DNA from: Qipengyuania proteolytica
GTDB taxonomy: Bacteria > Pseudomonadota > Alphaproteobacteria > Sphingomonadales > Sphingomonadaceae
Length of the DNA: 64,000 bases
Assembly: GCF_019711565.1 (NCBI RefSeq)
Contig: NZ_JAIGNN010000001.1
Location: 1,674,001 to 1,738,000 of the forward strand
Direction of reading: 5' to 3'
The notes under the pieces are model-generated. The model made no database searches. It had not been told where the DNA came from and was given only the letters and a program-made list of their open reading frames with translations. Position 1 is the first letter of the stretch; each line of letters begins with the position of its first letter. This document shows, piece after piece, positions 1 to 64,000 of this stretch. The position numbers were made by a program, and so were the translations under genes.

Positions 1-909
1 CCGCGCTATTATCCGTTGATGTCCGGCCTCGGCCATGTGTTCAGCCCGGACAGCAACGTGAGCGGCTTGGTGCGCAAGATGGTCGCCCGGCTCTATCGCT
101 CGGCAGTCTACCGGGCACAGACGATCTTCGTTTTCAACTCGGACGACCGGCAGGACATGATCGATATCGGGATCGTGAGGCCCGACCAGCCGGTGATGCA
201 GGTCCCCGGTTCGGGTGTGGATCTCACGCGATTCCCGCATGTCGAGCCTTCGCGCAGTCCGCTGCGTTTCCTGCTCATCGCGCGGCTGCTGCGCAATAAG
301 GGCATTCTCGAGTTTCTCGAAGCGGCGCGGCAGATCAAGAGCGTGGACCCTAGCTGCGAATTCGTGGTCCTGGGGCATCCGGACCAGGAAAACCCCGCCG
401 GGTTCAGCCAACAGGAACTCGGTGCCCTAGCGCGCAGCTACCCGGTCGAATTCGTGCCCGGGACGGACGACGTCCGGCCCTATCTGGCCGACAGCTCGGT
501 GTTCGTCCTGCCCTCGACCTATCGCGAAGGGCTTCCGCGCACGATCCTCGAAGCCATGGCGACCGGGCGGGCGATCGTCACCACCGACATGCCGGGCTGC
601 CGCGATGCAATCGAGGATGGCCGGAACGGTCTGCTCGTCCGGCCTGGCGATGCCACGGATCTCGCCCGGGCGATGCTGCGCTTCGTGGCCGAGCCCGAGC
701 TGGCCGCGACGATGGGCGAGCGGTCGCGCAGGCGGGCCGAGCAGCATTACGATGTGGACATCGTCAACCGCATGCTGCTGCACGAGATGGATCTGTTGGG
801 GGCCGCGAGCAGGTACGAAAGCCGGATCGCTCCCGACGTCGCGTGCGACGCAATGCAGGTCGCGCCAGCCTATAGCCGCACCGGCGGCGACCGCAGGGCT
901 GCTCGCTGA
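1..909 (+). CDS. Glycosyltransferase family 4, 5' end outside the window
   Basis: This is a GT-B fold glycosyltransferase that would move a sugar from a nucleotide donor onto a growing surface polysaccharide in the cytoplasm. The frame is open from the first base, and the residues before the first start codon (PRYYPLMSGLGHVFS) look like normal GT4 sequence, so the true start lies upstream. The C-terminal donor-binding half carries the EGLPRTILEAMATG signature with both glutamates. The last ~35 residues look like a low-conservation tail. It is followed after 45 bases by a formyltransferase on the same strand, within a polysaccharide locus. Donor and acceptor cannot be told from sequence. Confidence 0.9.
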   Translation, partial: PRYYPLMSGLGHVFSPDSNVSGLVRKMVARLYRSAVYRAQTIFVFNSDDRQDMIDIGIVRPDQPVMQVPGSGVDLTRFPHVEPSRSPLRFLLIARLLRNKGILEFLEAARQIKSVDPSCEFVVLGHPDQENPAGFSQQELGALARSYPVEFVPGTDDVRPYLADSSVFVLPSTYREGLPRTILEAMATGRAIVTTDMPGCRDAIEDGRNGLLVRPGDATDLARAMLRFVAEPELAATMGERSRRRAEQHYDVDIVNRMLLHEMDLLGAASRYESRIAPDVACDAMQVAPAYSRTGGDRRAAR

Positions 910-953
910 ATGCTGCGCAGCACTGGTTCGATCGCGCACCGAGAGGCAGGGAC

Positions 954-1868
954 TTGAAGCGAGCCGTCGTCATCGGAGCGGTCGGAAGCACCGAAGTGGT
1001 GCTCGACGCCTTTGCCGTTGCCGACGGTTGGGAAGTGCCGCTCGTCGTTACCCTCCCTCTCGATCTGTCGGCTCGCCATTCGGATTTCGTCGACCTCGAT
1101 CGCCAAGCCGGGCTCCTCGGAGCGTCGCTCTACCGCACGGCGAAGACCAACGATCACGAGACCCTGAATCGGATCGCGCGGGCGGAGCCGGATTACATCT
1201 TCGTGGTAGGCTGGTCGCAACTGTGCGGGCCCGACTTTCTTGCTCTGCGGCCGGGCAAGGTCATCGGCTATCACCCCGCCGCGCTCCCGCGATTACGGGG
1301 CAGGGCGGCACTGCCTTGGACGATCCTCCTGGACGAGAAGATTACCGCCGGCAGCCTGTTCTGGATGGAGGAAGGCACCGACGACGGGGACCTGCTCGCC
1401 CAATCCTATTTCCATGTCGCGCCCGACGAAACCGCGCAGGAGCTTTACGACAAACACATGATCGCCCTGCGCGACCTGATCGATCAAAGCCTCCCGAAGC
1501 TGGCTCGGGACGAAGAGCCGCGCCGGGCGCAGGACGAACGCTATGCGACTTGGGCCGCAAAGCGGACGGCGGCGGACGGGCTGATCGACTGGCGAGAGGA
1601 TGCCCGCAGCATCGACCGGCTGGTGCGCGCCGTCGGGCATCCCTACCCCGGCGCCTTCACCCATATGGGCGAGGAAAAGCTGGTCGTGTGGCGAAGCGAG
1701 ATTGTCGCGGACGCAGGGATGCATCATGCCGCGCCGGGGCAGATCGTCGATCGCACCAATGGGGCGCTGCTGGTGATGACGGGTGACGGGCTGCTCAGGC
1801 TGACGGAATGGGAATGGGGCAAGGATGCGCTACCGCGCCAGCACGCGATCATGGGGGGACAGGCATGA
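954..1868 (+). CDS. Formyltransferase family protein (N10-formyl-THF dependent, sugar-modifying type)
   Basis: A 304-residue enzyme of the methionyl-tRNA/sugar formyltransferase family, expected to transfer a formyl group from N10-formyltetrahydrofolate to an amino group. The catalytic loop reads GYHPAALPRLRG with His107, and the later GTDDGD supplies the acid near 143-146. The usual Asn two residues before the His is Gly here; FDH-type hydrolases also lack that Asn. The start is TTG with GAGGCAGGG upstream. The stop overlaps the start of the PIG-L gene as ATGA, so the two are probably co-translated. A role in N-formylating a polysaccharide amino sugar is inferred from context. It is not the housekeeping fmt by length or setting. 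Confidence 0.85.
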   Translation: MKRAVVIGAVGSTEVVLDAFAVADGWEVPLVVTLPLDLSARHSDFVDLDRQAGLLGASLYRTAKTNDHETLNRIARAEPDYIFVVGWSQLCGPDFLALRPGKVIGYHPAALPRLRGRAALPWTILLDEKITAGSLFWMEEGTDDGDLLAQSYFHVAPDETAQELYDKHMIALRDLIDQSLPKLARDEEPRRAQDERYATWAAKRTAADGLIDWREDARSIDRLVRAVGHPYPGAFTHMGEEKLVVWRSEIVADAGMHHAAPGQIVDRTNGALLVMTGDGLLRLTEWEWGKDALPRQHAIMGGQA

Positions 1869-2551
1869 GTGGTCTCGCTGAACTCGGCCGGGTGCTCGTC
1901 GTCGCGCCGCATCCCGACGACGAGATCCTCGGTTGCGGCGGCACCATGGCGCGGCTTGTCAAAGAGGGACACGAGGTTGATGTCCTGGTCGCCACGCGAG
2001 GGAAGCCACCGGCTTTCTCTGCGGACAGCGTGGCGCAGGTGCGCGGCGAAATGGCGAAGGCGCATGCTCTGCTCGGCATCACCCGCAGGCACGAACTCGA
2101 TCTGCCCGCCGCGGCGCTCGACACCGTCCCGGCAGCCGAGGTCAACGCTGCGATCGGATCGGTGATCGATGCGGTTGCGCCCGATACGCTGTTGCTGCCG
2201 TTCCTCGGCGACATCCACGGCGATCATGCCATCGTCTTCCAGGCTGCCATGGTGGCCGCCCGACCGCGGCACGACGCCGCGCCGTCGCGGGTGCTGTGCT
2301 ACGAGACCCTGTCCGAGACCAACTGGTATGCCCCGCCGGTCACACCCGGTTTCCAGCCGAACGTCTTCGTCGACGTTTCGACAACACTCGATCGCAAGCT
2401 GGATGCCTTTCGCTGCTTCGCGAGTCAGATTCGCGCGTTTCCCGAAGAGCGTTCGATCGAGGCGCTCGAGGCACTGGCACGAATGCGGGGCGCGACGGTC
2501 CATCTTCGCGCTGCCGAAGCCTTTGTGAACATTCGACAAATAATCCGGTAA
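1865..2551 (+). CDS. PIG-L (LmbE-like) family deacetylase
   Basis: A 228-residue zinc-dependent N-deacetylase of the PIG-L/LmbE family, which removes acetyl groups from N-acetylated sugars or sugar conjugates. The metal-binding signature APHPDDE is at residues 14-20, followed by GCGGT, and a second ligand region GDIHGDH lies near residue 120. The ATG overlaps the stop of the formyltransferase gene by 4 bases. An in-frame start farther upstream (1808) lies inside that gene and is rejected. Next to a formyltransferase, it probably frees the amine that is then formylated. The exact substrate is unknown. Confidence 0.88.
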   Translation: MSGLAELGRVLVVAPHPDDEILGCGGTMARLVKEGHEVDVLVATRGKPPAFSADSVAQVRGEMAKAHALLGITRRHELDLPAAALDTVPAAEVNAAIGSVIDAVAPDTLLLPFLGDIHGDHAIVFQAAMVAARPRHDAAPSRVLCYETLSETNWYAPPVTPGFQPNVFVDVSTTLDRKLDAFRCFASQIRAFPEERSIEALEALARMRGATVHLRAAEAFVNIRQIIR

Positions 2552-2897
2552 CGCAGGCAAAAGCCGCGAGCACCCCGAAAATGCGAATTTCCGAAAGGCG
2601 TAGAAAATCAGAAATATAGCCTGAAAACGGCGGATTGCCCACGTTTCGTCACGATTGTCAGGCTGCTATTTCGGAACCTTGATATCTTCACCGCTCGCCG
2701 AATTCCTCGCACCGTTCGACGCTCCACCGTCCCTTGATAATTGGATGGTAACCATGGTTGCCCTAACGCAGCACTGGGCGGGCGGAAGAAAGTTCCGAAG
2801 CAACTCATCGTCCCGATACCGACGGCCAGTCCTGGCCCAACGACGATAAACATCCCTCATATTTTTCAGTTTGCGCATTTTGCGCCTTGGCAAGGTA
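2552..2897. other. 346-base intergenic region with a near-palindrome
   Basis: No convincing gene lies here. Short open frames on both strands lack a good ribosome binding site and protein-like composition. The stretch is richer in A+T than its surroundings and should hold the promoter of the lipoprotein gene at 2898. A 16-base near-palindrome, GGTAACCATGGTTGCC (2747-2762, 14 of 16 positions symmetric), is a possible operator. No clear -35/-10 pair could be fixed. Confidence 0.4.
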
Positions 2898-4856
2898 GTG
2901 CCCGTGTCCCTTCGTTCGCTTATCAGAAATTCCGCCCTGGCCACTTCGACCCTCGCGCTTGTCGCGTGCGGGGGTGGCGACAGTTCCGGTCAGTCGCCCG
3001 GGCCGGTCGCCACGGTCGTCCCGTCGCCAACTCCGACGCCAACTCCGACCCCCACGCCCACGGCAACGCCGACGCCGACCCCTACGCCGACCCCTACTCC
3101 AACTCCTACGCCCACGCCGACACCGACGCCGACCCCTACTCCAACTCCTACCCCCACGCCGACCCCGACCCCGACCCCGACGCCTACTCCTACTCCTACT
3201 CCGCCTCCCACTGGCGGCAGCGCATCCGCCTTTGCCAACCCTGACAACGGCGACATTCTCGACCGCGCCAAGCATCCAATCGCCTTTCCCACGGCGATCG
3301 GTTTCGGCCGCGTCGCGTCTGTCCGCGCCAGCAATGCGGTGGTCTACAAGATCAACTCGCTTGAGGATTCCGCCAATCCGGGCGACGGCAAGATCACCTA
3401 TCGTGAGTGCGCGCTCGCGCTACCGGTGACCTCGCCCTACAATATCCCTTCGGGCCGCCCGCGTTACTGTGTGTTCGATGTGGCCGGTGCCATCCAATTG
3501 CAGTCACCGGCGATCGTGACGACCGACAAGCTCTACATCGCCGGCCAGACCTCTCCCGGCGGTATCGAGTTCAGGCTTGGCAGCGGATATTCACCGGTCG
3601 GCCCGCTCATCACGAACAATCGCCAGTCCGACATGATCTTGCGACATGTCAGGGTGCGGCTCGGCGAACATCCCGACAGGCCCTCCGATAATGGCGATCC
3701 CATCCGCCTGAGCGACAGCCGCCGCCAGATCATCGACCATGTCTCCTCGATGTTCGGGACTGATGAGAGCCTCGACGCGCATTGTACGGATTGTACTGTG
3801 CAATGGACAATCATCGGACCCAACATGTGCCGCAATGCCGGCCACGGGACGACAACGTTGCACTGCAAGACCTTCTTCCTCAAGCCTGCTGCAAAGGTGA
3901 CCCTGGCCTACAATCTCAGCCAGCATGGCGAGCAGCGCGGAATGAACGTCGCGGTCGGGAGCCATCCGGCCGACGCGAGCTCGTTTTCGCAAGGCGATTT
4001 CATTCACAACGTCCTGTACAATTTCGGCGAAGAGGGTGGGCTCCTGTCAAGCCAGTTCGGCAGCCCCTATGCGAATTACATCGGCAACGTTTATTTCGCC
4101 GGGCCCAGGTCCGTTCGCTTCGTGCACAACGCGCTGATCGCGCTCTATAACGCCGCATCGAACTTTCCCTACGGCTTTAAAATCTACGTCAATGGCAATG
4201 TGACGCCGCGCAATCGCATCGCCGGGCAGTTCGGTTCATCGGTGACCGATCCAGCCCGCTCGGCAGCCATGCTCTACGGGAATACCGCTGCGAACAGCTA
4301 TTGCGGCCTCAACTCCGCCGGCGCGCAGGACTGCTCGGTCGGCGGCCTGAACGTTGTCCAGACCAAGAGCCTCGCGACTGCGCCGGGCGTCAACGGCCAG
4401 CAGTTCGAAAGCTGGATGCTCGGTTCGCCTATGCAGGCGATGCGCGACGTGCTGGCGTTCGCCGGTGCCGATCGCTGCCGTGACGGCTCGTGTCGCGACA
4501 ATGTCGATCGCTATTACATCGACGATGTGCGCACCTGCGATAGCGCGCCGTATCTGTTTGCAACCGAATGGCCGTCCAGAGTGGCCGATTCCGGCGGCTT
4601 CGCGCGGATCAGTTCGACCGGCGGGGCCCGCACCGACAGCGACAATGACGGGATGCCCGACGAATGGGAAAACCGGTTCGCCGGTACCGATGCAAACCGT
4701 TGGGATGCCAACAACGACCCCGATGGTGACGGATATCCCAACATCGAGGAATATCTGAACTGGCTCGCCGCTGACGATGCCCGCTATCGCGGCATCTACG
4801 GCTCGGGCACCGGCCGCCTGCCTGCTTACAACTGCGGGCGCTCGCAATTCTCGTAA
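2898..4856 (+). CDS. Lipoprotein with Pro-Thr repeat stalk, pectate-lyase-like body and calcium-type C-terminus
   Basis: An exported protein of about 652 residues. It has a lipoprotein signal ending LALVACGGG, so it should be anchored to a membrane by its Cys. A stalk of some 30 Pro-Thr pairs follows. The body resembles right-handed beta-helix pectate lyases: the phrase [10 protein letters not shown] is typical, as are the many Asn/Gly turns. Near the C-terminus, [12 protein letters not shown] and [15 protein letters not shown] look like thrombospondin-type-3 calcium loops. GTG 2898 with AAGG upstream is chosen; TTG 2871 and GTG 2904 are alternatives. In this locus it could cut or release the polysaccharide. 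Activity is not proven by sequence. Confidence 0.8.
3086..3171 (+). repeat. 42-base tandem duplication inside the Pro-Thr repeat tract
   Basis: The Pro-Thr coding tract (about 3025-3213) is a low-complexity run of CC(A/G/T)AC(A/C/G) codons. Inside it a 23-base block at 3086-3108 recurs exactly at 3128-3150, giving a 42-base period, and the following 19 bases differ at few positions. Such tracts can gain or lose units by slippage. Units of 42 or 6 bases would change stalk length without breaking the frame. Confidence 0.75.
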
Positions 4857-4891
4857 TCGGCCGACGAGGACCGACCTGAGAGACCGGATAA

Positions 4892-4923
4892 GGGAGGGGC
4901 AGCCCAAAGGGTATGCCCCTCTT
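4892..4923 (+). terminator. Stem-loop after the lyase-like lipoprotein
   Basis: GGGAGGGGCA pairs with TGCCCCTCTT (8 Watson-Crick pairs plus G-T pairs) around a 12-base loop, 36 bases after the stop of the lipoprotein gene. Only a short pyrimidine tail (TTTCC) follows, so this is a probable but weak intrinsic terminator. Confidence 0.45.
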
Positions 4924-5057
4924 TCCGTGCGCCACTATACCAATGATAGCTTGAGCTTTCGTCCTTCGGGGCCGACTGTTCCGACTGGCTTTCTGGCCTG
5001 GTCGCGGCTGCCTGCAGTTGCGTCGCCGGGCGCGGCATCGGAGCAAGGGTCGACCTC

Positions 5058-6236
5058 ATGACGACCGAAGACAGGACCACGATCTGCGTCGCCTTTGCGG
5101 GCGATCGCCTGGGCGGGAGTCACATCTCGCTGAAAGGTTTGCTCGATCGGTTGCCGCAAAGCCAGTATCGCGTGATTGTCATCCTGGAGGTACCAGGTGG
5201 ACGCACCGCAGAATTCTTCGGCGGCTACGAACAGTTTGTCGACCCGGGCGCGCTGGAAAAACCTTTCGCGGTCGGACGGAGCTTCGGAGTGGCCAGTCTG
5301 CTGAGGACGCTGCCGAGCGTGGCGAGCAGAACCCGGCTGTTGAAGGAACTCGGAGCCGATATAGTCCACACCAACGACGGGCGTAGCCACGCCAGCTGGG
5401 CGCTTGCCGCGAAACTGGCCGGGGCCAAGATGGTCTGGCACCATCGCGGCGATCCGGATGCCAAGGGAACCAGTTACGTCGCACCCCTGCTGGCGGACCA
5501 GATCGTCAGCGTTTCGCAATATTCGCTTCCGACGCGCCGCTGGGGCAAGCTCAACGAAGCGCGCGTGATCCACAGCCCCTTCGATGTCGAGATCGACGTG
5601 GACAGGGCCGCCATGCGGCAGACCCTGATCCAAGAACTGCAGTGCCCCGCCGACACCGTGCTCTGCGCCTATGTCGGCCAGTTCATCGAGCGCAAGCGAC
5701 CGGACCGGTTCATCGATGCCGTCATCGAGATGGAGAGGCAGTCGCCGCGACCGGTCTTGGGCCTCTTGTTCGGCGAAGCCAAGGACGAGGCTGTTTCGGC
5801 GCGGATGCAACAGCGTCTCGATGCCTATCCGGGAGACGCACCGGTCAGGCTGATGGGATATCGCGAACCGGGCCATTCGTGGATTGCCGGCTGCGATGTC
5901 CTGCTCGTACCCGCACTCAACGAACCCCTCGGTCGCACATTGGTCGAGGCGATGCTGGTAGGCACCCCGGTCGTAGCGGTGCGATCGGGTGGCAATGCGG
6001 AAGCGCTGACCCCCGATTGCGGCATCCTGGTGCCGCCGGACGATCCGTATTCGATGGCTGCGGCCGCGTTGTCCTTGCTGTCGTCCCAGACAGAGTGCGC
6101 ATCTCTCACGCAGCGCGCTCGGGTCATGGCCCGCCGCCGTTACACGAGCGAACGCCACGTGGAGCAGATGCGCGAGGTATACACTCGGCTGGCCGGGGGA
6201 CCGCGAGCATCTTCGCCCTTGAAAAGTACCGCGTGA
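5058..6236 (+). CDS. Glycosyltransferase family 4
   Basis: A 392-residue retaining GT-B glycosyltransferase. The N-terminal half opens with AFAGDRLGGSHISLKGLL, a typical GT4 acceptor-side start with a Gly-rich loop. The C-terminal half has the donor site EPLGRTLVEAMLVGTPVVAV (first Glu near residue 289) and a later GxLVPPDD segment. It begins a second run of polysaccharide genes: its stop shares one base with the ATG of the methyltransferase (TGATG), so the two should be translated together. The sugar it transfers cannot be told. Confidence 0.9.
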   Translation: MTTEDRTTICVAFAGDRLGGSHISLKGLLDRLPQSQYRVIVILEVPGGRTAEFFGGYEQFVDPGALEKPFAVGRSFGVASLLRTLPSVASRTRLLKELGADIVHTNDGRSHASWALAAKLAGAKMVWHHRGDPDAKGTSYVAPLLADQIVSVSQYSLPTRRWGKLNEARVIHSPFDVEIDVDRAAMRQTLIQELQCPADTVLCAYVGQFIERKRPDRFIDAVIEMERQSPRPVLGLLFGEAKDEAVSARMQQRLDAYPGDAPVRLMGYREPGHSWIAGCDVLLVPALNEPLGRTLVEAMLVGTPVVAVRSGGNAEALTPDCGILVPPDDPYSMAAAALSLLSSQTECASLTQRARVMARRRYTSERHVEQMREVYTRLAGGPRASSPLKSTA

Positions 6237-7240
6237 TGGAGCGCACCGGGTCGCTATCTGCAGAATGCTCGGGGTGGCACGACGACGCTCCGGTCTCTGC
6301 GGCGGACATCGATGACCTGCGCGAAGCGCTGCAATGCCCCGTCACGAAACAGCCACTGAAGTTCGACGGGGTATCGATAGTCGCCGCCGGTTTAGGCGAT
6401 GCCGCGACCGAACATCCCGTTGCGAATGGGAAGCCGGTCCTTATCGATTTCGAGAACTCGGTGATTTCCCGCGAGAGAGTGGTCGATACCGCTGCGGCCA
6501 GCGTCATCGAACGGCCCCGCTATTCCGTCGCCCAGCGTGCACTCAAAGCGCTGGTGTCGCCGGAAAAGAAAGCGACGGTCCGGAACATCGAGCATTTTAT
6601 CCGCCGGCTGAAGCGGGATTGTGACAACCCGAGAGTCCTGGTCATTGGCGGCGGAAGCGTCGGGCAGGGCATGCAATCGCTCTACAACGATGGCGGGATC
6701 AGCCTGACGGCCTTCGATATCTATGCTTCGCCGCTGTGCCAGTTTGTCGCCGATGCCCATGATATCCCGATCAAGGAAGACTATTTCGACGGGGTAGTCG
6801 TCCAGGCAGTGCTCGAGCATGTGCTCGACCCCCAGCGGGTGGTCGACGAGATCTGGCGTGTGCTCAAGCCCGGCGGACTGGTCTATGCGGAAACACCCTT
6901 CATGCAGCAGGTGCACGAAGGCGCTTACGATTTCACCCGCTTTACGGAAAGCGGCCATCGTTACTTGTTTCGTCGTTTCGAGCTGGTCGATTCCGGTGCA
7001 TCTGCAGGGCCGGGCCGGCAGTTGATGTGGGCGGTGGACTATTTCGTGCGCAGCGTCTTCCGCTCTCGTCTTGCCGGCAAGATGGCGAAGCTCGCGTTTT
7101 TCTGGGCGCAGTATCTGGACAGGGTCATTCCGGCCGATCACGCCGTCGACGGGGCGAGCGGGGTCTATTTCCTCGGCACCAAATCCGACCGGACGATGAC
7201 GCCGGGCGAAATCGTCGCCCATTACAAGGGCGCACAATAG
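6236..7240 (+). CDS. SAM-dependent methyltransferase with Trm112-like N-terminus
   Basis: A 334-residue class I methyltransferase. Around residue 34 it has LQCPVTKQPL, like the small Trm112/UPF0434 zinc-ribbon-type domain but with only one Cys. The Rossmann core begins near residue 134 (VLVIGGGSVGQGM), followed by the acidic strand end FDIY and a type-11 motif 4 with LEHVLDP and LKPGGLVYAETPF. The ATG overlaps the previous stop by one base; a GTG one codon upstream is possible. The open frame runs far upstream, but that part lies inside the glycosyltransferase. It probably methylates a sugar or lipid intermediate; the target is unknown. Confidence 0.85.
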   Translation: MERTGSLSAECSGWHDDAPVSAADIDDLREALQCPVTKQPLKFDGVSIVAAGLGDAATEHPVANGKPVLIDFENSVISRERVVDTAAASVIERPRYSVAQRALKALVSPEKKATVRNIEHFIRRLKRDCDNPRVLVIGGGSVGQGMQSLYNDGGISLTAFDIYASPLCQFVADAHDIPIKEDYFDGVVVQAVLEHVLDPQRVVDEIWRVLKPGGLVYAETPFMQQVHEGAYDFTRFTESGHRYLFRRFELVDSGASAGPGRQLMWAVDYFVRSVFRSRLAGKMAKLAFFWAQYLDRVIPADHAVDGASGVYFLGTKSDRTMTPGEIVAHYKGAQ

Positions 7241-7243
7241 CCC

Positions 7244-8596
7244 GTGGCCGGAACCGCGCCCGCTGCAAAATCGGTGATGCGGCGACGCATCGAGAGTGTG
7301 CTGCACCTGATGACGGGCAATGTCGGCAATGCCTTCGTCATGATCGGCAGCATCGCGCTGGCGACGCGGGCGCTGGGTCCGGAGGCGTTCGGGATCCTCG
7401 CGATGGGTCTCGCCGTGGGCCGGGTGTGCGAGCGGATCGTCCGGTTCGAATCCTGGCAGCCGCTGGTCCGCTACGTCGCGAGCGAGGAAGGGGCGTCCGA
7501 TCCGGAGCGGCTTTCGCGCCTGTACCTGTTCGGCCTGATCCTCGATGTGATCGGCGCGGTCGTGGCGGCGTTGCTGTCGATGGTAGTGGCGCTTGCGCTT
7601 GTACCGCTGTTCGATTTCCCGGCCGAACTTGTAACCGTGGTTGCAATCTACGCCTTCGCGATCCTGCTGAACCTGCGCGGCATGGCCTCCGCAGTGTTGC
7701 GCATGGCGGGCATGTTCCGCACGATGGCCTATATCGTGTTCGTCGCCGGTTTTCTCCGGCTGCTTCTTGCCTTCATCTTCTTTCTGGCAGGGAGCGGGCT
7801 GGAGGTCTTCATGGCGGTCTGGACTGTGAGCCAGATCGTCGACGCTCTGCTGTTCAACTATATCGCCTTCCGGCAGCTGAGGAGGCAGGGCACGCCGTCG
7901 CCGCTGCGGGCTAGGGTCGGCAATCTGCGACGGGATTTCCCGGGCTTCCTCGGCTTTGCCTTCACGACCAATGCCTCTAGCGCGCTGCGTACGATCACGC
8001 ATGAGGCCGACACGCTGATCGTGGGGGCGCTGACCGACAGCAGCTCGGCCGGTTTCTACCACTTGGCGAAACGCATGGCGAAGGTGGCGATGCAATGTGG
8101 CGAGATGATCCAGATGGTCATCTACCCCGATCTTGCGCGCATGTGGGCTGACCGGGTCCGGAGCGACTTCCGCAAGACGATCCTGGGGGTGCAGGCGCTG
8201 CTCGCCGGGATCATCGGTGCCATCCTGGTGGGGACGATCCTGCTGGGGAAGCCTCTCATCGCGTTCGCCTTCGGAGTCGCTTTCACGCCGGCCTACGCAA
8301 TCCTCGTGGCGCATCTGGTGGCGGTGTTGCTGATCCTTCATTCGGCGCCGTCGCGCTCTGCCTTACTGGCGATGAACCGACCGACCTACGTGCTGGCTAC
8401 CGCCGCCGTGTCGACGGTGGTGTTCCTGGCAGTCGCGCTGCACGCGATCCCCATCTACGGTGCGATCGGAGCGAGCTACGCGCACATTGCATTCGGGGCT
8501 TTGACGGCGGTGCTGCTGGACCTCGCCCTGTGGCGGCAGCTCCATCTGCGGGACTCTCCCGCCGAGCGGTCAGACCGCCTCGAAGCGGGCTCCTGA
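7244..8596 (+). CDS. Polysaccharide flippase (Wzx-like, MOP superfamily)
   Basis: A 450-residue inner-membrane protein with about 12 hydrophobic segments and the N-terminal pattern of oligosaccharide flippases (LMTGNVGNAFVMIGSIALAT, then RALGPEAFG). It would move lipid-linked repeat units to the periplasmic face. It starts with GTG three bases after the methyltransferase stop and closes this operon. Its last 27 bases overlap the 3' end of the convergent asnB-like gene, which is unusual and means both C-termini are read from the same DNA. Confidence 0.88.
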   Translation: MAGTAPAAKSVMRRRIESVLHLMTGNVGNAFVMIGSIALATRALGPEAFGILAMGLAVGRVCERIVRFESWQPLVRYVASEEGASDPERLSRLYLFGLILDVIGAVVAALLSMVVALALVPLFDFPAELVTVVAIYAFAILLNLRGMASAVLRMAGMFRTMAYIVFVAGFLRLLLAFIFFLAGSGLEVFMAVWTVSQIVDALLFNYIAFRQLRRQGTPSPLRARVGNLRRDFPGFLGFAFTTNASSALRTITHEADTLIVGALTDSSSAGFYHLAKRMAKVAMQCGEMIQMVIYPDLARMWADRVRSDFRKTILGVQALLAGIIGAILVGTILLGKPLIAFAFGVAFTPAYAILVAHLVAVLLILHSAPSRSALLAMNRPTYVLATAAVSTVVFLAVALHAIPIYGAIGASYAHIAFGALTAVLLDLALWRQLHLRDSPAERSDRLEAGS

Positions 8597-10570
8597 GCGC
8601 GGTTCGGCAGCTTCGCCCATCCAGCGCCGGTGCCACAGGCCGAAGGCGATGCAGGTCCACAGGTGAAAGCCCCAGTTGCGCTGGCCGGAGAGGTGTTCCG
8701 ACCACTTCCTGCGCACCGCATCGCAATCGAAGAAGCCGAGTTCGCGCAGGCGTGCGGCGCTCAGCTGCTCTTCTGCCAGCGGGCGCAGCGGGCCGCGCAG
8801 CCAATCGTTGAGCGGAATGCCGAAGCCGCGCTTGGGCCGGTCGATCATGCGCTCCGGAACGCGCCGCGCCAGCAGCCGGCGCAGCGCGATCTTGCCCGGT
8901 CCGCCATCGGGCCATCGCAGCGAGGCGGGCATGCGCCAAGAAGCTTCCACGATCCTGTAGTCGAGCAGCGGCGAACGCACTTCGAGGCTCGCCGCCATGG
9001 ATGTCCGGTCGACCTTCACGAGCACGTCGTCGGTAAGGTAGCTGACCGCATCGAGGAACATCATCTGCTGTTGCGGGTCGAGTCCTTCGGGGAGGGGATG
9101 GGTAGTATACGGGCTGGCCGGAAGGCGCCGCGGATGGCCGCCGACATCGCTGCCGGACCATTGCGACACGAACCGCTCGTAACGATGCCGGAAATCGGGC
9201 TCTGCAAGGATATCGAGAAGCTTTTCGATCCGGTCGCCGCTCGCCTGCCACTCGCCGTTACCCGCAACGAACATCTGCCCGAGCTTCGATGCCGCGCAAA
9301 GGACCGGGAAGGGTATGACGCTGGCGCCGCGCCATACGCCCGTCGGGAGCCGCTTCGCCAGCTGTTCCATCGCGGCCATCTGAGGATAGCGCTTATAGCC
9401 GGCGAAAAATTCGTCCCCCCCGTCGCCGGAAATGGCCACGGTCACCTGTTCGCGGATCAGGCGCGAAAGCAGCAGCGAGGGGATTTGCGAGGGATCGGCG
9501 AAAGGCTCGTCGAAGATGTCGTGCATTCCGCCCGCCGCGTCGAGCGCCGCATCCGGGGCGAGCGCGAGTTCGGTATGTTCGGTTCCCAACTGGGCGGCGA
9601 GCTCCGCGGCGTCCTTGCTCTCGTCGAACGCCTGGTCCTCGAACCCGACGGTGAAGGTGCGCGCCTTGCCTGCCAGGCGCTCTTGCATCAGCGCGCACAC
9701 CAAGCTGGAATCGATACCGCCAGAAAGAAAGGCACCCACCGGAACGTCGGCGATCAGCCGCTGTTCGACCGCCGTCCCCAGCGTCTCCTCGAGCGTATCC
9801 AACGCCGCCTCCTCATCGGCGAAGGGCTCCGACAGGCCTGCCTGTGCTGCTGCCATCATGCTCCAGTAGGCTGCCGTCGACGCGCGGATGTCGCCGAGCG
9901 AAGGCAGGTCTGCGTCGATCGACAGGGTGACGAAACTCGCCGGGGGGAGTTTTCCGATGTCTTCGAAGATCGACAGCGGAGCAGGCACATACCCCAACCG
10001 TGCATAGTGCCGGAAAGCCTCCCCACTGATCCGCGGGGCCGCGAAGGCGGGATGCTGCCGCAGTGCCTTCAGCTCGGATCCGAAGGCCAGTACACCGTCG
10101 CCAACGCCGAGGTAGAGCGGTTTCTTGCCGAGCCGGTCCCGCGCGAATGTAACGTGCCGCAGGACGCGATCGTAGAGTGCGAGGGCGAACATGCCGTTGG
10201 CCCTCTCGAGCGTTTGCCGGATGCCATGCTTTTCGAAGGAGGCGAGCAGGACCTCGGTGTCGGAATGGCCGCGAAAGCCGACACCGCCGGCTTCCAGTTC
10301 CCGGCGCAGCTCGAGGAAATTGTAGATCTCGCCATTGAACACGATGAGGTAGCGGCCGGAAGCGGAGGCCATCGGCTGCGCGCCGCTGGTCGTCAGGTCG
10401 ATGATCGACAGGCGCCGGTGACCCAATGCAACCTTGCCCCAGGCTTCGATCGCCACCGACCCGGCATCGGGTCCGCGATGGTGCAGGGCATCGCACATTG
10501 CGGCGGCGACCTGCGCGGGATCGACAGGTGCCGTGCCCGAAAAATCGATGAAGCCCGCAATGCCGCACAT
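8570..10570 (-). CDS. asnB: Asparagine synthase (glutamine-hydrolysing) / polysaccharide-locus amidotransferase
   Basis: A 666-residue class II glutamine amidotransferase plus ATP-dependent synthetase. Cys2 (MCGIAGF) is the glutaminase nucleophile; GHRRLSIIDL and FNGEIYNF belong to the same domain. The synthetase domain has the PP-loop FLSGGIDSSLVCALM and SGDGGDEFFAGY. Paralogues in exopolysaccharide loci are thought to amidate sugar acids, so either asparagine synthesis or glycan amidation is possible. It is encoded opposite to the flippase with a 27-base tail overlap. A plus-strand frame of equal length across it is a codon shadow. Confidence 0.9.
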   Translation of the reverse strand: MCGIAGFIDFSGTAPVDPAQVAAAMCDALHHRGPDAGSVAIEAWGKVALGHRRLSIIDLTTSGAQPMASASGRYLIVFNGEIYNFLELRRELEAGGVGFRGHSDTEVLLASFEKHGIRQTLERANGMFALALYDRVLRHVTFARDRLGKKPLYLGVGDGVLAFGSELKALRQHPAFAAPRISGEAFRHYARLGYVPAPLSIFEDIGKLPPASFVTLSIDADLPSLGDIRASTAAYWSMMAAAQAGLSEPFADEEAALDTLEETLGTAVEQRLIADVPVGAFLSGGIDSSLVCALMQERLAGKARTFTVGFEDQAFDESKDAAELAAQLGTEHTELALAPDAALDAAGGMHDIFDEPFADPSQIPSLLLSRLIREQVTVAISGDGGDEFFAGYKRYPQMAAMEQLAKRLPTGVWRGASVIPFPVLCAASKLGQMFVAGNGEWQASGDRIEKLLDILAEPDFRHRYERFVSQWSGSDVGGHPRRLPASPYTTHPLPEGLDPQQQMMFLDAVSYLTDDVLVKVDRTSMAASLEVRSPLLDYRIVEASWRMPASLRWPDGGPGKIALRRLLARRVPERMIDRPKRGFGIPLNDWLRGPLRPLAEEQLSAARLRELGFFDCDAVRRKWSEHLSGQRNWGFHLWTCIAFGLWHRRWMGEAAEPRSGARFEAV

Positions 10571-10673
10571 GCGCCGCAGTTTACGAATGCGGCGCGCCGA
10601 CGCGAGTGTGCAAAGGGATATACCCTATAGTCGCAGGTCAGAAGGCTTTGCGGTCGTCAGGGATGCGAGGAAC

Positions 10674-10743
10674 TGGCCGGGGTGGCAGGGATCGAGCCTG
10701 CGCCAACCCGCACACACCGGGTGGGCTCTCCGCCACAATAGTC
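10674..10743 (-). pseudogene. Decayed tRNA-like copy directly after tRNA-Gln
   Basis: Read on the minus strand, the 70 bases after the CCA of tRNA-Gln end in a second T-arm and 3' acceptor strand. The 29 bases 10674-10702 match 10744-10772 of tRNA-Gln at 27 positions. A T-stem GCAGG/CCTGC and an anticodon-like stem ACCCG/CGGGT with a 7-base loop can be drawn, but no 5' acceptor strand pairs with the 3' one, and the T-loop starts with C. It is most likely a partial duplication or an old integration scar and not a working tRNA. Confidence 0.6.
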
Positions 10744-10818
10744 TGGCTGGGGTGGCAGGGATCGAACCTGCGAATGTCGGTACCAAAAACCGATGCCTTA
10801 CCACTTGGCTACACCCCA
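10744..10818 (-). tRNA. tRNA-Gln (anticodon TTG)
   Basis: A full cloverleaf on the minus strand: acceptor TGGGGTG/CACCCCA, anticodon stem TCGGT/ACCGA around loop TTTTGGT giving anticodon TTG, T-stem GCAGG/CCTGC with loop TTCGATC, discriminator G and an encoded CCA end. Length is 75 bases with CCA. It lies between the asnB-like gene and yghU. Confidence 0.95.
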
Positions 10819-10870
10819 GCAGGCGGGCGCCCGTATAGCGCGCTCCGCCGCTTTGTGAAGGGGGCGAAAG

Positions 10871-11722
10871 CTAGAACTTCTTGCCTTCGAAGTCGGCGGC
10901 GGAGTGGCGTTCGAGCATTTGCTCGTCCTCATCGCCCCAGGCCTTGTTGACGATCCGGCCGCGGCGCACGCCCGGGCGGTCGGCCAGCTGGCGGACCCAG
11001 CGGCCCACATGCTCGTATTCGTCGATCGAGAGGAAAGTCTTCGCCTCGTTGTAGATTGTGCCGAAGACGAAGGGCGCAAGCCAGGGGAAGGTCGCGATGT
11101 CGGCGATCGTGTAGTCCTTCCCGCCGAGGTATTCGCTCTGCGCGAGGCGCTGGTCCGCCACGTCGAACAGCCGCTTGGTTTCCATCGCGTAGCGGTTGAT
11201 CGGGTATTCGTATTTTTCGGGCGCATAGGCGTAGAAGTGGCCGAAGCCGCCGCCGATAAAAGGCGCGCTGCCGATCTGCCAGAACAGCCAGCTCAGCACC
11301 TCGGCGCGCGTGTGGTCGGTAGGCAGGAAGGCCCCGAATTTTTCGGCCAGGTGCAGCAGGATCGCACCGCTTTCGAAGATGCGCACCGGCTGGTCGCCGC
11401 TGCTGTCGAGCAGGGCGGGGATCTTGCTGTTCGGATTGACGTCGACGAAGCCGCTGGTGAACTGGCTGCCGTCCGAGATGTTGACCGTCCAGGCATCGTA
11501 TTCGGCGTCGGAATGGCCGGCTTCGAGCAGTTCCTCGAACATGATCGTTGCCTTCACCCCGTTCGGCGTCGCCAGCGAATAGAGCTGGAAGTCGTGTTCG
11601 CCGACGGGCAGGTCCTTGTCCTCGCGCGCACCCGCCGTGGGCCGGTTGATGGCCGCGAACCGGCCGCCGTTCTCGGCATCGTGGGTCCAGACTGCGGGCG
11701 GGGTGTAGGTGGGATCGGCCAT
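10871..11722 (-). CDS. yghU: Glutathione-dependent disulfide-bond oxidoreductase YghU
   Basis: A 283-residue member of the YghU/YfcG branch of the glutathione S-transferase family, a cytosolic enzyme that reduces disulfides with glutathione. Matching features are the long N-terminal extension (YTPPAVWTHDAENGGRFAAI), the thioredoxin-like part with ATPNGVKATIMFEEL and NPNSKIPALLD, the ESGAILLHLAEKFG glutathione-binding turn, and a helical C-terminal domain. The length is close to the ~288 of the E. coli protein. The start ATG follows GAGGAGAACAGC. It stands alone between tRNA-Gln and the divergent topoisomerase gene. Confidence 0.92.
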   Translation of the reverse strand: MADPTYTPPAVWTHDAENGGRFAAINRPTAGAREDKDLPVGEHDFQLYSLATPNGVKATIMFEELLEAGHSDAEYDAWTVNISDGSQFTSGFVDVNPNSKIPALLDSSGDQPVRIFESGAILLHLAEKFGAFLPTDHTRAEVLSWLFWQIGSAPFIGGGFGHFYAYAPEKYEYPINRYAMETKRLFDVADQRLAQSEYLGGKDYTIADIATFPWLAPFVFGTIYNEAKTFLSIDEYEHVGRWVRQLADRPGVRRGRIVNKAWGDEDEQMLERHSAADFEGKKF

Positions 11723-11814
11723 GCTGTTCTCCTCTGCGGGCTGGGCTAGTTCAGCCTTCCGTTCGTCGCAAGGTGGGGAACCGCTACAGCGCCGCCACGG
11801 TTAAACGCTTCGCC

Positions 11815-12819
11815 ATGACGAAGCTCATCTATGTCGACGACGATCTGCCCGGGATCACTCGCAAGCGCGCAGGCAAGGGCTGGGCTTATTACGATCCCAA
11901 GGGCGAGCTCATCACCGATGCGGAGGAAAAGCGCCGGCTCAATGCCATCGCGTTGCCGCCGGCCTATGTCGACGCGTGGTTCTGCCCTGCGCCCAACGGC
12001 CACATCCTCGCCACCGGGATCGATGCCAAGGGGCGCAAGCAATATCGCTACCACCCGGATTTTCGCGCCGAGCGCGAGGGCGAGAAGTTCGACCGCTGCA
12101 TCGCGTTCGGCAATCTCCTGCCGCTGGTGCGCAAGCGGGTCGAAGCCGATCTGCGTGGCCGCAAGCTGACCCGCGAGCGGGCGGTGGCGAGCGTCGTGCG
12201 CCTGCTCGATCTGGGTGCGGTGCGCGTCGGGAACGAGGGTTACACCCAGCGCAACAAGAGTTTCGGCGCTACCACCCTGCGGCGCCGCCATGCCGAGCTG
12301 ACCGGCAAAACGCTGAGGCTGCGCTATCGCGGCAAAGGCGGCAAGGCGCGCGAGGTCGTACTGTCGGATGGCAGCCTGTCGCGCATGGTACGGCGGATGC
12401 AGGACCTGCCGGGGCAGAACTTGTTCAAATATGTCGATGCAGAAGGCGAGGTGCAGGCGGTTGGCTCGTCCGACGTCAACGAGTATCTGTCGGAGTGCAT
12501 GGGCGAGCGGTTCACCGCGAAGAACTTCCGCACCTGGCATGCGAGCGTGATGGCTTACGAGTGCCTTCGCACCGGCGAGGGAAAGATGCCGATGAAGGCG
12601 CTGCTCGATTGCGTCGCGACGAAGCTCGGCAATACGCCGGCGGTGACCCGCAAGAGCTATATCCATCCCGCCGTCCTCGACCTGATCGATACGCAGGAGG
12701 AATGGCGGGCGGGCGTGAAGCTGCCGCGCGCGACGCAGTGGCTGGGGCGCGACGAGCGCGGGCTGATCGACCTGTTGCAGAACAGCCCGAGCGCCGCCGA
12801 AATCGTCGCCGCCGCGTAA
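11815..12819 (+). CDS. DNA topoisomerase IB (poxvirus/bacterial type)
   Basis: A 334-residue type IB topoisomerase, which relaxes supercoils by nicking one strand through a 3'-phosphotyrosine. The N-terminal domain has GKGWAYYDPKG and ATGIDAKGRKQYRYHPDF. The catalytic domain contains RVGNEGYTQRNKSFGATTLRRRH, FRTWHAS and the nucleophile Tyr282 in RKSYIHPAVLD. ATG 11815 (MTKLIYVDDD) is chosen over GTG 11773 because the extra 14 residues look unlike the family. Bacterial TopIB is accessory and widespread in alphaproteobacteria. Confidence 0.92.
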   Translation: MTKLIYVDDDLPGITRKRAGKGWAYYDPKGELITDAEEKRRLNAIALPPAYVDAWFCPAPNGHILATGIDAKGRKQYRYHPDFRAEREGEKFDRCIAFGNLLPLVRKRVEADLRGRKLTRERAVASVVRLLDLGAVRVGNEGYTQRNKSFGATTLRRRHAELTGKTLRLRYRGKGGKAREVVLSDGSLSRMVRRMQDLPGQNLFKYVDAEGEVQAVGSSDVNEYLSECMGERFTAKNFRTWHASVMAYECLRTGEGKMPMKALLDCVATKLGNTPAVTRKSYIHPAVLDLIDTQEEWRAGVKLPRATQWLGRDERGLIDLLQNSPSAAEIVAAA

Positions 12820-12830
12820 AACTTGCCGAA

Positions 12831-12849
12831 ATTATCCTTTTAAGATAAT
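12831..12849. promoter_or_regulatory. Palindrome just upstream of the HTH-NadE frame
   Basis: ATTATC at 12831-12836 and GATAAT at 12844-12849 form perfect 6-base arms with a 7-base A/T-rich spacer, ending 9 bases before the ATG at 12859. The site is much more A+T-rich than the coding DNA on both sides. It has the shape of an operator for a helix-turn-helix protein, possibly the one encoded by the extension of the next gene. A small hairpin that covers the translation start is the other reading. Confidence 0.45.
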
Positions 12850-12858
12850 CGAACCTGC

Positions 12859-15165
12859 ATGCACCGTGCGGGACAGAAACTGAAAGCCTGGCGACTGGCC
12901 CAGGAACCGCCTCTCTCGGCGGCCGATTTCGCCGCGCGGTACGGCTTCAAAACGCAAACGGTATTCGGCTGGGAAAGCAAAGGCAGGATCGCCCGCGCGG
13001 GCGCCCAGCGCACACTCGCCGCGCTCGGCATCTGCCAGCCCGACGACTGGATAGCGCCCGCCGCAGACGATCCGGCGCGCAACAGAAAGACTCCCATGAG
13101 CACGAGCGAGACGCATCCCTTCTACGACCTGCACACCCACGGCTTCGTCCGCGTGGCCACGGCGACTCCGCGCACCCGCACGGCGGATGTGGCCTACAAT
13201 ATGCAAGGGATCGTCGAGCAGGCGCAAAAGGCGCATGAGCAGCACGTCGACCTGCTGCTTTATCCCGAGCTCAGCCTGTCTTCCTACGCCATCGACGACC
13301 TGCATCTGCAGACCGCGCTGCTCGATGCGGTCGACCGTCACCTCGCCGATTTGTGCGAGGCGACCCGCGAACTGGTGCCGGTGCTGGTCATCGGTGCCCC
13401 GCTGCGCCGCAACGGCCGGATCTACAATTGCGCGGTGGTGATCGCGCAAGGGCAGGTGCTCGGCGTCGTCCCCAAGAGCTTCCTGCCGAACTATCGCGAG
13501 TATTACGAGAAGCGCTGGTTCTCGCATGGCCGCGACTGCGTGGGGCTGGAGATCGAGGCGGGCGGCTTAACCGTGCCCTTCGGGACCGACCTCGTTTTCG
13601 CCGCCGCGAAGCTGCCCGGCTTCACCTTCGGGATCGAGATCTGCGAGGATTTCTGGTCGCCCAATCCGCCCGGTACATTGGCGGCACTGGCCGGGGCGAC
13701 GATCCTGCTCAACCCCTCGGCCTCCAACATCACGATCGGCAAGTCGGACGAGCGTCACCTGCTCAGCCGTGCCAGTTCCAACCGCGCGATCTGCGCTTAC
13801 GCCTATTCGGCGAGCGGCCATGGCGAGAGCACGACCGACCTCGCCTGGGATGGGCAGGGCATGATCTACGAACTCGGCGACCTGATGGTCGAGAGCACGC
13901 GCTTCGACCTCCAGCCCGAGCTCTGCGTCACCGATATCGACACGAAGCGCATCCTTGCCGAACGCATGCGGATGCAGACCTGGGGCGATGCGACGGATGC
14001 CGCGGGACGCCCGGAGGACTGGTACCGCCGGGTCGAGTTCGACCATGCGGCGGTCCCGGACAACAAGGGGCTGGTCCGCGCCATCCGCCGCTTCCCCTTC
14101 GTGCCCAACCGCGCGCACAAGCTGGACGAGGACTGTTACGAGGCGTTCAACATCCAGGTCGATGCGCTGATGCGGCGCGTGCAGGCGACGCAGGCCAGGT
14201 CGTTGGTGATCGGCATCTCCGGCGGACTCGACAGCACGCACGCCCTCCTGGTCGCCGCCAAGGCGATGGACCGGCTCTACCGCCCGCGCACCGATATCCG
14301 CGGCTACACCATGCCCGGATTTGCCACCTCGGAGGGCACGAAGTCGAACGCGTGGAAGCTGATGAAGGCCTTCGGCATCACCGCCGAGGAAATCGACATC
14401 AAGCCCGCCGCGCGCCAGATGCTCGAGGACATCGACCACCCCTTCGCCGATGGCGAGCCGCAATACGACACGACCTTCGAGAACGTGCAGGCGGGCCTCA
14501 GGACCGATTACCTGTTCCGCCTTGCCGGCCACCATTCGGGCTTCGTCATCGGCACGGGCGATCTCAGTGAACTGGCGCTCGGCTGGTGCACCTATGGCGT
14601 CGGCGACCAGATGAGCCACTACGGCGTCAATTCAGGCGTGCCCAAGACGCTGATCCAGTACCTCATCCGCTGGACCATCCGGACGGGCCAGTTCGACGAC
14701 GGTGTCGACGATGTCCTCGCCTCGATCCTCGACACGGAGATCAGCCCCGAGCTGGTTCCGGCGGACGCGAAGGGCGCGATTCAGAGCACGCAGAGCATCA
14801 TCGGGCCTTACGAGCTCAACGACTTCTTCCTCCACCACATCATCCGCTGGGGGCAATCGCCGAGCCATGTCGCCTTCCTCGCCTGGCATGCATGGAAGGA
14901 CGCAAATGCGGGGGTCTGGCCGATCGATTTCCCGCAGGATGCAAAGAACACCTACGACCTGTCGACCATCGCGAAATGGCTCGAGAATTTCCTCAAGCGC
15001 TTCTTCGCTTTCAGCCAGTTCAAGCGCAGTGCCATGCCGAATGGGCCGAAGGTTTCCGCGGGCGGCGCGCTCAGCCCGCGAGGCGACTGGCGGGCACCGA
15101 GCGATGCGGTGGCCGATCTGTGGCTGGCGGAACTGGCGGCTAGCCTCCCCCCTTCTGCTGACTGA
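12859..15165 (+). CDS. nadE: NAD+ synthase (glutamine-hydrolysing) with an in-frame N-terminal helix-turn-helix extension
   Basis: The core makes NAD from deamido-NAD with glutamine and ATP. It starts at FYDLHTHGFVRVA and shows the nitrilase-type glutaminase domain (GIEICEDFW with the catalytic Cys) and the synthetase domain (SGGLDSTHALLV, GTGDLSELALGWCTYG). The usual start would be ATG 13096, giving 689 residues, the family length. The frame is open from ATG 12859 and adds 79 residues whose first ~60 (LKAWRLAQ, FAARYGFKTQTVFGWES, RTLAALGI) resemble an XRE-type DNA-binding domain. Neither start has a strong Shine-Dalgarno. It is either a real fusion or a long form beside a short one. Confidence 0.9.
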   Translation: MHRAGQKLKAWRLAQEPPLSAADFAARYGFKTQTVFGWESKGRIARAGAQRTLAALGICQPDDWIAPAADDPARNRKTPMSTSETHPFYDLHTHGFVRVATATPRTRTADVAYNMQGIVEQAQKAHEQHVDLLLYPELSLSSYAIDDLHLQTALLDAVDRHLADLCEATRELVPVLVIGAPLRRNGRIYNCAVVIAQGQVLGVVPKSFLPNYREYYEKRWFSHGRDCVGLEIEAGGLTVPFGTDLVFAAAKLPGFTFGIEICEDFWSPNPPGTLAALAGATILLNPSASNITIGKSDERHLLSRASSNRAICAYAYSASGHGESTTDLAWDGQGMIYELGDLMVESTRFDLQPELCVTDIDTKRILAERMRMQTWGDATDAAGRPEDWYRRVEFDHAAVPDNKGLVRAIRRFPFVPNRAHKLDEDCYEAFNIQVDALMRRVQATQARSLVIGISGGLDSTHALLVAAKAMDRLYRPRTDIRGYTMPGFATSEGTKSNAWKLMKAFGITAEEIDIKPAARQMLEDIDHPFADGEPQYDTTFENVQAGLRTDYLFRLAGHHSGFVIGTGDLSELALGWCTYGVGDQMSHYGVNSGVPKTLIQYLIRWTIRTGQFDDGVDDVLASILDTEISPELVPADAKGAIQSTQSIIGPYELNDFFLHHIIRWGQSPSHVAFLAWHAWKDANAGVWPIDFPQDAKNTYDLSTIAKWLENFLKRFFAFSQFKRSAMPNGPKVSAGGALSPRGDWRAPSDAVADLWLAELAASLPPSAD

Positions 15166-15167
15166 CG

Positions 15168-16055
15168 ATGAGCCTACGCAGTCTTGCCATCATGATGTTC
15201 TGCAACATCGTGTGGGCCTTGAACGTGGTGGTCAGCAAGGTGGCGGTGGGCGATCTCGGTATGCCGCCGCTCGCCTACGCACTCTTGCGGTCGGTGATCG
15301 TGGCGCTCGCCCTGATCCCTCTTCTCCGGCCGATCCCGGCGGAGCTCGGCAAGGTGATGCTGATCGGGCTTGCGATCAGCGGCGGGTCCTTCGCCCTGCT
15401 GTTCATGGGGTTGCAGACAGCGAGCCCGAGTGCCGCGGGCGTGGTGAGCCTCAGCGGCGCGCCGATGACGGTGCTATTCGCGATCATCTTTCTCGGCGAG
15501 CGGGTGCGCTGGCGCCGCGGTCTGGGCATTGCGCTCGCCTTCGGGGGCGTCCTGTTCGCGATGGTCGGGGAGAGCCAGCTGGAGACGGGGCCGGGCCTGC
15601 TCCTTGTGTTCGCCGGCGCGGTGGTCGGCGCGCTCGGTTCGGTGTTCGTCAAGCGGATCGATGTGACTTCGATCCGGCTTCAGGCCTGGGCGGCGGTCGC
15701 GTCGGTCCTCGCTCTGCTACCGCTGACCGTGTTGATGGAGCAGGACCAGGGTGCTGCCCTGATTGCCGCACCGCTCGAACTCGCGGCCTGCCTGTTCTTC
15801 GCCTCGATCGTCGTGTCGATCGGCGCGCACACTGCCTATTTCCGGCTGTTACAGGATCACGATGCGAACCAGATCGTTCCACTGACCTTGCTGACACCGA
15901 TCCTGACCATCGCCTTCGGTGCCCTGCTGACCGGCGATGCCATCGGCCCGAGGCTGCTGATCGGCGGAGCAGTTGCACTCGTGGGCGTTGCGATCATCGT
16001 GCTGCGGCCAAGCGCCACTTTCACGCGCTGGTTCCTGGTGCGGACGCGATTCTGA
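15168..16055 (+). CDS. EamA-type DMT superfamily transporter
   Basis: A 295-residue inner-membrane protein with about ten hydrophobic helices in two repeats of five, the layout of EamA drug/metabolite transporters. Recognisable parts are the first helix IMMFCNIVWALNVVVSKVA and the end of repeat 1, FLGERVRWRRGLGIALAFGG. It probably exports a small metabolite; the substrate cannot be predicted. The ATG lies 2 bases after nadE, so it is likely co-transcribed with it. Its stop directly abuts the stop of the convergent ilvE. Confidence 0.88.
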   Translation: MSLRSLAIMMFCNIVWALNVVVSKVAVGDLGMPPLAYALLRSVIVALALIPLLRPIPAELGKVMLIGLAISGGSFALLFMGLQTASPSAAGVVSLSGAPMTVLFAIIFLGERVRWRRGLGIALAFGGVLFAMVGESQLETGPGLLLVFAGAVVGALGSVFVKRIDVTSIRLQAWAAVASVLALLPLTVLMEQDQGAALIAAPLELAACLFFASIVVSIGAHTAYFRLLQDHDANQIVPLTLLTPILTIAFGALLTGDAIGPRLLIGGAVALVGVAIIVLRPSATFTRWFLVRTRF

Positions 16056-17132
16056 TCAGCCGATCGTCATCACCCAGCTGTGCGTATCGGCAAGCTCGCC
16101 GCGCTGGATGCCGGTCAGGCGCTCGCGAATCTTGCTGGTGAGCTGGCCCGGGCCGCCGCTGCCGATGGTGAATTCGCCATCCTCGCCCGCCACCTTGCCG
16201 ACCGGGGTCACGACTGCCGCCGTGCCGCAGGCCATCGTCTCGAGCAGGTGGCCGCTTTCCGCGTCGGCGCGCCACTGGTCGATGCTGTAGGGTTCCTCGC
16301 GCACGTCGAGGCCTTCTTCGCGCAGCAGCTGGATCAGGCTCGCGCGGGTGATGCCGGGCAGGATCGTGCCGGTCAGCGGCGGGGTGACGACTTTGCCGTC
16401 GTCGAACACGAAGAACAGGTTCATGCCGCCCAGTTCCTCGACCCATTTGTGCTCGACCGCATCGAGGAACAGCACCTGGTCGTGTCCGCGCGCGAAAGCC
16501 TCGCGCGTCGGGACCAGGCTGGCGGCGTAATTGCCGCCGCATTTCGCCGCGCCGGTGCCGCCGGGTGCAGCGCGCGTGTAGTCCGAAATCCAGATGCTCA
16601 CCGCAGGCGCCCCGGACTTGAAGTAATTGCCCGCCGGACCCGCGATCAGCATGAACTTGTAACGCTTGGCGGGGCGCACTCCGAGGAAGGCCTCGGTCGC
16701 GATCATGAAGGGCCGCAGGTAGAGCGAGGCGCCTTCCGCGGAGGGTACCCAGGCCTTGTCCACCGCGATCAGCTGGCGGATCGCCTCGATGAATAGCCCT
16801 TCGGGCAGGTTGGGCATCGCCAGCCGGTCAGCCGACTTGTTCAGCCGCTTCGCATTTTCTTCCGGACGGAACAGCGCGATCGTGCCGTCGGCATGGCGAT
16901 AGGCTTTGAGGCCTTCGAAGATTTCCTGCGCATAGTGCAGCACCGCCGCTGCCGGATCGAGCTGGATCGGCTGACGCGGGCCGACCTTGGCATCGTGCCA
17001 GCCAGCGTTCTCGGTCCACTCGATCGAGACCATGTGATCGGTGAAATGCGTGCCGAAGCCAGGATTGGCGAGGATCGCCTCGCGCTCGGCGTCGGCGATC
17101 GGCGAGGGGTGCGTGATGTGCTGGAATTCCAT
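16056..17132 (-). CDS. ilvE: Branched-chain amino acid aminotransferase
   Basis: A 358-residue PLP enzyme of fold type IV that interconverts Leu, Ile and Val with their 2-oxo acids using glutamate. It belongs to the longer BCAT group: YAQEIFEGLKAYR, LYLRPFMIATE, and the PLP lysine Lys197 in GGTGAAKCGGNYAAS, followed by EELGGMNLFFV and GTILPGITR. It is transcribed toward the DMT transporter gene. On the same strand upstream lies a structured leader with an 18-codon ORF and a terminator-like hairpin ending about 57 bases before this ATG, so attenuation is conceivable. Confidence 0.93.
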   Translation of the reverse strand: MEFQHITHPSPIADAEREAILANPGFGTHFTDHMVSIEWTENAGWHDAKVGPRQPIQLDPAAAVLHYAQEIFEGLKAYRHADGTIALFRPEENAKRLNKSADRLAMPNLPEGLFIEAIRQLIAVDKAWVPSAEGASLYLRPFMIATEAFLGVRPAKRYKFMLIAGPAGNYFKSGAPAVSIWISDYTRAAPGGTGAAKCGGNYAASLVPTREAFARGHDQVLFLDAVEHKWVEELGGMNLFFVFDDGKVVTPPLTGTILPGITRASLIQLLREEGLDVREEPYSIDQWRADAESGHLLETMACGTAAVVTPVGKVAGEDGEFTIGSGGPGQLTSKIRERLTGIQRGELADTHSWVMTIG

Positions 17133-17188
17133 GCCGCGCGGGTAATGTGCGCAGCGCGCTTTCGCAAGACAGGCGTGCTATCTCGCCC

Positions 17189-17231
17189 AAAATGAGAAGG
17201 GCAGCGCCACCCTTGGGTGATGCTGCCCTTC
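17189..17231 (-). terminator. Long terminator-like hairpin between the 18-codon ORF and ilvE
   Basis: GAAGGGCAGC (17196-17205) pairs perfectly with GCTGCCCTTC (17222-17231), and inside it CACCC pairs with GGGTG around a TT loop, giving an almost continuous 15-pair stem. On the minus strand it is followed by TCATTTT (17195-17189). It would end or attenuate transcripts that start upstream, before they reach ilvE. On the plus strand no T-run follows. Confidence 0.65.
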
Positions 17232-17239
17232 GCATGGTC

Positions 17240-17292
17240 AGCGGCGGGAAGTGCCGCTCACGAAGTCTCTATCGATAGCTGGTTACCGATAG
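17240..17292 (-). ncRNA. Consecutive hairpins downstream of the 18-codon ORF (structured leader RNA candidate)
   Basis: Between the small ORF's stop and the terminator hairpin, AGCGGC/GCCGCT (17240-17245 and 17253-17258) forms a perfect 6-pair hairpin. CTATCG/CGATAG (17269-17274 and 17287-17292) forms another that overlaps the stop codon, and CTATCGATAG (17269-17278) is itself a palindrome, so alternative folds exist. With the hairpin at 17196-17231 this makes three consecutive stems in about 100 bases. It could be a cis-acting leader of ilvE or a separate short transcript. I do not recognise it as a named RNA family. Confidence 0.4.
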
Positions 17293-17339
17293 TACCTCGC
17301 GCGGAAACTTGCCGACCTCTCTGCTGAACCATGAGACAT
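17283..17339 (-). CDS. 18-residue small protein or leader peptide with an extreme Shine-Dalgarno
   Basis: The minus strand reads ATG to TAA as MSHGSAERSASFRARYYR. What supports translation is the sequence before it: AAAGGAGGTGATCC, the full complement of the 16S rRNA tail, set 7 bases from AGGAGG to the ATG. The peptide is rich in Ser and Arg (four each), basic, and ends in Tyr-Tyr-Arg. It lacks the Leu/Ile/Val run expected of a classic ilv leader peptide. Hairpins and a terminator follow. It may be a short expressed protein on its own transcript, or a leader ORF that controls ilvE. I do not recognise the family. Confidence 0.55.
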   Translation of the reverse strand: MSHGSAERSASFRARYYR

Positions 17340-17340
17340 C

Positions 17341-17354
17341 GGATCACCTCCTTT
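17341..17354 (-). promoter_or_regulatory. Maximal Shine-Dalgarno (complete anti-SD complement)
   Basis: On the minus strand this reads AAAGGAGGTGATCC, followed by G and the ATG of the 18-codon ORF. It pairs with the whole 3' end of 16S rRNA, far longer than the 4-6 base sites of the other genes here. Such a site predicts very strong ribosome loading. Confidence 0.75.
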
Positions 17355-17491
17355 CGCGCTAGTGAGCTAGAAGCCCGTTTCACGGGGCCCCAAGACCGCG
17401 TTCGCCGCTGATCTTGATGCTAATTTGTTGCGCGAATCGCTTCATTTCAAGGCTTGAAAAAAAGTTTTCCCACGTCAGAATTGTTAGATGT

Positions 17492-17519
17492 GGCCCGGCA
17501 GATTTGCGCGGGCCTTTTT
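17492..17519 (+). terminator. Hairpin plus T-run beside the lipoprotein gene end
   Basis: GGCCCG (17492-17497) and CGGGCC (17509-17514) form a 6-pair stem around an 11-base loop, followed by TTTTT on the plus strand. The orientation is odd, because no plus-strand gene ends here; the gene at 17525 ends from the other side, where no T-run follows. It may still stop minus-strand transcription as a hairpin, or end an unseen short plus-strand RNA. Confidence 0.4.
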
Positions 17520-17524
17520 CATTT

Positions 17525-18088
17525 CTAACGGCAGTCCTCGATGACCCGAGTGACCTCCGCCCAGTTGGGCAGATAAAGCGATCTTCCGCCCGGCACTTCC
17601 ACCGCAAAGCGGCCCCGGGTCAGGGCCATTGCGTCGAGCAGGGGATCGCGTGGCTGAAGGTCTGCAAAGGCGAAGACTGGTTGCGCGCCTCCGGGCACCG
17701 GCGATAGCGCCAGCGAGCGGGAGGCGGTTTCGGTCCGAATTATCATCGTCCGCGAATCGCTGCGCGGCACTTGCGTCATCAGGCGCACGGCGTTGTTGCG
17801 GCATTCCATGATAAAAAGCGGAATGCTTGGCGGGGTGGTGCCACCCTGACTGTCGCGCTCCACGAAGGCCGCCTGGCTTCCGCTTATACGCCACGTGCCG
17901 GTGGTTTGCGGCCGGTCGATCCAGTTCGCTTCGGCAGGCGGCGGGGTAGGGGCCGGGGTGGCGCTGGGAGCAGGAGCCGTTGTCGCGACCGGTCCGGGAG
18001 CGGGCGTCGAATCGGGCGCCGGTACGCAAGCGGCGATGGCGAAGGTCAGCGCCAAGGCGCCGGCTGCATGGGCGAAGATCGGTTTCAT
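17525..18088 (-). CDS. Lipoprotein of unknown function
   Basis: A 187-residue exported protein. The signal MKPIFAHAAGALALTF ends in the lipobox IAAC (Cys21). A Pro/Ala-rich linker to about residue 52 follows, then a ~135-residue domain with no motif I recognise; it has two Cys (in MECRNN and near the end, EDCR) that could pair in the periplasm. It is divergent from tlyA, 34 bases away, so the two promoters must overlap. The role is unknown. Confidence 0.8.
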   Translation of the reverse strand: MKPIFAHAAGALALTFAIAACVPAPDSTPAPGPVATTAPAPSATPAPTPPPAEANWIDRPQTTGTWRISGSQAAFVERDSQGGTTPPSIPLFIMECRNNAVRLMTQVPRSDSRTMIIRTETASRSLALSPVPGGAQPVFAFADLQPRDPLLDAMALTRGRFAVEVPGGRSLYLPNWAEVTRVIEDCR

Positions 18089-18122
18089 ATGCTCTCAATG
18101 CCCGCTAGGCGCTTTCTTTCCA

Positions 18123-18860
18123 ATGCCTAAGAAGAAGCGCCTGGATCAGATGCTGGTGGACCGCGGGCTCGTCGAGAGCCGCACGCGGGCGCAGGCGCTG
18201 GTGATGGCGGGGCTGGTGTTCTCGGGCGAACAGAAGCTCGCCAAGCCGGGCCAGCAGTTGGCGGATGACGCGCCGCTAGAGGTGCGCGGGCGCGACCATC
18301 CTTGGGTTTCGCGAGGGGGAATCAAACTCGCCCATGCGATCGAGCACTTCGGGCTCGACCCGCAAGGCATCATCGCCATGGATATCGGCAGTTCGACCGG
18401 AGGTTTCACCGATGTCCTGCTGCAGGGCGGGGCGGAGCATGTCTTCGCGGTCGATTCCGGCACCAACCAGCTCGCCTGGAAGCTGCGGCAGGACCCTCGC
18501 GTCACGGTGCTCGAACAGACGAGCGCGCGCATCCTGACGCCCGAAATGATCGACCGCCCGGTCACCTGGGTCGTGTGCGATGCGAGCTTCATCAGCCTCG
18601 CAAAGGTGCTCGAAAGGCCTCTACAATTGGCTCAACCGCAATGCCGGCTGGTCGCATTGATCAAACCGCAGTTCGAAGTCGGCCGCGACGAGGTCGGCAA
18701 GAAAGGCGTGGTGAGCGATCCGGCGCTCCACCAACGCGTTTGCGACGAGGTGCGCGAATGGGTCGAAGGCCTTGGGTTCGAGGTTCAGGGCATTGCCCGG
18801 AGCCCGATCACAGGGCCGGAAGGCAATGTCGAATTCCTGATAAGTGCGCTGCGTCATTGA
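18123..18860 (+). CDS. tlyA: TlyA family rRNA (cytidine-2'-O)-methyltransferase
   Basis: A 245-residue protein that 2'-O-methylates cytidines of rRNA. The N-terminal S4 RNA-binding domain (about 1-60: KKRLDQMLVDRGL, then SRTRAQALVMAGLV) is followed by WVSRGGIKLAHAIEHF and a FtsJ-like methyltransferase with DIGSSTGGFTDVLL near residue 87 and LIKPQFEVGRDEVGKKGVV. ATG 18123 gives the normal family N-terminus; the frame is open farther upstream but overlaps the divergent lipoprotein gene. Some relatives are annotated as hemolysins, which is misleading here. Confidence 0.93.
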   Translation: MPKKKRLDQMLVDRGLVESRTRAQALVMAGLVFSGEQKLAKPGQQLADDAPLEVRGRDHPWVSRGGIKLAHAIEHFGLDPQGIIAMDIGSSTGGFTDVLLQGGAEHVFAVDSGTNQLAWKLRQDPRVTVLEQTSARILTPEMIDRPVTWVVCDASFISLAKVLERPLQLAQPQCRLVALIKPQFEVGRDEVGKKGVVSDPALHQRVCDEVREWVEGLGFEVQGIARSPITGPEGNVEFLISALRH

Positions 18861-18914
18861 CGCTGCGGTTGCCGCCGCTCTAGGCGCTTGGCCGAGAGAG
18901 TCCACGGAGAGAGC

Positions 18915-20443
<1,529 letters not shown>

Positions 20444-20447
<4 letters not shown>

Positions 20448-20761
20448 CTACTGAGAAGCGATCTCTCCTAGCGGCGGTGTTGCTCGGCATTGCTGCAAGT
20501 GTGATGTTGTGGCGGGTTGGTGTCACACTTCAAGGCGAACCAGTGCCGCAAACTTGGCGAACTTATCGCGGGTATTTTTTGGCGCTGATTTTGGGACCTA
20601 TCGCGCTGTATAGCGGCCTCCGAAAAGCAGGCTTCGGGCCGCGCCTCAAGACCGAAGCGCTCTCGGGAACTGCCGGCTGGTTTTCGATTGCGTTCATGGC
20701 CATTTGTGCCGCCGGTGTAGCGTTCCAAAATTATGTCATGCTCGAACAGGCAGGTGAATAG
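20444..20761 (+). CDS. Small membrane protein of unknown function in the propionate cluster
   Basis: A 105-residue protein with three predicted membrane helices (about 8-24, 45-61 and 79-96) separated by short charged loops. GTG overlaps the pccB stop as GTGA, and the stop is immediately followed by the ATG of mce, so it sits tightly inside the operon. Base composition and codon use are more A+T-rich than in pccB and mce. I do not recognise a family. It could be a membrane accessory factor or a recently inserted gene. Confidence 0.7.
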
Positions 20762-21211
20762 ATGAAACTCGGCCGTCTCAACCATATCGGCGTCGCCACG
20801 CCCTCGATCGAGGAATCGGTGCGCTATTACCGCGATGTCATGGGCGCGACCTCGTTCCACAAGCCCTTCGATCTGGAGGCGCAGGGGGTGAAGGTCTGCT
20901 TCGTCGACACGCCCGGCGAGAACGGGACCCACGGCACGCAAATCGAGCTGATCGAGCCGCTCGGCGTGGACAGCCCCATCGCCAAGTTCCTCGAGAAGAA
21001 CCCTGTCGGCGCGCAGCATCACCTGTGCTACGAGGTCGACGATATCGAGGAAGCGCGTAGCTGGTTCGAAGGGCTGGGCAAGCGCATCCTCGGCCCCACG
21101 CGCATCGGCGCGCATGGCACGCCGATCTTCTTCCTCCACCCCAAGGACATGATGGGCCAGCTGACCGAGATCATGGAAACGCCCAAGGACGACGCGCACT
21201 GGTCGAACTGA
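20762..21211 (+). CDS. mce: Methylmalonyl-CoA epimerase
   Basis: A 149-residue metal-dependent enzyme of the vicinal oxygen chelate fold that converts (S)- to (R)-methylmalonyl-CoA, the step between propionyl-CoA carboxylase and the mutase. It has the two-repeat layout with metal ligands His8 (LNHIGVATPSIEE), the His pair in QHHLCYEVDDIE and the Glu in GQLTEIME. The segment ENGTHGTQIELIEPL is typical. It is placed with no gap after the small membrane protein gene. Confidence 0.95.
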   Translation: MKLGRLNHIGVATPSIEESVRYYRDVMGATSFHKPFDLEAQGVKVCFVDTPGENGTHGTQIELIEPLGVDSPIAKFLEKNPVGAQHHLCYEVDDIEEARSWFEGLGKRILGPTRIGAHGTPIFFLHPKDMMGQLTEIMETPKDDAHWSN

Positions 21212-21234
21212 CCGGCGCGGGAGAGAGGACCGCG

Positions 21235-21846
21235 ATGCTATTCTACGACAGCCCGAACCCGGCGCCCAATCCGCGCCGCGTGCGCATCCTTGCGGCGGAG
21301 AAGGGCATCGACCTGCCCAGCCAAGAAGTCTCGATCCCCAAGCGCGAGCAGAAGGCGCCAGAATACGTCGCCAAGAACCCGCGCGGGCAGACGCCGATCC
21401 TCGAGCTCGACGATGGCACTGTGATTGCCGAGAGCGTGGCGATCATGCGTTATCTCGAAGCTCTGCACCCTGAGCCGCCGCTGTTCGGCACCACGCCGCT
21501 CGAAATCGCCGAGATCGAGATGTGGAGCCGCCGCGTCGAAATGATCGCGATGCCGCCGATCGGCGCGGTCTGGGTCCACACGCATCCCTTCACCGCCGCG
21601 CTGCCCGGTCGCAATGCCGATTGGGGCGAAGCCAACCGCCCGCGCGTCGCCGATGCCTTCCGCTTCTTCGACCGGTCGCTGGCGGACCGCGACTTCCTCG
21701 CCGGGTCGGCCTATAGCGCGGCCGACATCCTCCTGCTGACGACAGCCGATTTCGCCGAGTTCGTCGGCTGCGGCATGCCAGAGGAGTGCGAAAACCTGCG
21801 CGGCTGGCACGAGCGCGTGTCCGCCCGCCCGAGTGCAAAAGCCTGA
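21235..21846 (+). CDS. Glutathione S-transferase family protein
   Basis: A 203-residue cytosolic GST. The N-terminal thioredoxin fold opens with [21 protein letters not shown], then [28 protein letters not shown], where the cis-Pro and the Glu-Ser pair bind glutathione. A helical C-terminal domain with [17 protein letters not shown] follows. It lies between mce and mcm with short gaps (23 and 8 bases), so it is likely co-transcribed. Its link to propionate metabolism is not obvious; it may handle electrophilic by-products. Confidence 0.88.
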
Positions 21847-21854
21847 GTGCGACC

Positions 21855-24014
21855 ATGACCGACAAGACCCCGACCTATGACGACTGGAAACCCCTTGCCG
21901 AAAAGGAGGTCAAGGGCCGCGACCTGACCTGGCAGACGCCCGAGGGGATTGCCGTGAAGCCGCTCTACACCAGCGAGGATACGGCGGACCTCGACCCGGG
22001 CGTCCCGGGCATCGCGCCGTTTACGCGCGGGCCCTATGCCTCGATGTACACCGGCCGTCCGTGGACCATCCGCCAGTATGCGGGCTTCTCGACTGCCGAG
22101 GAATCCAACGCCTTCTACCGCCGCAACCTTGCTGCGGGACAGAAGGGGCTGAGTGTCGCTTTCGACCTCGCCACGCACCGCGGCTATGACAGCGACCACC
22201 CGCGCGTCGTCGGCGATGTCGGCAAGGCGGGCGTCGCGATCGACACCGTGCGCGACATGGAAATCCTGTTCGACCAGATCCCGCTCGACGAGATGAGTGT
22301 GTCGATGACGATGAACGGGGCGGTGATCCCCGTCATGGCGTTTTACATCGTTGCGGCGGAGCGGCAGGGCGTCTCGCAGGACAAGCTCGCCGGGACCATC
22401 CAGAACGACATCCTCAAGGAGTTCATGGTCCGCAACACCTATATCTACCCGCCCGAGCCGAGCATGCGGATCGTCTCCGACATTATCGCATATACCTCGG
22501 CCAACATGCCGAAATTCAACAGCATTTCGATCTCGGGCTACCACATGCACGAAGCAGGGGCGACGGCGGTGCAGGAACTCGCCTTCACCATCGCCGACGG
22601 CAAGGAATACGCCAAGCGCGCGATGGAAGCGGGGCTCGACATCGACGCCTTCGCGCCGCGCCTGTCCTTCTTCTGGGGCATCGGCATGAACTTCTTCATG
22701 GAGATCGCCAAGATGCGCGCCGCGCGTGCGCTGTGGCACGACGTGATGGACGGGCTGGGGGCGAAGAACCCCAAGTCGAAGATGCTGCGCACGCACTGCC
22801 AGACGAGCGGCGTGAGCTTGCAGGAGCAGGACCCCTACAACAACGTCATCCGCACCACGATCGAGGCGATGGCGGCGGTGCTGGGCGGCACGCAGTCGCT
22901 CCACACCAATGCGCTGGACGAGGCGATCGCGCTGCCGACCGACTTCTCCGCCCGCATCGCGCGCAACACGCAGCTGGTGATCCAGGAAGAGACGGGCGTC
23001 ACCAAGGTCGCTGATCCCTTGGGCGGCAGTTACTACATCGAAAGCCTCACCGCTGCGCTGATCGAGGAGGCACAGAAGCTGCTCGAGGAGGTCGATGCAG
23101 CGGGCGGGATGACCGCCTATGTCGCCACCGGCAAGCCCAAGGCGCAGATCGAAGAAGCCGCAGCGGCCAAGCAGGCCAGCGTCGACAAGGGCGAGACGGT
23201 CATCGTCGGCGTGAACAAATACCGCCTGCCCGAAGAGGCCGATATCGAGACGCTCGACATCGACAACCACGCCGTTCGCCAAAGCCAGATCGCCCGCCTC
23301 AAGGCCGTGCGCGAGGGCCGCGACGACTTGGCCTGCAAGGCAGCGCTCGATGCCCTGGCGCGCGGGGCGGCGCAGCGCGAGGGTAATCTCCTCGCACTGG
23401 CTGTCGAGGCTGCGCGCCATAATGCGACGCTGGGCGAAATCAGCCAGGCGATGGAAGACGCCTATGGTCGCTACGACACCATGCCCAAGCCCGTGCGCGG
23501 CGTGTATTCCGAAGCCTACTCGGACGACACCCGCTACCGTCAGGTGGTCGAGGGCGTGAAGGCGGTCGAGCGCCGCCTGGGTCGCGCGCCGAAGCTGATG
23601 GTCGCCAAGATGGGTCAGGACGGCCACGACCGCGGCGCCAACGTGATCGCCTCCGCCTTCTCCGACATGGGCTTCGAGGTCGTCTCCGGCCCGCTGTTCC
23701 AGACGCCGGAGGAAACCCGCGACATGGCGCTGGAGAACGACGTCGACGCCATCGGCGCGAGCAGCCTTGCGGCGGGTCACAAGACGCTCATTCCCGAACT
23801 CATCACCCTGCTGAAGGAAGCGGGTCGCAGCGACATCAAGGTCATCGCCGGCGGCGTGATCCCGCAGAAGGATTACGACTTCCTGCGCGATGCCGGGGTG
23901 CAGGGCATCTACGGCCCGGGCAGCAACGTGGTCGAATGCGCAGCGGACGTGCTGCGGCTGCTCGGCCACAACATGCCGCCTGCGGGGGAGGATCTCGACG
24001 AGGCGGCGGAGTGA
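21855..24014 (+). CDS. Methylmalonyl-CoA mutase (adenosylcobalamin-dependent)
   Basis: A 719-residue full-length mutase that rearranges (R)-methylmalonyl-CoA to succinyl-CoA for the TCA cycle. The TIM-barrel part contains [22 protein letters not shown], the substrate-binding [19 protein letters not shown] and [11 protein letters not shown]. The C-terminal B12 domain has the base-off motif with Asp589, His591 and Gly594 ([13 protein letters not shown]), then SSLAAGHKT and AGGVIP. ATG 21855 fits the family; the upstream open frame lies in the GST gene. The length indicates the homodimeric kind. No chaperone GTPase gene is adjacent. Confidence 0.96.
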
Positions 24015-24247
24015 GTTTTGGCGATCAACCTTCGCTGAGCGTCTGGCAGAAAATCGGCTGTCTTGCTTACCTACTCGGAGCGGGATTCTGCGTTTTCTAC
24101 TTTGCCATGTTGGCAGCGATTAGCGATTGCGCTTCGGATGACTGCCTTCCAGATTCAGTCCGCCTCGCCATGTTTCCAGGGTCTCTGATAATTGCAGTGA
24201 TCGGCGGCTACTTTTTGACCAAATTCATCATGCGAGACAAAGATTGA
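24011..24247 (+). CDS. Small membrane protein of unknown function before bioB
   Basis: A 78-residue protein starting at a GTG that overlaps the mcm stop as GTGA. It has two predicted membrane helices ([20 protein letters not shown] and [20 protein letters not shown]) around a loop with CASDDC, two Cys that could form a disulfide. Its stop overlaps the TTG start of bioB by 4 bases. Like the small gene after pccB, it is more A+T-rich than its neighbours and is threaded into the operon with overlaps on both sides. Family not recognised. Confidence 0.65.
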
Positions 24248-25254
24248 CACAAATCCGCACCGACTGGACCCGCGAAGAAATCGCTGGGCTGTTCGACCTT
24301 CCCTTTACCGAACTCCTGTTCCAAGCCGCCACGGTCCACCGCGAGTTCCATCCGCCCGAGCAGATCCAGCTCTGCACGCTGCTATCGATCAAGACCGGCG
24401 GGTGTCCGGAGGATTGCGGTTATTGCTCGCAGTCGGTGAAGGCTGACAGCGGGGTCGAGGCGACCAAGCTGATGGAGGTGCAATCCGTCCTCCAGCGCGC
24501 GGCGCAGGCGAAGGATGCAGGCTCGCAGCGTTTCTGCATGGGCGCGGCGTGGCGTAATCCCAAGGACCGCGACATGCCCGCGATCGTCGAGATCGTGAAG
24601 GGCGTGCGCGCGATGGGGCTGGAGACCTGCATGACGCTCGGCATGCTGACGCCGAAGCAGGCGGACATGCTGAAAGAGGCGGGGCTCGACTACTACAACC
24701 ACAATGTCGATACGGGACCCGAATATTACGAGCGCGTGATCTCGACCCGCAATTACCAGGACCGGCTCGACACGCTGCAAAACGTGCGCGATGCGGGCAT
24801 CAATGTGTGTAGCGGCGGGATCGTCGGCATGGGCGAAACGCGTGATGACCGGGTGGGCTTCGTCCACACGCTCGCCACGCTCGAACGCCATCCCGAAAGC
24901 GTTCCGGTCAACGCGCTGGTGCCGGTCAAGGGCACGGTGCTGGGCGACATGCTGGCCGACACACCGCTCGCCAAGATCGACGACATCGAGTTCGTCCGCA
25001 CAGTGGCGGTGGCGCGCATTTGCATGCCGATGAGCATGGTCCGCCTCTCCGCAGGCCGCGAGAGCATGAGCGAGGCCACGCAGGCGCTTTGCTTCCTCGC
25101 TGGCGCGAACTCGATCTTCACCGGCGACAAGCTGCTGACCGCTCCCAATGCGGGTGACGACAGCGACGCGGCGCTGTTCGCGAAGCTGGGGCTGACGGCG
25201 CTGGCGCAGGAAGAACCGATGCGGGCGTGCAAGGTGGCGGAGCCTGCCGAGTGA
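24244..25254 (+). CDS. bioB: Biotin synthase
   Basis: A 336-residue radical SAM enzyme that inserts sulfur into dethiobiotin. Cys54, Cys58 and Cys61 in [13 protein letters not shown] bind the SAM [4Fe-4S] cluster. The second cluster and substrate residues are in [36 protein letters not shown] and [17 protein letters not shown]. The start is TTG, overlapping the previous stop. No other biotin gene is adjacent; it sits next to genes of the biotin-dependent propionyl-CoA carboxylase, a sensible functional pairing. Confidence 0.96.
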
Positions 25255-26048
25255 CCCTCGGCTTCTCCGTCGATGCGTTGCTGCCCAAGGCGCGCGGGGG
25301 CGGGGTGCTCAAGATGGGGCTCGCCAAACTGGACGAGAGCGAGTGGCTCCAGCCCGAACCCGACCTGGCCGCGCGAGCGGCCGGTTTCGCAGTCTATCCC
25401 GAGGGCATCCAGCAAGTGCGTGAAGGCGAAGCGCCCGGCGCGGAGCTCGCGGCCATGCTCGGACGGTCGGGTGGCCTGCCGGAAGCGGCGCGGGCCCATC
25501 ACGAGGACATGTGCCTCCTGACCCTGCCGGGCTCGGCGCGCCCGGGCGACGAGCAATACCGCCTCGTCGGCGCGGCCGTTGCGTGGCCGTCCGACTGGAC
25601 GCCCGCCGACAAGCTGGGCCTGCCCCTGCGCGCGCTCCATGCGCCGATCCAGGGTTATGAGGAGCAGCTCGCCAGCGGGGTCGATCACTTCATGGCCAAG
25701 CTGAAGCCCGGCGCGATCTACGGGCGATGCAACTGGTTCATTGCCGCCACCGGCCTTCGCCGCTGGGTGGCGCAGCCGCCCGAGCAGGCCTTCGCCCACG
25801 TCACGCCGCAGAACGCGGGCGAGACATTGTTCGTGCGCTCCGAACGCCAGACGCTGCGCCGCCTGCCCGAGACCGGCGCGATCCTCTTCACCATCGGCAT
25901 CTACGTCGCGCCGCTGGGGTCTTTGTCGCCCGCCAACATCGAGCGGCTCGCCAATGCGATGCGCGGCCTGCTCGACGGCGAGGGCGAACGCCGCGGCGCG
26001 GGCGCCTATGCCGAGGCGCTCGTTCGTTTTGCGGAAGACCGCCGCTAG
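25251..26048 (+). CDS. DUF3445 / heme-dependent oxidative N-demethylase-like protein
   Basis: A 265-residue protein resembling the DUF3445 family, whose studied members are heme-dependent oxidative N-demethylases acting on methylamines. Typical stretches are [41 protein letters not shown], a central RCNWFIA and [24 protein letters not shown]. The GTG overlaps the bioB stop as GTGA. It closes the overlapping run that began with mcm. The substrate in this organism is unknown. Confidence 0.8.
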
Positions 26049-26178
26049 ATCAGCGGGTTACCTGGCGCGCTTGACACGCGCGGTCAAAGGGCGTGTCTTG
26101 CCCGTCGCTGGGGGACAACAGCATCAAGAAAATCCGGATCGCTTCTCAGGGTCGCATTCCTTCGATGGGAGAGGACTG

Positions 26179-26625
26179 ATGAAGAAGCTTATACTCGCCG
26201 CAGTCGCACTGGGACTGGCCGTGCCGACGACGCCGGCCGTCGCGCAGCAAGCCGCAACGCCCGAACGTATGGAGGGGGTCACCTGGGCAAGGGTGGTCCT
26301 GACGAAGTTCAAGCAGGGCAAGCGCGCCCGCGCCATGGAGATCATCGAGAACTATTTCGCCAAGGCCGACAACATGTCGGGCCGCGACAGCGGCATCCAC
26401 GGTATCCACTTCGATACGGGCGAATGGGATGCGGTCTACGTCTTCCCGATGGCGGGTGGCCCGAACGACATGACCTGGGCAACCTCTCCGGACGATATCG
26501 CCTGGATGGCGCAGATGGTGAAGCTGGCCGGCAGTGAGGACGCCGCAATGAAGATCGTCGAGGAGTTCGATTCCCTGATCCAGGCGCAGACAAGCTACGT
26601 CGGGCACGCGCATTCCACCTATTGA
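26179..26625 (+). CDS. Exported protein of unknown function
   Basis: A 148-residue protein with a clear signal peptide (MKKLILAAVALGLA, then PTTPAVAQQ, cut after about residue 23). The mature part, about 125 residues, has a ferredoxin-like feel: TWARVVLTKFKQGKRARAMEI, a WDAVYVFPMAGGP strand and a closing YVGHAHSTY. It lacks Cys. ATG 26179 follows GGGAGAGGACTG. The open frame begins much earlier, but that part overlaps the DUF3445 gene. The function is not known. Confidence 0.78.
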   Translation: MKKLILAAVALGLAVPTTPAVAQQAATPERMEGVTWARVVLTKFKQGKRARAMEIIENYFAKADNMSGRDSGIHGIHFDTGEWDAVYVFPMAGGPNDMTWATSPDDIAWMAQMVKLAGSEDAAMKIVEEFDSLIQAQTSYVGHAHSTY

Positions 26626-26639
26626 GTGCCGCTTGAAGA

Positions 26640-26695
26640 ACCTCCGCCGGGGCGGCATAGGCTTGCAAACGGTCTTGCATGCGCCCGGCGGAGGT
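26640..26695. promoter_or_regulatory. 12-base perfect inverted repeat masking the GGAGGT before the LprI-like gene
   Basis: ACCTCCGCCGGG (26640-26651) is repeated inverted as CCCGGCGGAGGT (26684-26695), separated by 32 bases. The right arm contains GGAGGT, a strong Shine-Dalgarno 5 bases before TTG 26700, so in the RNA the left arm would hide it. A pyrimidine-rich CTTCTTGTTT follows, so the same hairpin could act as a weak terminator for the gene ending at 26625. Confidence 0.5.
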
Positions 26696-27113
26696 CTTCT
26701 TGTTTCTATCGACGATCATACTCGCCATGGCCGCACAAGCCTCCGCGAGCGAATACCCCGCATGCAACCAGCAACGCGCCGACCAGGGCATCCAGAGCGA
26801 TCTCAACATTTGCGCGCATCACGAATTCCTTGATGCGGACAAGGCGCTGAACGCCCAGTGGAAAGTAACCGCCGCGAAGATGCGCGCGCTGGACGAGGAC
26901 GGTTTTGCCCCCGATGACGGCAGGCCCGGCCATTTCGATGCCCTGCTGGCCGCGCAGCGCGCCTGGCTGGCCTATCGCGATGCCCATTGCGTCACCGAAG
27001 GCTATTGGGCACGAGGCGGATCGATGGAGCCGATGCTGGTCAGTTTCTGCCTCGCCGGCCTGACAAAAGACAGAACCGAACGATTGCGCCAACTGGCGGA
27101 GAACCCCAACTGA
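26679..27113 (+). CDS. LprI-like (DUF1311) exported protein
   Basis: A 144-residue protein (137 from the alternative start TTG 26700, which has the better GGAGGT site). A signal peptide (FLSTIILAMAAQASA) leads into a DUF1311/LprI-type domain: CNQQRADQGIQSDLNIC, ALNAQWKVTAAKMRAL, and AAQRAWLAYRDAHCVTEG, with four Cys likely paired in the periplasm. Some family members inhibit lysozyme; others have unknown roles. The stop shares one base with the pccA start (TGATG), so this gene and pccA are translationally linked, an unexpected partnership. Confidence 0.82.
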   Translation: MRPAEVFLFLSTIILAMAAQASASEYPACNQQRADQGIQSDLNICAHHEFLDADKALNAQWKVTAAKMRALDEDGFAPDDGRPGHFDALLAAQRAWLAYRDAHCVTEGYWARGGSMEPMLVSFCLAGLTKDRTERLRQLAENPN

Positions 27114-29134
27114 TGTTCACGAAAATCCTCATCGCCAATCGCGGCGAAATCGCCTGCCGCGTGATCAAGACCGCGCGCCGGATGGGCATCCGGACGGTGG
27201 CGGTCTATTCCGATGCCGATGCCCGCGCGCCCTTCGTGCGCATGGCGGACGAGGCGGTCCATATCGGGCCCGCTCCTGCAGCCGAGAGCTATCTGATCGC
27301 GGACAAGATCATCGCCGCTGCCAAGCAGACCGGCGCCGAGGCGGTGCACCCGGGCTACGGCTTCCTTTCCGAACGCGCGAGCTTCGTCGAGGCGCTGGAG
27401 AAGGAAGGCATCGCCTTCATCGGGCCGCCGGTTAACGCCATCGCGGCGATGGGCGACAAGATCGAGTCCAAGAAGCTGGCGAAGGAAGCGGGGGTGAATG
27501 TCGTTCCCGGCTTCGTGGGCGAAATCCGCGATACCGAACATGCGGTCGAGATCAGCAACGATATCGGCTACCCGGTGATGATGAAGGCCAGCGCCGGAGG
27601 CGGCGGCAAGGGCATGCGCCTCGCTTACTCCGAAAAGGACGTGCGCGAGGGCTTCGAGGCGACCAAGCGCGAGGGCCTCAACTCCTTCGGTGACGATCGC
27701 GTCTTCATCGAGAAGTTCATCGAGAACCCGCGCCATATCGAGATCCAGATCCTCGGCGACATGCACGGCAACGTGATCTACCTCAACGAGCGCGAGTGCA
27801 GCATCCAGCGCCGCCACCAGAAGGTGGTCGAGGAAGCGCCGTCGCCCTTCGTCACACCCAAGATGCGCAAGGCCATGGGCGACCAGTGTGTCGCGCTGTC
27901 GAAGGCGGTGAACTATCACAGCGCGGGCACGGTCGAACTGATCGTCAGCGGCGCGGACCCGACGGGCGAGAGCTTCTACTTTCTCGAAATGAATACCCGC
28001 CTTCAAGTCGAGCACCCGGTCACTGAAGCGATCACCGGCGTCGACCTCGTCGAGCAGATGATCCGCGTGGCAGCGGGTGAAAAGCTCGCCATGACGCAGG
28101 ACGACGTAAAGATTGACGGCTGGGCGATCGAGAACCGCGTCTATGCCGAGGATCCCTATCGCGGCTTCCTGCCGTCCACGGGGCGTCTGGTACGCTACCA
28201 GCCGCCGGTCGAGCCCTGGGCCGACGACGGGGCGGAGAACGGACGGCGCGGCGTCGATGGCGTGCGTGTCGATGACGGCGTGTTCGAAGGCGGCGAGGTG
28301 TCGATGTTCTACGACCCGATGATCGCCAAGCTGGTCACCTGGGGCGAAACGCGCGACGAGGCGGCAGACCTGCAGGTGCAGGCGCTCGACGCCTTCCGCA
28401 TCGAGGGGCTCGGCCACAATGTCGATTTCCTCAGCGCGATCATGCAGCACCCGCGTTTCCGCTCGGGCGAACTGACCACCGGCTTCATCGCCGAGGAGTA
28501 TCCCGACGGTTTCGAGGGCGCGGCAGCTTCGGACGATCTCAAGCGCGTGCTGGCGGCGGTTGGCGGCGTCATCGCGACCGCCGATGCCGATCGCGCGCGG
28601 CGCATCGACCAGCAGCTCGACGGCGATTTCTACGCGCCGGGCGACTGGACCGTGCGGATCGGCGAGACCGACTATCACGTGGTGCTCGAAGAAGAGGCGA
28701 TCACGGTCGATGGCGAGCCGGTCGACCTCGACATGGAATATACGCCGGGCGAGGCGATGCTCGACCTCGAAGCGGAAGGCGAGGCCCTGACGCTGCAGCT
28801 CAAGCCCACCCGCATGGGCTATGCCATCACCACGCGCGGCGCGACGCATGACCTGCGGATCCTCCAGACGCGCATCGCCCACCTGGCCGGTCACATGATC
28901 GAAAAGGTGCCGCCCGACCTTTCCAAGTTGCTCATCTGCCCGATGCCCGGCCTGCTTGTGAAACTGCATGTGGCCGAGGGCGAGGAAGTCCAGCCGGGCC
29001 AGCCGCTCGCGACGGTGGAGGCGATGAAGATGGAGAACATCCTGCGCGCCGAAAAGCAGGCCGTGGTGAGCAAGATCAACGCGGGCGAGGGCGAAAGCCT
29101 GGCCGTCGATGCGGTGATCCTCGAACTCGAATAG
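27113..29134 (+). CDS. pccA: Propionyl-CoA carboxylase alpha subunit (biotin carboxylase plus carrier)
   Basis: A 673-residue subunit that carboxylates its own biotin with ATP and bicarbonate and hands it to PccB. The biotin carboxylase domain starts MFTKILIANRGEIACRV, with the ATP-grasp loop KASAGGGGKGMR, RRHQKVVEEAPSP and EMNTRLQVEHPVTE. The C-terminal biotinyl domain carries the target Lys639 in EAMKMENIL. A linker with less conservation spans about 470-600. ATG 27113 overlaps the stop of the LprI-like gene by one base. It ends the propionate cluster. Confidence 0.96.
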   Translation: MFTKILIANRGEIACRVIKTARRMGIRTVAVYSDADARAPFVRMADEAVHIGPAPAAESYLIADKIIAAAKQTGAEAVHPGYGFLSERASFVEALEKEGIAFIGPPVNAIAAMGDKIESKKLAKEAGVNVVPGFVGEIRDTEHAVEISNDIGYPVMMKASAGGGGKGMRLAYSEKDVREGFEATKREGLNSFGDDRVFIEKFIENPRHIEIQILGDMHGNVIYLNERECSIQRRHQKVVEEAPSPFVTPKMRKAMGDQCVALSKAVNYHSAGTVELIVSGADPTGESFYFLEMNTRLQVEHPVTEAITGVDLVEQMIRVAAGEKLAMTQDDVKIDGWAIENRVYAEDPYRGFLPSTGRLVRYQPPVEPWADDGAENGRRGVDGVRVDDGVFEGGEVSMFYDPMIAKLVTWGETRDEAADLQVQALDAFRIEGLGHNVDFLSAIMQHPRFRSGELTTGFIAEEYPDGFEGAAASDDLKRVLAAVGGVIATADADRARRIDQQLDGDFYAPGDWTVRIGETDYHVVLEEEAITVDGEPVDLDMEYTPGEAMLDLEAEGEALTLQLKPTRMGYAITTRGATHDLRILQTRIAHLAGHMIEKVPPDLSKLLICPMPGLLVKLHVAEGEEVQPGQPLATVEAMKMENILRAEKQAVVSKINAGEGESLAVDAVILELE

Positions 29135-29316
29135 AAAGCCGCGCGCACGTTTAACCAATCGCCAGCGCAATTTTTGCGCCGTCGCGAATAGCTGATCGTG
29201 CGATTTCGAGACGATCCGCCGAAATCATGGTGAACGGACTTTAAACGAATCGCCTAGCCGGAGATATTGTAGGCCTTCGAGTCGCTTCTGCAGCACCACG
29301 CACAGGAGTATTACGC

Positions 29317-29574
29317 ATGGCACACAGGGGAACAGGGTTCTTCGATACCCGGGGCAATTATCACAAGACCCCGGAGGACGCGACGATCGCGGACCTCGCA
29401 GGCATTCTCGGCAAGATCGGCGAGGGCGACAGCCTTGCGCCCGGCATTGCGCAGATGTTGCTCGACCGGCGACCGGAGATCGAACGGCTCTTTGCCGAAC
29501 ACGACCAGATGATGGCCGATTACCAGCCTGTGGGGGCGGGCAAGGTGACCCGGCTCAAGCCGCTGGCGAGCTGA
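29317..29574 (+). CDS. Small hypothetical protein
   Basis: An 85-residue soluble protein without signal or membrane segment. It starts MAHRGTGFFDTRGNYHKTPEDATIADLAGILG by eye in two blocks and is charged, with a helical C-terminal half (QMLLDRRPEIERLFAEHDQMM). ATG 29317 follows CAGGAG. The 182 bases upstream hold only a small hairpin GCGCAA/TTGCGC (29165-29179). Its last 20 bases overlap the convergent GNAT gene. Family not recognised. Confidence 0.65.
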   Translation: MAHRGTGFFDTRGNYHKTPEDATIADLAGILGKIGEGDSLAPGIAQMLLDRRPEIERLFAEHDQMMADYQPVGAGKVTRLKPLAS

Positions 29575-30043
29575 TCGGGCATTCTGCCGACAGATCGAGG
29601 TGATAGCACTGGTTGTCCGGCCCGTTGACGTAGCTGGCGAAGGACTCGCCACGCGCAAAGCCGTACTTGGAATAAAGCCGGATGGCCGGTTCGAATTCTG
29701 CAGTCGTCCCGGTTTCGAGGCTTAGCTGCGCGATCCCCTCGGACCGGGCTAGCGCGATCAGTTCCTCGAGGACCGCCTTGGCGAGTCCCTTGCCGAGATG
29801 CTCGGGGCGGGTGCGCATCGATTTCAGTTCCGCATGGTCCGGCCCGAGCCGCTTAATCGCGCCGATCGCGGCCAGCTCCTCGCCCAGCCATGCCCCGAGC
29901 ACCGTGACCTCGGGCCCGGAAAGCCCCGACAGGTCGAGCGCGAAGCTGGTGCCCGGCGGCGACATCTCTTCCATGTCCTGCTGGTGGAACGCGATCATGG
30001 CCTGCACGGCGGGATCCGACAGGATGGCCGGCTCGATGCGCAT
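29555..30043 (-). CDS. GNAT family N-acetyltransferase
   Basis: A 162-residue acetyl-CoA-dependent acetyltransferase. The acetyl-CoA site is motif A: LKSMRTRPEHLGKGLAKAVL with the Q/R-x-x-G-x-G/A-like loop, followed by LSLETGTTAEFEPAIRLYSKYGF, which contains the typical C-terminal Tyr. ATG 30043 has GGAGGA upstream at the right distance. The gene starts 2 bases after the cyclase-family gene, so it is the last gene of the aroK-aroB-cyclase run. The substrate is unknown. Confidence 0.87.
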   Translation of the reverse strand: MRIEPAILSDPAVQAMIAFHQQDMEEMSPPGTSFALDLSGLSGPEVTVLGAWLGEELAAIGAIKRLGPDHAELKSMRTRPEHLGKGLAKAVLEELIALARSEGIAQLSLETGTTAEFEPAIRLYSKYGFARGESFASYVNGPDNQCYHLDLSAECPISSPAA

Positions 30044-30045
30044 TG

Positions 30046-30816
30046 TCACTCCTCCACCATCGCCACTGCGCGAATCCAGCCTGCGCTGGCGCGCTCGATC
30101 TTTACCGGGAAGCAGCTGACGGTGAAACCGTGGTTGGGCAGGGCGGCAAGGTTGGTGAGCTTCTCGATCTGGTAATAGGGGCGGATGCGGCCCGCCTTGT
30201 GGCCCTCCCAGATGATCGCTGGATCGCGCCTTTCGGCCCAGCGCTTCGCCGTGTGGCTGAAGGGAGCGTCCCAGCTCCAGGCATCGGTGCCGACCACCTC
30301 CACGCCGCGCTCTGTCAGCCACAGTGTCGCCTCTGCACCGAGACCGACGCCCTGGTCGGTGAAATTCTCGGTCCCATATACCGCGCCCGATTGTACCAGC
30401 ACGATATCGAGCGGCTGCACCTCGTAGCCGATCCGCTCGAACGCTTCCTCGACCTCCGCCCCGTTCACGACATGGCCGTGGGGCAGGTGCGAGAAATCGA
30501 GCTTCACGCCCGGACGGAAGAACCGGTCGAGCGGTGCCTCGTCGATGCTCGGCGCGGGGCTGGCGCCGCTGTCGGTGGTCGAGTGGTAATGCCACGGCGC
30601 GTCCATGTGGGTGCCGTTGTGGGTCGAGAGTTCGAGCATCTCGACCGCCCAGCCTTCGCCATCGGGCAGGTCGTCCTTCTCGAGTCCGGGGAAGAACATC
30701 GCGATCTGCTCCCACGTGCTCTCGTGGGTCATGTACTGGATCTTCGGTCGCATCACCTCGGGGTCGGAGACGACGTCGTTGGTGATGGGGATGGAAAGGT
30801 CGATGTAGCGCGTCAT
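30046..30816 (-). CDS. Cyclase family protein (kynurenine formamidase-like metal hydrolase)
   Basis: A 256-residue metal-dependent hydrolase of the cyclase/kynurenine formamidase family. The signature HNGTHMDAPWHY supplies the metal ligands (H-x-G-T-H-x-D-x-P-x-H), and the start TRYIDLSIPITNDVVSDPE is typical. A second conserved stretch is GVEVVGTDAWSWD. The chosen ATG (30816) gives the family N-terminus; an earlier in-frame start at 30852 would overlap aroB by 4 bases. It could hydrolyse an N-formyl or amide bond; no tryptophan-degradation genes are nearby to support a kynurenine role. Confidence 0.85.
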   Translation of the reverse strand: MTRYIDLSIPITNDVVSDPEVMRPKIQYMTHESTWEQIAMFFPGLEKDDLPDGEGWAVEMLELSTHNGTHMDAPWHYHSTTDSGASPAPSIDEAPLDRFFRPGVKLDFSHLPHGHVVNGAEVEEAFERIGYEVQPLDIVLVQSGAVYGTENFTDQGVGLGAEATLWLTERGVEVVGTDAWSWDAPFSHTAKRWAERRDPAIIWEGHKAGRIRPYYQIEKLTNLAALPNHGFTVSCFPVKIERASAGWIRAVAMVEE

Positions 30817-30848
30817 GCCCCGAAACATGCGCGCGGGCCTTGCGCCGG

Positions 30849-31970
30849 TCAATGCGCCTGCAATTGCTCGTCGAGGAAGGCGGCGACATCGTCCAGCGCC
30901 ACCTCGCGGTCGACATATGCTGCACCGATGCTGCGCAGCAGGATGAAGGGCAGGGTGCCGCTCGCGTCCATCTTCTTGTCCTGGAGCATGTGCGCGACCA
31001 GTGCCTTGCCGTCGCAGTCGAGGCCCAGCGCCGAAATCTCTGCGGGCAGCCCCGTCGCGTCGATCGCGCGGGTCACGCGAGAGGCCTCCGCTTCGCTGAT
31101 TTGCCCGCGCCGCGCGGAATAGCGCGCGGCGAGCACCATGCCGAGCGCAACACCCTCGCCATGCAGCAGGCGGTCGGAGAAGCCCGTCTCGGCCTCGAGC
31201 GCATGGCCGAACGTGTGCCCGAGGTTGAGCAGGGCCCGCTTGCCGGTGGTCTCGCGCTCGTCCTCGGCGACGATCCGCGCCTTGGCAGCCACGCTGTTCG
31301 CCACGGCGCGCTCCAGTTCAGCGTCCTGCAGGCCGAGCACCGCCTCGCCATGCTCTTCAAGCCAGTCGAAGAAGTCCGCATCGCCCAGCACGCCGTACTT
31401 CAGCACCTCGGCATAGCCTGCGCGCAATTCGCGCGGCGGCAGCGTGGCCAGCGCGTCGAGATCTGCCAGCACCAGCGAGGGCTGGTGAAAAGCGCCGACG
31501 AGGTTCTTTCCCGCTGCGGTGTTGATCGCCGTCTTTCCGCCCACCGAACTGTCCACCTGCGCCAGCAGCGTGGTGGGCAATTGCACGAAACCGCAGCCGC
31601 GCTTCATGATCGAACAGGCGAAGCCGGTCAGGTCGCCCACGACCCCGCCGCCCAATGCGAAGACATGGTCGCCGCGCGTCAGGCCGAGGGCGAGCATCCA
31701 GTCGACCAGGTCCTGCAGACCGGTCCAGCTCTTCGCTGCCTCGCCCGGCTCGACAACGTACCACTCGATGCCGAACCCGTCCGAAGCCAGCGAATGTGCC
31801 AGCCGCTCGCCATGGTGTTCGAGCGCATTGCGATCGGCCACGACTGGCACCTTGCGCCCATGATAGGGTTCGATGAAGTCGCGCGCCTGCACGATGGCGT
31901 CGTTCAGAAGGCCGTTGCCGACGAGGACTTCGTAGCTCCTGCCTGCCAGTTCGACCGGGATCACAGCCAT
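30849..31970 (-). CDS. aroB: 3-dehydroquinate synthase
   Basis: A 373-residue NAD- and metal-dependent enzyme for the second step of the shikimate pathway. Family marks are GEAAKSWTGLQDLVDW, ALGGGVVGDLTGFACSIMKRG, PTTLLAQVDSSVGGKTAINTAAGKNLVGAF and the metal ligand region LNLGHTFGHALEAETG with HGEGVALGM. Its ATG overlaps the 3' end of aroK by 10 bases, giving the common alphaproteobacterial aroK-aroB pair. Confidence 0.96.
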   Translation of the reverse strand: MAVIPVELAGRSYEVLVGNGLLNDAIVQARDFIEPYHGRKVPVVADRNALEHHGERLAHSLASDGFGIEWYVVEPGEAAKSWTGLQDLVDWMLALGLTRGDHVFALGGGVVGDLTGFACSIMKRGCGFVQLPTTLLAQVDSSVGGKTAINTAAGKNLVGAFHQPSLVLADLDALATLPPRELRAGYAEVLKYGVLGDADFFDWLEEHGEAVLGLQDAELERAVANSVAAKARIVAEDERETTGKRALLNLGHTFGHALEAETGFSDRLLHGEGVALGMVLAARYSARRGQISEAEASRVTRAIDATGLPAEISALGLDCDGKALVAHMLQDKKMDASGTLPFILLRSIGAAYVDREVALDDVAAFLDEQLQAH

Positions 31971-32527
31971 GCGTCGATTGCCTCCAGAATGCGCATCGCG
32001 GCGTCCTGGTGTGGGCCGTCGTTAGTGACCACATGCAGTTGCGCCTGCGCATAGGCGCCGCCGCGCTGGTCCTTGAGATTGGTCAGGATTTCGCGCGGAT
32101 CGCCCTGGCGCAACAACGGGCGCGTGTTGCGGCGGCTCGTGCGTTCGACCAGCGTGTCGATGTCGCAGTCGAGCCAGACCGCGAGCCCCTGTGCGATGAT
32201 AAGTGCGCGCGTTTCGGGATCGACGAAGGCCCCGCCTCCAGTGGCGATCACGCCGTGGCGCTCCTCCATCAAACGGGCGATCACCCGCCGTTCGCCCTCG
32301 CGAAAATAGGCTTCTCCATGGGCTTCGAAGATTTCCGCGATGCTGCGCTGGGCGGCGCGTTCGATCTCGTCGTCGGCATCGACGAAGTCCTTGCCCAGCA
32401 AGCCTGCCAGCTTGCGACCGACGGTGGACTTGCCCACCCCCATCAGGCCGACCAGCACCACGGGCCGGTCGAGCCGGTTGGCCAGGCCTGCAATCTCCGC
32501 ATCGGTCATGACAAGCGCGTCAGTCAT
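31961..32527 (-). CDS. aroK: Shikimate kinase
   Basis: A 188-residue P-loop kinase that phosphorylates shikimate at C3. Walker A is GLMGVGKST (residues 27-35), the shikimate-binding DADDEIE and GEAYFREGERRVI follow, then GVIATGGGAF and the lid with RNTRPLL. ATG 32527 is chosen; MTDAE six codons later is possible. The frame is open upstream into the divergent gene region, where it is not coding. The gene overlaps aroB by 10 bases and is divergent from the 44-codon gene at 32603. Confidence 0.95.
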   Translation of the reverse strand: MTDALVMTDAEIAGLANRLDRPVVLVGLMGVGKSTVGRKLAGLLGKDFVDADDEIERAAQRSIAEIFEAHGEAYFREGERRVIARLMEERHGVIATGGGAFVDPETRALIIAQGLAVWLDCDIDTLVERTSRRNTRPLLRQGDPREILTNLKDQRGGAYAQAQLHVVTNDGPHQDAAMRILEAIDAWL

Positions 32528-32602
32528 TGCCGCCGTGCCTAGACATGGGCTAGGGCGCGGGCAAGGTATCAGCACTTGGAACGGGACGCGAAAAACTTGG
32601 CC

Positions 32603-32737
32603 ATGAGCGGAAGGCGGATCGGAGGCATCGCGGCACTGGCGATTGTGGCGCTGTGCATCGTCGCGTGGATCGATGGTGGGGAAGAACCCGTGCATCCGAT
32701 CGAACAGGCGATCGAGCTGCCGGGAAGCGCCCGATGA
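32603..32737 (+). CDS. 44-residue small membrane protein
   Basis: An ATG-to-TGA frame encoding MSGRRIGGIAALAIVALC and so on: a short basic start, one strong membrane helix (about residues 7-23, ending in Trp22) and an acidic/Pro-containing tail (GGEEPVHPIEQAIELPGSAR). The positive-inside rule would put the N-terminus in the cytoplasm. Its stop overlaps the ATG of the 610-residue exported protein as ATGA, which argues that both are translated together. I do not recognise a family. Confidence 0.6.
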   Translation: MSGRRIGGIAALAIVALCIVAWIDGGEEPVHPIEQAIELPGSAR

Positions 32738-34566
32738 AGGCTGGCTGGCTGATCGGCGGCGCCGCGCTCGCGCTGTCCTCGTCCCTCGTGCTCGCGCAGT
32801 CGGCGCCCGAAGACCTGCTGCCGCCGGGATTCGACAATCCGGCCCCCGCGCCGAGCCCGACGCAGGCCGCACCGGCACCTTCGGCCACGGGTGCGCCCGC
32901 GCCCAACGCCGCAGGCGAAATCGTGCAGCCGCTCCCGAGCGGAGAGCAGCCTGCACCGACCAGCGGCGGCTTCGACCTTGCAAATCTCCCGACCCTCAGG
33001 GAGATCGAAAACATGTCGACCGACGAGCTCGACGAGTTGCTCGGGCTCAAGCCGAAATTCGATATTCCGCCCGCCGCGCGCCGTTCGATGGAACGGGCGG
33101 GCGTGCTCGCTGCCAGCGAAGGTGGTCTGCCCGCAAAATCGCTCGCGAAACAGCCTGCCGCGCTGGTCCGCGCCGCGCTGGCCGGGACCAAGGCGCCGAT
33201 GGTCTCCCGCTGGGGTCACATTCTCCTGCGCCGTACGCTGGCCAGCCGGCTCGCGGCTCCCGAGGGGATGGACCCGGTCGAGTTCGCCACCCTGCGAGTG
33301 CGCGCGCTCAATGCCATGGGCGAACATGCCGTCGCGCGGGCGCTGGTGCAGGACATCGATACCGCGAACTACTCCCCCGAACTGACCAATGCCGCGATCG
33401 ACGCCTACATCGGCACAGCGGATATCGTCGGCGCATGCCCCGCCGTGCGGCTGGTGCGGACCGGACGCGACGATGTCGAGTGGCAGATGCTGGCCGGGAT
33501 CTGCAACGCCTATGCAGGAGAAGAGACGCGGGCGCTGAACGACTTGCGCCGCCTCCAGTCGCGCGGGCAGGGCGAGCCGATCGACGTGCTCCTGGCGCAG
33601 CGCTTTGCCGGTGCTGCGGGCTCCGGTCGCCGTGCCGTTACGATCGAATGGGACGATGTCGACAGCGTGACGCCGTGGCGGTTTGCAATGGCGAACGCGC
33701 TTGGCGAGCCCCTGCCGGAAAATCTCTCGGACGACCTCGGCCCGGACCTGCTCAAGAGCGCGGCGCTGACCCCGGCATTGGGACCGCTGGAACGGGTAGG
33801 TCACGCAGATGTTGCGGGACAGAGCGGCATTTACTCCTCGGCCGCCATGGTCGATCTCTACAGCCAGATTTTCGCCGACGGTGCGGATGACAGCGACGCG
33901 AGCCTGCGTGCATCGCGGTTGCGCGAAGCCTATGTCGGGACCGATCCGGCCTCGCGTCTCGCCGCGATCCGCGACGTGTGGGGTGGGGCGGGCGACTATG
34001 TCTATGGCCGCATGGTGATGACCGCTTTCGCCGCAGCGCGTCTCCCCGCAGACGAGGCATTCGCCAGTGACGCGGGCGAACTGATCGCCTCGATGCTGGC
34101 CGCCGGTCTCGACCGCGATGCGCTGCGCTGGGCAGGCGTCGTGGACGAAGGCAGCCTCGGCTGGGCGCTGCTGGCCCTGGCTGCGCCCACGCGCCAGGAG
34201 GCCGTCACCGATGGGGAGCTCGACAGTTTCGTCGATGACGACACGTCGTCCGGCCAGCGCAAGTCGCGCATGCTGCTCGCCGGACTGGCCGGCCTCGACC
34301 GCGTGGGACAGGGCGATATCGCCGAATACAGCCAGCGCCTTTCGGTCAGCCTCGGCGGGGAAACCCGCTGGACCCGGGCGATCGACGCGGCGGCGGATGT
34401 CGGCAACCCGACGCTGGTCGCGATGCTGGCCGGCCTTGGCATGCAGGGCGACAGCTGGGACCGCATGACCGCTCGCCACCTGTTCCACATCGTCTCCGCC
34501 CTGCGCCGGGTGGGGCTCGAGGCAGAAGCCCGGATGATCGCCGCGGAGGCGGTCGCGCGCGCCTGA
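32734..34566 (+). CDS. Large exported protein of unknown function
   Basis: A 610-residue protein with a signal peptide (MKAGWLIGGAALALSSSLVLAQ). A Pro/Ala-rich low-complexity segment follows (about 28-70), then a largely helical region rich in Ala, Leu, Asp and Arg, which looks like a helical solenoid of loose repeats (RALVQDID, LRRLQSRG, ASRLREAYVG). No catalytic motif is visible. ATG 32734 overlaps the preceding 44-codon gene by 4 bases; the stop is one base from the GTG of xerD. It probably acts in the periplasm or envelope. Confidence 0.75.
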   Translation: MKAGWLIGGAALALSSSLVLAQSAPEDLLPPGFDNPAPAPSPTQAAPAPSATGAPAPNAAGEIVQPLPSGEQPAPTSGGFDLANLPTLREIENMSTDELDELLGLKPKFDIPPAARRSMERAGVLAASEGGLPAKSLAKQPAALVRAALAGTKAPMVSRWGHILLRRTLASRLAAPEGMDPVEFATLRVRALNAMGEHAVARALVQDIDTANYSPELTNAAIDAYIGTADIVGACPAVRLVRTGRDDVEWQMLAGICNAYAGEETRALNDLRRLQSRGQGEPIDVLLAQRFAGAAGSGRRAVTIEWDDVDSVTPWRFAMANALGEPLPENLSDDLGPDLLKSAALTPALGPLERVGHADVAGQSGIYSSAAMVDLYSQIFADGADDSDASLRASRLREAYVGTDPASRLAAIRDVWGGAGDYVYGRMVMTAFAAARLPADEAFASDAGELIASMLAAGLDRDALRWAGVVDEGSLGWALLALAAPTRQEAVTDGELDSFVDDDTSSGQRKSRMLLAGLAGLDRVGQGDIAEYSQRLSVSLGGETRWTRAIDAAADVGNPTLVAMLAGLGMQGDSWDRMTARHLFHIVSALRRVGLEAEARMIAAEAVARA

Positions 34567-34567
34567 C

Positions 34568-35446
34568 GTGAGCGCCATCGACGATTTCCTCGCCATGCTC
34601 GCTGCCGAGCGCGGCGCGGCGCGCAACACGATTTTAGCCTACGGGCGCGATCTCGAACAGGCGGAGGAGATGGTTTCGGGCCGTCTCGCCGATGCGAGCC
34701 CCGCGCAGCTGGCGAAGCTGGCACAAGGCTGGGCCTCGCTCGCGCCCGCGACGCTCGCTCGCAAGACCTCGTCGCTGCGGCAGTTCTTCGGTTTCCTCGT
34801 CGACGAAGGTATGCGCGAGGACGATCCGACCCACGCCTTGCCGCGCCCGGCAACGCGCCGTCCGCTGCCGAAAATCCTGTCCCATGCAGAGATCGAAGCA
34901 CTCTTCCAGCGGGCAGAGGAGGAGGCCGCTGGCGAGTCTCCCGCGGCGGTTCGCATGTTGGTGCTGCTCGAAATGCTCTACGGTTCGGGCCTGCGCGCGA
35001 CCGAGCTTGTGTCCTTGCCGGTCTCCGCCGTGCCGCGCGATGCGCCGTTTCTTACCGTTACCGGCAAGGGCGGGCAGGCACGCATGGTCCCGGTCAGCAA
35101 GCGCGCCGGCAGGGCGCTCGGATGCTGGCTGGCGCTGCGCGAGTTCGGGTCGCCCTGGCTCTTCCCCTCGCGCAAGGGGCATATCTCGCGCATCCGTCTG
35201 TTCCAGCTGATCAAGGCGCTTGCGGTGCGAGCCGGCCTGCCGCCCGAAAAGCTCAGCCCGCATGTGCTGCGCCACGCCTTCGCGACGCACTTGCTGGAGG
35301 GCGGGGCAGACCTGCGTGCACTCCAGACCCTGCTCGGACATGCGGATATCTCGACCACGCAGATCTACACGCATGTCGATGCAGCGCGGCTCGTGAAGCT
35401 GGTTAACGAGCGGCACCCGCTTGCGCAGCGGCGCACATCGGACTAG
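34568..35446 (+). CDS. xerD: Tyrosine recombinase XerD-like
   Basis: A 292-residue tyrosine recombinase, the size and layout of XerC/XerD, which resolve chromosome dimers at dif. The N-terminal SAM-like domain contains FLAMLAAERGAARNTILAYGRDL. The catalytic domain has Arg in GSGLRATELVSL, Lys in GKGGQARMVPVS, HVLRHAFATHLLEGGADLR, the LLGHADISTTQ box and the nucleophile Tyr267 (IYTHVD). GTG start. The XerD rather than XerC assignment rests on overall resemblance and on the accA neighbour. Nothing suggests an integrase of a mobile element. Confidence 0.9.
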   Translation: MSAIDDFLAMLAAERGAARNTILAYGRDLEQAEEMVSGRLADASPAQLAKLAQGWASLAPATLARKTSSLRQFFGFLVDEGMREDDPTHALPRPATRRPLPKILSHAEIEALFQRAEEEAAGESPAAVRMLVLLEMLYGSGLRATELVSLPVSAVPRDAPFLTVTGKGGQARMVPVSKRAGRALGCWLALREFGSPWLFPSRKGHISRIRLFQLIKALAVRAGLPPEKLSPHVLRHAFATHLLEGGADLRALQTLLGHADISTTQIYTHVDAARLVKLVNERHPLAQRRTSD

Positions 35447-35455
35447 CGCGGCGCG

Positions 35456-36400
35456 ATGATTTCCTACCTCGAATTCGAGAAGCCCGTCGCGGAGCTGGAG
35501 CAGCGCATCGAAGAACTGCGCAGCGCGGCCGAGGGCGATGATGTCGACATTTCCAACGAACTCCAGCGGCTCGAGCTCAAGAGTGCAGCACTGCTGGCGA
35601 GCACCTATGAGGCGCTGACGCCGTGGCAGAAGACGCAGGTTGCCCGGCATCCGTCGCGCCCGCATTTCCGCGATTATGTCGAACATGCCTTCGAAGAGTT
35701 CGTGCCGCTGGGCGGCGACCGCGCCTATGGCGAGGACGAGGCGATAATGGGTGGCTTCGCCAGGCTCGACGGGCGCAAGATCGTGCTGATCGGTCACGAA
35801 AAAGGCAACGATACCGCCAGCCGGCTCCGCCACAATTTCGGCATGGGCAAGCCGGAGGGCTATCGCAAGGCGATCCGCCTGATGGAACTGGCGGGCCGAT
35901 TCGGTTTGCCGGTGGTCACGCTGGTCGACACCTCGGGCGCCTTTCCCGGCGTCGAGGCCGAGGAGCGCGGCCAGGCCGAAGCCATCGCCCGCTCCACAGA
36001 GGCCTGCCTTGCGCTTCCCGTGCCCATGGTCGCCGCGATCGTGGGCGAGGGCGGGTCGGGCGGCGCCGTTGCGCTGGCCAGTGCCGAACGCGTGCTGATG
36101 ATGGAGCACGCGGTCTATTCGGTCATTTCCCCCGAAGGTTGCGCGTCGATCCTGTGGCGCACGGCGGAAAAGGCGCCCGATGCCGCCGAAGCGATGAAGG
36201 TGACCGCCCAGAACCTCGCCGAACTCAAGGTTATCGACCGTATCGTGCCGGAACCCATCGGTGGGGCCCACCGCGATCCGCGCAGTGCCGCCTTGTCACT
36301 GGGCGCCGCGATCGGCGAAGAGCTCGACATGCTCTCGCGTCATTCCGGCGACGAGCTGAAGCGCATGCGCGAAGAGCGGTTCCTCCGCATCGCAGGCTGA
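35456..36400 (+). CDS. accA: Acetyl-CoA carboxylase carboxyltransferase subunit alpha
   Basis: A 314-residue subunit that, with AccD, makes malonyl-CoA for fatty acid synthesis. It begins YLEFEKPVAELEQRIEELR and contains GDRAYGEDEAIMGGFAR, GHEKGNDTASR, NFGMGKPEGYRKAIRLM, VDTSGAFPGVEAEERGQAEAI and the oxyanion-type GEGGSGGAVALA. The length is standard. It lies 9 bases after xerD. accD and accBC are not in this window. Confidence 0.96.
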   Translation: MISYLEFEKPVAELEQRIEELRSAAEGDDVDISNELQRLELKSAALLASTYEALTPWQKTQVARHPSRPHFRDYVEHAFEEFVPLGGDRAYGEDEAIMGGFARLDGRKIVLIGHEKGNDTASRLRHNFGMGKPEGYRKAIRLMELAGRFGLPVVTLVDTSGAFPGVEAEERGQAEAIARSTEACLALPVPMVAAIVGEGGSGGAVALASAERVLMMEHAVYSVISPEGCASILWRTAEKAPDAAEAMKVTAQNLAELKVIDRIVPEPIGGAHRDPRSAALSLGAAIGEELDMLSRHSGDELKRMREERFLRIAG

Positions 36401-36502
36401 CGGCGCGCGGGAACAAAGTCCCGCGTCGCCCTGTTCTCCCCTCATATTGATGAATTTGCGGGTGCTTTCACGAGAAAGGCACGCGCTCAAGGGGAGCCCT
36501 TT

Positions 36503-37975
36503 ATGTCGCGTACGAAATCGATTCTGGCTGTCACGACGGCCACGCTGTCCCTCGCACTGGCTGGCTGTGCCGCAGTCGGCGGTCCGATCCCCGATGCCTC
36601 CGCGCCGATCACCCAGAGCGAAGCGCAGATGGGTGCCGAAGCGCATCCGCAGCTGCTGGCCGAATTCGGCGGCGCGATGACGGGGTCGCAGGCGCAGTAT
36701 GTCGAGCAGGTCGGCAAGAACATCGCCGTGCAATCGGGCCTCGGCAACGCGCGCGACAGCTTCACCGTGTCGCTGCTCAACAGCCCGGTAAACAACGCTT
36801 TCGCGATCCCCGGCGGCTATGTCTACACTACCCGCCAGCTGGTCGCGCTGATGAACAACGAGGCGGAGCTCGCCGGTGTGCTCGGCCACGAAGTCGGTCA
36901 CGTGGCCGCGCGTCACTCGCAGCGCCGCCAGCAGGCCGCGCAGCGGAATACCTTGCTGGGCGCAGGCGCGGCGATCCTGTCCGGCTTGCTGCTCGGAAAT
37001 ACCGGGCTCGGCCAGCAGATCGGCCAGGCAGCGCTGCAGGGTTCGCAGCTGCTCACGCTGAAGTTCTCTCGCTCGCAGGAGCTCGAGGCGGACGATCTGG
37101 GTATTCGCTACCTCAATCAGGCCGGCTACGATCCACGCGCGATGGCGACGGTGCTGCGGAGCCTCGCTATGCAGAACGCGCTCGACGCGCGTGTCCAGGG
37201 CCGGGACAACGCGTCGCTCCCCGAATGGGCATCGACCCACCCCGATCCGGCGAGCCGCGTCCAAAGCGCGCTATCCAAGGCGCAGGGCATGACCGGCGTC
37301 ACCAATCGCGACACCTTCCTCACCCGGATCGATGGCATCCTTTACGGCGACGATCCGGAGCAAGGGGTGATCGAGGGCCGCGAGTTCATCCACCCGCAAC
37401 TGCGCTTCGCGTTTACCGCGCCGCAGGGCTTCTACATGATCAACGGCACCCGCGCGGTGACGATCAACGGCCAGAGCGGCAAGGCACAGCTCACGCTGGC
37501 GCCCTATAACGGCAACCTCAACACCTATGTGCAGAGCGTGTTTTCCGGTCTGAGCAAGGAGCAGACGATCACGCCGGGCTCGATCCAGCGAACGACCGTC
37601 AACGGCTTGCCGGCTGCCTACGGCACGGCGCGGGTCAATTCGGGCAATGGCCAGGTCGATGTGACCGTGTTTGCCTATGAATTCGCGAACGACCGCGCCT
37701 ATCACTTCCTGGCGATTACCCAGGCCGGCAGCGCGAGCGCGTTCAACCCGATGTTCTCCTCGATGCGCCGAATCAATGCGCAGGAGGCAGGCAGCGTGAT
37801 CCCGCGTCAAATCGACGTGGTAACCGTCGGCAGCGGCGACACCGTAGCTTCGCTCGCGCGACGGATGGCCTACAGCGACAACCAGGTCGAACGGTTCCGC
37901 GTGCTCAACGGTCTCGCTTCGGACGAGAACGTCAGCGCCGGCCAGAAGGTCAAGATCGTCGTCCGCGCCCGCTGA
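36503..37975 (+). CDS. M48 family metalloprotease, lipoprotein with a C-terminal LysM-like segment
   Basis: A 490-residue zinc protease of the envelope. The signal ends in the lipobox LALAGC (Cys22). The active site HEVGH is at residues 129-133, with the third ligand in the ELEADDLGIRYL segment; this matches the BepA/LoiP type that guards outer-membrane protein assembly. A middle domain (about 300-430) is unassigned. The C-terminus VVTVGSGDTVASLARRM, followed by VLNGLASDENVSAGQKVKIV, looks like a LysM-type peptidoglycan-binding repeat. ATG follows AAGGGGAGCCC. A strong terminator follows. Confidence 0.88.
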   Translation: MSRTKSILAVTTATLSLALAGCAAVGGPIPDASAPITQSEAQMGAEAHPQLLAEFGGAMTGSQAQYVEQVGKNIAVQSGLGNARDSFTVSLLNSPVNNAFAIPGGYVYTTRQLVALMNNEAELAGVLGHEVGHVAARHSQRRQQAAQRNTLLGAGAAILSGLLLGNTGLGQQIGQAALQGSQLLTLKFSRSQELEADDLGIRYLNQAGYDPRAMATVLRSLAMQNALDARVQGRDNASLPEWASTHPDPASRVQSALSKAQGMTGVTNRDTFLTRIDGILYGDDPEQGVIEGREFIHPQLRFAFTAPQGFYMINGTRAVTINGQSGKAQLTLAPYNGNLNTYVQSVFSGLSKEQTITPGSIQRTTVNGLPAAYGTARVNSGNGQVDVTVFAYEFANDRAYHFLAITQAGSASAFNPMFSSMRRINAQEAGSVIPRQIDVVTVGSGDTVASLARRMAYSDNQVERFRVLNGLASDENVSAGQKVKIVVRAR

Positions 37976-38008
37976 GTGTAAGGCGTGCCGACATCGGACA
38001 AAGAAAAA

Positions 38009-38042
38009 GGCGGCGGGGATTATCCCCGCCGCCTCTTCTTTT
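38009..38042. terminator. Bidirectional intrinsic terminator
   Basis: GGCGGCGGGGA and TCCCCGCCGCC form a perfect 11-pair stem with a TTA loop, followed by TCTTCTTTT on the plus strand and by TTTTTCTTT on the minus strand. It serves the M48 protease gene from the left and the Flp pilin gene from the right. Confidence 0.9.
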
Positions 38043-38060
38043 GCGTTTTACCGCTAGCGA

Positions 38061-38237
38061 TTAAGCAGCGTTCGACGTGCTCATCGTGGTCGAGACCTTG
38101 TTGAAGGTCGTCGAGAGTTCGTTGCCGAGGCTCTGCATCGCGGTGATGGCAGCAACGGCGATCAGAGCAGCGATCAGGCCGTATTCGATAGCGGTGGCGC
38201 CTTCTTCGTTGCGGCGCAGCTTGTTGATGAACTTCAT
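38061..38237 (-). CDS. Flp/Fap-type pilin (first copy)
   Basis: A 58-residue class III type IV pilin: MKFINKLRRNEEGATAIEYG, a hydrophobic helix LIAALIAVAAITAM and a short polar tail ending TSNAA. The Gly-Ala-Thr-Ala-Ile-Glu-Tyr cleavage region with Glu at +5 is the mark of Flp pilins, which the TadV peptidase would cut after the Gly. AGGAGAC precedes the ATG. No tad/cpa assembly genes are in the window, so this is an orphan or satellite locus. Confidence 0.92.
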   Translation of the reverse strand: MKFINKLRRNEEGATAIEYGLIAALIAVAAITAMQSLGNELSTTFNKVSTTMSTSNAA

Positions 38238-38357
38238 TGTATGTCTCCTGGTTCAGTCTTCGTTCCCGGCTCGCTCCGACGTTGCGGTTCGAGCGATCTT
38301 CTTATTGCTGCCGAGGTGTTGAAAAATTCCTAACAATCCCAGGCAGCAATTTGCCCC

Positions 38358-38537
38358 TCAGGCAGACGTTGCGGTCGAGACCGCGGTCTGCACCTTGTTC
38401 CACATCGTGATGGTCGACGTGCCAAACGTCTGGATGGCCCCCACCATTGCGAGGAAGATAAGGGCGAGGATCAGCCCGTATTCGACAGCCGTGGCACCGC
38501 TCTCGTCGCGTCCCAGTTTGTTCAGGAAGTTGACCAT
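38358..38537 (-). CDS. Flp/Fap-type pilin (second copy)
   Basis: A 59-residue pilin with the same plan: MVNFLNKLGRDESGATAVEYG, hydrophobic LILALIFLAMVGAI, and the tail ending VSTATSA. It is clearly related to but distinct from the copy 120 bases downstream, as in pairs of major and minor or alternately used pilins. The ATG at 38537 follows GGGGCAAAGC. A longer frame from 38705 has no pilin-like extension and is rejected. Confidence 0.9.
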   Translation of the reverse strand: MVNFLNKLGRDESGATAVEYGLILALIFLAMVGAIQTFGTSTITMWNKVQTAVSTATSA

Positions 38538-38628
38538 GATTGCTTTGCCCCAGTTGTCACTTTGTCGAAGCTGACGGTCGGCAAATACGATCCGCAGCGT
38601 TAAGAAAGGGTTGAGGGGAAGCTCTGAA

Positions 38629-39051
38629 TTGCAAAAAAATCCGACATGGATGTGCGTCGTGGCTCTGGCACTGTCCGACTCGCATGGGCGCTGGCTGATG
38701 CACAAGAGACCCGAAGGAAAGGCGCATGGAGGCCTGTGGGAATTCCCGGGGGGGAAGGTCGAACCGGGCGAAACGCCCGTGGATGCGTTGGTTCGCGAGA
38801 TCGCCGAAGAGCTGGGTCTCGAAACTCACCGTTCGGAGCTGGAACCGGCCGGGTTCGCGCAACAGATGCCGGACGAGCAGGCGATCCCGATCGTCATACT
38901 TCTTTACACGGCGCGCTGGAGCGGGGCCCCGATCACCCTGTCCGAAGGCGGTTCAATCGACTGGTTCGAGCCTGAGCAGATCGAGGCGCTGGCCAAACCG
39001 CCCCTCGATATCGCGCTCGCGCGCGGGCTGTTCCAAAAACCTTCGGATTAG
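38629..39051 (+). CDS. mutT: Nudix hydrolase, MutT-like 8-oxo-dGTP diphosphatase
   Basis: A 140-residue Nudix enzyme expected to clear oxidised nucleoside triphosphates. The Nudix box is GGKVEPGETPVDALVREIAEELG, split here as GGKVEPGETP and REIAEELG, with the metal-binding glutamates present. MHKRPEGKAHGGLWEFPGG before it is the MutT substrate-side pattern. TTG 38629 is chosen because GAGGGGA lies 9 bases upstream; TTG 38611 and ATG 38650 are alternatives. It is divergent from the pilin genes and upstream of tRNA-Arg. Confidence 0.88.
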   Translation: MQKNPTWMCVVALALSDSHGRWLMHKRPEGKAHGGLWEFPGGKVEPGETPVDALVREIAEELGLETHRSELEPAGFAQQMPDEQAIPIVILLYTARWSGAPITLSEGGSIDWFEPEQIEALAKPPLDIALARGLFQKPSD

Positions 39052-39095
39052 GGATTGCCAAGCCGGAACACCCCTCCTATGTGGCGCCCTCCAGC

Positions 39096-39172
39096 GCACC
39101 CGTAGCTCAGCTGGATAGAGCACCAGACTACGAATCTGGGGGTCGGACGTTCGAATCGTTCCGGGTGCGCCA
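39096..39172 (+). tRNA. tRNA-Arg (anticodon ACG)
   Basis: A full cloverleaf: acceptor GCACCCG/CGGGTGC, anticodon stem CCAGA/TCTGG around loop CTACGAA giving anticodon ACG, T-loop TTCGAAT, discriminator G and encoded CCA. It is 77 bases long. The A at the wobble position is normally edited to inosine by TadA, as for this tRNA in other bacteria. Confidence 0.96.
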
Positions 39173-39173
39173 T

Positions 39174-39207
39174 AAAAGCCCATCCCTCGCAAGAGGGGTG
39201 GGCTTTT
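39174..39207 (+). terminator. Intrinsic terminator after tRNA-Arg
   Basis: AAAAGCCCATCCCTC pairs with GAGGGGTGGGCTTTT (15 pairs, one of them G-T) around a GCAA tetraloop, one base after the CCA end. The stem itself ends in the T-run. Confidence 0.9.
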
Positions 39208-39222
39208 GTGGTTCGCGGCTGC

Positions 39223-39654
39223 TTAATCCGCCTCGTCTTCCAGCTGGTGCATATCGTCGTCGCTGAACCCGAAGTGATGGCCGGCCTCGTGCACGACGAC
39301 ATGCCGGACAAGATCTTCCATATGGACGCCGGTGGCACGCCATTCTGCGATCAGCGGCTCGCGAAAGAGCCAGATGCGCGCGGGCATGCGGCCGCTTTCC
39401 CAGACCGAGCGATCGGGCAGGGCGACCCCTTCGTAAAGCCCGGTCAGGTCCCAGCGATCGCCGAGGCCGACCGATTCCAGCTGTTCCGCCGTCGCGAAGT
39501 CTTCGACCTGCAAGACGATGTCCTGCATCTGCTCCCGGAATTCTGGCGGGAGAGACGCGCGCACAGCTTCCGCCATCTGTTGCATCTGTGCGGCTGTCGG
39601 CCCGGTCCGGTCGTGCATCATTTGCCTGATATGGGAGCGGGCGGGCTGCGTCAC
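39223..39654 (-). CDS. Zincin-like metallopeptidase family protein (PF06262 type)
   Basis: A 143-residue protein of the small zincin-like family. The site VVHEAGHHFGFSDDDM (His122, Glu123, His126) is the family signature, with the final Asp-rich piece giving the likely third ligand. The middle part LVRHVVVHE and LTGLYEGVALPDRS is characteristic. GTG 39654 is the longest start; Met12 or Met13 is also possible. It is convergent with tRNA-Arg and divergent from the hemerythrin gene. Cellular targets are not known for this family. Confidence 0.85.
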   Translation of the reverse strand: MTQPARSHIRQMMHDRTGPTAAQMQQMAEAVRASLPPEFREQMQDIVLQVEDFATAEQLESVGLGDRWDLTGLYEGVALPDRSVWESGRMPARIWLFREPLIAEWRATGVHMEDLVRHVVVHEAGHHFGFSDDDMHQLEDEAD

Positions 39655-39711
39655 AAGTCAGAGGAACTGGAAGCGTTCGAGCCTGTTATTCAGGCAAAAG
39701 GAGATACCCCG

Positions 39712-40203
39712 ATGGCCGACGCCGCAGAAATTTTCGACCGCCTGAAAGAAGACCACGACAAACATCGCGCGCTGCTCGACCGGTTGCTCGAGACGAGCGG
39801 GGATACGCCGGAACGCGAGGAACTCTTCACCGAACTGACCAAGGAATTGAAGGGTCACGCCGCCGCCGAGGAGCAGGCGCTCTATTCCACAATGCTACGC
39901 AAGCCGCCGACGACCGACGAGACGCGGCATTCCGTCGCCGAGCACCACGAGATCGACGAAGCCCTGAACGACCTTGCCGCGACCGACATGGCGACTGGCG
40001 CGTGGCTGACCAAGTTCAAGGAGTTCGATCACCGCTATCGTCACCATATCCAGGAAGAGGAAGAGGACCACTTCCCCGACTTCGCCAACTACCTCGACAA
40101 GGAGGACATGGCCCATATGGAACAGGTATTCGAACGCCGGAAGCGCGAGGAAAAGGCCGAGGCCGAGGTCACTCCCGAAAAGAAAGAGGACGCCAAGGAG
40201 TGA
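39712..40203 (+). CDS. Hemerythrin domain-containing protein
   Basis: A 163-residue four-helix protein with the hemerythrin-type iron ligands: EDHDKHRALLDRLL, LTKELKGHAAAEEQALY, EHHEIDEAL, then FDHRYRHHIQEEEEDHFP. Such proteins bind a non-heme di-iron centre and are linked to oxygen, NO or iron stress. A charged Lys/Glu tail ends the protein. ATG 39712 has AAAAGGAGAT upstream; the frame is open from 39208 but that part overlaps the opposite peptidase gene. A phospholipase-like gene follows after 20 bases. Confidence 0.88.
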   Translation: MADAAEIFDRLKEDHDKHRALLDRLLETSGDTPEREELFTELTKELKGHAAAEEQALYSTMLRKPPTTDETRHSVAEHHEIDEALNDLAATDMATGAWLTKFKEFDHRYRHHIQEEEEDHFPDFANYLDKEDMAHMEQVFERRKREEKAEAEVTPEKKEDAKE

Positions 40204-40223
40204 TCCTTCGCTAGGAGGGGGCC

Positions 40224-41765
40224 ATGGGGGAACCGGAACAGACGGATCCGAAACGCGTGTCCCGGCTCGACGATGGCGTCGAGCCGGGCGTTTGGCGGTA
40301 TGCCAAGGCCGATCGGGTCAAGATGCTCGTCGACGCGGAAAACTATTTCGAAGCGATGCAGGAGGCAATGCTCAATGCACGCTTTCGTATCCTGCTTATC
40401 GGTTGGGATTTCGACACCCGCATCCACTTCCACGAAGGACGCCGGTGGTGGCAGCGTGCCTGGCGCAGCGATCATCCGCGGCGGCTGGGTGCGTTTTTCG
40501 CGTGGCTCGTACGGAACCGCCGCACGCTGGAAATCCGGATTCTCAAATGGAGTTTCGGCGTCTTCAAGTTCACCTTTCGCGGATCGATGTGGTGGGACCT
40601 GGTCCGATGGATCCGGCACCGGCGGATCGACTTCAAGTTCGATTCGGCCCATCCGGTCGGATGTAGCCACCACCAGAAGTTGGCGGTGCTCGACAGCTCG
40701 CTCGCCATATGCGGGGGGATCGACATGACCACCAAGCGCTGGGACACACGCGAGCACCGCGAACATGAACCGCGGCGCAAGACGCCGACCGGCTTCAAGT
40801 ACATGCCGTGGCACGACGCCTCGCTCATGATGGAAGGCGAGATCGCGGAAGCCCTGAGCGAGCTTGGCCGCGACCGCTGGATCAGGGCGGGCGGCAACCC
40901 GCTGGTTCCGCTCAAGCGCTCTGAAAAGAGCTTGTGGCCCGAAGGTCTCGCACCCGATTTCGAGGACGTGGAGATCGGCATAGCGCGGACACGCGCGGAA
41001 TATCGGGATTGGGAGCAGGTTCGCGAAATCGAAAAGCTGTTCGTTGAACATGTCAGGCGCGCCAAACGCTTTATCTATGCCGAGAGCCAATACTTTGCCT
41101 CGCGCGCAGTCGGCGAAGCAATCCTCGCACGCATGGAAGAAGACGACCCCCCGGAAATCGTGCTCGTCCACCCGGAAAATGCCGACGGCTGGCTCGAACA
41201 GCAGGCAATGGATCATGCGCGCGCCGAACTCGTCCGGTGTATCGCCGCCGTGGACAAACAGGGGCGCTTTTCGATCTGGTGCCCGAAGACCGGCGACACA
41301 CCGATCTACGTCCACGCCAAGGTGATGATCGTCGATGACGAGATCCTGCGCGTGGGTTCGGCCAATCTCAACAACCGGTCGATGGGGCTCGACAGCGAAT
41401 GCGACGTGTTCATCGACGCGGCGCGCGACGGCAACGGCCATGCGCGCGACGGTATCCGGCGCATTCGCCTGTCACTGCTGGCCGAGCATCTGGGACTGGA
41501 TGAACTTGCCGTCGAACAGATGCTCGATACGCATTCCTCGATGGCAGCCGTCATCGACCATTGTGCCGGAAAGGGCGGACGACAATTGTGTCGCTATCAT
41601 CCGCCCGAACTCAACGAGGCCGAAAAGACAGTCGCGCATAGCGGCTTGCTGGACCCCGACGCTCCGGAAGACCTGTTCGAGCCGTTTGCAAAAGGCGGGC
41701 TGTTCCGCAATGGAAGCCGCCTCGGTCGCGTGCGCAACAGAATTAAGAGGATTCAGGGCAAATGA
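40224..41765 (+). CDS. Phospholipase D-like domain protein
   Basis: A 513-residue phosphodiesterase with two HKD motifs. The first, HHQKLAVLDSSLAICGGIDM, is near residue 150; the second, HAKVMIVDDEILRVGSANLNNRSMG, split here as HAKVMIVDDE and GSANLNNRSMG, is near residue 365. Both His-Lys-Asp sets are complete. It has no signal peptide or membrane helix, unlike cardiolipin synthases. AGGAGGGGGCC precedes the ATG. Its stop overlaps the folE start by 4 bases. It probably acts on phospholipids; whether as lipase or transferase is open. Confidence 0.88.
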   Translation: MGEPEQTDPKRVSRLDDGVEPGVWRYAKADRVKMLVDAENYFEAMQEAMLNARFRILLIGWDFDTRIHFHEGRRWWQRAWRSDHPRRLGAFFAWLVRNRRTLEIRILKWSFGVFKFTFRGSMWWDLVRWIRHRRIDFKFDSAHPVGCSHHQKLAVLDSSLAICGGIDMTTKRWDTREHREHEPRRKTPTGFKYMPWHDASLMMEGEIAEALSELGRDRWIRAGGNPLVPLKRSEKSLWPEGLAPDFEDVEIGIARTRAEYRDWEQVREIEKLFVEHVRRAKRFIYAESQYFASRAVGEAILARMEEDDPPEIVLVHPENADGWLEQQAMDHARAELVRCIAAVDKQGRFSIWCPKTGDTPIYVHAKVMIVDDEILRVGSANLNNRSMGLDSECDVFIDAARDGNGHARDGIRRIRLSLLAEHLGLDELAVEQMLDTHSSMAAVIDHCAGKGGRQLCRYHPPELNEAEKTVAHSGLLDPDAPEDLFEPFAKGGLFRNGSRLGRVRNRIKRIQGK

Positions 41766-42373
41766 GCAGCCTGGTCGGGCCCGACGAAGACGATCCGCGC
41801 GGCAAGCCGCCGGTACCCGCACACGTGCAGGAAGCGATCCGCACGCTCATCGAATGGGCGGGCGATGATCCGACCCGCGAAGGCCTGCTCGACACGCCCG
41901 CGCGCGTCGCACGCGCCTGGAAGGAATATTGCCTCGGATACGGGGAAGACCCGGGCTACCATCTCAGCCGGGTGTTCGAGGAAGTCGGCGGTTACAACGA
42001 GATCGTGCTGCTGAAGGACATCCCGTTCCAGTCGCATTGCGAACACCACATGGCGCCGATCATCGGCAAGGCTGCGATCGCATACCTCCCCAACGATCGC
42101 GTGGTCGGCATTTCCAAGCTCGCCCGTGTGCTGCATGGTTACGCACGGCGATTGCAGGTGCAGGAACGGCTCACCGCCGAGGTCGCGGACTGCATCTGGG
42201 AAAACCTCGAGCCTCAGGGTGTCGCCGTGGTGATCGAGGCTTCGCACAGCTGCATGACGGCACGCGGGGTGCGCACGCCGGGAGTGGGGATGATCACCAG
42301 CCGGATGATGGGGACTTTCCTCGAGGACCAGCGCAGCCGCAAGGAAGTGCTGAGCCTCATGGGCTACGGCTAA
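41762..42373 (+). CDS. folE: GTP cyclohydrolase I
   Basis: A 203-residue enzyme that turns GTP into 7,8-dihydroneopterin triphosphate, the first step of folate synthesis. Zinc ligands are in HCEHHMAPIIGKA and the Cys of SHSCMTARG. RVVGISKLARVLHGYARRLQVQE and the C-terminal MGTFLEDQRSRKEVL are standard. ATG overlaps the stop of the phospholipase-like gene. Other folate genes are not nearby. It meets the convergent 90-residue gene 3 bases after its stop. Confidence 0.96.
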   Translation: MSSLVGPDEDDPRGKPPVPAHVQEAIRTLIEWAGDDPTREGLLDTPARVARAWKEYCLGYGEDPGYHLSRVFEEVGGYNEIVLLKDIPFQSHCEHHMAPIIGKAAIAYLPNDRVVGISKLARVLHGYARRLQVQERLTAEVADCIWENLEPQGVAVVIEASHSCMTARGVRTPGVGMITSRMMGTFLEDQRSRKEVLSLMGYG

Positions 42374-42376
42374 CGC

Positions 42377-42649
42377 TCAGTCCTTGAACAGCCGCTCGAT
42401 CAGGCTGCGGCTCTTGCGCGTCGGCGCGGTCTCACCCGCAAGGCCATATAGATAGTTGCCCAGCAGGACGGCCTGCTCCTTGCTGAGGAAATAGCGGAAG
42501 TCGCGCACGTCGTCGTTGGAACCGGGAGTTTTTCGTGCGCTCTGCATGATCAGCATGATCCGGTCTCCGGCCGGGCCGGAATCCCAGCCCAGCAGCACCC
42601 CGAAATCGCGGTCGAGATCCGTTTCGGGTTTGGTCTGCTTGTCCCCCAT
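42377..42649 (-). CDS. Small conserved-looking hypothetical protein
   Basis: A 90-residue soluble protein without signal or membrane segments. It has a mixed alpha/beta look: DRDFGVLLGWDSGPAGDR, then RIMLIMQSARK and RDFRYFLSKEQAVLLGNYLYGL, and a basic tail RKSRSLIERLFKD. I do not recognise the family; the DUF-like spacing suggests a real gene. It is transcribed toward folE and lies 78 bases after the peroxiredoxin gene on the same strand. Confidence 0.65.
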   Translation of the reverse strand: MGDKQTKPETDLDRDFGVLLGWDSGPAGDRIMLIMQSARKTPGSNDDVRDFRYFLSKEQAVLLGNYLYGLAGETAPTRKSRSLIERLFKD

Positions 42650-42727
42650 GCCGAAAAGACTGCGCCCCGCCTTGCGAGTCGGGCAAGGCAGGGCGCGTCT
42701 TTGTCCGCAGATGGGACGGTTTGGGTG

Positions 42728-43207
42728 TCAGAGCTGGCCGAGCATGTGTTCCGCGCTCGAGACCGAGAAATCGCCCGGTGCCTCGACATTGAGTTCCTTC
42801 ACCACGCCGTCCTCGACGATCATCGAGTAGCGCTGGCCGCGCTTGCCCATGCCGAAGCCAGAACCGTCCATCGTGAGGCCGACAGCCTCCGCGAAATCGC
42901 CGTTGCCGTCTGCCAGCATGGTCACCGGATCGGCATTGTTGGCCGCCTTCCATGCGCCCATCACGAAAGCATCGTTGACCGCGGTCGCCACGATCTCGTC
43001 GACGCCCTTGCTCTTAAGTTCTTCCGCCTTTTCGACGTAGCCGGGCAGGTGGCGCGCCGAGCAGGTCGGGGTGAAGGCACCCGGCACCGAGAACAGCGCA
43101 ACGGTCTTGCCCTTGAAGTACTCGCCCGACTGGACCTGTTCCGGACCGCTCTCGGTCGCCTTGACCAGCGTCACGTCAGGCAGCTTGTCACCCACCGAAA
43201 TCGTCAT
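42728..43207 (-). CDS. Peroxiredoxin (Prx5-like)
   Basis: A 159-residue thiol peroxidase that reduces hydrogen peroxide and alkyl peroxides. The peroxidatic Cys49 lies in FSVPGAFTPTCSARHLPGYV, the Prx5 signature; GSGFGMGKRGQRYSMIVEDGVV is also typical of this group. No second conserved Cys of the 2-Cys type is seen, so it may use glutathione or glutaredoxin. AAGGA precedes the ATG. A possible operator (GGTAAA/TTTACC) lies between it and the divergent gene at 43384. Confidence 0.92.
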   Translation of the reverse strand: MTISVGDKLPDVTLVKATESGPEQVQSGEYFKGKTVALFSVPGAFTPTCSARHLPGYVEKAEELKSKGVDEIVATAVNDAFVMGAWKAANNADPVTMLADGNGDFAEAVGLTMDGSGFGMGKRGQRYSMIVEDGVVKELNVEAPGDFSVSSAEHMLGQL

Positions 43208-43280
43208 CGCAAAATTCCTTGTCTGTCCCGTCCAGTGGCGGAGGTAGGCGGGCGCCGCCTGCGATGCAACCGAGCCGGAT

Positions 43281-43298
43281 GGTAAATTTCGCTTTACC
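43281..43298. promoter_or_regulatory. Inverted repeat between the peroxiredoxin gene and the exported-protein gene
   Basis: GGTAAA (43281-43286) and TTTACC (43293-43298) flank a 6-base centre in the 176-base divergent intergenic region. A -10-like TAAAAT lies at 43317-43322 for the plus-strand gene. The pair is a candidate operator; arm length is short, so chance is not excluded. Confidence 0.3.
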
Positions 43299-43383
43299 GC
43301 GGGCCTTTAAGTTCGGGTAAAATCTTGGGGCCACCTTCTACCTATGCGGGCAATCAGGGACGCGCCGCTGGGGAGACAGGGAC

Positions 43384-43848
43384 ATGGGACTATTCAAAAA
43401 GACTCTTTCGGGAACTGCGGCAGTTGCGGTTCTGCTGACGCCGGTTTCGGCAGGAGCGACCACGCCGCGCGAGGCGGAGCAGATCCGCAAGCTCGACATC
43501 ATGCTGATGGTAACCTCGCTGCGGTGCCGCATGGGCAAGGACGATTTCCAGCCGGGTTATCGCAAGTTTTCGGCCGCACACCTCACCACGCTGAACGGCG
43601 CAGCCAGGACGCTCGAGAGCGGACTGGTTAAACGCCACGGGGCGAAGGGCGCCAAGCGCGCGCTCGACCGCATCAGCGTCGGGATGGCAAACCAGTACGG
43701 GCAGGGACACCCGTGGCTGGACTGCGGTGCGCTGAAGGGCATCACCGACGATCTGGCCCAGTCGCGCAATCCGGGCGATCTCACGATCGCGGCCGACGAA
43801 CTGCTGGCCGCAGGGCCGCAGAACGGCGGGCGTTTCGCGGCGCGCTGA
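43384..43848 (+). CDS. Exported protein of unknown function
   Basis: A 154-residue protein with a signal peptide (MGLFKKTLSGTAAVAVLL, then TPVSAGA, cut near residue 25). The mature part has two Cys, in TSLRCRMGKDDFQ and WLDCGALKG, probably bonded in the periplasm, and helical stretches such as HLTTLNGAARTLESGL. ATG follows GGGGAGACAGGGAC. Family not recognised. It is divergent from the peroxiredoxin gene and precedes the ahcY leader. Confidence 0.72.
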   Translation: MGLFKKTLSGTAAVAVLLTPVSAGATTPREAEQIRKLDIMLMVTSLRCRMGKDDFQPGYRKFSAAHLTTLNGAARTLESGLVKRHGAKGAKRALDRISVGMANQYGQGHPWLDCGALKGITDDLAQSRNPGDLTIAADELLAAGPQNGGRFAAR

Positions 43849-43855
43849 ATGCCCT

Positions 43856-43896
43856 GGGACTTACGGATAGTCGCTGGGACTAAAGGATAGTGCGCT
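43856..43896 (+). repeat. Imperfect 20-base tandem repeat upstream of ahcY
   Basis: GGGACTTACGGATAGTCGCT (43856-43875) is followed directly by a near copy, GGGACTAAAGGATAGTGCGCT in two blocks (43876-43896), sharing GGGACT and GGATAGT; a third partial start, TGGAC, follows. It lies 120 bases before ahcY and could be paired binding sites for a regulator. Confidence 0.45.
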
Positions 43897-43943
43897 TGGA
43901 CAATGGGTTGGGGTGCATTGCCCTCGACCGATGGAGGGGCTAG

Positions 43944-43973
43944 GGGCGGCGCTTGAAAGCGTCGCCCTTTTCC
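43944..43973 (+). promoter_or_regulatory. Hairpin with T-run in the ahcY leader (possible attenuator)
   Basis: GGGCGGCGC and GCGTCGCCC pair (9 pairs including one G-T) around a TTGAAA loop and are followed by TTTTCC. The hairpin ends about 43 bases before the ahcY GTG, so it could stop transcription within the leader. I saw no match to known SAH or SAM riboswitch cores here. Confidence 0.45.
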
Positions 43974-44015
43974 TGTGCGGCGCAACCCCTTTCCAGTGGA
44001 TCCGAGGACTACAGC

Positions 44016-45425
44016 GTGACCGCATTCAACGACTACGTCATCAAGGATATCGCGCTGGCCGAATATGGCCGCGCCGAAATCGCCATCGCCGAAACCGAAA
44101 TGCCCGGCCTGATGGCGCTGCGCGACGAATACGGGGCGGAGCAGCCGCTCAAGGGCGCGCGGATCACCGGCTCGCTGCACATGACCATCCAGACCGCCGT
44201 GCTGATCGAGACGCTGGTGGCACTCGGCGCGGACGTCCGCTGGGCGACCTGCAACATCTTCTCCACCCAGGACCATGCCGCAGCAGCGATCGCGGCGCGC
44301 GATATTCCGGTGTTCGCGATCAAGGGCGAGAGCCTGGCGGACTATTGGGATTATGTCGGCAAGATTTTCGACTGGTCGACCGACGAGGACCCCGACCTCA
44401 CCGCCAACCTCATCCTCGACGATGGCGGCGATGCGACCATGTTCGCGCTGTGGGGCGCGCGCATCGAGGCGGGAGACGAACTGCCCGAGCCGCAGAATGC
44501 CGAGGAAATCGAGTTCCAGCGCGCGCTCAAGGCTTTCGTGGCGGCCAAGCCCGGCTACCTCACCCGCTCGGTCAAGGCGATCAAGGGTGTTTCGGAAGAG
44601 ACCACTACCGGTGTCCACCGGCTCTATCACATCGCCAAGGGCGGCAAGTTGCCGTTCCCCGCAATCAACGTGAACGACAGCGTCACCAAGTCGAAGTTCG
44701 ACAACCTCTACGGCTGCCGCGAATCGCTGGTCGACGCGATCCGCCGTGCGACGGATGTCATGCTGTCGGGCAAGGTCGCCGTGGTCGCCGGCTTCGGCGA
44801 TGTCGGCAAGGGCAGCGCCCAGTCGCTCCGCAACGGCGGCGCGCGCGTGCTGGTGACCGAGATCGACCCGATCTGCGCCCTGCAGGCAGCGATGGACGGC
44901 TTCGAGGTCGTTACCATGGAAGAGGCCGCGGGCAAGGCGGACATCTTCGTGACCGCGACCGGCAACGAGCACGTCATCACCGCCGACCACATGGCGGCGA
45001 TGAAGGACAAGGCGATCGTGTGCAACATCGGGCACTTCGACAGCGAGATCCAGATCTCGGCGATCGACAATTACGAGTGGAACGAACTCAAGCCCGGCAC
45101 GGACGTGGTGAAATTCCCCGACGGGAAGGAGCTTATCGTGCTCGGCAAGGGGCGCCTCGTGAACCTCGCCTGCGCGACCGGTCACCCGAGCTTCGTGATG
45201 AGCTTCAGCTTCACCAACCAGACGCTGGCCCAGATCGAGCTGTGGAAGAACGCCGGCGACTACAAGAATGACGTCTACGTCCTGCCCAAGCACCTCGACG
45301 AGAAGGTCGCGGCGCTGCATCTTGACAAGCTCGGCGTCAAGCTGACCCAGCTCAGCCAGAAGCAGGCCGATTATATCGGCGTGCCGGTGGAAGGGCCGTT
45401 CAAGCCGGAACACTATCGCTACTGA
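44016..45425 (+). CDS. ahcY: Adenosylhomocysteinase
   Basis: A 469-residue NAD-dependent enzyme that splits S-adenosylhomocysteine into adenosine and homocysteine, keeping the methyl cycle running. Marks include [34 protein letters not shown], the bacterial insert near 150-190, [16 protein letters not shown], the NAD site [15 protein letters not shown] and the closing PFKPEHYRY. The start GTG 44016 has GAGGA 7 bases upstream and gives the normal N-terminus ([11 protein letters not shown]); the frame is open from 43953. divL follows after 73 bases. Confidence 0.96.
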
Positions 45426-45448
45426 CTGACCCAGCTTTGCGGGGAAGC

Positions 45449-45466
45449 GCAATGGCTTGCCATTGC
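45449..45466. repeat. Perfect inverted repeat between ahcY and divL
   Basis: GCAATGGC and GCCATTGC form perfect 8-base arms around TT, 23 bases after the ahcY stop and 32 bases before the divL ATG. No T-run follows, so it is not an ordinary terminator. It may be an operator or an RNA hairpin. Confidence 0.5.
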
Positions 45467-45498
45467 ACTCCCGCGCGTGGGCGCATAGCTGGCAGGTA

Positions 45499-47841
45499 AT
45501 GGATTCCTCGCCCGCATTGCTGGCCGTCATGGGCCTGCTGCTTGCCGTCTGGACCGTCGCGGCGGTCTGGGTAATGCTGCGCGCCAGCACGCGGGAGCAG
45601 CGGTCTGCGAACACCCGCAAGGCCGCGCTGCGCCTGTCGCGCATGCTCGAGGAATCACCCGCGATCCCGCTGCTGGTCCGGGCCGACGGGCGGATCGAGG
45701 CGCCGGACCGTTTCGCGCGCTGGCTCGGACTGCCCAGGGTGCCCGAATTTCTCAGCGAGCTGAGCGATATCGACGGCAGCGGGTTGAACGAGGCGCAGGT
45801 CGAGGAACTGACCCGCAAGGTCCGCCGGACGCAGAAGACCGCCAAGCCCTTCCGGATGTCGATCACAGTTCCGGGCTCGGAACGGGCGCTGACGCTTAAT
45901 GGTACGCTGGCTGATCCTGCGGTATCCCCGATCGGTGCGGCGCTGGTCTGGGTGTTCGACTATAGCGAGAGCCAGACGGAGCTTGCGCAGCTGCGTGAGG
46001 AGGCCGCGCGCGCGCGCGATGATTTCGGCGCGCTCGTGGGCCTTATAGAAGCTGCGCCGATGCCGATGTGGTTCCGCGGCGCGGACATGCGGCTGCGGCT
46101 GGTCAACCGCGCCTATGTGGACGCGGTCGGCGCAGAAAGCGCGGACCAGGTCGTTACCAAGCAGGTGGAGCTGGTCGAGACGGTGGGCGGGCGCAGCGCC
46201 TCGCAGGTCGCCCAGCAGGCCGCGGACCGACGCCAGCCGATCGAGCGGATCGTGTCGGCCACGATCAACAATGCCCGGCGCACGATCCGCGTCACCGACT
46301 TGCCCCTGGTCGGCGAGGGGATCGCCGGATACGCGGTCGATATCGAGGAGATGGAGGAGCAGGCGCGCGAGTTCCGGGCCTTCCGCGAAGCCCAGCGCTC
46401 GATGCTCGACCAGCTGTCGATCGGGGTGGCGCAGTTCGACGCCCAACATCGCATGACCTTCGCCAACCAGCCGTTCCACCGCGTTTTCTCGCTGCCGCCG
46501 GGTGTGGTCAACGACCGGACGACATTCGAGCACATGTTGCTCATCGCGCGCGAGGCGGGCCGCATCCCCGAGGTGCGCGACTTCCCCTCCTGGCGCAATG
46601 AGCTGGCTGCTTGGTTCCAGCGTGACGAGCCGCACGAGGAAGCCTGGCCCCTATCGGACAGCACGCACCTTCGGATCGTCGCGCAGCCGCTTCCCGATGG
46701 CGGCCTCGTCATGATCGCCGAGGACCGGACCGAGCAGCTGGCACTCTCGGCCATGCGCGACACCTTGCTGCGCACGCGCACCGCAACGTTCGACAGCCTT
46801 TACGAAGCGCTCGCGGTGTTCGCGCCGGATGGCCATCTCGAGCTGTGGAACCGCGGCTTTCCCGGGGCGTGGGGCGTGGATCCCGAGGTTCTCGACGGCC
46901 ACCCTCAGGCTGAAGCTCTGCTCGACGCCATTGCCGCCAATCTCGCCGATCCACAGGCAATCTCGTTGGTCGGCAACACGATCCGTTCCGCCACGCTGGA
47001 CCGCAAGAAGCGCGAGGGCCGCATCGAGCTGGCCGATGGGCGCACGCTCGATTTCGCCGGGGTCCCGCTGCCCGATGGCAACGGACTTATCACGGTGCTC
47101 GACGTCACCGCGTCGCAACAGGCCGAAGAGGCGCTGCGCGAACGCAACCGCGCACTGGAAGAGGCGGATGCGGTGATGACGCGCTTCCTCGCCAACATGA
47201 GCTACGAGTTCCGCACCCCGCTGACTTCCATCGGCGGTTTCGCTGAGCTCCTGTCGAGCGGCGTCGCGGGTGAACTCAGTCCGCAGGCGACCGAGTATGT
47301 GCAGGCGATCACGCTGTCGGTCGGCAAGCTGACCGAACAGGTCGAGAATGTTCTCGACCTCTCGCAAAGCGAGGCCGGGCTGATGCCGCTGCGCAAGACC
47401 AAGATCGAGCTCTTGCCCTTCATCACCCAGATCGTGCGCGCCGAGGAGAAGCGGATCGTCGACGGCGGGCTGACGCTCGACCTCAAGGGAGGATCCGGCA
47501 AGGTCATCACCGCCGATCCCCAGCAACTACGCCGCGCTATCGGTAACCTGCTCGACAACGCCATCAGCAATACCCCCGAGGGTGGCCGCATCCTCGTCGA
47601 CATCGGCAAGGCGCGCGGCGAGACGCGGATCGTCATTTCGGACAATGGCAAGGGCATGAACCAGCACGAGCTCGCCCGCGCGCTCGAAGGCATTCGCATG
47701 TCGGCGGACGGCAAGGGGATCGAGCGCCGCCAGGGGCTGGGCATCCCGCTCGCACGCCAGCTGATCGAGGCGCATGAGGGCAAGCTGGAGATCCACAGCC
47801 GCCGCAATGCCGGCACGACCGCCACTATTACGCTCCCGTGA
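45499..47841 (+). CDS. divL: DivL-type histidine-kinase-like protein with Tyr in place of the phospho-acceptor His
   Basis: A 780-residue membrane sensor: one N-terminal helix (about 6-27), a cytoplasmic stretch with PAS-like repeats (for example LIEAAPMPMWFRGADMRLRLVNRAYVDAV by eye near 180-205, and others to about 545), then a dimerisation helix pair and an ATPase domain. The H-box reads ANMSYEFRTPLTS, with Tyr569 where His is normal. This is the hallmark of Caulobacter DivL, which regulates CckA in cell-cycle control. The ATPase has LLDNAISNTPEGG, SDNGKGM and GLGIPLARQL. ATG 45499 is chosen. The 4-base overlap with tsaE fits an operon. Confidence 0.9.
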   Translation: MDSSPALLAVMGLLLAVWTVAAVWVMLRASTREQRSANTRKAALRLSRMLEESPAIPLLVRADGRIEAPDRFARWLGLPRVPEFLSELSDIDGSGLNEAQVEELTRKVRRTQKTAKPFRMSITVPGSERALTLNGTLADPAVSPIGAALVWVFDYSESQTELAQLREEAARARDDFGALVGLIEAAPMPMWFRGADMRLRLVNRAYVDAVGAESADQVVTKQVELVETVGGRSASQVAQQAADRRQPIERIVSATINNARRTIRVTDLPLVGEGIAGYAVDIEEMEEQAREFRAFREAQRSMLDQLSIGVAQFDAQHRMTFANQPFHRVFSLPPGVVNDRTTFEHMLLIAREAGRIPEVRDFPSWRNELAAWFQRDEPHEEAWPLSDSTHLRIVAQPLPDGGLVMIAEDRTEQLALSAMRDTLLRTRTATFDSLYEALAVFAPDGHLELWNRGFPGAWGVDPEVLDGHPQAEALLDAIAANLADPQAISLVGNTIRSATLDRKKREGRIELADGRTLDFAGVPLPDGNGLITVLDVTASQQAEEALRERNRALEEADAVMTRFLANMSYEFRTPLTSIGGFAELLSSGVAGELSPQATEYVQAITLSVGKLTEQVENVLDLSQSEAGLMPLRKTKIELLPFITQIVRAEEKRIVDGGLTLDLKGGSGKVITADPQQLRRAIGNLLDNAISNTPEGGRILVDIGKARGETRIVISDNGKGMNQHELARALEGIRMSADGKGIERRQGLGIPLARQLIEAHEGKLEIHSRRNAGTTATITLP

Positions 47842-48275
47842 GCGTCGCGCTGCCAGATCTTGCCGCAATGGAGGCATTCGGTGCGCGGATCGCCGCGCTG
47901 CTGCAGCCGGGCGATGTCGTGGCTCTGACCGGCGACCTTGGCACCGGCAAGACGACGCTGGCGCGCGCGATCATCGCGGCCCTCGGCCACGCCGGCGAAG
48001 TCCCGTCGCCGACCTACACGATTATCGAGACCTACGACGGCCTGCGCCTCCCGCTGGTCCATGCCGATTTCTATCGGCTGGAAGATCCCTCGGAGGTCGA
48101 GGAACTCGGCCTCGACGACTATCGCGAAGAGGCCGTGCTGCTTGCCGAATGGCCCGACCACGCGGGCGGTTTCGCGCATGAGGCAGGCTGCCTCTCCATT
48201 ACGCTCGAAAAAGTGGGCGAGGGGCGCGAGGCCGTTGTCACCGCTGGCGAGAATTGGCAAAGCCGCTGGCCATGA
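47838..48275 (+). CDS. tsaE: tRNA threonylcarbamoyladenosine biosynthesis protein TsaE
   Basis: A 145-residue P-loop ATPase of the TsaBDE complex that makes t6A37 in ANN-decoding tRNAs. Walker A is GDLGTGKTTLARAI (residues 32-45); PSPTYTIIETYDG and VHADFYRLEDPSEVEELGLDDY are the family marks. GTG start, overlapping divL by 4 bases; the stop overlaps the next gene as ATGA. Confidence 0.95.
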   Translation: MSVALPDLAAMEAFGARIAALLQPGDVVALTGDLGTGKTTLARAIIAALGHAGEVPSPTYTIIETYDGLRLPLVHADFYRLEDPSEVEELGLDDYREEAVLLAEWPDHAGGFAHEAGCLSITLEKVGEGREAVVTAGENWQSRWP

Positions 48276-49261
48276 GCGACGCGCTGCCGGAAGGCATTCA
48301 CCAGTTCCTTGGCGATACAGAATGGGAGGGGGCGGAAATCGCCCCGCTCGTCGGCGACGCCAGCTTCCGCCGGTATTTCCGCCTGCGCATGGCCGGGCAC
48401 AGCGCCATGCTGATGCACGCCCCGCCGCCACATGAGGACCCGCGCCCCTTCCTGCATGTCGCGCACTGGCTCAACGATCACGGCATGCGCGCGCCTGCGA
48501 TCCTCGCCGAGGATGCAGAGCAGGGCTGGGTGCTTACCGAGGACTTCGGCGACCACCGGATGCGCGAATGGATCGACGACCATCCGGACCACGAGGAGCA
48601 CATTTACGCGCAGGCTATCGAAGCTCTGGTGCAGCTCCACCGCCTGCCACCCGGACCCTTCGAGCCCTATGACATGGCCGTCTATCGCCGCGAGGTGGAC
48701 CTGTTCACCGAATGGTATTGCCCGGCGATGGGGCTGGAGGTCGATCTCGAAGGCTGGCGTGCCGCGTGGGACGATGCCCTTACGTCGCTGCTGTCGCGGC
48801 AAGATCCGGGCGTGACGGTCCTGCGCGATTATCATGCCGAAAACATCATGCTGCTCAAACCCGGCAAGCTCGCGGGTGCGCAGGGGCTGATCGATTTCCA
48901 GGACGCGCTGGTGGGCCATCCGGCCTACGACCTCGTCAGCCTGCTGCAGGACGCACGCCGCGACGTGTCCGAAGACCTCGAGCACGACATGCTCTGTCGC
49001 TATCGCGCCGCTGCCGGACCCGACGAGTATTTCGAGGCCGATTACGCCCGCCTCGGGGCGCAGCGGAATGCCAAGATCGTCGGCATCTTCACCCGTCTCT
49101 ACAAGCGGGATGGCAAGTCGCGCTATCTCGGCATGATCCCGCGCGTCTGGAAAGCGATGGAACGCGACCTTGCCCATGCGGCGATGGCCCCGGTGGCAGA
49201 CTGGTTCGCCGCCAATATCCCGCAGGACATTCGCGATAGCTTCGGTGGCGAGGTCCGGTGA
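48272..49261 (+). CDS. amgK: Phosphotransferase of the AmgK type (MurNAc/GlcNAc anomeric kinase)
   Basis: A 329-residue kinase of the aminoglycoside-phosphotransferase fold. ATP-side residues are in GDASFRRYFRLR and VLTEDFGDHRM; the catalytic loop is VLRDYHAENIML and the metal site LIDFQDALVGHPAYDLVSLLQDARRD, here in parts. Followed at once by a MurU-like nucleotidyltransferase, it fits AmgK, which phosphorylates MurNAc at C1 in the peptidoglycan recycling route that bypasses de novo synthesis and underlies natural fosfomycin tolerance. The call rests on this pairing. ATG 48272 overlaps tsaE. Confidence 0.82.
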   Translation: MSDALPEGIHQFLGDTEWEGAEIAPLVGDASFRRYFRLRMAGHSAMLMHAPPPHEDPRPFLHVAHWLNDHGMRAPAILAEDAEQGWVLTEDFGDHRMREWIDDHPDHEEHIYAQAIEALVQLHRLPPGPFEPYDMAVYRREVDLFTEWYCPAMGLEVDLEGWRAAWDDALTSLLSRQDPGVTVLRDYHAENIMLLKPGKLAGAQGLIDFQDALVGHPAYDLVSLLQDARRDVSEDLEHDMLCRYRAAAGPDEYFEADYARLGAQRNAKIVGIFTRLYKRDGKSRYLGMIPRVWKAMERDLAHAAMAPVADWFAANIPQDIRDSFGGEVR

Positions 49262-49980
49262 GCACACTCGTTTCCGACACCGCCATGTTGATGGCGGCAG
49301 GTCTGGGCAAGCGCATGCGGCCTCTCACGGCCTCGACCCCAAAACCGCTGGTGCGGGTCGCCGGAAAGCCGCTGATCGATCGCGCGCTCGACCGGCTCGA
49401 GGAAGCCGGGGTCGCAAAGGCGCTGGTCAACGTCCACTACCTTGCCGACGCGATCGAAGCGCACGTGGGGCCGCGCAAGGCACCGGCCGTGAGTTTCTCG
49501 GACGAACGGGAATTGCTGCTCGAAACCGGTGGCGGCATGGTCAAGGCGGTGGATGCGGGGGCGCTGCCCGACCCGTTCTTCGCCTGCAACGCCGACAGCA
49601 TATGGCTCGACGGCCCGCGCAATGCCTTTGCCGACCTTTCGGCGCGCTGGGACCCCGACGCGATGGACGCCTTGCTGCTCGTCGTGACCCACGCGCGCGC
49701 ACATAATTTCGACGGGACGGGCGACTTCTACATGGATGGCGCCGGCCGCCTGACGCGCAAGAAACCGGACCGGATCGCGCCCTTCATCTACACTGGTATC
49801 CAGATCGTATCGCACCGCCTGCTGCGCGACGCGCCCGAGGGCAAGTTCTCCACCAATGTGCTGTGGGACCGCGCGATCGAGGAAGGCCGGCTGTACGGTC
49901 TTGCCTTCACCGGCCAGTGGTACGAAGTGGGCACGCCCGCCCATATCGCGCCCACCGAGGAGGCGCTCCGGGGTGGCTGA
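49258..49980 (+). CDS. murU: Nucleotidyltransferase, MurU-like (MurNAc-1-P uridylyltransferase)
   Basis: A 240-residue sugar-1-phosphate nucleotidyltransferase. The N-terminal signature AAGLGKRMRPLTASTPKPL (about 13-31) and VNVHYLADAIEAHV, ETGGGMVKA, FACNADSIW and GKFSTNVLWDRAIEEGRLYG are close to MurU, which makes UDP-MurNAc from MurNAc-1-P. GTG overlaps the kinase gene by 4 bases. Other members of the family use different sugars, so the substrate is inferred from the kinase neighbour. Confidence 0.83.
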   Translation: MSTLVSDTAMLMAAGLGKRMRPLTASTPKPLVRVAGKPLIDRALDRLEEAGVAKALVNVHYLADAIEAHVGPRKAPAVSFSDERELLLETGGGMVKAVDAGALPDPFFACNADSIWLDGPRNAFADLSARWDPDAMDALLLVVTHARAHNFDGTGDFYMDGAGRLTRKKPDRIAPFIYTGIQIVSHRLLRDAPEGKFSTNVLWDRAIEEGRLYGLAFTGQWYEVGTPAHIAPTEEALRGG

Positions 49981-52978
49981 ACGCCCGGCCCCGAACATCT
50001 ACTCGATCGCCGCGCACCGGGGCTTCGCCGATGCGCTCGTCGCCGGGCTGGTGCCGCGCTATGCGGATGGCGATCTGGGGCTGGCACGGCTCACGCTCCT
50101 GCTGCCGAGCAGCCGCGCGCGCCGGACGGTCTCGGAGGCGTTCATCCGCCACGCGGGCGAGAATGGCCAGCACGGCCTGCTGATGCCGCGCATGGCGGTA
50201 GTCGGCGATCTCGATCTCGACGAAACCCTTGGCCCGTTGCTCGACCCGCTGGGCGCGGCCGACATTCCCCCGGCGGTCGATCCGCAGCGACGCCTCTTCG
50301 CCCTGGCGCAGGTGCTCGCAGAGGTGATGGGCGACGAGGCGCCCAAGGGCGCCACACTGCTGCGGCTGGCGCGCGAAACTGCCGCGACGATGGATCGCCT
50401 GCTGGTCGAGGACGTCGATCCCGGTGCCCTGCTCGATGATGCGGTCACCGGCATCTATCCCGATCTGTCGGCGCATTGGCAGGAAAGCCTTCGGGTGTTC
50501 GCGGCGGTGCAGAAGCTGTGGCTCGGCGATCTGGCGAAGGTAGGCGCGATCGATGCCGCAGCCCGGCGCAATCGATTGTTCGACCATGCGGCGGGCTCGT
50601 GGAAAGCGAACCCGCCCGCCAGCCCGATCGTCGCGGCAGGGGTCACCAGCGCGGCGCCATCGCTCGCGCGGCTGCTCAGGGTGATCGCCGACATGCCGCA
50701 GGGCGCGGTAATCCTGCCCGATTTCGATCTCGGCATGCCGGACGCCGTCTGGCAGGAACTGGGGCGTGCGGGAGCGGCACCGGAACCGGGCGACACGCCC
50801 TTCGCGAAGGATGATGCGGTCACGCACCCGCAGTATCACATGAAGCTGCTGCTCAACCGCATGGCGGTCCGGCGGGAGGAAGTGTACCCGTGGCACCGCA
50901 AGGGCATGACGGCCGCCCCGCCGGAGCGCAGCCATGCGATCGCCTCGCTCTTCCTGCCGCCAGAGGCCAGCAAGACCTGGGTCGACCTTCCGGCGGAGCA
51001 GCGCAGGCTGGCGGGCGTGCGGCTGATGAGCACCGCCAACCCCGAGGAAGAGGCGCAGGCCATTGCCGTGCTTGTGCGGCAGGCGCTTGAGGAACCGGAA
51101 AAGAGGGTTGCCGTGGTAACCCCCGATCGCGCCCTGGCGAGGCGCGTCGTCCATCATCTGGCGCGCTGGAACATCGTGGCGGACGATTCCGCCGGTCGCC
51201 CGCTCTCGCAGACCGCAGCCGGGCGCTTGCTCCTCCTGCTCGCCGAAGTGATTGCGGAGGATGCCGCGCCCGTACCGCTGATGGCGCTGCTCGGCCATCC
51301 GCTGGTCCATGGGGCCATGGAGCGCGGAGCGTGGCTGAGGCAATTGCGCCGTGTGGAGCGTGAGCTGCGCGGGCCCCGCAAGGCGGGCGGGCTCGAACCG
51401 GTGCGGCAGGTTTCGGCCAGGCTCGGCAAGCGACATCCGCCGGTCGCCGAGTGGTTTGCACAGGTCGAAGGCGTCCTCGCACCGCTGCTCTCCCTGCCGT
51501 ACGAGCTTGGACTGGCGGACTTGCTCGATGCCTTGGCGGTCGCCGGCGAAGCCCTCTGCGGCGAGGAAATCTGGGCCCGTGAGGACGGTCGCTCGCTGGC
51601 GGCGTTCGTCGAAGAGCTTCGGCTGCACGCGCGCGAGGCCGGTTTTGCGATGAGCCGCGACGACGCAACGATTGCCCTCCGTGACGCGATGGAGCAGGTG
51701 GCGGTGCGTCCACCCTATGGCGGCCATGCGCGGGTGCAGGTACTCGGCCTTCTCGAAAGCCGCATGAACCGGGCCGACCTCGTAATTTGCGCCGGCCTCA
51801 ACGAGGGGACCTGGCCAGCGCGCGGTTCGGTCGATGCGCTGCTGGCGCCGGCTATCCTCCGCGCACTGGGCGTGCCGGGAGCCGACTTCCGGATCGGCCT
51901 CTCCGCGCATGACCTCGCGGGAGCGCTGGGGGCGCCCGAAGTGGTGCTCAGCCGCGCGGAACGCGACGAAGGCGGCCCCGCGATTCCCTCGCGGTTCCTG
52001 CTGCGGGTCGAGGCCCTGCTCGGGCGACAGGCCGATGCCACCCGCGAAACCGCTGCGGTCGAACTGGCAAGAGCGATGGCGCAGGCCGAGCCTGTCGAAC
52101 CCCATCCGCGACCCGCGCCCGAACCGTCGGCAAAGCAGCGCAATGTCGACATTTCCGCGACCGCGCTCGATCGCCTGCTCGGCGATCCCTACCAGTTCTA
52201 CGCGCAGAAAATCCTCGGCTTGTCCGATCTCGATGGCCTTGATGCCGAACCCGGCCCGCTGTGGCAGGGCAATGTCGCGCACCTCATGCTGCAACGCTGG
52301 CACGAAGCGAGGGAAAGGGATCCTGCCGCACCGCTGGCCCCGATCATGGCGCAGGTCCTCGACGAGGAGAATGCCGATGCGCTGACCCGCGGGCTGTGGA
52401 CCCCGCGGCTGGAGGCGGCGCTGCGCTGGATCGAAGGTGAGGTCGGGGGCGCGCAGGATCGCGAGGTGGTAGCGGTTGAGAAAAAGGGCGCGATGAAATT
52501 CGAAGGTGTGGAGGTGCATGGCCGTGCTGACCGCATCGATCGTCTGGCCGACGGGACACTCGCGATCATAGACTACAAGACCGGCCAGCCTCCGAGCGCC
52601 GCGATGGTCGAGCATGGGTTCGCACTGCAACTCGGTGTTCTCGGGCTGATCGCCGAACATCACGGGTTCGAAAATCTTCCGGGAGAGCCGGGTGCCTATG
52701 AATACTGGTCGCTCGGCAAGGCGAAGGACGATAATCCGCACGGCTTCGGTTATGTCGAAGTCCCGCTCAAGGTCGGGAGCAAGCGCTCCGGCGTCGAGCC
52801 GGAGAAGTTCCTGCCGTTGACGGCCGAGAAGCTGACGCTCGCGATCACTCGCTACATCACGGGCAGCGACCCCTTCCTCGCCCGGGAGAACCCGGACTAT
52901 CCGGCCTATGACACCTACGACCAGCTGATGCGGCTCGACGAGTGGATCGCCACGCAGGATGGGGACCGCGCGCTATGA
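49973..52978 (+). CDS. addB: Double-strand break repair protein AddB
   Basis: A 1001-residue subunit of the AddAB helicase-nuclease, the alphaproteobacterial counterpart of RecBCD. The N-terminal region is a degenerate helicase-like fold (LTLLLPSSRARRTVSEAF). The C-terminal RecB-type nuclease holds HGRADRIDRLADGTLAIIDYKTGQPP by parts, with the catalytic Asp and Asp-Tyr-Lys. GTG 49973 is chosen, overlapping murU by 8 bases; an upstream frame lies within murU. The stop overlaps addA as ATGA. Confidence 0.93.
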   Translation: MAERPAPNIYSIAAHRGFADALVAGLVPRYADGDLGLARLTLLLPSSRARRTVSEAFIRHAGENGQHGLLMPRMAVVGDLDLDETLGPLLDPLGAADIPPAVDPQRRLFALAQVLAEVMGDEAPKGATLLRLARETAATMDRLLVEDVDPGALLDDAVTGIYPDLSAHWQESLRVFAAVQKLWLGDLAKVGAIDAAARRNRLFDHAAGSWKANPPASPIVAAGVTSAAPSLARLLRVIADMPQGAVILPDFDLGMPDAVWQELGRAGAAPEPGDTPFAKDDAVTHPQYHMKLLLNRMAVRREEVYPWHRKGMTAAPPERSHAIASLFLPPEASKTWVDLPAEQRRLAGVRLMSTANPEEEAQAIAVLVRQALEEPEKRVAVVTPDRALARRVVHHLARWNIVADDSAGRPLSQTAAGRLLLLLAEVIAEDAAPVPLMALLGHPLVHGAMERGAWLRQLRRVERELRGPRKAGGLEPVRQVSARLGKRHPPVAEWFAQVEGVLAPLLSLPYELGLADLLDALAVAGEALCGEEIWAREDGRSLAAFVEELRLHAREAGFAMSRDDATIALRDAMEQVAVRPPYGGHARVQVLGLLESRMNRADLVICAGLNEGTWPARGSVDALLAPAILRALGVPGADFRIGLSAHDLAGALGAPEVVLSRAERDEGGPAIPSRFLLRVEALLGRQADATRETAAVELARAMAQAEPVEPHPRPAPEPSAKQRNVDISATALDRLLGDPYQFYAQKILGLSDLDGLDAEPGPLWQGNVAHLMLQRWHEARERDPAAPLAPIMAQVLDEENADALTRGLWTPRLEAALRWIEGEVGGAQDREVVAVEKKGAMKFEGVEVHGRADRIDRLADGTLAIIDYKTGQPPSAAMVEHGFALQLGVLGLIAEHHGFENLPGEPGAYEYWSLGKAKDDNPHGFGYVEVPLKVGSKRSGVEPEKFLPLTAEKLTLAITRYITGSDPFLARENPDYPAYDTYDQLMRLDEWIATQDGDRAL

Positions 52979-55900
52979 GCGGAAAGGTGTATCCCCTCCA
53001 GGGCAAACAGCGTCCGGCGGTCGATCCGAAGGACAGCGTCTGGCTCTCGGCGAGCGCGGGCACGGGTAAGACGCAGGTGCTCTCGGCGCGCGTGCTGCGC
53101 CTGCTGCTGGAACCGGGTGCCGATCCCTCTCAGATTCTGTGCCTCACCTTCACCAAGGCGGGCGCGGCGGAAATGGCGGTGCGCGTCAATTCAGTGCTGG
53201 CGCGCTGGGTGCGGATGGACGACGGGCAATTGGCGGAGGAGCTCGGTTACCTCGGCGCGCCGGTCGACCCCGATACAAGATCGCGGGCCCGCGCGCTGTT
53301 CGCCCGTGTGCTTGATTGCCCGGGCGGCGGCCTCAGGATCGATACGATCCACGCCTTCGCGCAATACCTCCTGGCAGCTTTCCCCGGAGAGGCGGGCCTG
53401 CTGCCCGGTTCGCGCCCGATGGAAGACCGCGAGCGTGATCTCCTCAGCCGCGAAATCCTGGGCGATCTGCTCGCGGCGGGCGATCCGCGCTTCGTCGGCG
53501 CGGTCGCCGAGATGAGCCGGCGCAAGGGCCCTGACGAGGTGCGCGGGTGGCTGATGCGCTGCGCGAAACATCTGGATCTGTGGCGAGGCGTGGGAAGCTG
53601 GCAACCGCCGATGGCAGCGCGGGTTCACGGCTTGCTGGGCATTCCGGCCGATGCTGACGGGGGATGGGTCGCCGATGCGTGTTCGGATGCAGAATTTCCG
53701 GTTAGTACCCTCCGCGCAATGCTTCCTGCCTTCGAAGGCTGGAACACCAAGTCTGCCGAAACGAGCCGAGCGTTCATCAACGAGTGGCTGGCGAGGGACG
53801 CGGCAGGGCGGCTCGAACAGCTCGACGGGTTTCGGCAGCGCAACTGCATCCTGAAGCAGGACGGTAATCCCACTTCTATGAAGGGGGCCGAGAAGAACGA
53901 TCCCGACTTCGGAAGGAAGCAGGAAGAAATTTCAGAGGCCGTGGCAGCGGTGCGCGAGCGCAAGGCGTTACTCGAACTTGCCGGCTTCCTCGGCCCGCAG
54001 CTCGAAGCGGGTCGCACTTTCGCGCTCGCCTGGCAGGCGGCGAAGGAGCGCGAGGGGCTGGTCGATTTCGACGACCTGATCGCCCGCGCCGCGCAGCTCC
54101 TGTCGAACAGCGCGATGGCCGACTGGATCCGCTACAAGCTCGACCGCAGCTTCGACCACATACTCGTCGACGAGGCGCAGGATACGAACCGCGCGCAGTG
54201 GTCGATCATCAAGGCGCTTACCGACGATTACTTTTCGGGCGAGGGCGCGCAGGGCCAAGCCGTGCGCACCATCTTCACCGTGGGCGACTACAAACAGGCG
54301 ATCTTCGGCTTCCAGGGCACCAGCCCTGAGAACTTCCGCGAGGCGCGCGACTGGTTCCGCAAGCGGATCGACGCGACCGCGGCTGCTGCCGAATCGATGC
54401 GCGCCGCCGCGACCGCGCGGCGACTTGCGGAATACGGCCTCGAACGCAGCTATCGCACCAATGCCATCGTGCTCGATTTCGTCGACCGCGCGATAGATGC
54501 GATCGGCCATGATGGGCTCGGCCTCGAGCAGCGCGACGAGCCCCATGTCGGCAGCGACAAGCCCGGTATCGTCACGCTGTGGAAGGAGGTCCGCGTCGCC
54601 GAGGGCGAGGACGAGGAGGGCGACGAGAGCAATGGCTGGCTCGCGCGCCATGACCGCAAGCTGGCGGACAAGATCGCCCGGCAGGTCAAGGCGTGGCTCG
54701 ACGCCGACGGGGACGGTTTCACCTTGTCGAAGGGTGACACCCCGCGCCGGGCCACGGCAGGCGACATCATGGTGCTGGTCCAGAAGCGACGCGAGCTTGC
54801 CGCGCTGATCGTCGCGCGGCTTTATCGCCACGGCGTGCCGGTCGCGGGCGTCGACCGCTTGCGCCTCGGCAATCCGCTTGCGGTGAAGGATTTGATGGCG
54901 GCGATCCGCTTCGCTGCCCAGCCGCTCGATGACCTGACGCTCGCCAGCCTGCTGGTTTCGCCGCTCGTCGGCTGGAGCCAGCAGGACCTGCTCGACCACG
55001 GATATCGGCCCAAAGGCACGCGGTTGTGGGAGCATTTACGCGAGAGCGAGGCGCCTCTGGTGCGCGCAACAGTCGACAGCCTGCGCGAAATCCTGCGGCG
55101 CGCCGATTACGACAGTCCGCAGCAATTGCTGCACTGGATCCTCGTCGGCCCGATGGATGGGCGGCGCAAGTTGGTCGCGCGGCTGGGGCGCGAGGCGAAC
55201 GATCCGATCGACGAGTTGCTCAACGCGGCCAATGCCTATGCGAGCGCGCATGTCGCCAGCCTGCAGGGCTTCATCCGCTGGTTCGACGCGGGCGATGGCG
55301 AGTTGAAGCGTGAGGCCGGCGAGGGCGGCGATCAGGTCCGCGTGATGACCGTGCATGGCTCGAAGGGTCTGCAAGCCCCGATCGTCATCCTCGCCGATGC
55401 CGCGATCAGGCCTGACGGTGCGGGGGACCTGGAGCTCGAGCATAAGCCTCTCGGCAGCGAAACCGGGCAGAGCGTGCCGCTTCCCGGGCTGACGAAGGAA
55501 GAGAAGGTGGGCACCGTGCGGCTCGCCGACGAGCGCGAGACGGCAAAGGCGATGCAGGAGCATTGGCGCCTGCTCTATGTCGCCATGACCCGCGCGGAGG
55601 AGGCGCTGTTCATCGGCGGCTCGCTCGGCCCGCGCGACGCGAAGAACGGCCCGCATGAGGACAGCTGGTATGCGCGTTTGCGCGCGCTGTTCGACGAGGA
55701 CGAGGGTCTGGCCGACGACATCTGGGACGCACGGTGGGAAATCGGCTCTCTCGGCCCTCCCGTCCCGGCTGAGGGCGGTGCCATAGCAGCCGACAGGCCC
55801 GAGCTGCCCGACTGGGCGCAGCGCCCGGTTGGCCCCGAACCCCGCCCGCCGCGTCCGCTTGCGCCTTCGGGTCTCGGCGAAGTGGAAGGCAGTGACCCGC

Positions 55901-56535
55901 CGCTCCCACCTTCGCATGCGGCCGAAGCTGCGCGGCGCGGTACGCTGATCCATGCCTTGCTCGAACGCCTGCCGCAGGTCGCCCGCGATGTGCGTGTGGA
56001 GCGGGGGCGGGAATGGCTCGCACGGCAAGCGCCCGATCTCGACAATGCGGATCGGGAGGACATGCTCGACCGCTCGCTGGCGGTGCTTGGAGAACCCGCC
56101 TTCTCCGAAATCTTCGGCCCCGCTGCCTTGGCGGAAATCCCGCTCGCTGCAACGGTCGAGGGGCAGGTTGTGATGGGCACCGCGGATCGGTTGCTCGTGA
56201 CGGCCGAGGCTGTGACCGTGGTCGACTTCAAGACCGCCCGGCGTCCGCCGAGTGGACTCGATGGCGTGCCCGACACGACGATGAAGCAGATGGCTGCCTA
56301 TGTCGCGGCGCTGGAGGTCATTTACCCGGGTCGGGATGTTCGGGCTGCCGTCCTCTATACCCAGACCCCGCAATTGATCGCCTTGCCGCCCGAGCGGCTT
56401 GCGGCTTACAAGAGCGCGTTTGCGGCGCGGCAGGAAAGCTTTGCCCTGCCGTCCGTTGAGCAACTGACCGCGCGTCACCAGATTGACGCGCAAGACGACA
56501 TTTCAGGAGACAATCCATGGCCACCACCGCCGTAA
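52975..56535 (+). CDS. addA: Double-strand break repair helicase AddA
   Basis: An 1186-residue UvrD/RecB-family helicase with a C-terminal nuclease. Walker A is SASAGTGKTQVLSARVLRLL (from residue 25), motif Ia CLTFTKAGAAEMA, Walker B ILVDEAQDTNRAQW, then TVGDYKQAIFGFQGTSPE, MTVHGSKGLQAPIVIL and LLYVAMTRAEEALF. The nuclease has GTADRLLV and VVDFKTARRPP. ATG 52975 overlaps addB. Its last 19 bases overlap trxA in another frame, so the trxA Shine-Dalgarno lies inside addA. Confidence 0.94.
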   Translation: MSGKVYPLQGKQRPAVDPKDSVWLSASAGTGKTQVLSARVLRLLLEPGADPSQILCLTFTKAGAAEMAVRVNSVLARWVRMDDGQLAEELGYLGAPVDPDTRSRARALFARVLDCPGGGLRIDTIHAFAQYLLAAFPGEAGLLPGSRPMEDRERDLLSREILGDLLAAGDPRFVGAVAEMSRRKGPDEVRGWLMRCAKHLDLWRGVGSWQPPMAARVHGLLGIPADADGGWVADACSDAEFPVSTLRAMLPAFEGWNTKSAETSRAFINEWLARDAAGRLEQLDGFRQRNCILKQDGNPTSMKGAEKNDPDFGRKQEEISEAVAAVRERKALLELAGFLGPQLEAGRTFALAWQAAKEREGLVDFDDLIARAAQLLSNSAMADWIRYKLDRSFDHILVDEAQDTNRAQWSIIKALTDDYFSGEGAQGQAVRTIFTVGDYKQAIFGFQGTSPENFREARDWFRKRIDATAAAAESMRAAATARRLAEYGLERSYRTNAIVLDFVDRAIDAIGHDGLGLEQRDEPHVGSDKPGIVTLWKEVRVAEGEDEEGDESNGWLARHDRKLADKIARQVKAWLDADGDGFTLSKGDTPRRATAGDIMVLVQKRRELAALIVARLYRHGVPVAGVDRLRLGNPLAVKDLMAAIRFAAQPLDDLTLASLLVSPLVGWSQQDLLDHGYRPKGTRLWEHLRESEAPLVRATVDSLREILRRADYDSPQQLLHWILVGPMDGRRKLVARLGREANDPIDELLNAANAYASAHVASLQGFIRWFDAGDGELKREAGEGGDQVRVMTVHGSKGLQAPIVILADAAIRPDGAGDLELEHKPLGSETGQSVPLPGLTKEEKVGTVRLADERETAKAMQEHWRLLYVAMTRAEEALFIGGSLGPRDAKNGPHEDSWYARLRALFDEDEGLADDIWDARWEIGSLGPPVPAEGGAIAADRPELPDWAQRPVGPEPRPPRPLAPSGLGEVEGSDPPLPPSHAAEAARRGTLIHALLERLPQVARDVRVERGREWLARQAPDLDNADREDMLDRSLAVLGEPAFSEIFGPAALAEIPLAATVEGQVVMGTADRLLVTAEAVTVVDFKTARRPPSGLDGVPDTTMKQMAAYVAALEVIYPGRDVRAAVLYTQTPQLIALPPERLAAYKSAFAARQESFALPSVEQLTARHQIDAQDDISGDNPWPPPP

Positions 56536-56837
56536 CCGATGCCAGCTTCAAGGCCGATGTGCTCGAAAGCGACAAGCCCGTGCTGGTCGATTTCTGGGCC
56601 GACTGGTGCGGCCCCTGCAAGATGATCGCCCCCGCGCTGGAGGAACTGAGCGAGGAACTGGGCGACAAGGTGACCATCGCCAAGATGGACATCATGGAAA
56701 ACCCCGAAGTGCCGGGCGGCATGGGCGTCCAGTCGATCCCTTATCTCGTCCTGTTCAAGAACGGCGAGGCGACGGCGCACATGCGGGGCGCGGCTCCCAA
56801 GGGCCAGCTCAAGCAGTGGCTCGAGGGCGAACTTTAA
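56517..56837 (+). CDS. trxA: Thioredoxin
   Basis: A 106-residue thioredoxin; the redox site is WCGPCK (Cys31 and Cys34), with cis-Pro in SIPYLVLFKNGE. AGGAGA sits 7 bases before the ATG and within the end of addA. It reduces disulfides of cytosolic enzymes using NADPH through thioredoxin reductase, which is not in the window. It ends the long run from ahcY; its stop overlaps the stop of the convergent phosphatase gene by 3 bases. Confidence 0.96.
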   Translation: MATTAVTDASFKADVLESDKPVLVDFWADWCGPCKMIAPALEELSEELGDKVTIAKMDIMENPEVPGGMGVQSIPYLVLFKNGEATAHMRGAAPKGQLKQWLEGEL

Positions 56838-57634
56838 TCCAGTTTAGCGTAGAGTTCGGCGAGCTCGTCCCACAGGGCCGGGCTCGCCGCGCCGATAAGG
56901 CCGGGGCGATCCCACTCATCCACCCGGTAGGCTGAGCCATCGGGCCGAGCGATCCGGCCGCAAGCCTCTTCCAGCCAGAGCGCGCCTGCAGCATGATCCC
57001 AGGCAAGCGTGCGTTCGAAAAACGAGACATCGTTTTGCCCCAACGCGAGGCGGGGATACTGCTCCGCAGCACAACGCGGCGTCTCGACCGTCCGGTAATG
57101 CGGCGCGATATGCTCGGCGACCTGTTCGCGGCGCGCGGGATCGAGGAATATCACTGAAATCGCCGCAACCGGCGGGGTCTCGCCGGTGGGGCGGGAAACG
57201 GCCCGCTGGCCCTCCACGAAGGCTCCGCCGCCGCGATGAGCGCTGCAAAACCGTCCCGATACGCAATCGTAAATCCAGCCAGAGCGGGCGATGCCACCCG
57301 CAGCGCGGGCGAGCAGGATCCCGAAAGGGGCACGGCCATGTGCGAAATTATGCGTCCCGTCGATCGGATCGATGATCCAGCAATCGCCTGACAGGTATTC
57401 GAGTACCGACGGGTCGGCGTGAGCCGCTTCTTCTCCGACAATGGTGAGCGAGGGGTCGATCTGCGCGAGACCCTCGGCGAGCATCGTTTCGGCCTCCCGG
57501 TCGGCGATGGTGACGAGGTCATCCTCGGCCTTCTCGATGATTTCACCACCCGACAGGTTGCGAAAACGCGGCAGGATCGCCTGCTCGCTCACGCGCTGCA
57601 TAAGCCCTCGGATATGGCGATCGAGGGTCGTCAC
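56834..57634 (-). CDS. Inositol monophosphatase family protein (histidinol-phosphatase type possible)
   Basis: A 266-residue metal-dependent phosphatase of the IMPase family. Metal ligands are in VGEEAAH (about 66), IDPIDGTHNFAHG (88-100) and WDHAAGALWLEEACG. In actinobacteria and many alphaproteobacteria a member of this family (HisN) is histidinol-phosphate phosphatase, but inositol or sugar phosphates are possible too. GTG 57634 overlaps the argJ stop as GTGA, and a long frame upstream is within argJ. It is translated after argJ, which suggests an amino-acid role. Confidence 0.85.
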   Translation of the reverse strand: MTTLDRHIRGLMQRVSEQAILPRFRNLSGGEIIEKAEDDLVTIADREAETMLAEGLAQIDPSLTIVGEEAAHADPSVLEYLSGDCWIIDPIDGTHNFAHGRAPFGILLARAAGGIARSGWIYDCVSGRFCSAHRGGGAFVEGQRAVSRPTGETPPVAAISVIFLDPARREQVAEHIAPHYRTVETPRCAAEQYPRLALGQNDVSFFERTLAWDHAAGALWLEEACGRIARPDGSAYRVDEWDRPGLIGAASPALWDELAELYAKLD

Positions 57635-58857
57635 GAGCGGTAATCGGCGTTGATCGAGATGTATCCATGGGTGAGGTCGCACGTCCACACGGTCGCCCGC
57701 CCGGTGCCGACGCCAAGGTCTACGTCGATCCTGATATCCTGCCCTTCGAGGTGCCTCGCCACCGGAGCCTCGTCGTAGTCGGCCAGCGGCTGCCCGTCCT
57801 TTGCCGCCCAGGTACCGCCGAAGCCGATCGAGAGCTTGTCCCGGTCCGCCGGTTCGCCGGCCTTGCCAATGGCCATGACCACACGGCCCCAATTCGCATC
57901 GCCGCCCGCAATGGCGGTCTTCACGAGCGGAGAATTGGCGATCGCGAGGCCTACCCGCCGCGCACTGGAGTTGCTCGCCGCACCGGTGACGGCAATCTCG
58001 ATGAATTTCCGTGCGCCTTCGCCGTCGCGGACGACGAGGTGGGAGAGCTCGCGGCAGACCTCGAGCAGGGCGGCATAGAAGGCGTCCGCGCCCGGGCTGT
58101 CCCACGAGGATAGCGGCGCATTGCCCGCCGCCCCGGTCGCAAAGAGCAGCACCGTATCGCTGGTCGAGGTGTCGCCGTCGACGGTGATGCAGGAAAAGGT
58201 GGCGTCGTTCGCCTTGGACAGCATTTCCTGAAGGAAAGCCGGCACCACCGCCGCGTCGGTGAAGACGTAGCCCAGCATGGTCGCCATATCGGGTGCGATC
58301 ATACCGCTGCCTTTGATGAAGCCCGCAAGCTCGATGCGCGTTGCGCCCAGCATGGCCGAGGCGGTGGCGCCCTTGATGAAGGTATCGGTCGTCCCAATGG
58401 CCTTCGCCGCATCTTCCCACCCGCACGGCTCCGCCGAAAGTGCTGCGGCAACGCCTGCGCGCGCCTTGTCCTTGGGCAGGGGCACGCCGATCACGCCGGT
58501 GGAGGAAACGAAGACCTGAGCCGGTTCGCACCCGAGGGCCCCGGCGACCTGCGCCATGATCTGCTCGACCGCTTCCTGTCCGCGGTAGCCGGTGAAGGCA
58601 TTGGAATTGCCTGCATTGACGACCAGCGCCCGCGCGCGGCCCTGTTGCACATTCTTGCGGCCCAGTTCGACCTCGCTGGAGGCGCAGGCGCTCTTCGTGA
58701 AGACCCCCGCCACCGCCGTGCCGGGTGCGAGTTCGGCCAGCGTCAGGTCGCAGCGATCCCAGGTCTTGTATTGCGCCCGCGCGACGCGCAGCGTGACGCC
58801 CTCGATCCGGGGCATAGCAGGGAACGGGCGGGCGAGCGGGGAGCGTTCGAGATCCAT
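57631..58857 (-). CDS. argJ: Bifunctional ornithine acetyltransferase / N-acetylglutamate synthase
   Basis: A 408-residue ArgJ, which recycles the acetyl group in arginine synthesis. The protein cleaves itself before the nucleophile Thr193, in KGSGMIAPDMATMLGYVFTD. Other marks are RALVVNAGNSNAFTG, VFVSSTGVIGVPLP and SCITVDGDTSTSDTV. ATG 58857 gives the family start; the frame remains open to 59256, where it would be in the opposite gene region. Length 408 is standard. Other arg genes are not nearby. Confidence 0.95.
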   Translation of the reverse strand: MDLERSPLARPFPAMPRIEGVTLRVARAQYKTWDRCDLTLAELAPGTAVAGVFTKSACASSEVELGRKNVQQGRARALVVNAGNSNAFTGYRGQEAVEQIMAQVAGALGCEPAQVFVSSTGVIGVPLPKDKARAGVAAALSAEPCGWEDAAKAIGTTDTFIKGATASAMLGATRIELAGFIKGSGMIAPDMATMLGYVFTDAAVVPAFLQEMLSKANDATFSCITVDGDTSTSDTVLLFATGAAGNAPLSSWDSPGADAFYAALLEVCRELSHLVVRDGEGARKFIEIAVTGAASNSSARRVGLAIANSPLVKTAIAGGDANWGRVVMAIGKAGEPADRDKLSIGFGGTWAAKDGQPLADYDEAPVARHLEGQDIRIDVDLGVGTGRATVWTCDLTHGYISINADYRS

Positions 58858-58944
58858 CCATGCGCCGATAGGAAGTCTTGGGCGCGGGGTAAACGGGGAA
58901 GCGGACTGGACGGACCGCCGCCAAAGGCTTATCTGGTGGGTTCG

Positions 58945-59217
58945 ATGTTGAAACGTCTGCTCGCCTGCCTTGCGTTCATTTCCGGCCTCGCCGCCGTCGG
59001 AGCGCCTGCGCATGCCAGTGTTGCAGGGGCCCTCGATGCCGCGCTCGAACTGAGCCAGAAGGCGGACCAGCCCGGCAAGGGCGAAACCTCGACATGTTCG
59101 CCGCGTGAGCGGGAGCAGAAGGCAAAGGCCGACAAAACTGCGCCTTGTCGCCCGTCGTCGACGGTAACGGTTGTCATCCCGACAGTGATGTTCGGACCCG
59201 ACCGCGCCTTCGAATAG
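58945..59217 (+). CDS. Small exported protein of unknown function
   Basis: A 90-residue protein with a signal peptide (MLKRLLACLAFISGLAAV, then GAPAHA, cut near residue 24). The mature part is short, charged and Lys-rich, with two Cys (STCSPRERE and APCRPSS) that could pair, and ends in VTVVIPTVMFGPDRAFE. No family recognised. It is divergent from argJ (87 bases) and lies 99 bases before secA, with no clear Shine-Dalgarno, so it is the least certain of the exported proteins. Confidence 0.6.
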   Translation: MLKRLLACLAFISGLAAVGAPAHASVAGALDAALELSQKADQPGKGETSTCSPREREQKAKADKTAPCRPSSTVTVVIPTVMFGPDRAFE

Positions 59218-59316
59218 GATCCGGCACCGCCGACAGATTCCGATGCCCGGCACCACAGGCGTGCGCGGGCATTCTCCCTATAGACCATCCGTACAGATTC
59301 AGGGGCACCCCGTTCC

Positions 59317-62076
59317 ATGCTCAATTCCGTGATGAAGGCCGTCTTCGGCTCGTCCAACGACCGTTATGTCAAGTCGCTCGGCAAGATCGTCAACCAGATC
59401 AACGCGCTCGAGCCGCAGATCCAGGCGCTGACCGACGAAGAGCTCGCCGCGCAGACCGACAAGTTCCGCGCGCAGCTGGCCGATGGCAAGACGCTCGATG
59501 ATATCTTGCCCGAAGCCTTCGCTACCGTGCGCGAGGCATCGGTCCGCGTGCTCGGCATGCGCCACTTCGACGTGCAGATGGTCGGCGGCATCGTGCTCCA
59601 CCGCGGCGAGATCGCCGAAATGCGCACGGGCGAGGGCAAGACGCTCGTCTCGACGCTGGCGACATACCTCAACGCCATCGAAGGCAAGGGCGTCCACGTG
59701 GTCACCGTGAACGATTACCTCGCCCGGCGCGACGCCGAATGGATGGGCCGCCTGCACAAGTTCCTCGGCCTGACGGTCGGCGTGATCGTGCCGAACCTCA
59801 ACGAGTTCGAACGCCGCGAAGCCTACAACTCCGACGTGACCTATTCGACCAACAACGAACTGGGCTTCGATTACCTGCGCGACAACATGAAGCACGAGCG
59901 CAGCCAGATGGTGCAGCGCCCCTTCAACTTCGCCGTGATCGACGAAGTCGACTCGATCCTGATCGACGAGGCGCGCACGCCGCTGATCATCTCCGGCCCG
60001 ACCGAGGACAAGTCCGACCTCTACATCGCCATCGACGAAGTGGTGAAGACCTTCCCCGAGGAGTGGTACGAGAAGGACGAGAAGCAGCGCAACATCCAGC
60101 TGACCGAGGACGGCACCGAGGAAGTCGAGAAGCTGCTGATCGAAAAGGGCCTGCTCGAAACCGAAAACCTCTACGACGTCGAGAACACCCAGGTCGTCCA
60201 CCATCTCGATCAGGCGCTGCGCGCCGTGCACATGTTCAAGAAGGACACGGACTACATCGTGAAGGACGACAAGGTCGTCATCATCGACGAGTTCACCGGC
60301 CGTATGATGGATGGCCGCCGCTGGTCGAACGGCCTCCACCAGGCGGTCGAGGCCAAGGAAGGGGTCAAGATCGAGCCGGAAAACCAGACGCTGGCCTCGA
60401 TTACCTTCCAGAACTATTTCCGCATGTATCCCAAGCTGTCGGGCATGACCGGTACCGCCGCCACCGAGGCAGCCGAATTCTGGGACATCTACAAGATGAA
60501 CGTGGTCGAAATCCCGACCAACGTCCCCGTCCAGCGCATCGACGAGGACGACGAGTTCTACAAGAACACGCAGGACAAGTTCAAAGCCATCGCCAAGGCG
60601 ATCCGCGAGAAGAACGAGATCGGCCAGCCGGTGCTGGTCGGGACCGTCTCGATCGAGAAGTCCGAAATGCTCAGCGAGTTCCTCAAGGAGGAAGGCGTGG
60701 AGCACGAGGTCCTGAACGCGCGCCAGCACGAGCGCGAGGCGCATATCGTGGCGCAGGCAGGGCGTATCGGCGCGGTGACCATCGCCACCAACATGGCCGG
60801 TCGCGGCACCGACATCCAGCTGGGCGGCAACGTCGATTTCCGGATCGATGACGAACTGCGCGACATGCCCGATGGTCCCGAAAAGGACGCCGCAATCGCC
60901 AGGATCAGGGAAGAGGTCGCAGCCGAAAAGCAGCGCGTGCTGGAAGCGGGCGGCCTGTTCGTTCTCGGTACCGAGCGCCACGAAAGCCGCCGCATCGACA
61001 ACCAGTTGCGCGGCCGTTCGGGCCGTCAGGGCGACCCTGGCCTTTCCCGCTTCTACCTTTGCCTCGAAGACGACTTGCTACGCATTTTCGGTCCGGACAC
61101 GCTGTTCGCCCGCATGATGAACTCGAATCTCGAGGATGGCGAGGCGATCGGCTCCAAGTGGCTCTCCAAGGCCATCGAAACCGCGCAGAAGAAGGTCGAG
61201 GCGCGCAATTACGAGATCCGCAAGCAGGTCGTGCAATACGACGATGTGATGAACGACCAGCGCAAGGTCATCTACGAACAGCGCGCGGAGATCATGGACA
61301 GCGAGGCGGTGGACGATGTCGTGATCGACATGCGCCATGATGCGATCAATTCGATCGTCGGCAATGCCTGCCCGCCGGGCTCCTATCCCGAGCAGTGGGA
61401 CGTCGAAGGCCTCAAGGAAAAGGCCGAAGAGGTTCTCGGCATGACCTTCCCGATCGAGGATTGGCTCGAGGAGGAGACAGTCGAGCCCGAGCTCATCGAG
61501 GAACGCCTGCGCGAAGCCGCCGACAAGGCGATGGAGGGCAAGCTGGCTTCGGGCGATCCGGCCATGTGGCGCCGCATCGAAAAGAGCGTACTGCTGCAGG
61601 AGCTCGACCACGAGTGGAAGGACCACCTCGCCACGCTCGACGCGCTGCGCCAGGTCGTCGGCCTGCGCGCCCATGCGCAGAAGCAGCCGCTCAACGAATA
61701 CAAGCAGGAAGCCTTCCAGCTGTTCGAGAGCATGCTCGACAAGCTGCGCGAGACGGTGACCAACAAGCTGCTGCGCATCGAACTGCGCGAGCCGGAGCCG
61801 CTCCCGCCGATCGACCTGCCCGAACTGCCGGATTTCCTGACCGGTCACATCGATCCGCTCTCCGGTCTTGACAACTCGAATGACGGGGATGGTTCGGAAA
61901 CCCGCGAAGCCATGTTCGGCTCGTTCGCCGGCAGCCCGCGTGCCGCAGTGGGGCCGGGCGGATCTGTGGGCGACAATCCCTATGCGAGCTTGAACATCAG
62001 TCGCAACGCACCGTGCCCGTGCGGGTCTGGCAACAAGTACAAGCACTGCCACGGCGCCATCTCGGCCCGGGCCTGA
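59317..62076 (+). CDS. secA: Preprotein translocase ATPase SecA
   Basis: A 919-residue motor that drives preproteins through SecYEG. Nucleotide site 1 has [19 protein letters not shown] and [33 protein letters not shown] and [16 protein letters not shown] follow, with the helical scaffold and a C-terminal zinc finger [14 protein letters not shown] for SecB binding. Length and motifs are complete. ATG 59317 is normal. It ends against the convergent GNAT gene. Confidence 0.97.
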
Positions 62077-62081
62077 GCTTC

Positions 62082-62112
62082 GCGGCCCCGTCGCTAGCTG
62101 CGGCGGGGCTGC
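62082..62112. terminator. Hairpin between secA and the convergent GNAT gene
   Basis: GCGGCCCCG and CGGGGCTGC pair (9 pairs, one G-T) around a 13-base loop that contains the end of the GNAT gene. No T-run follows on either strand, so termination is possible but not strongly supported. Confidence 0.3.
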
Positions 62113-62711
62113 CGCGCCATCGGAACCAGCGGCGGAGCGCCTGTCTCAGGGACGATGGGCTCCCCCATCGGTTCGAACCCGCAGCTGGCGTAGAAGCCCG
62201 TATTCGCCGGATTCGAATTTTCCAGGTAGGCGATCGTCCCCGTGCGGTCGCATGCGTCGAGCACAGGCTGGATAAGCCTGCGACCGAAACCCTGGCCCTG
62301 CGCCGATTGCCTGAGGCCGATGCTGAACAGATAGGCGTGCGCGAAGGTCGGGTGGCGCTTGTCCATCGCCTCGCCGGTCAGGATACCGCGCTTGACCGCG
62401 CCCGGCCCGCATTTGAACAAAGTGGGGAGCGCGAACGCAACATAGTCCCCCGTGCTGAAACTCGAATCCCCGCCCGGCATCATCCACATGCAGGCACCCT
62501 GGTCGCCGAGTGTGTAGCAATAGCCGCGCTGTGAGTAGATCCGGCGGGCCTGCAGGAGGAAAAGGTGTTTGATTCCGGCGAAATTGCCGAACAGCCAGTG
62601 GTTGAAGGGATCGTGGCGGAAGGCATCGGCGGTAATGTCACCGAGCCGTGTGGCCTCGGCCGGCCCGGCGCGGGTCAGGCCATTGCCCAATAGGATATCG
62701 TCTGCGTCCAT
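62094..62711 (-). CDS. GNAT family N-acetyltransferase
   Basis: A 205-residue acetyltransferase. Motif A for acetyl-CoA is IGLRQSAQGQGFGRRLIQPVL (residues about 131-151), preceded by a strand with HAYLFS and followed by YLENSNPANTGFYASCGFEPMGE, the usual Asn/Tyr motif B. It has no signal peptide. ATG 62711. The substrate is unknown. It is convergent with secA and divergent from the permease gene. Confidence 0.88.
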   Translation of the reverse strand: MDADDILLGNGLTRAGPAEATRLGDITADAFRHDPFNHWLFGNFAGIKHLFLLQARRIYSQRGYCYTLGDQGACMWMMPGGDSSFSTGDYVAFALPTLFKCGPGAVKRGILTGEAMDKRHPTFAHAYLFSIGLRQSAQGQGFGRRLIQPVLDACDRTGTIAYLENSNPANTGFYASCGFEPMGEPIVPETGAPPLVPMARQPRRS

Positions 62712-62771
62712 GGCCCCTCTTCTCCCTATTGCAGGCTAGCTGGCAGGGCGGAGGCGGTCTAGGCGTTCCGC

Positions 62772-63509
62772 ATGCCGCTCCTGATCGCCGCGTTCTTTGT
62801 CACCGCTCTTCTCTACGCCAGCGTCGGCTTCGGCGGCGGGTCGACCTATAACGCCCTCCTTGCGCTGTCGGGCGTCGATTATCGCATCCTCCCGCTGCTG
62901 GCCTTGTCCTGCAACATCGTCGTCGTTGCGGGAAGCACGGTCAGGTTTGCCCGCGCAGGCGTCACGCCGTGGCGCAAGGCCGCACTGCTGACCGCACTTG
63001 CCGCACCGGCAGCACTCGTCGGTGGCCTCACACCCATCGATGAGGCCAGCTTCCTGACGTTGCTCGGCGCGAGCCTGGTGCTGACCGGTCTTGGCCTGAT
63101 GCTGCCGACCGGAGAAAGCGGCGGCGAACCTGCCAGGGCCGCGCGTTACTTGCCGATAGCGGCGATCCCCCTCGGCTATCTGGCAGGACTGGTCGGCATC
63201 GGCGGGGGAATATTTCTCGCCCCGCTGCTGCATCTCGTCCGCTGGGATTCGGCACGTGCCATCGCGGCGACGGCCAGCCTGTTCATCCTCGTCAATTCGC
63301 TGTTCGGTTTGGCAGGACAGGTGCTGAAGGGCGGGGAAGGGCGCCTTGCCGCCGCTGTCGACCTCGGCCTGCCGCTGCTTATCGCCGTCGCTGTCGGCGG
63401 GCAGATCGGCAGCTTGCTGGCGCTCAAGTACCTGCCGCAGCGCTGGATACGCCTCGGCACCGCCGCACTCACCATTTGGGTGGGCGGACGCCTGTTGCTG
63501 CAGATGTGA
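62772..63509 (+). CDS. TauE/SafE (TSUP) family permease
   Basis: A 245-residue inner-membrane protein with about seven or eight hydrophobic helices in two repeats. Repeat signatures are ASVGFGGGSTYNALLAL near the start and GYLAGLVGIGGGIFLAPLLHL near residue 140, both typical of the TSUP family, which moves sulfite, sulfonates or other anions. ATG 62772. It is preceded by the divergent GNAT gene; no sulfur genes are adjacent, so the substrate is open. Confidence 0.9.
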   Translation: MPLLIAAFFVTALLYASVGFGGGSTYNALLALSGVDYRILPLLALSCNIVVVAGSTVRFARAGVTPWRKAALLTALAAPAALVGGLTPIDEASFLTLLGASLVLTGLGLMLPTGESGGEPARAARYLPIAAIPLGYLAGLVGIGGGIFLAPLLHLVRWDSARAIAATASLFILVNSLFGLAGQVLKGGEGRLAAAVDLGLPLLIAVAVGGQIGSLLALKYLPQRWIRLGTAALTIWVGGRLLLQM

Positions 63510-63740
63510 AGAAAGTGACTCCCCGAGTTGGGGCGCAACGATGGCGGAACTCTGCCGAAAAATTTGTCTAACCGCCCCAAAATGCGCTACGAGAATCTGC
63601 CTCATCCCTTAGGTGATGTCTAACCTCTAGACGTCCGCTTCGCGCCCCCAAATCGGACATTCCCTGGGTCGTCGGCATCTCCTGAAAGCAGTCATTCTCA
63701 AGTGAGAAATCTTCACGATCACAGTGATAGTAAATTCGCG

Positions 63741-63759
63741 TAGCAATTAGCTTTTGCTA
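63741..63759. promoter_or_regulatory. Operator-like palindrome upstream of the efflux adaptor gene
   Basis: TAGCAA (63741-63746) and TTGCTA (63754-63759) are perfect arms with a 7-base centre, TTAGCTT, overlapping a second nested repeat TTAGC/GCTAA. It lies 28 bases before the ATG of the adaptor, within an A+T-rich intergenic region (63510-63787) that otherwise shows no gene. RND efflux operons are usually controlled by TetR-type repressors at such sites. Confidence 0.5.
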
Positions 63760-63787
63760 ACTGGCCCACTTCCTTACGGGAGGGGCA

Positions 63788-64000
63788 ATGGCCTTTTTGA
63801 AACGATCGCTCAGCTTATGGGGTGCGGTATTACTTGCTGCATGTGCGTCTGATCCGGGCGAGCGCACGGATGAAGCGGTCCCGGTGGTGGCCGAAAACGT
63901 TCGCTTCCTGCCTGACAAGGTACAGGTGGAAGCAATTGGCACAGCGCGTGCTGTGACATCAGCCGAGATTTATCCCGAGAGTGCAGGCCGCGTGACCCTT
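63788..64000 (+). CDS. RND efflux periplasmic adaptor, 3' end outside the window
   Basis: The first 71 codons of a lipoprotein: signal MAFLKRSLSLWGAVLLAACA with lipobox LLAAC, then RTDEAVPVVAENVRF and the beta-strand start VEAIGTARAVTSAEIYPESAGRV, which is the hairpin pattern of HlyD/AcrA-type membrane fusion proteins. GGGAGGGGC precedes the ATG. The inner-membrane pump would be expected next. It belongs to the efflux unit controlled by the palindrome just upstream, if that is real. Confidence 0.85.
   Translation, partial: MAFLKRSLSLWGAVLLAACASDPGERTDEAVPVVAENVRFLPDKVQVEAIGTARAVTSAEIYPESAGRVTL

Follow-up and report, generated by a model that had tools for sequence, protein, structure and literature searches.

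What does a ribosome-binding site that matches the complete 3' tail of 16S rRNA serve when it stands in front of an ORF of only 18 codons near ilvE? The locus lies in a stretch of 64,000 nucleotides of Qipengyuania proteolytica DNA (the window), on the minus strand, where a complete Shine-Dalgarno (SD) sequence, the 14-nt 16S-tail complement AAAGGAGGTGATCC (17354-17341), is separated by 1 nt from the ATG (17339) of an ORF encoding MSHGSAERSASFRARYYR and ending with TAA (17283-17339). An initial annotation of the sequence had described these two elements, had called the SD one of outstanding strength, and had offered three readings: a highly translated micro-protein, a ribosome-loading RNA, or an attenuation leader of ilvE. 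Both elements were confirmed; exact copies of AAAGGAGGTGATCC occur genome-wide at the RNA locus and at the 3' end of the 16S rRNA gene only, and the window holds a single further match at ≤3 mismatches. A 16S fragment was rejected as an origin of the site, as the match is limited to the last 14 nt and Rfam finds no rRNA at the locus.

The structured, terminated leader that had been annotated was also recovered. The minus strand from 17420 to 17180 has a predicted folding energy of −117.4 kcal/mol (z of −5.95 versus shuffles), and all elements described below lie on this strand. Helix A (17312-17342), predicted from the fold and from class-wide covariation, pairs CCGA (17342-17339) with UCGG (17315-17312), so that the 3' end of the SD is paired downstream and the start region lies mostly inside the loop. 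The family consensus fold and a class-wide pairing test gave helix D, whose 5' arm, CAUGGUUCAG, covers codons 3 to 6 (17324-17333) and whose 3' arm, CUGACCAUG, directly precedes the terminator (17233-17241). A predicted hairpin spans the end of the ORF, including the stop codon (17262-17299; fold and family consensus columns 66 to 72 with 125 to 132), and a second one, AGCGGC-GCCGCU (17240-17258; fold), competes in part with helix D. The terminator search returned an intrinsic-terminator-like last stem (17231-17196) with the tail CTCATTTT, and CTCATTTTGG follows this stem. Upstream of the SD, the fold showed a leader hairpin, AAGAUC...GGUCUU (17390-17416), that is kept across the genus, preceded by a promoter-like stretch (17420-17456) composed of CAAGCCTTG (17456-17448) and AACAAATTAG (17429-17420), for which the putative family form is CTTG-N-GAYTCA. 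The −10 of the window RNA itself deviates from this form. The RNA was found where it had been annotated (17189 to 17355), but the true unit is longer, since the block conserved in the genus alignment extends upstream to about 17479 and takes in the promoter-like element. Within it, the segment TCTGACGTGGGAAAACTTTTTTTCAAG (17453-17479), upstream of the promoter-like stretch, shows strong genus conservation. Several members of the family, L039, L064, and L115 among them, have a CAAG-N-CTTG palindrome (window positions 17448-17456) that overlies the presumed −35 and is a candidate operator.

Conservation was assessed by blastn, pattern search, and a covariance model. By blastn, 35 of the 37 genomes of the genus matched (own genome counted), the two genomes with no match being 75%- and 93%-complete assemblies, and the exact 14-mer was present in all 30 of the genus loci fetched; none of 24 genomes from other families of the same order matched. 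Of 396 genomes from the order, 249 contained the pattern AAAGGAGGTGATCCN{2,9}ATG, and according to the genome table every one of these belongs to the same family; a reversed control pattern gave zero matches. Initially, a covariance search in relatives had been called for; both the ORF and the RNA proved to be kept. The model R1 detected the RNA in 103 of 196 genomes, corresponding to 103 of 113 family genomes and 0 of 83 nonfamily genomes (the 83 counted from the genome table), with some of the genomes searched having been used to build R1. The model was built on alignment A1, comprising 36 of 45 dereplicated family sequences after nine, mostly with long inserts, had been removed by hand. Of the 103 positive family genomes, 88 also carried the exact AAAGGAGGTGATCC..ATG pattern, and 14 of the other 15 were inspected and had mostly small SD variants, e.g., GGAGGTGACC or GGAGGTGGTCC. 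A Caulobacter-like MSHC form was present within the same family in five genomes (G088, G140, G156, G167, and G171). Five family genomes (G061, G166, G188, G199, and G217) each had a second, weak R1 match of 24 to 36 bits. A class-wide pattern search found the motif in 57 of 385 genomes. Because the RNA is conserved across genus and order, a chance origin is excluded.

The position of the RNA next to ilvE could mean that it is a leader acting by classical amino-acid attenuation, as had been proposed, and ilvE was indeed located within 700 nt downstream on the same strand at 85 of 126 family loci. However, ilvE was absent from the stored flank at 33 of the 126 loci (not all of which are independent, with some genomes possibly represented twice), which falls short of the constant linkage expected of an ilv attenuator. 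The genomic place in the family is steady on its other side, with a lipoprotein-like gene upstream within 600 nt at 113 of the 126 loci; in other orders, inspection of mechanical ORFs showed different neighbors among the matches listed. With patterns that were picked after inspecting the sequences, the family-form promoter-like element was found upstream of the RNA in 71 of 143 stretches (versus 1 of 143 when shuffled), and a distinct promoter-like element was found before ilvE itself in 48 of 141 unique downstream stretches (versus 2 when shuffled), which argues against an attenuator. Nor do the codons fit: the window peptide contains no Leu, Ile, or Val, as had been noted at the outset, and peptides of the family contain a single Val or Ile and no run of such codons. 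The RNA is therefore unlikely to be an ilvE leader, given the 33 loci without ilvE, and with the differing neighbors in other orders this candidate was rejected; classical attenuation in particular we hold to be highly improbable. Because it has its own promoter-like element and terminator and because its neighbors change, the RNA would instead be a separate, terminated small RNA of about 160 to 230 nt beside ilvE.

We then considered whether the ORF is kept for its product or for its translation. When the start position was left free in the class-wide search, 56 of 57 matches had ATG (28), GTG (24), or TTG (4), and the start codon sat exactly one base past the 14-mer; TC was fixed in codon 2 in this test, and five of the 57 matches were from the same family as the window. 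The end of the ORF was kept as well. In a family set of 128 unique RNAs, the ORF had exactly 18 codons in 112, ending with TAA in 71, TGA in 29, and TAG in 12, and in a second set all 119 unique family sequences reached a stop at 15 to 21 codons (103 at exactly 18), with the stops in the two other frames being scattered or absent; "unique" in these sets of 119 to 128 refers to strings and not to independent lineages. The family sets used for the ORF, the 3' arm, the alignment, and dN/dS were selected with a pattern that contained the SD plus codons 1 to 4 and, for the source set of A1, the 3' arm of helix D as well, so that the invariance of these parts in the respective sets is built into the selection.

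The peptide behaved differently. In a simple pairwise count without a tree over 74 unique 18-codon ORFs, dN/dS was 1.26 to 1.40 for codons 6 to 18 and 1.07 to 1.17 for codons 10 to 18, at all distance classes, and purifying selection on codons 6 to 18 was thus not seen. Codons 5 and 9 hardly vary and codons 1 to 4 were fixed by the selection of the set, so these values do not counter selection on M-S-H-G-S. A functional micro-protein, with the strong SD serving high output, would accord with the commonness of the M-S-H-G-S start (the 88 of 103 genomes with the exact pattern) and with the mini-ORFs of Azospirillum sp. B21 (L124:6758) and L225, which are lengthened to 59 and 56 codons and have a hydrophobic N-terminal stretch resembling a signal peptide. 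Against it stand, besides the dN/dS above 1, the frame-shifting indels tolerated in L061 and L209, in which a stop is still nearby, and the peptides of other alphaproteobacterial clades, which by eye have little in common past M-S, while the family itself also has MSNG, MSHGL, and MSHC starts. Moreover, the first codons double as an arm of helix D. The micro-protein reading of the initial annotation was rejected on the dN/dS of codons 6 to 18 and the dissimilarity of clade peptides past M-S, and we regard it as unlikely. Apparently, to judge from these comparisons, translation is conserved and the peptide past the first codons is not.

The two long-range helices were examined for covariation across the class. 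In helix A, GAUCC at the 3' end of the SD and the next bases pair with a downstream GGAUC-like element, and the base after GAUCC varies (A, G, U, or C) in step with its partner class-wide; this covariation was seen across the class and not within the genus of the window. The own arm was favored over swapped arms in 38 of 56 RNAs, and 18 showed no gain. For helix D, in which codons 3 onward pair with the stretch before the terminator, the 56 class RNAs were reduced to 40 with a scripted terminator, then to 32 after 8 unreliable ones had been dropped by hand, and to 27 by dereplication. Among 27 dereplicated RNAs, cognate pairing was −8.2 versus −7.1 for swapped arms in helix A and −24.2 versus −17.1 kcal/mol in helix D, and in both cases 0 of 20,000 permutations were as good, in a test that ignores shared base composition and ancestry. 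The cognate partner of helix D ranked first in 9 of the 27 and 15th or lower in three. Using shuffles that keep dinucleotides, the mean z for helix D was −2.05, with P < 0.05 in 15 of 27 RNAs and P of 0.1 for the window's own RNA.

The family alignment gave a partly different picture of the fold. Helix D and the stop-codon hairpin were present in the family consensus fold and helix A was absent; within the SD, the fold instead had a local pairing that does not vary, and its covariation term was small (−1.11). Four predicted family pairs had changed on both sides, three of them in the stop-codon hairpin. As the arms of helix D are near-invariant in the family alignment, partly from row selection, family counts neither prove nor refute this helix; CAUUGU/ACAAUG-like arm forms inside the same family do provide an exchange for it. 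The exact 3' arm was missing from the span searched in 9 of 137 family sequences, two of which end with the contig. In the ensemble modeled for the window's own RNA, taken from the SD on, pairing between the early codons and the 3' arm has a probability of 0.01 because local hairpins compete. Mean modeled openness was 0.49 for SD nucleotides 1 to 9, 0.45 for nucleotides 10 to 14, and 0.67 for the start codon. Helices A and D would have to form a pseudoknot to be present together; otherwise, they alternate. Taken class-wide, the pairing tests suggest that two covarying helices link the docking site and the early codons to downstream sequence. In four Rhodobacterales loci (L073, L105, L111, and L131), AAAGGAGGTGATCCAGTGCATCATG is used, and about 117 to 128 nt past the SD, ahead of the terminator, lies an anti-SD-like CCACCTCC or CCGCCTCC that could keep the SD of these RNAs hidden.

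The RNA was compared with known families. At the gathering threshold, Rfam gave no match at the locus; at a relaxed threshold, the whole RNA aligned to RF01867 (CC2171) with an E value of 2.4e-6 and 36.4 bits, versus a gathering score of 75. Judged by this alignment, the RNA is a distant relative of CC2171, a Caulobacter sRNA; it is a real, well-conserved RNA and a variant that falls outside the limits curated for CC2171. The two share the 5' motif AAAGGAGGUGAUCC-N-RUG-UCU-CAU (present in the window RNA as AAAGGAGGUGAUCC..UGUCUCAU) and the terminator at the end, and the pairing of codons 3 to 5 with the stretch before the terminator in CC2171 may have a counterpart in the window RNA. They differ in the arms, which are CAUGGU/ACCAUG and complementary in the window RNA (the RNA for which the shuffle test of helix D gave P of 0.1) versus CAUUGU/ACAAUG in CC2171, although five same-family genomes carry the CC2171-like arms. 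The available part of the Rfam description presents CC2171 as an sRNA gene and mentions no ORF. Six loci from other alphaproteobacterial orders have the same 5' motif, and five of them matched CC2171 (E ≤ 0.002; 34 to 63 bits), the sixth (L144) having an E value of 0.42, which is not a match.

A second Rfam family shows a similar layout. At least four Streptomyces or related loci from the pattern scan were RF02471 (Ms_IGR-5; 69.6 to 95.2 bits), and Ms_IGR-5 was matched in 27 of 119 Actinobacteria genomes (14 above the cutoff) and in 0 of 14 control genomes; it was not among the 10 covariance matches up to an E value of 10 for window positions 17150-17480. Like the family RNA, Ms_IGR-5 has a complete or near-complete SD, a short ORF, mostly of 12 to 14 codons, with exchangeable start and stop codons, and an SD 3' end that, by eye, seems to be paired downstream. 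Its downstream sequence and spacing (3 to 7 nt) are different, and the likeness is one of layout, for which common descent is at most a possibility. In Actinobacteria, 25 of 32 loci had ATG, GTG, or TTG, with 24 distinct peptides (L252 and L065 denote a single site), ORFs of 12 to 14 codons in all but one, and all three stop codons in use; five of the other seven had, by eye, CTG at the start place, and two had neither. Outside these phyla, contigs of Nitrospinae (L121), an unclassified MAG (L076), and Planctomycetota (L075) carry a similar full SD and a 12- to 14-codon ORF. At the relaxed threshold, L121 had no match and L075 no significant one (E value of 1.7) to CC2171, and neither had a significant match to Ms_IGR-5; L076 was searched at the gathering threshold. 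The contig stretch of L076 that bears the L121-like RNA also contains a group II intron (RF02005; L076:5987-6211).

In the portions of the literature available, Ms_IGR-5 is marked as RNA-seq validated in S. lividans (PMC8079986), and an sRNA transcript of S. avermitilis matches it (PMC8780764). In both M. abscessus and M. smegmatis, its homologs have ribosome-protected reads, but according to the same excerpt most characterized ncRNAs also show a ribosome footprint (PMC4974804), and because of this the footprint support is weak and unspecific. Excerpts of other papers list a CC2171 candidate in a Mesorhizobium survey (PMC5596092), state in 2018 that of the 27 Caulobacter RNAs of 2008 only CrfA had been studied further (PMC5988900), and report that Caulobacter intergenic ncRNAs are mostly not translated, with two former ncRNAs, unnamed in the excerpts, being translated (PMC4117421). 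The literature found under the names CC2171 and Ms_IGR-5 gave, in the portions available, no function for either; judging by the listing, the papers under CC2171 that deal with the RNA are the Rfam 15 paper and the Mesorhizobium survey. None of the papers listed by a sequence search (by title) or by combined-term searches concerned this RNA, nor did the passages searched in other papers on Caulobacter and Corynebacterium. As far as these searches show, two things are new: the layout shared with Ms_IGR-5, and a signature of translation that is kept where the peptide is not.

That both relatives, CC2171 and Ms_IGR-5, are held as sRNAs in Rfam would suit a classical base-pairing sRNA, in which the SD-like stretch pairs with a nonribosomal partner. 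Such an sRNA, however, would have no need for exchangeable ATG, GTG, and TTG at a fixed spacing or for a kept stop codon, and Actinobacteria again have a stretch exactly or nearly complementary to their presumed 16S tail; we consider this reading quite unlikely. It is somewhat less improbable, though still doubtful to us, that translation merely protects or destabilizes an RNA whose real function resides in its 3' half. Most family RNAs have the 3' arm ahead of the terminator, and a ribosome would free it, but this reading leaves unexplained why selection has maintained all 14 nt of the SD if a short site would suffice.

The reading that we prefer, with a probability of roughly 0.5, is a stand-alone ribosome-capturing RNA whose fold would be gated by 30S binding and translation; of the three readings originally offered, the ribosome-loading RNA comes closest to it. 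Free AAAGGAGGU would be the toehold on which the 30S subunit, with its 16S tail, lands. Pairing fully, the 16S tail would displace helix A, and initiation followed by translation of some 18 codons would open helix D and the stop-codon hairpin. Extended SD pairing slows the departure of the ribosome. In doing so, the RNA may capture 30S subunits or act as a sensor of their supply, and the presence of the ribosome would set its fold and hence its stability or its binding of a partner. The first of these steps are suggested by the anatomy of the RNA, whereas the outcome is an inference.

Two known systems resemble parts of this scheme. 6S RNA binds RNA polymerase and is, like the family RNA, a small RNA copying the binding site of a central machine; its target is RNA polymerase, whereas the family RNA would capture the ribosome. 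In the type I toxin mRNAs hok, tisB, and aapA, translation is coupled to folding and the 5' region pairs with the distant 3' region. The family RNA would likewise pair its 5' region with its 3' region but differs in having no conserved hydrophobic toxin peptide and an SD that is not fully hidden. Type I toxin mRNAs of this kind are the subject of two papers (PMC7708055 and PMC6733600).

More tentatively, as a possibility to which we give less weight than to the ribosome-capturing RNA itself, Alphaproteobacteria and Actinobacteria may have in common a wide class of small RNAs directed at the ribosome, which could extend to other phyla given the similar layouts in L121, L076, and L075. Its members would do for translation what 6S RNA does for transcription, with a full anti-16S-tail toehold for the 30S subunit, an ORF that is a timer and not a peptide message, and translation that flips the RNA; CC2171 and Ms_IGR-5 would be two of its branches. 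Two Rfam sRNA families appear to share a full ribosome site and a mini-ORF kept for translation and not for its peptide, and the alphaproteobacterial branch appears to add covarying long-range pairs to the shared design. If so, the ribosome would be either the target or the means of action of such RNAs. A strong SD in front of a short translated ORF is thus no guarantee of a useful peptide.
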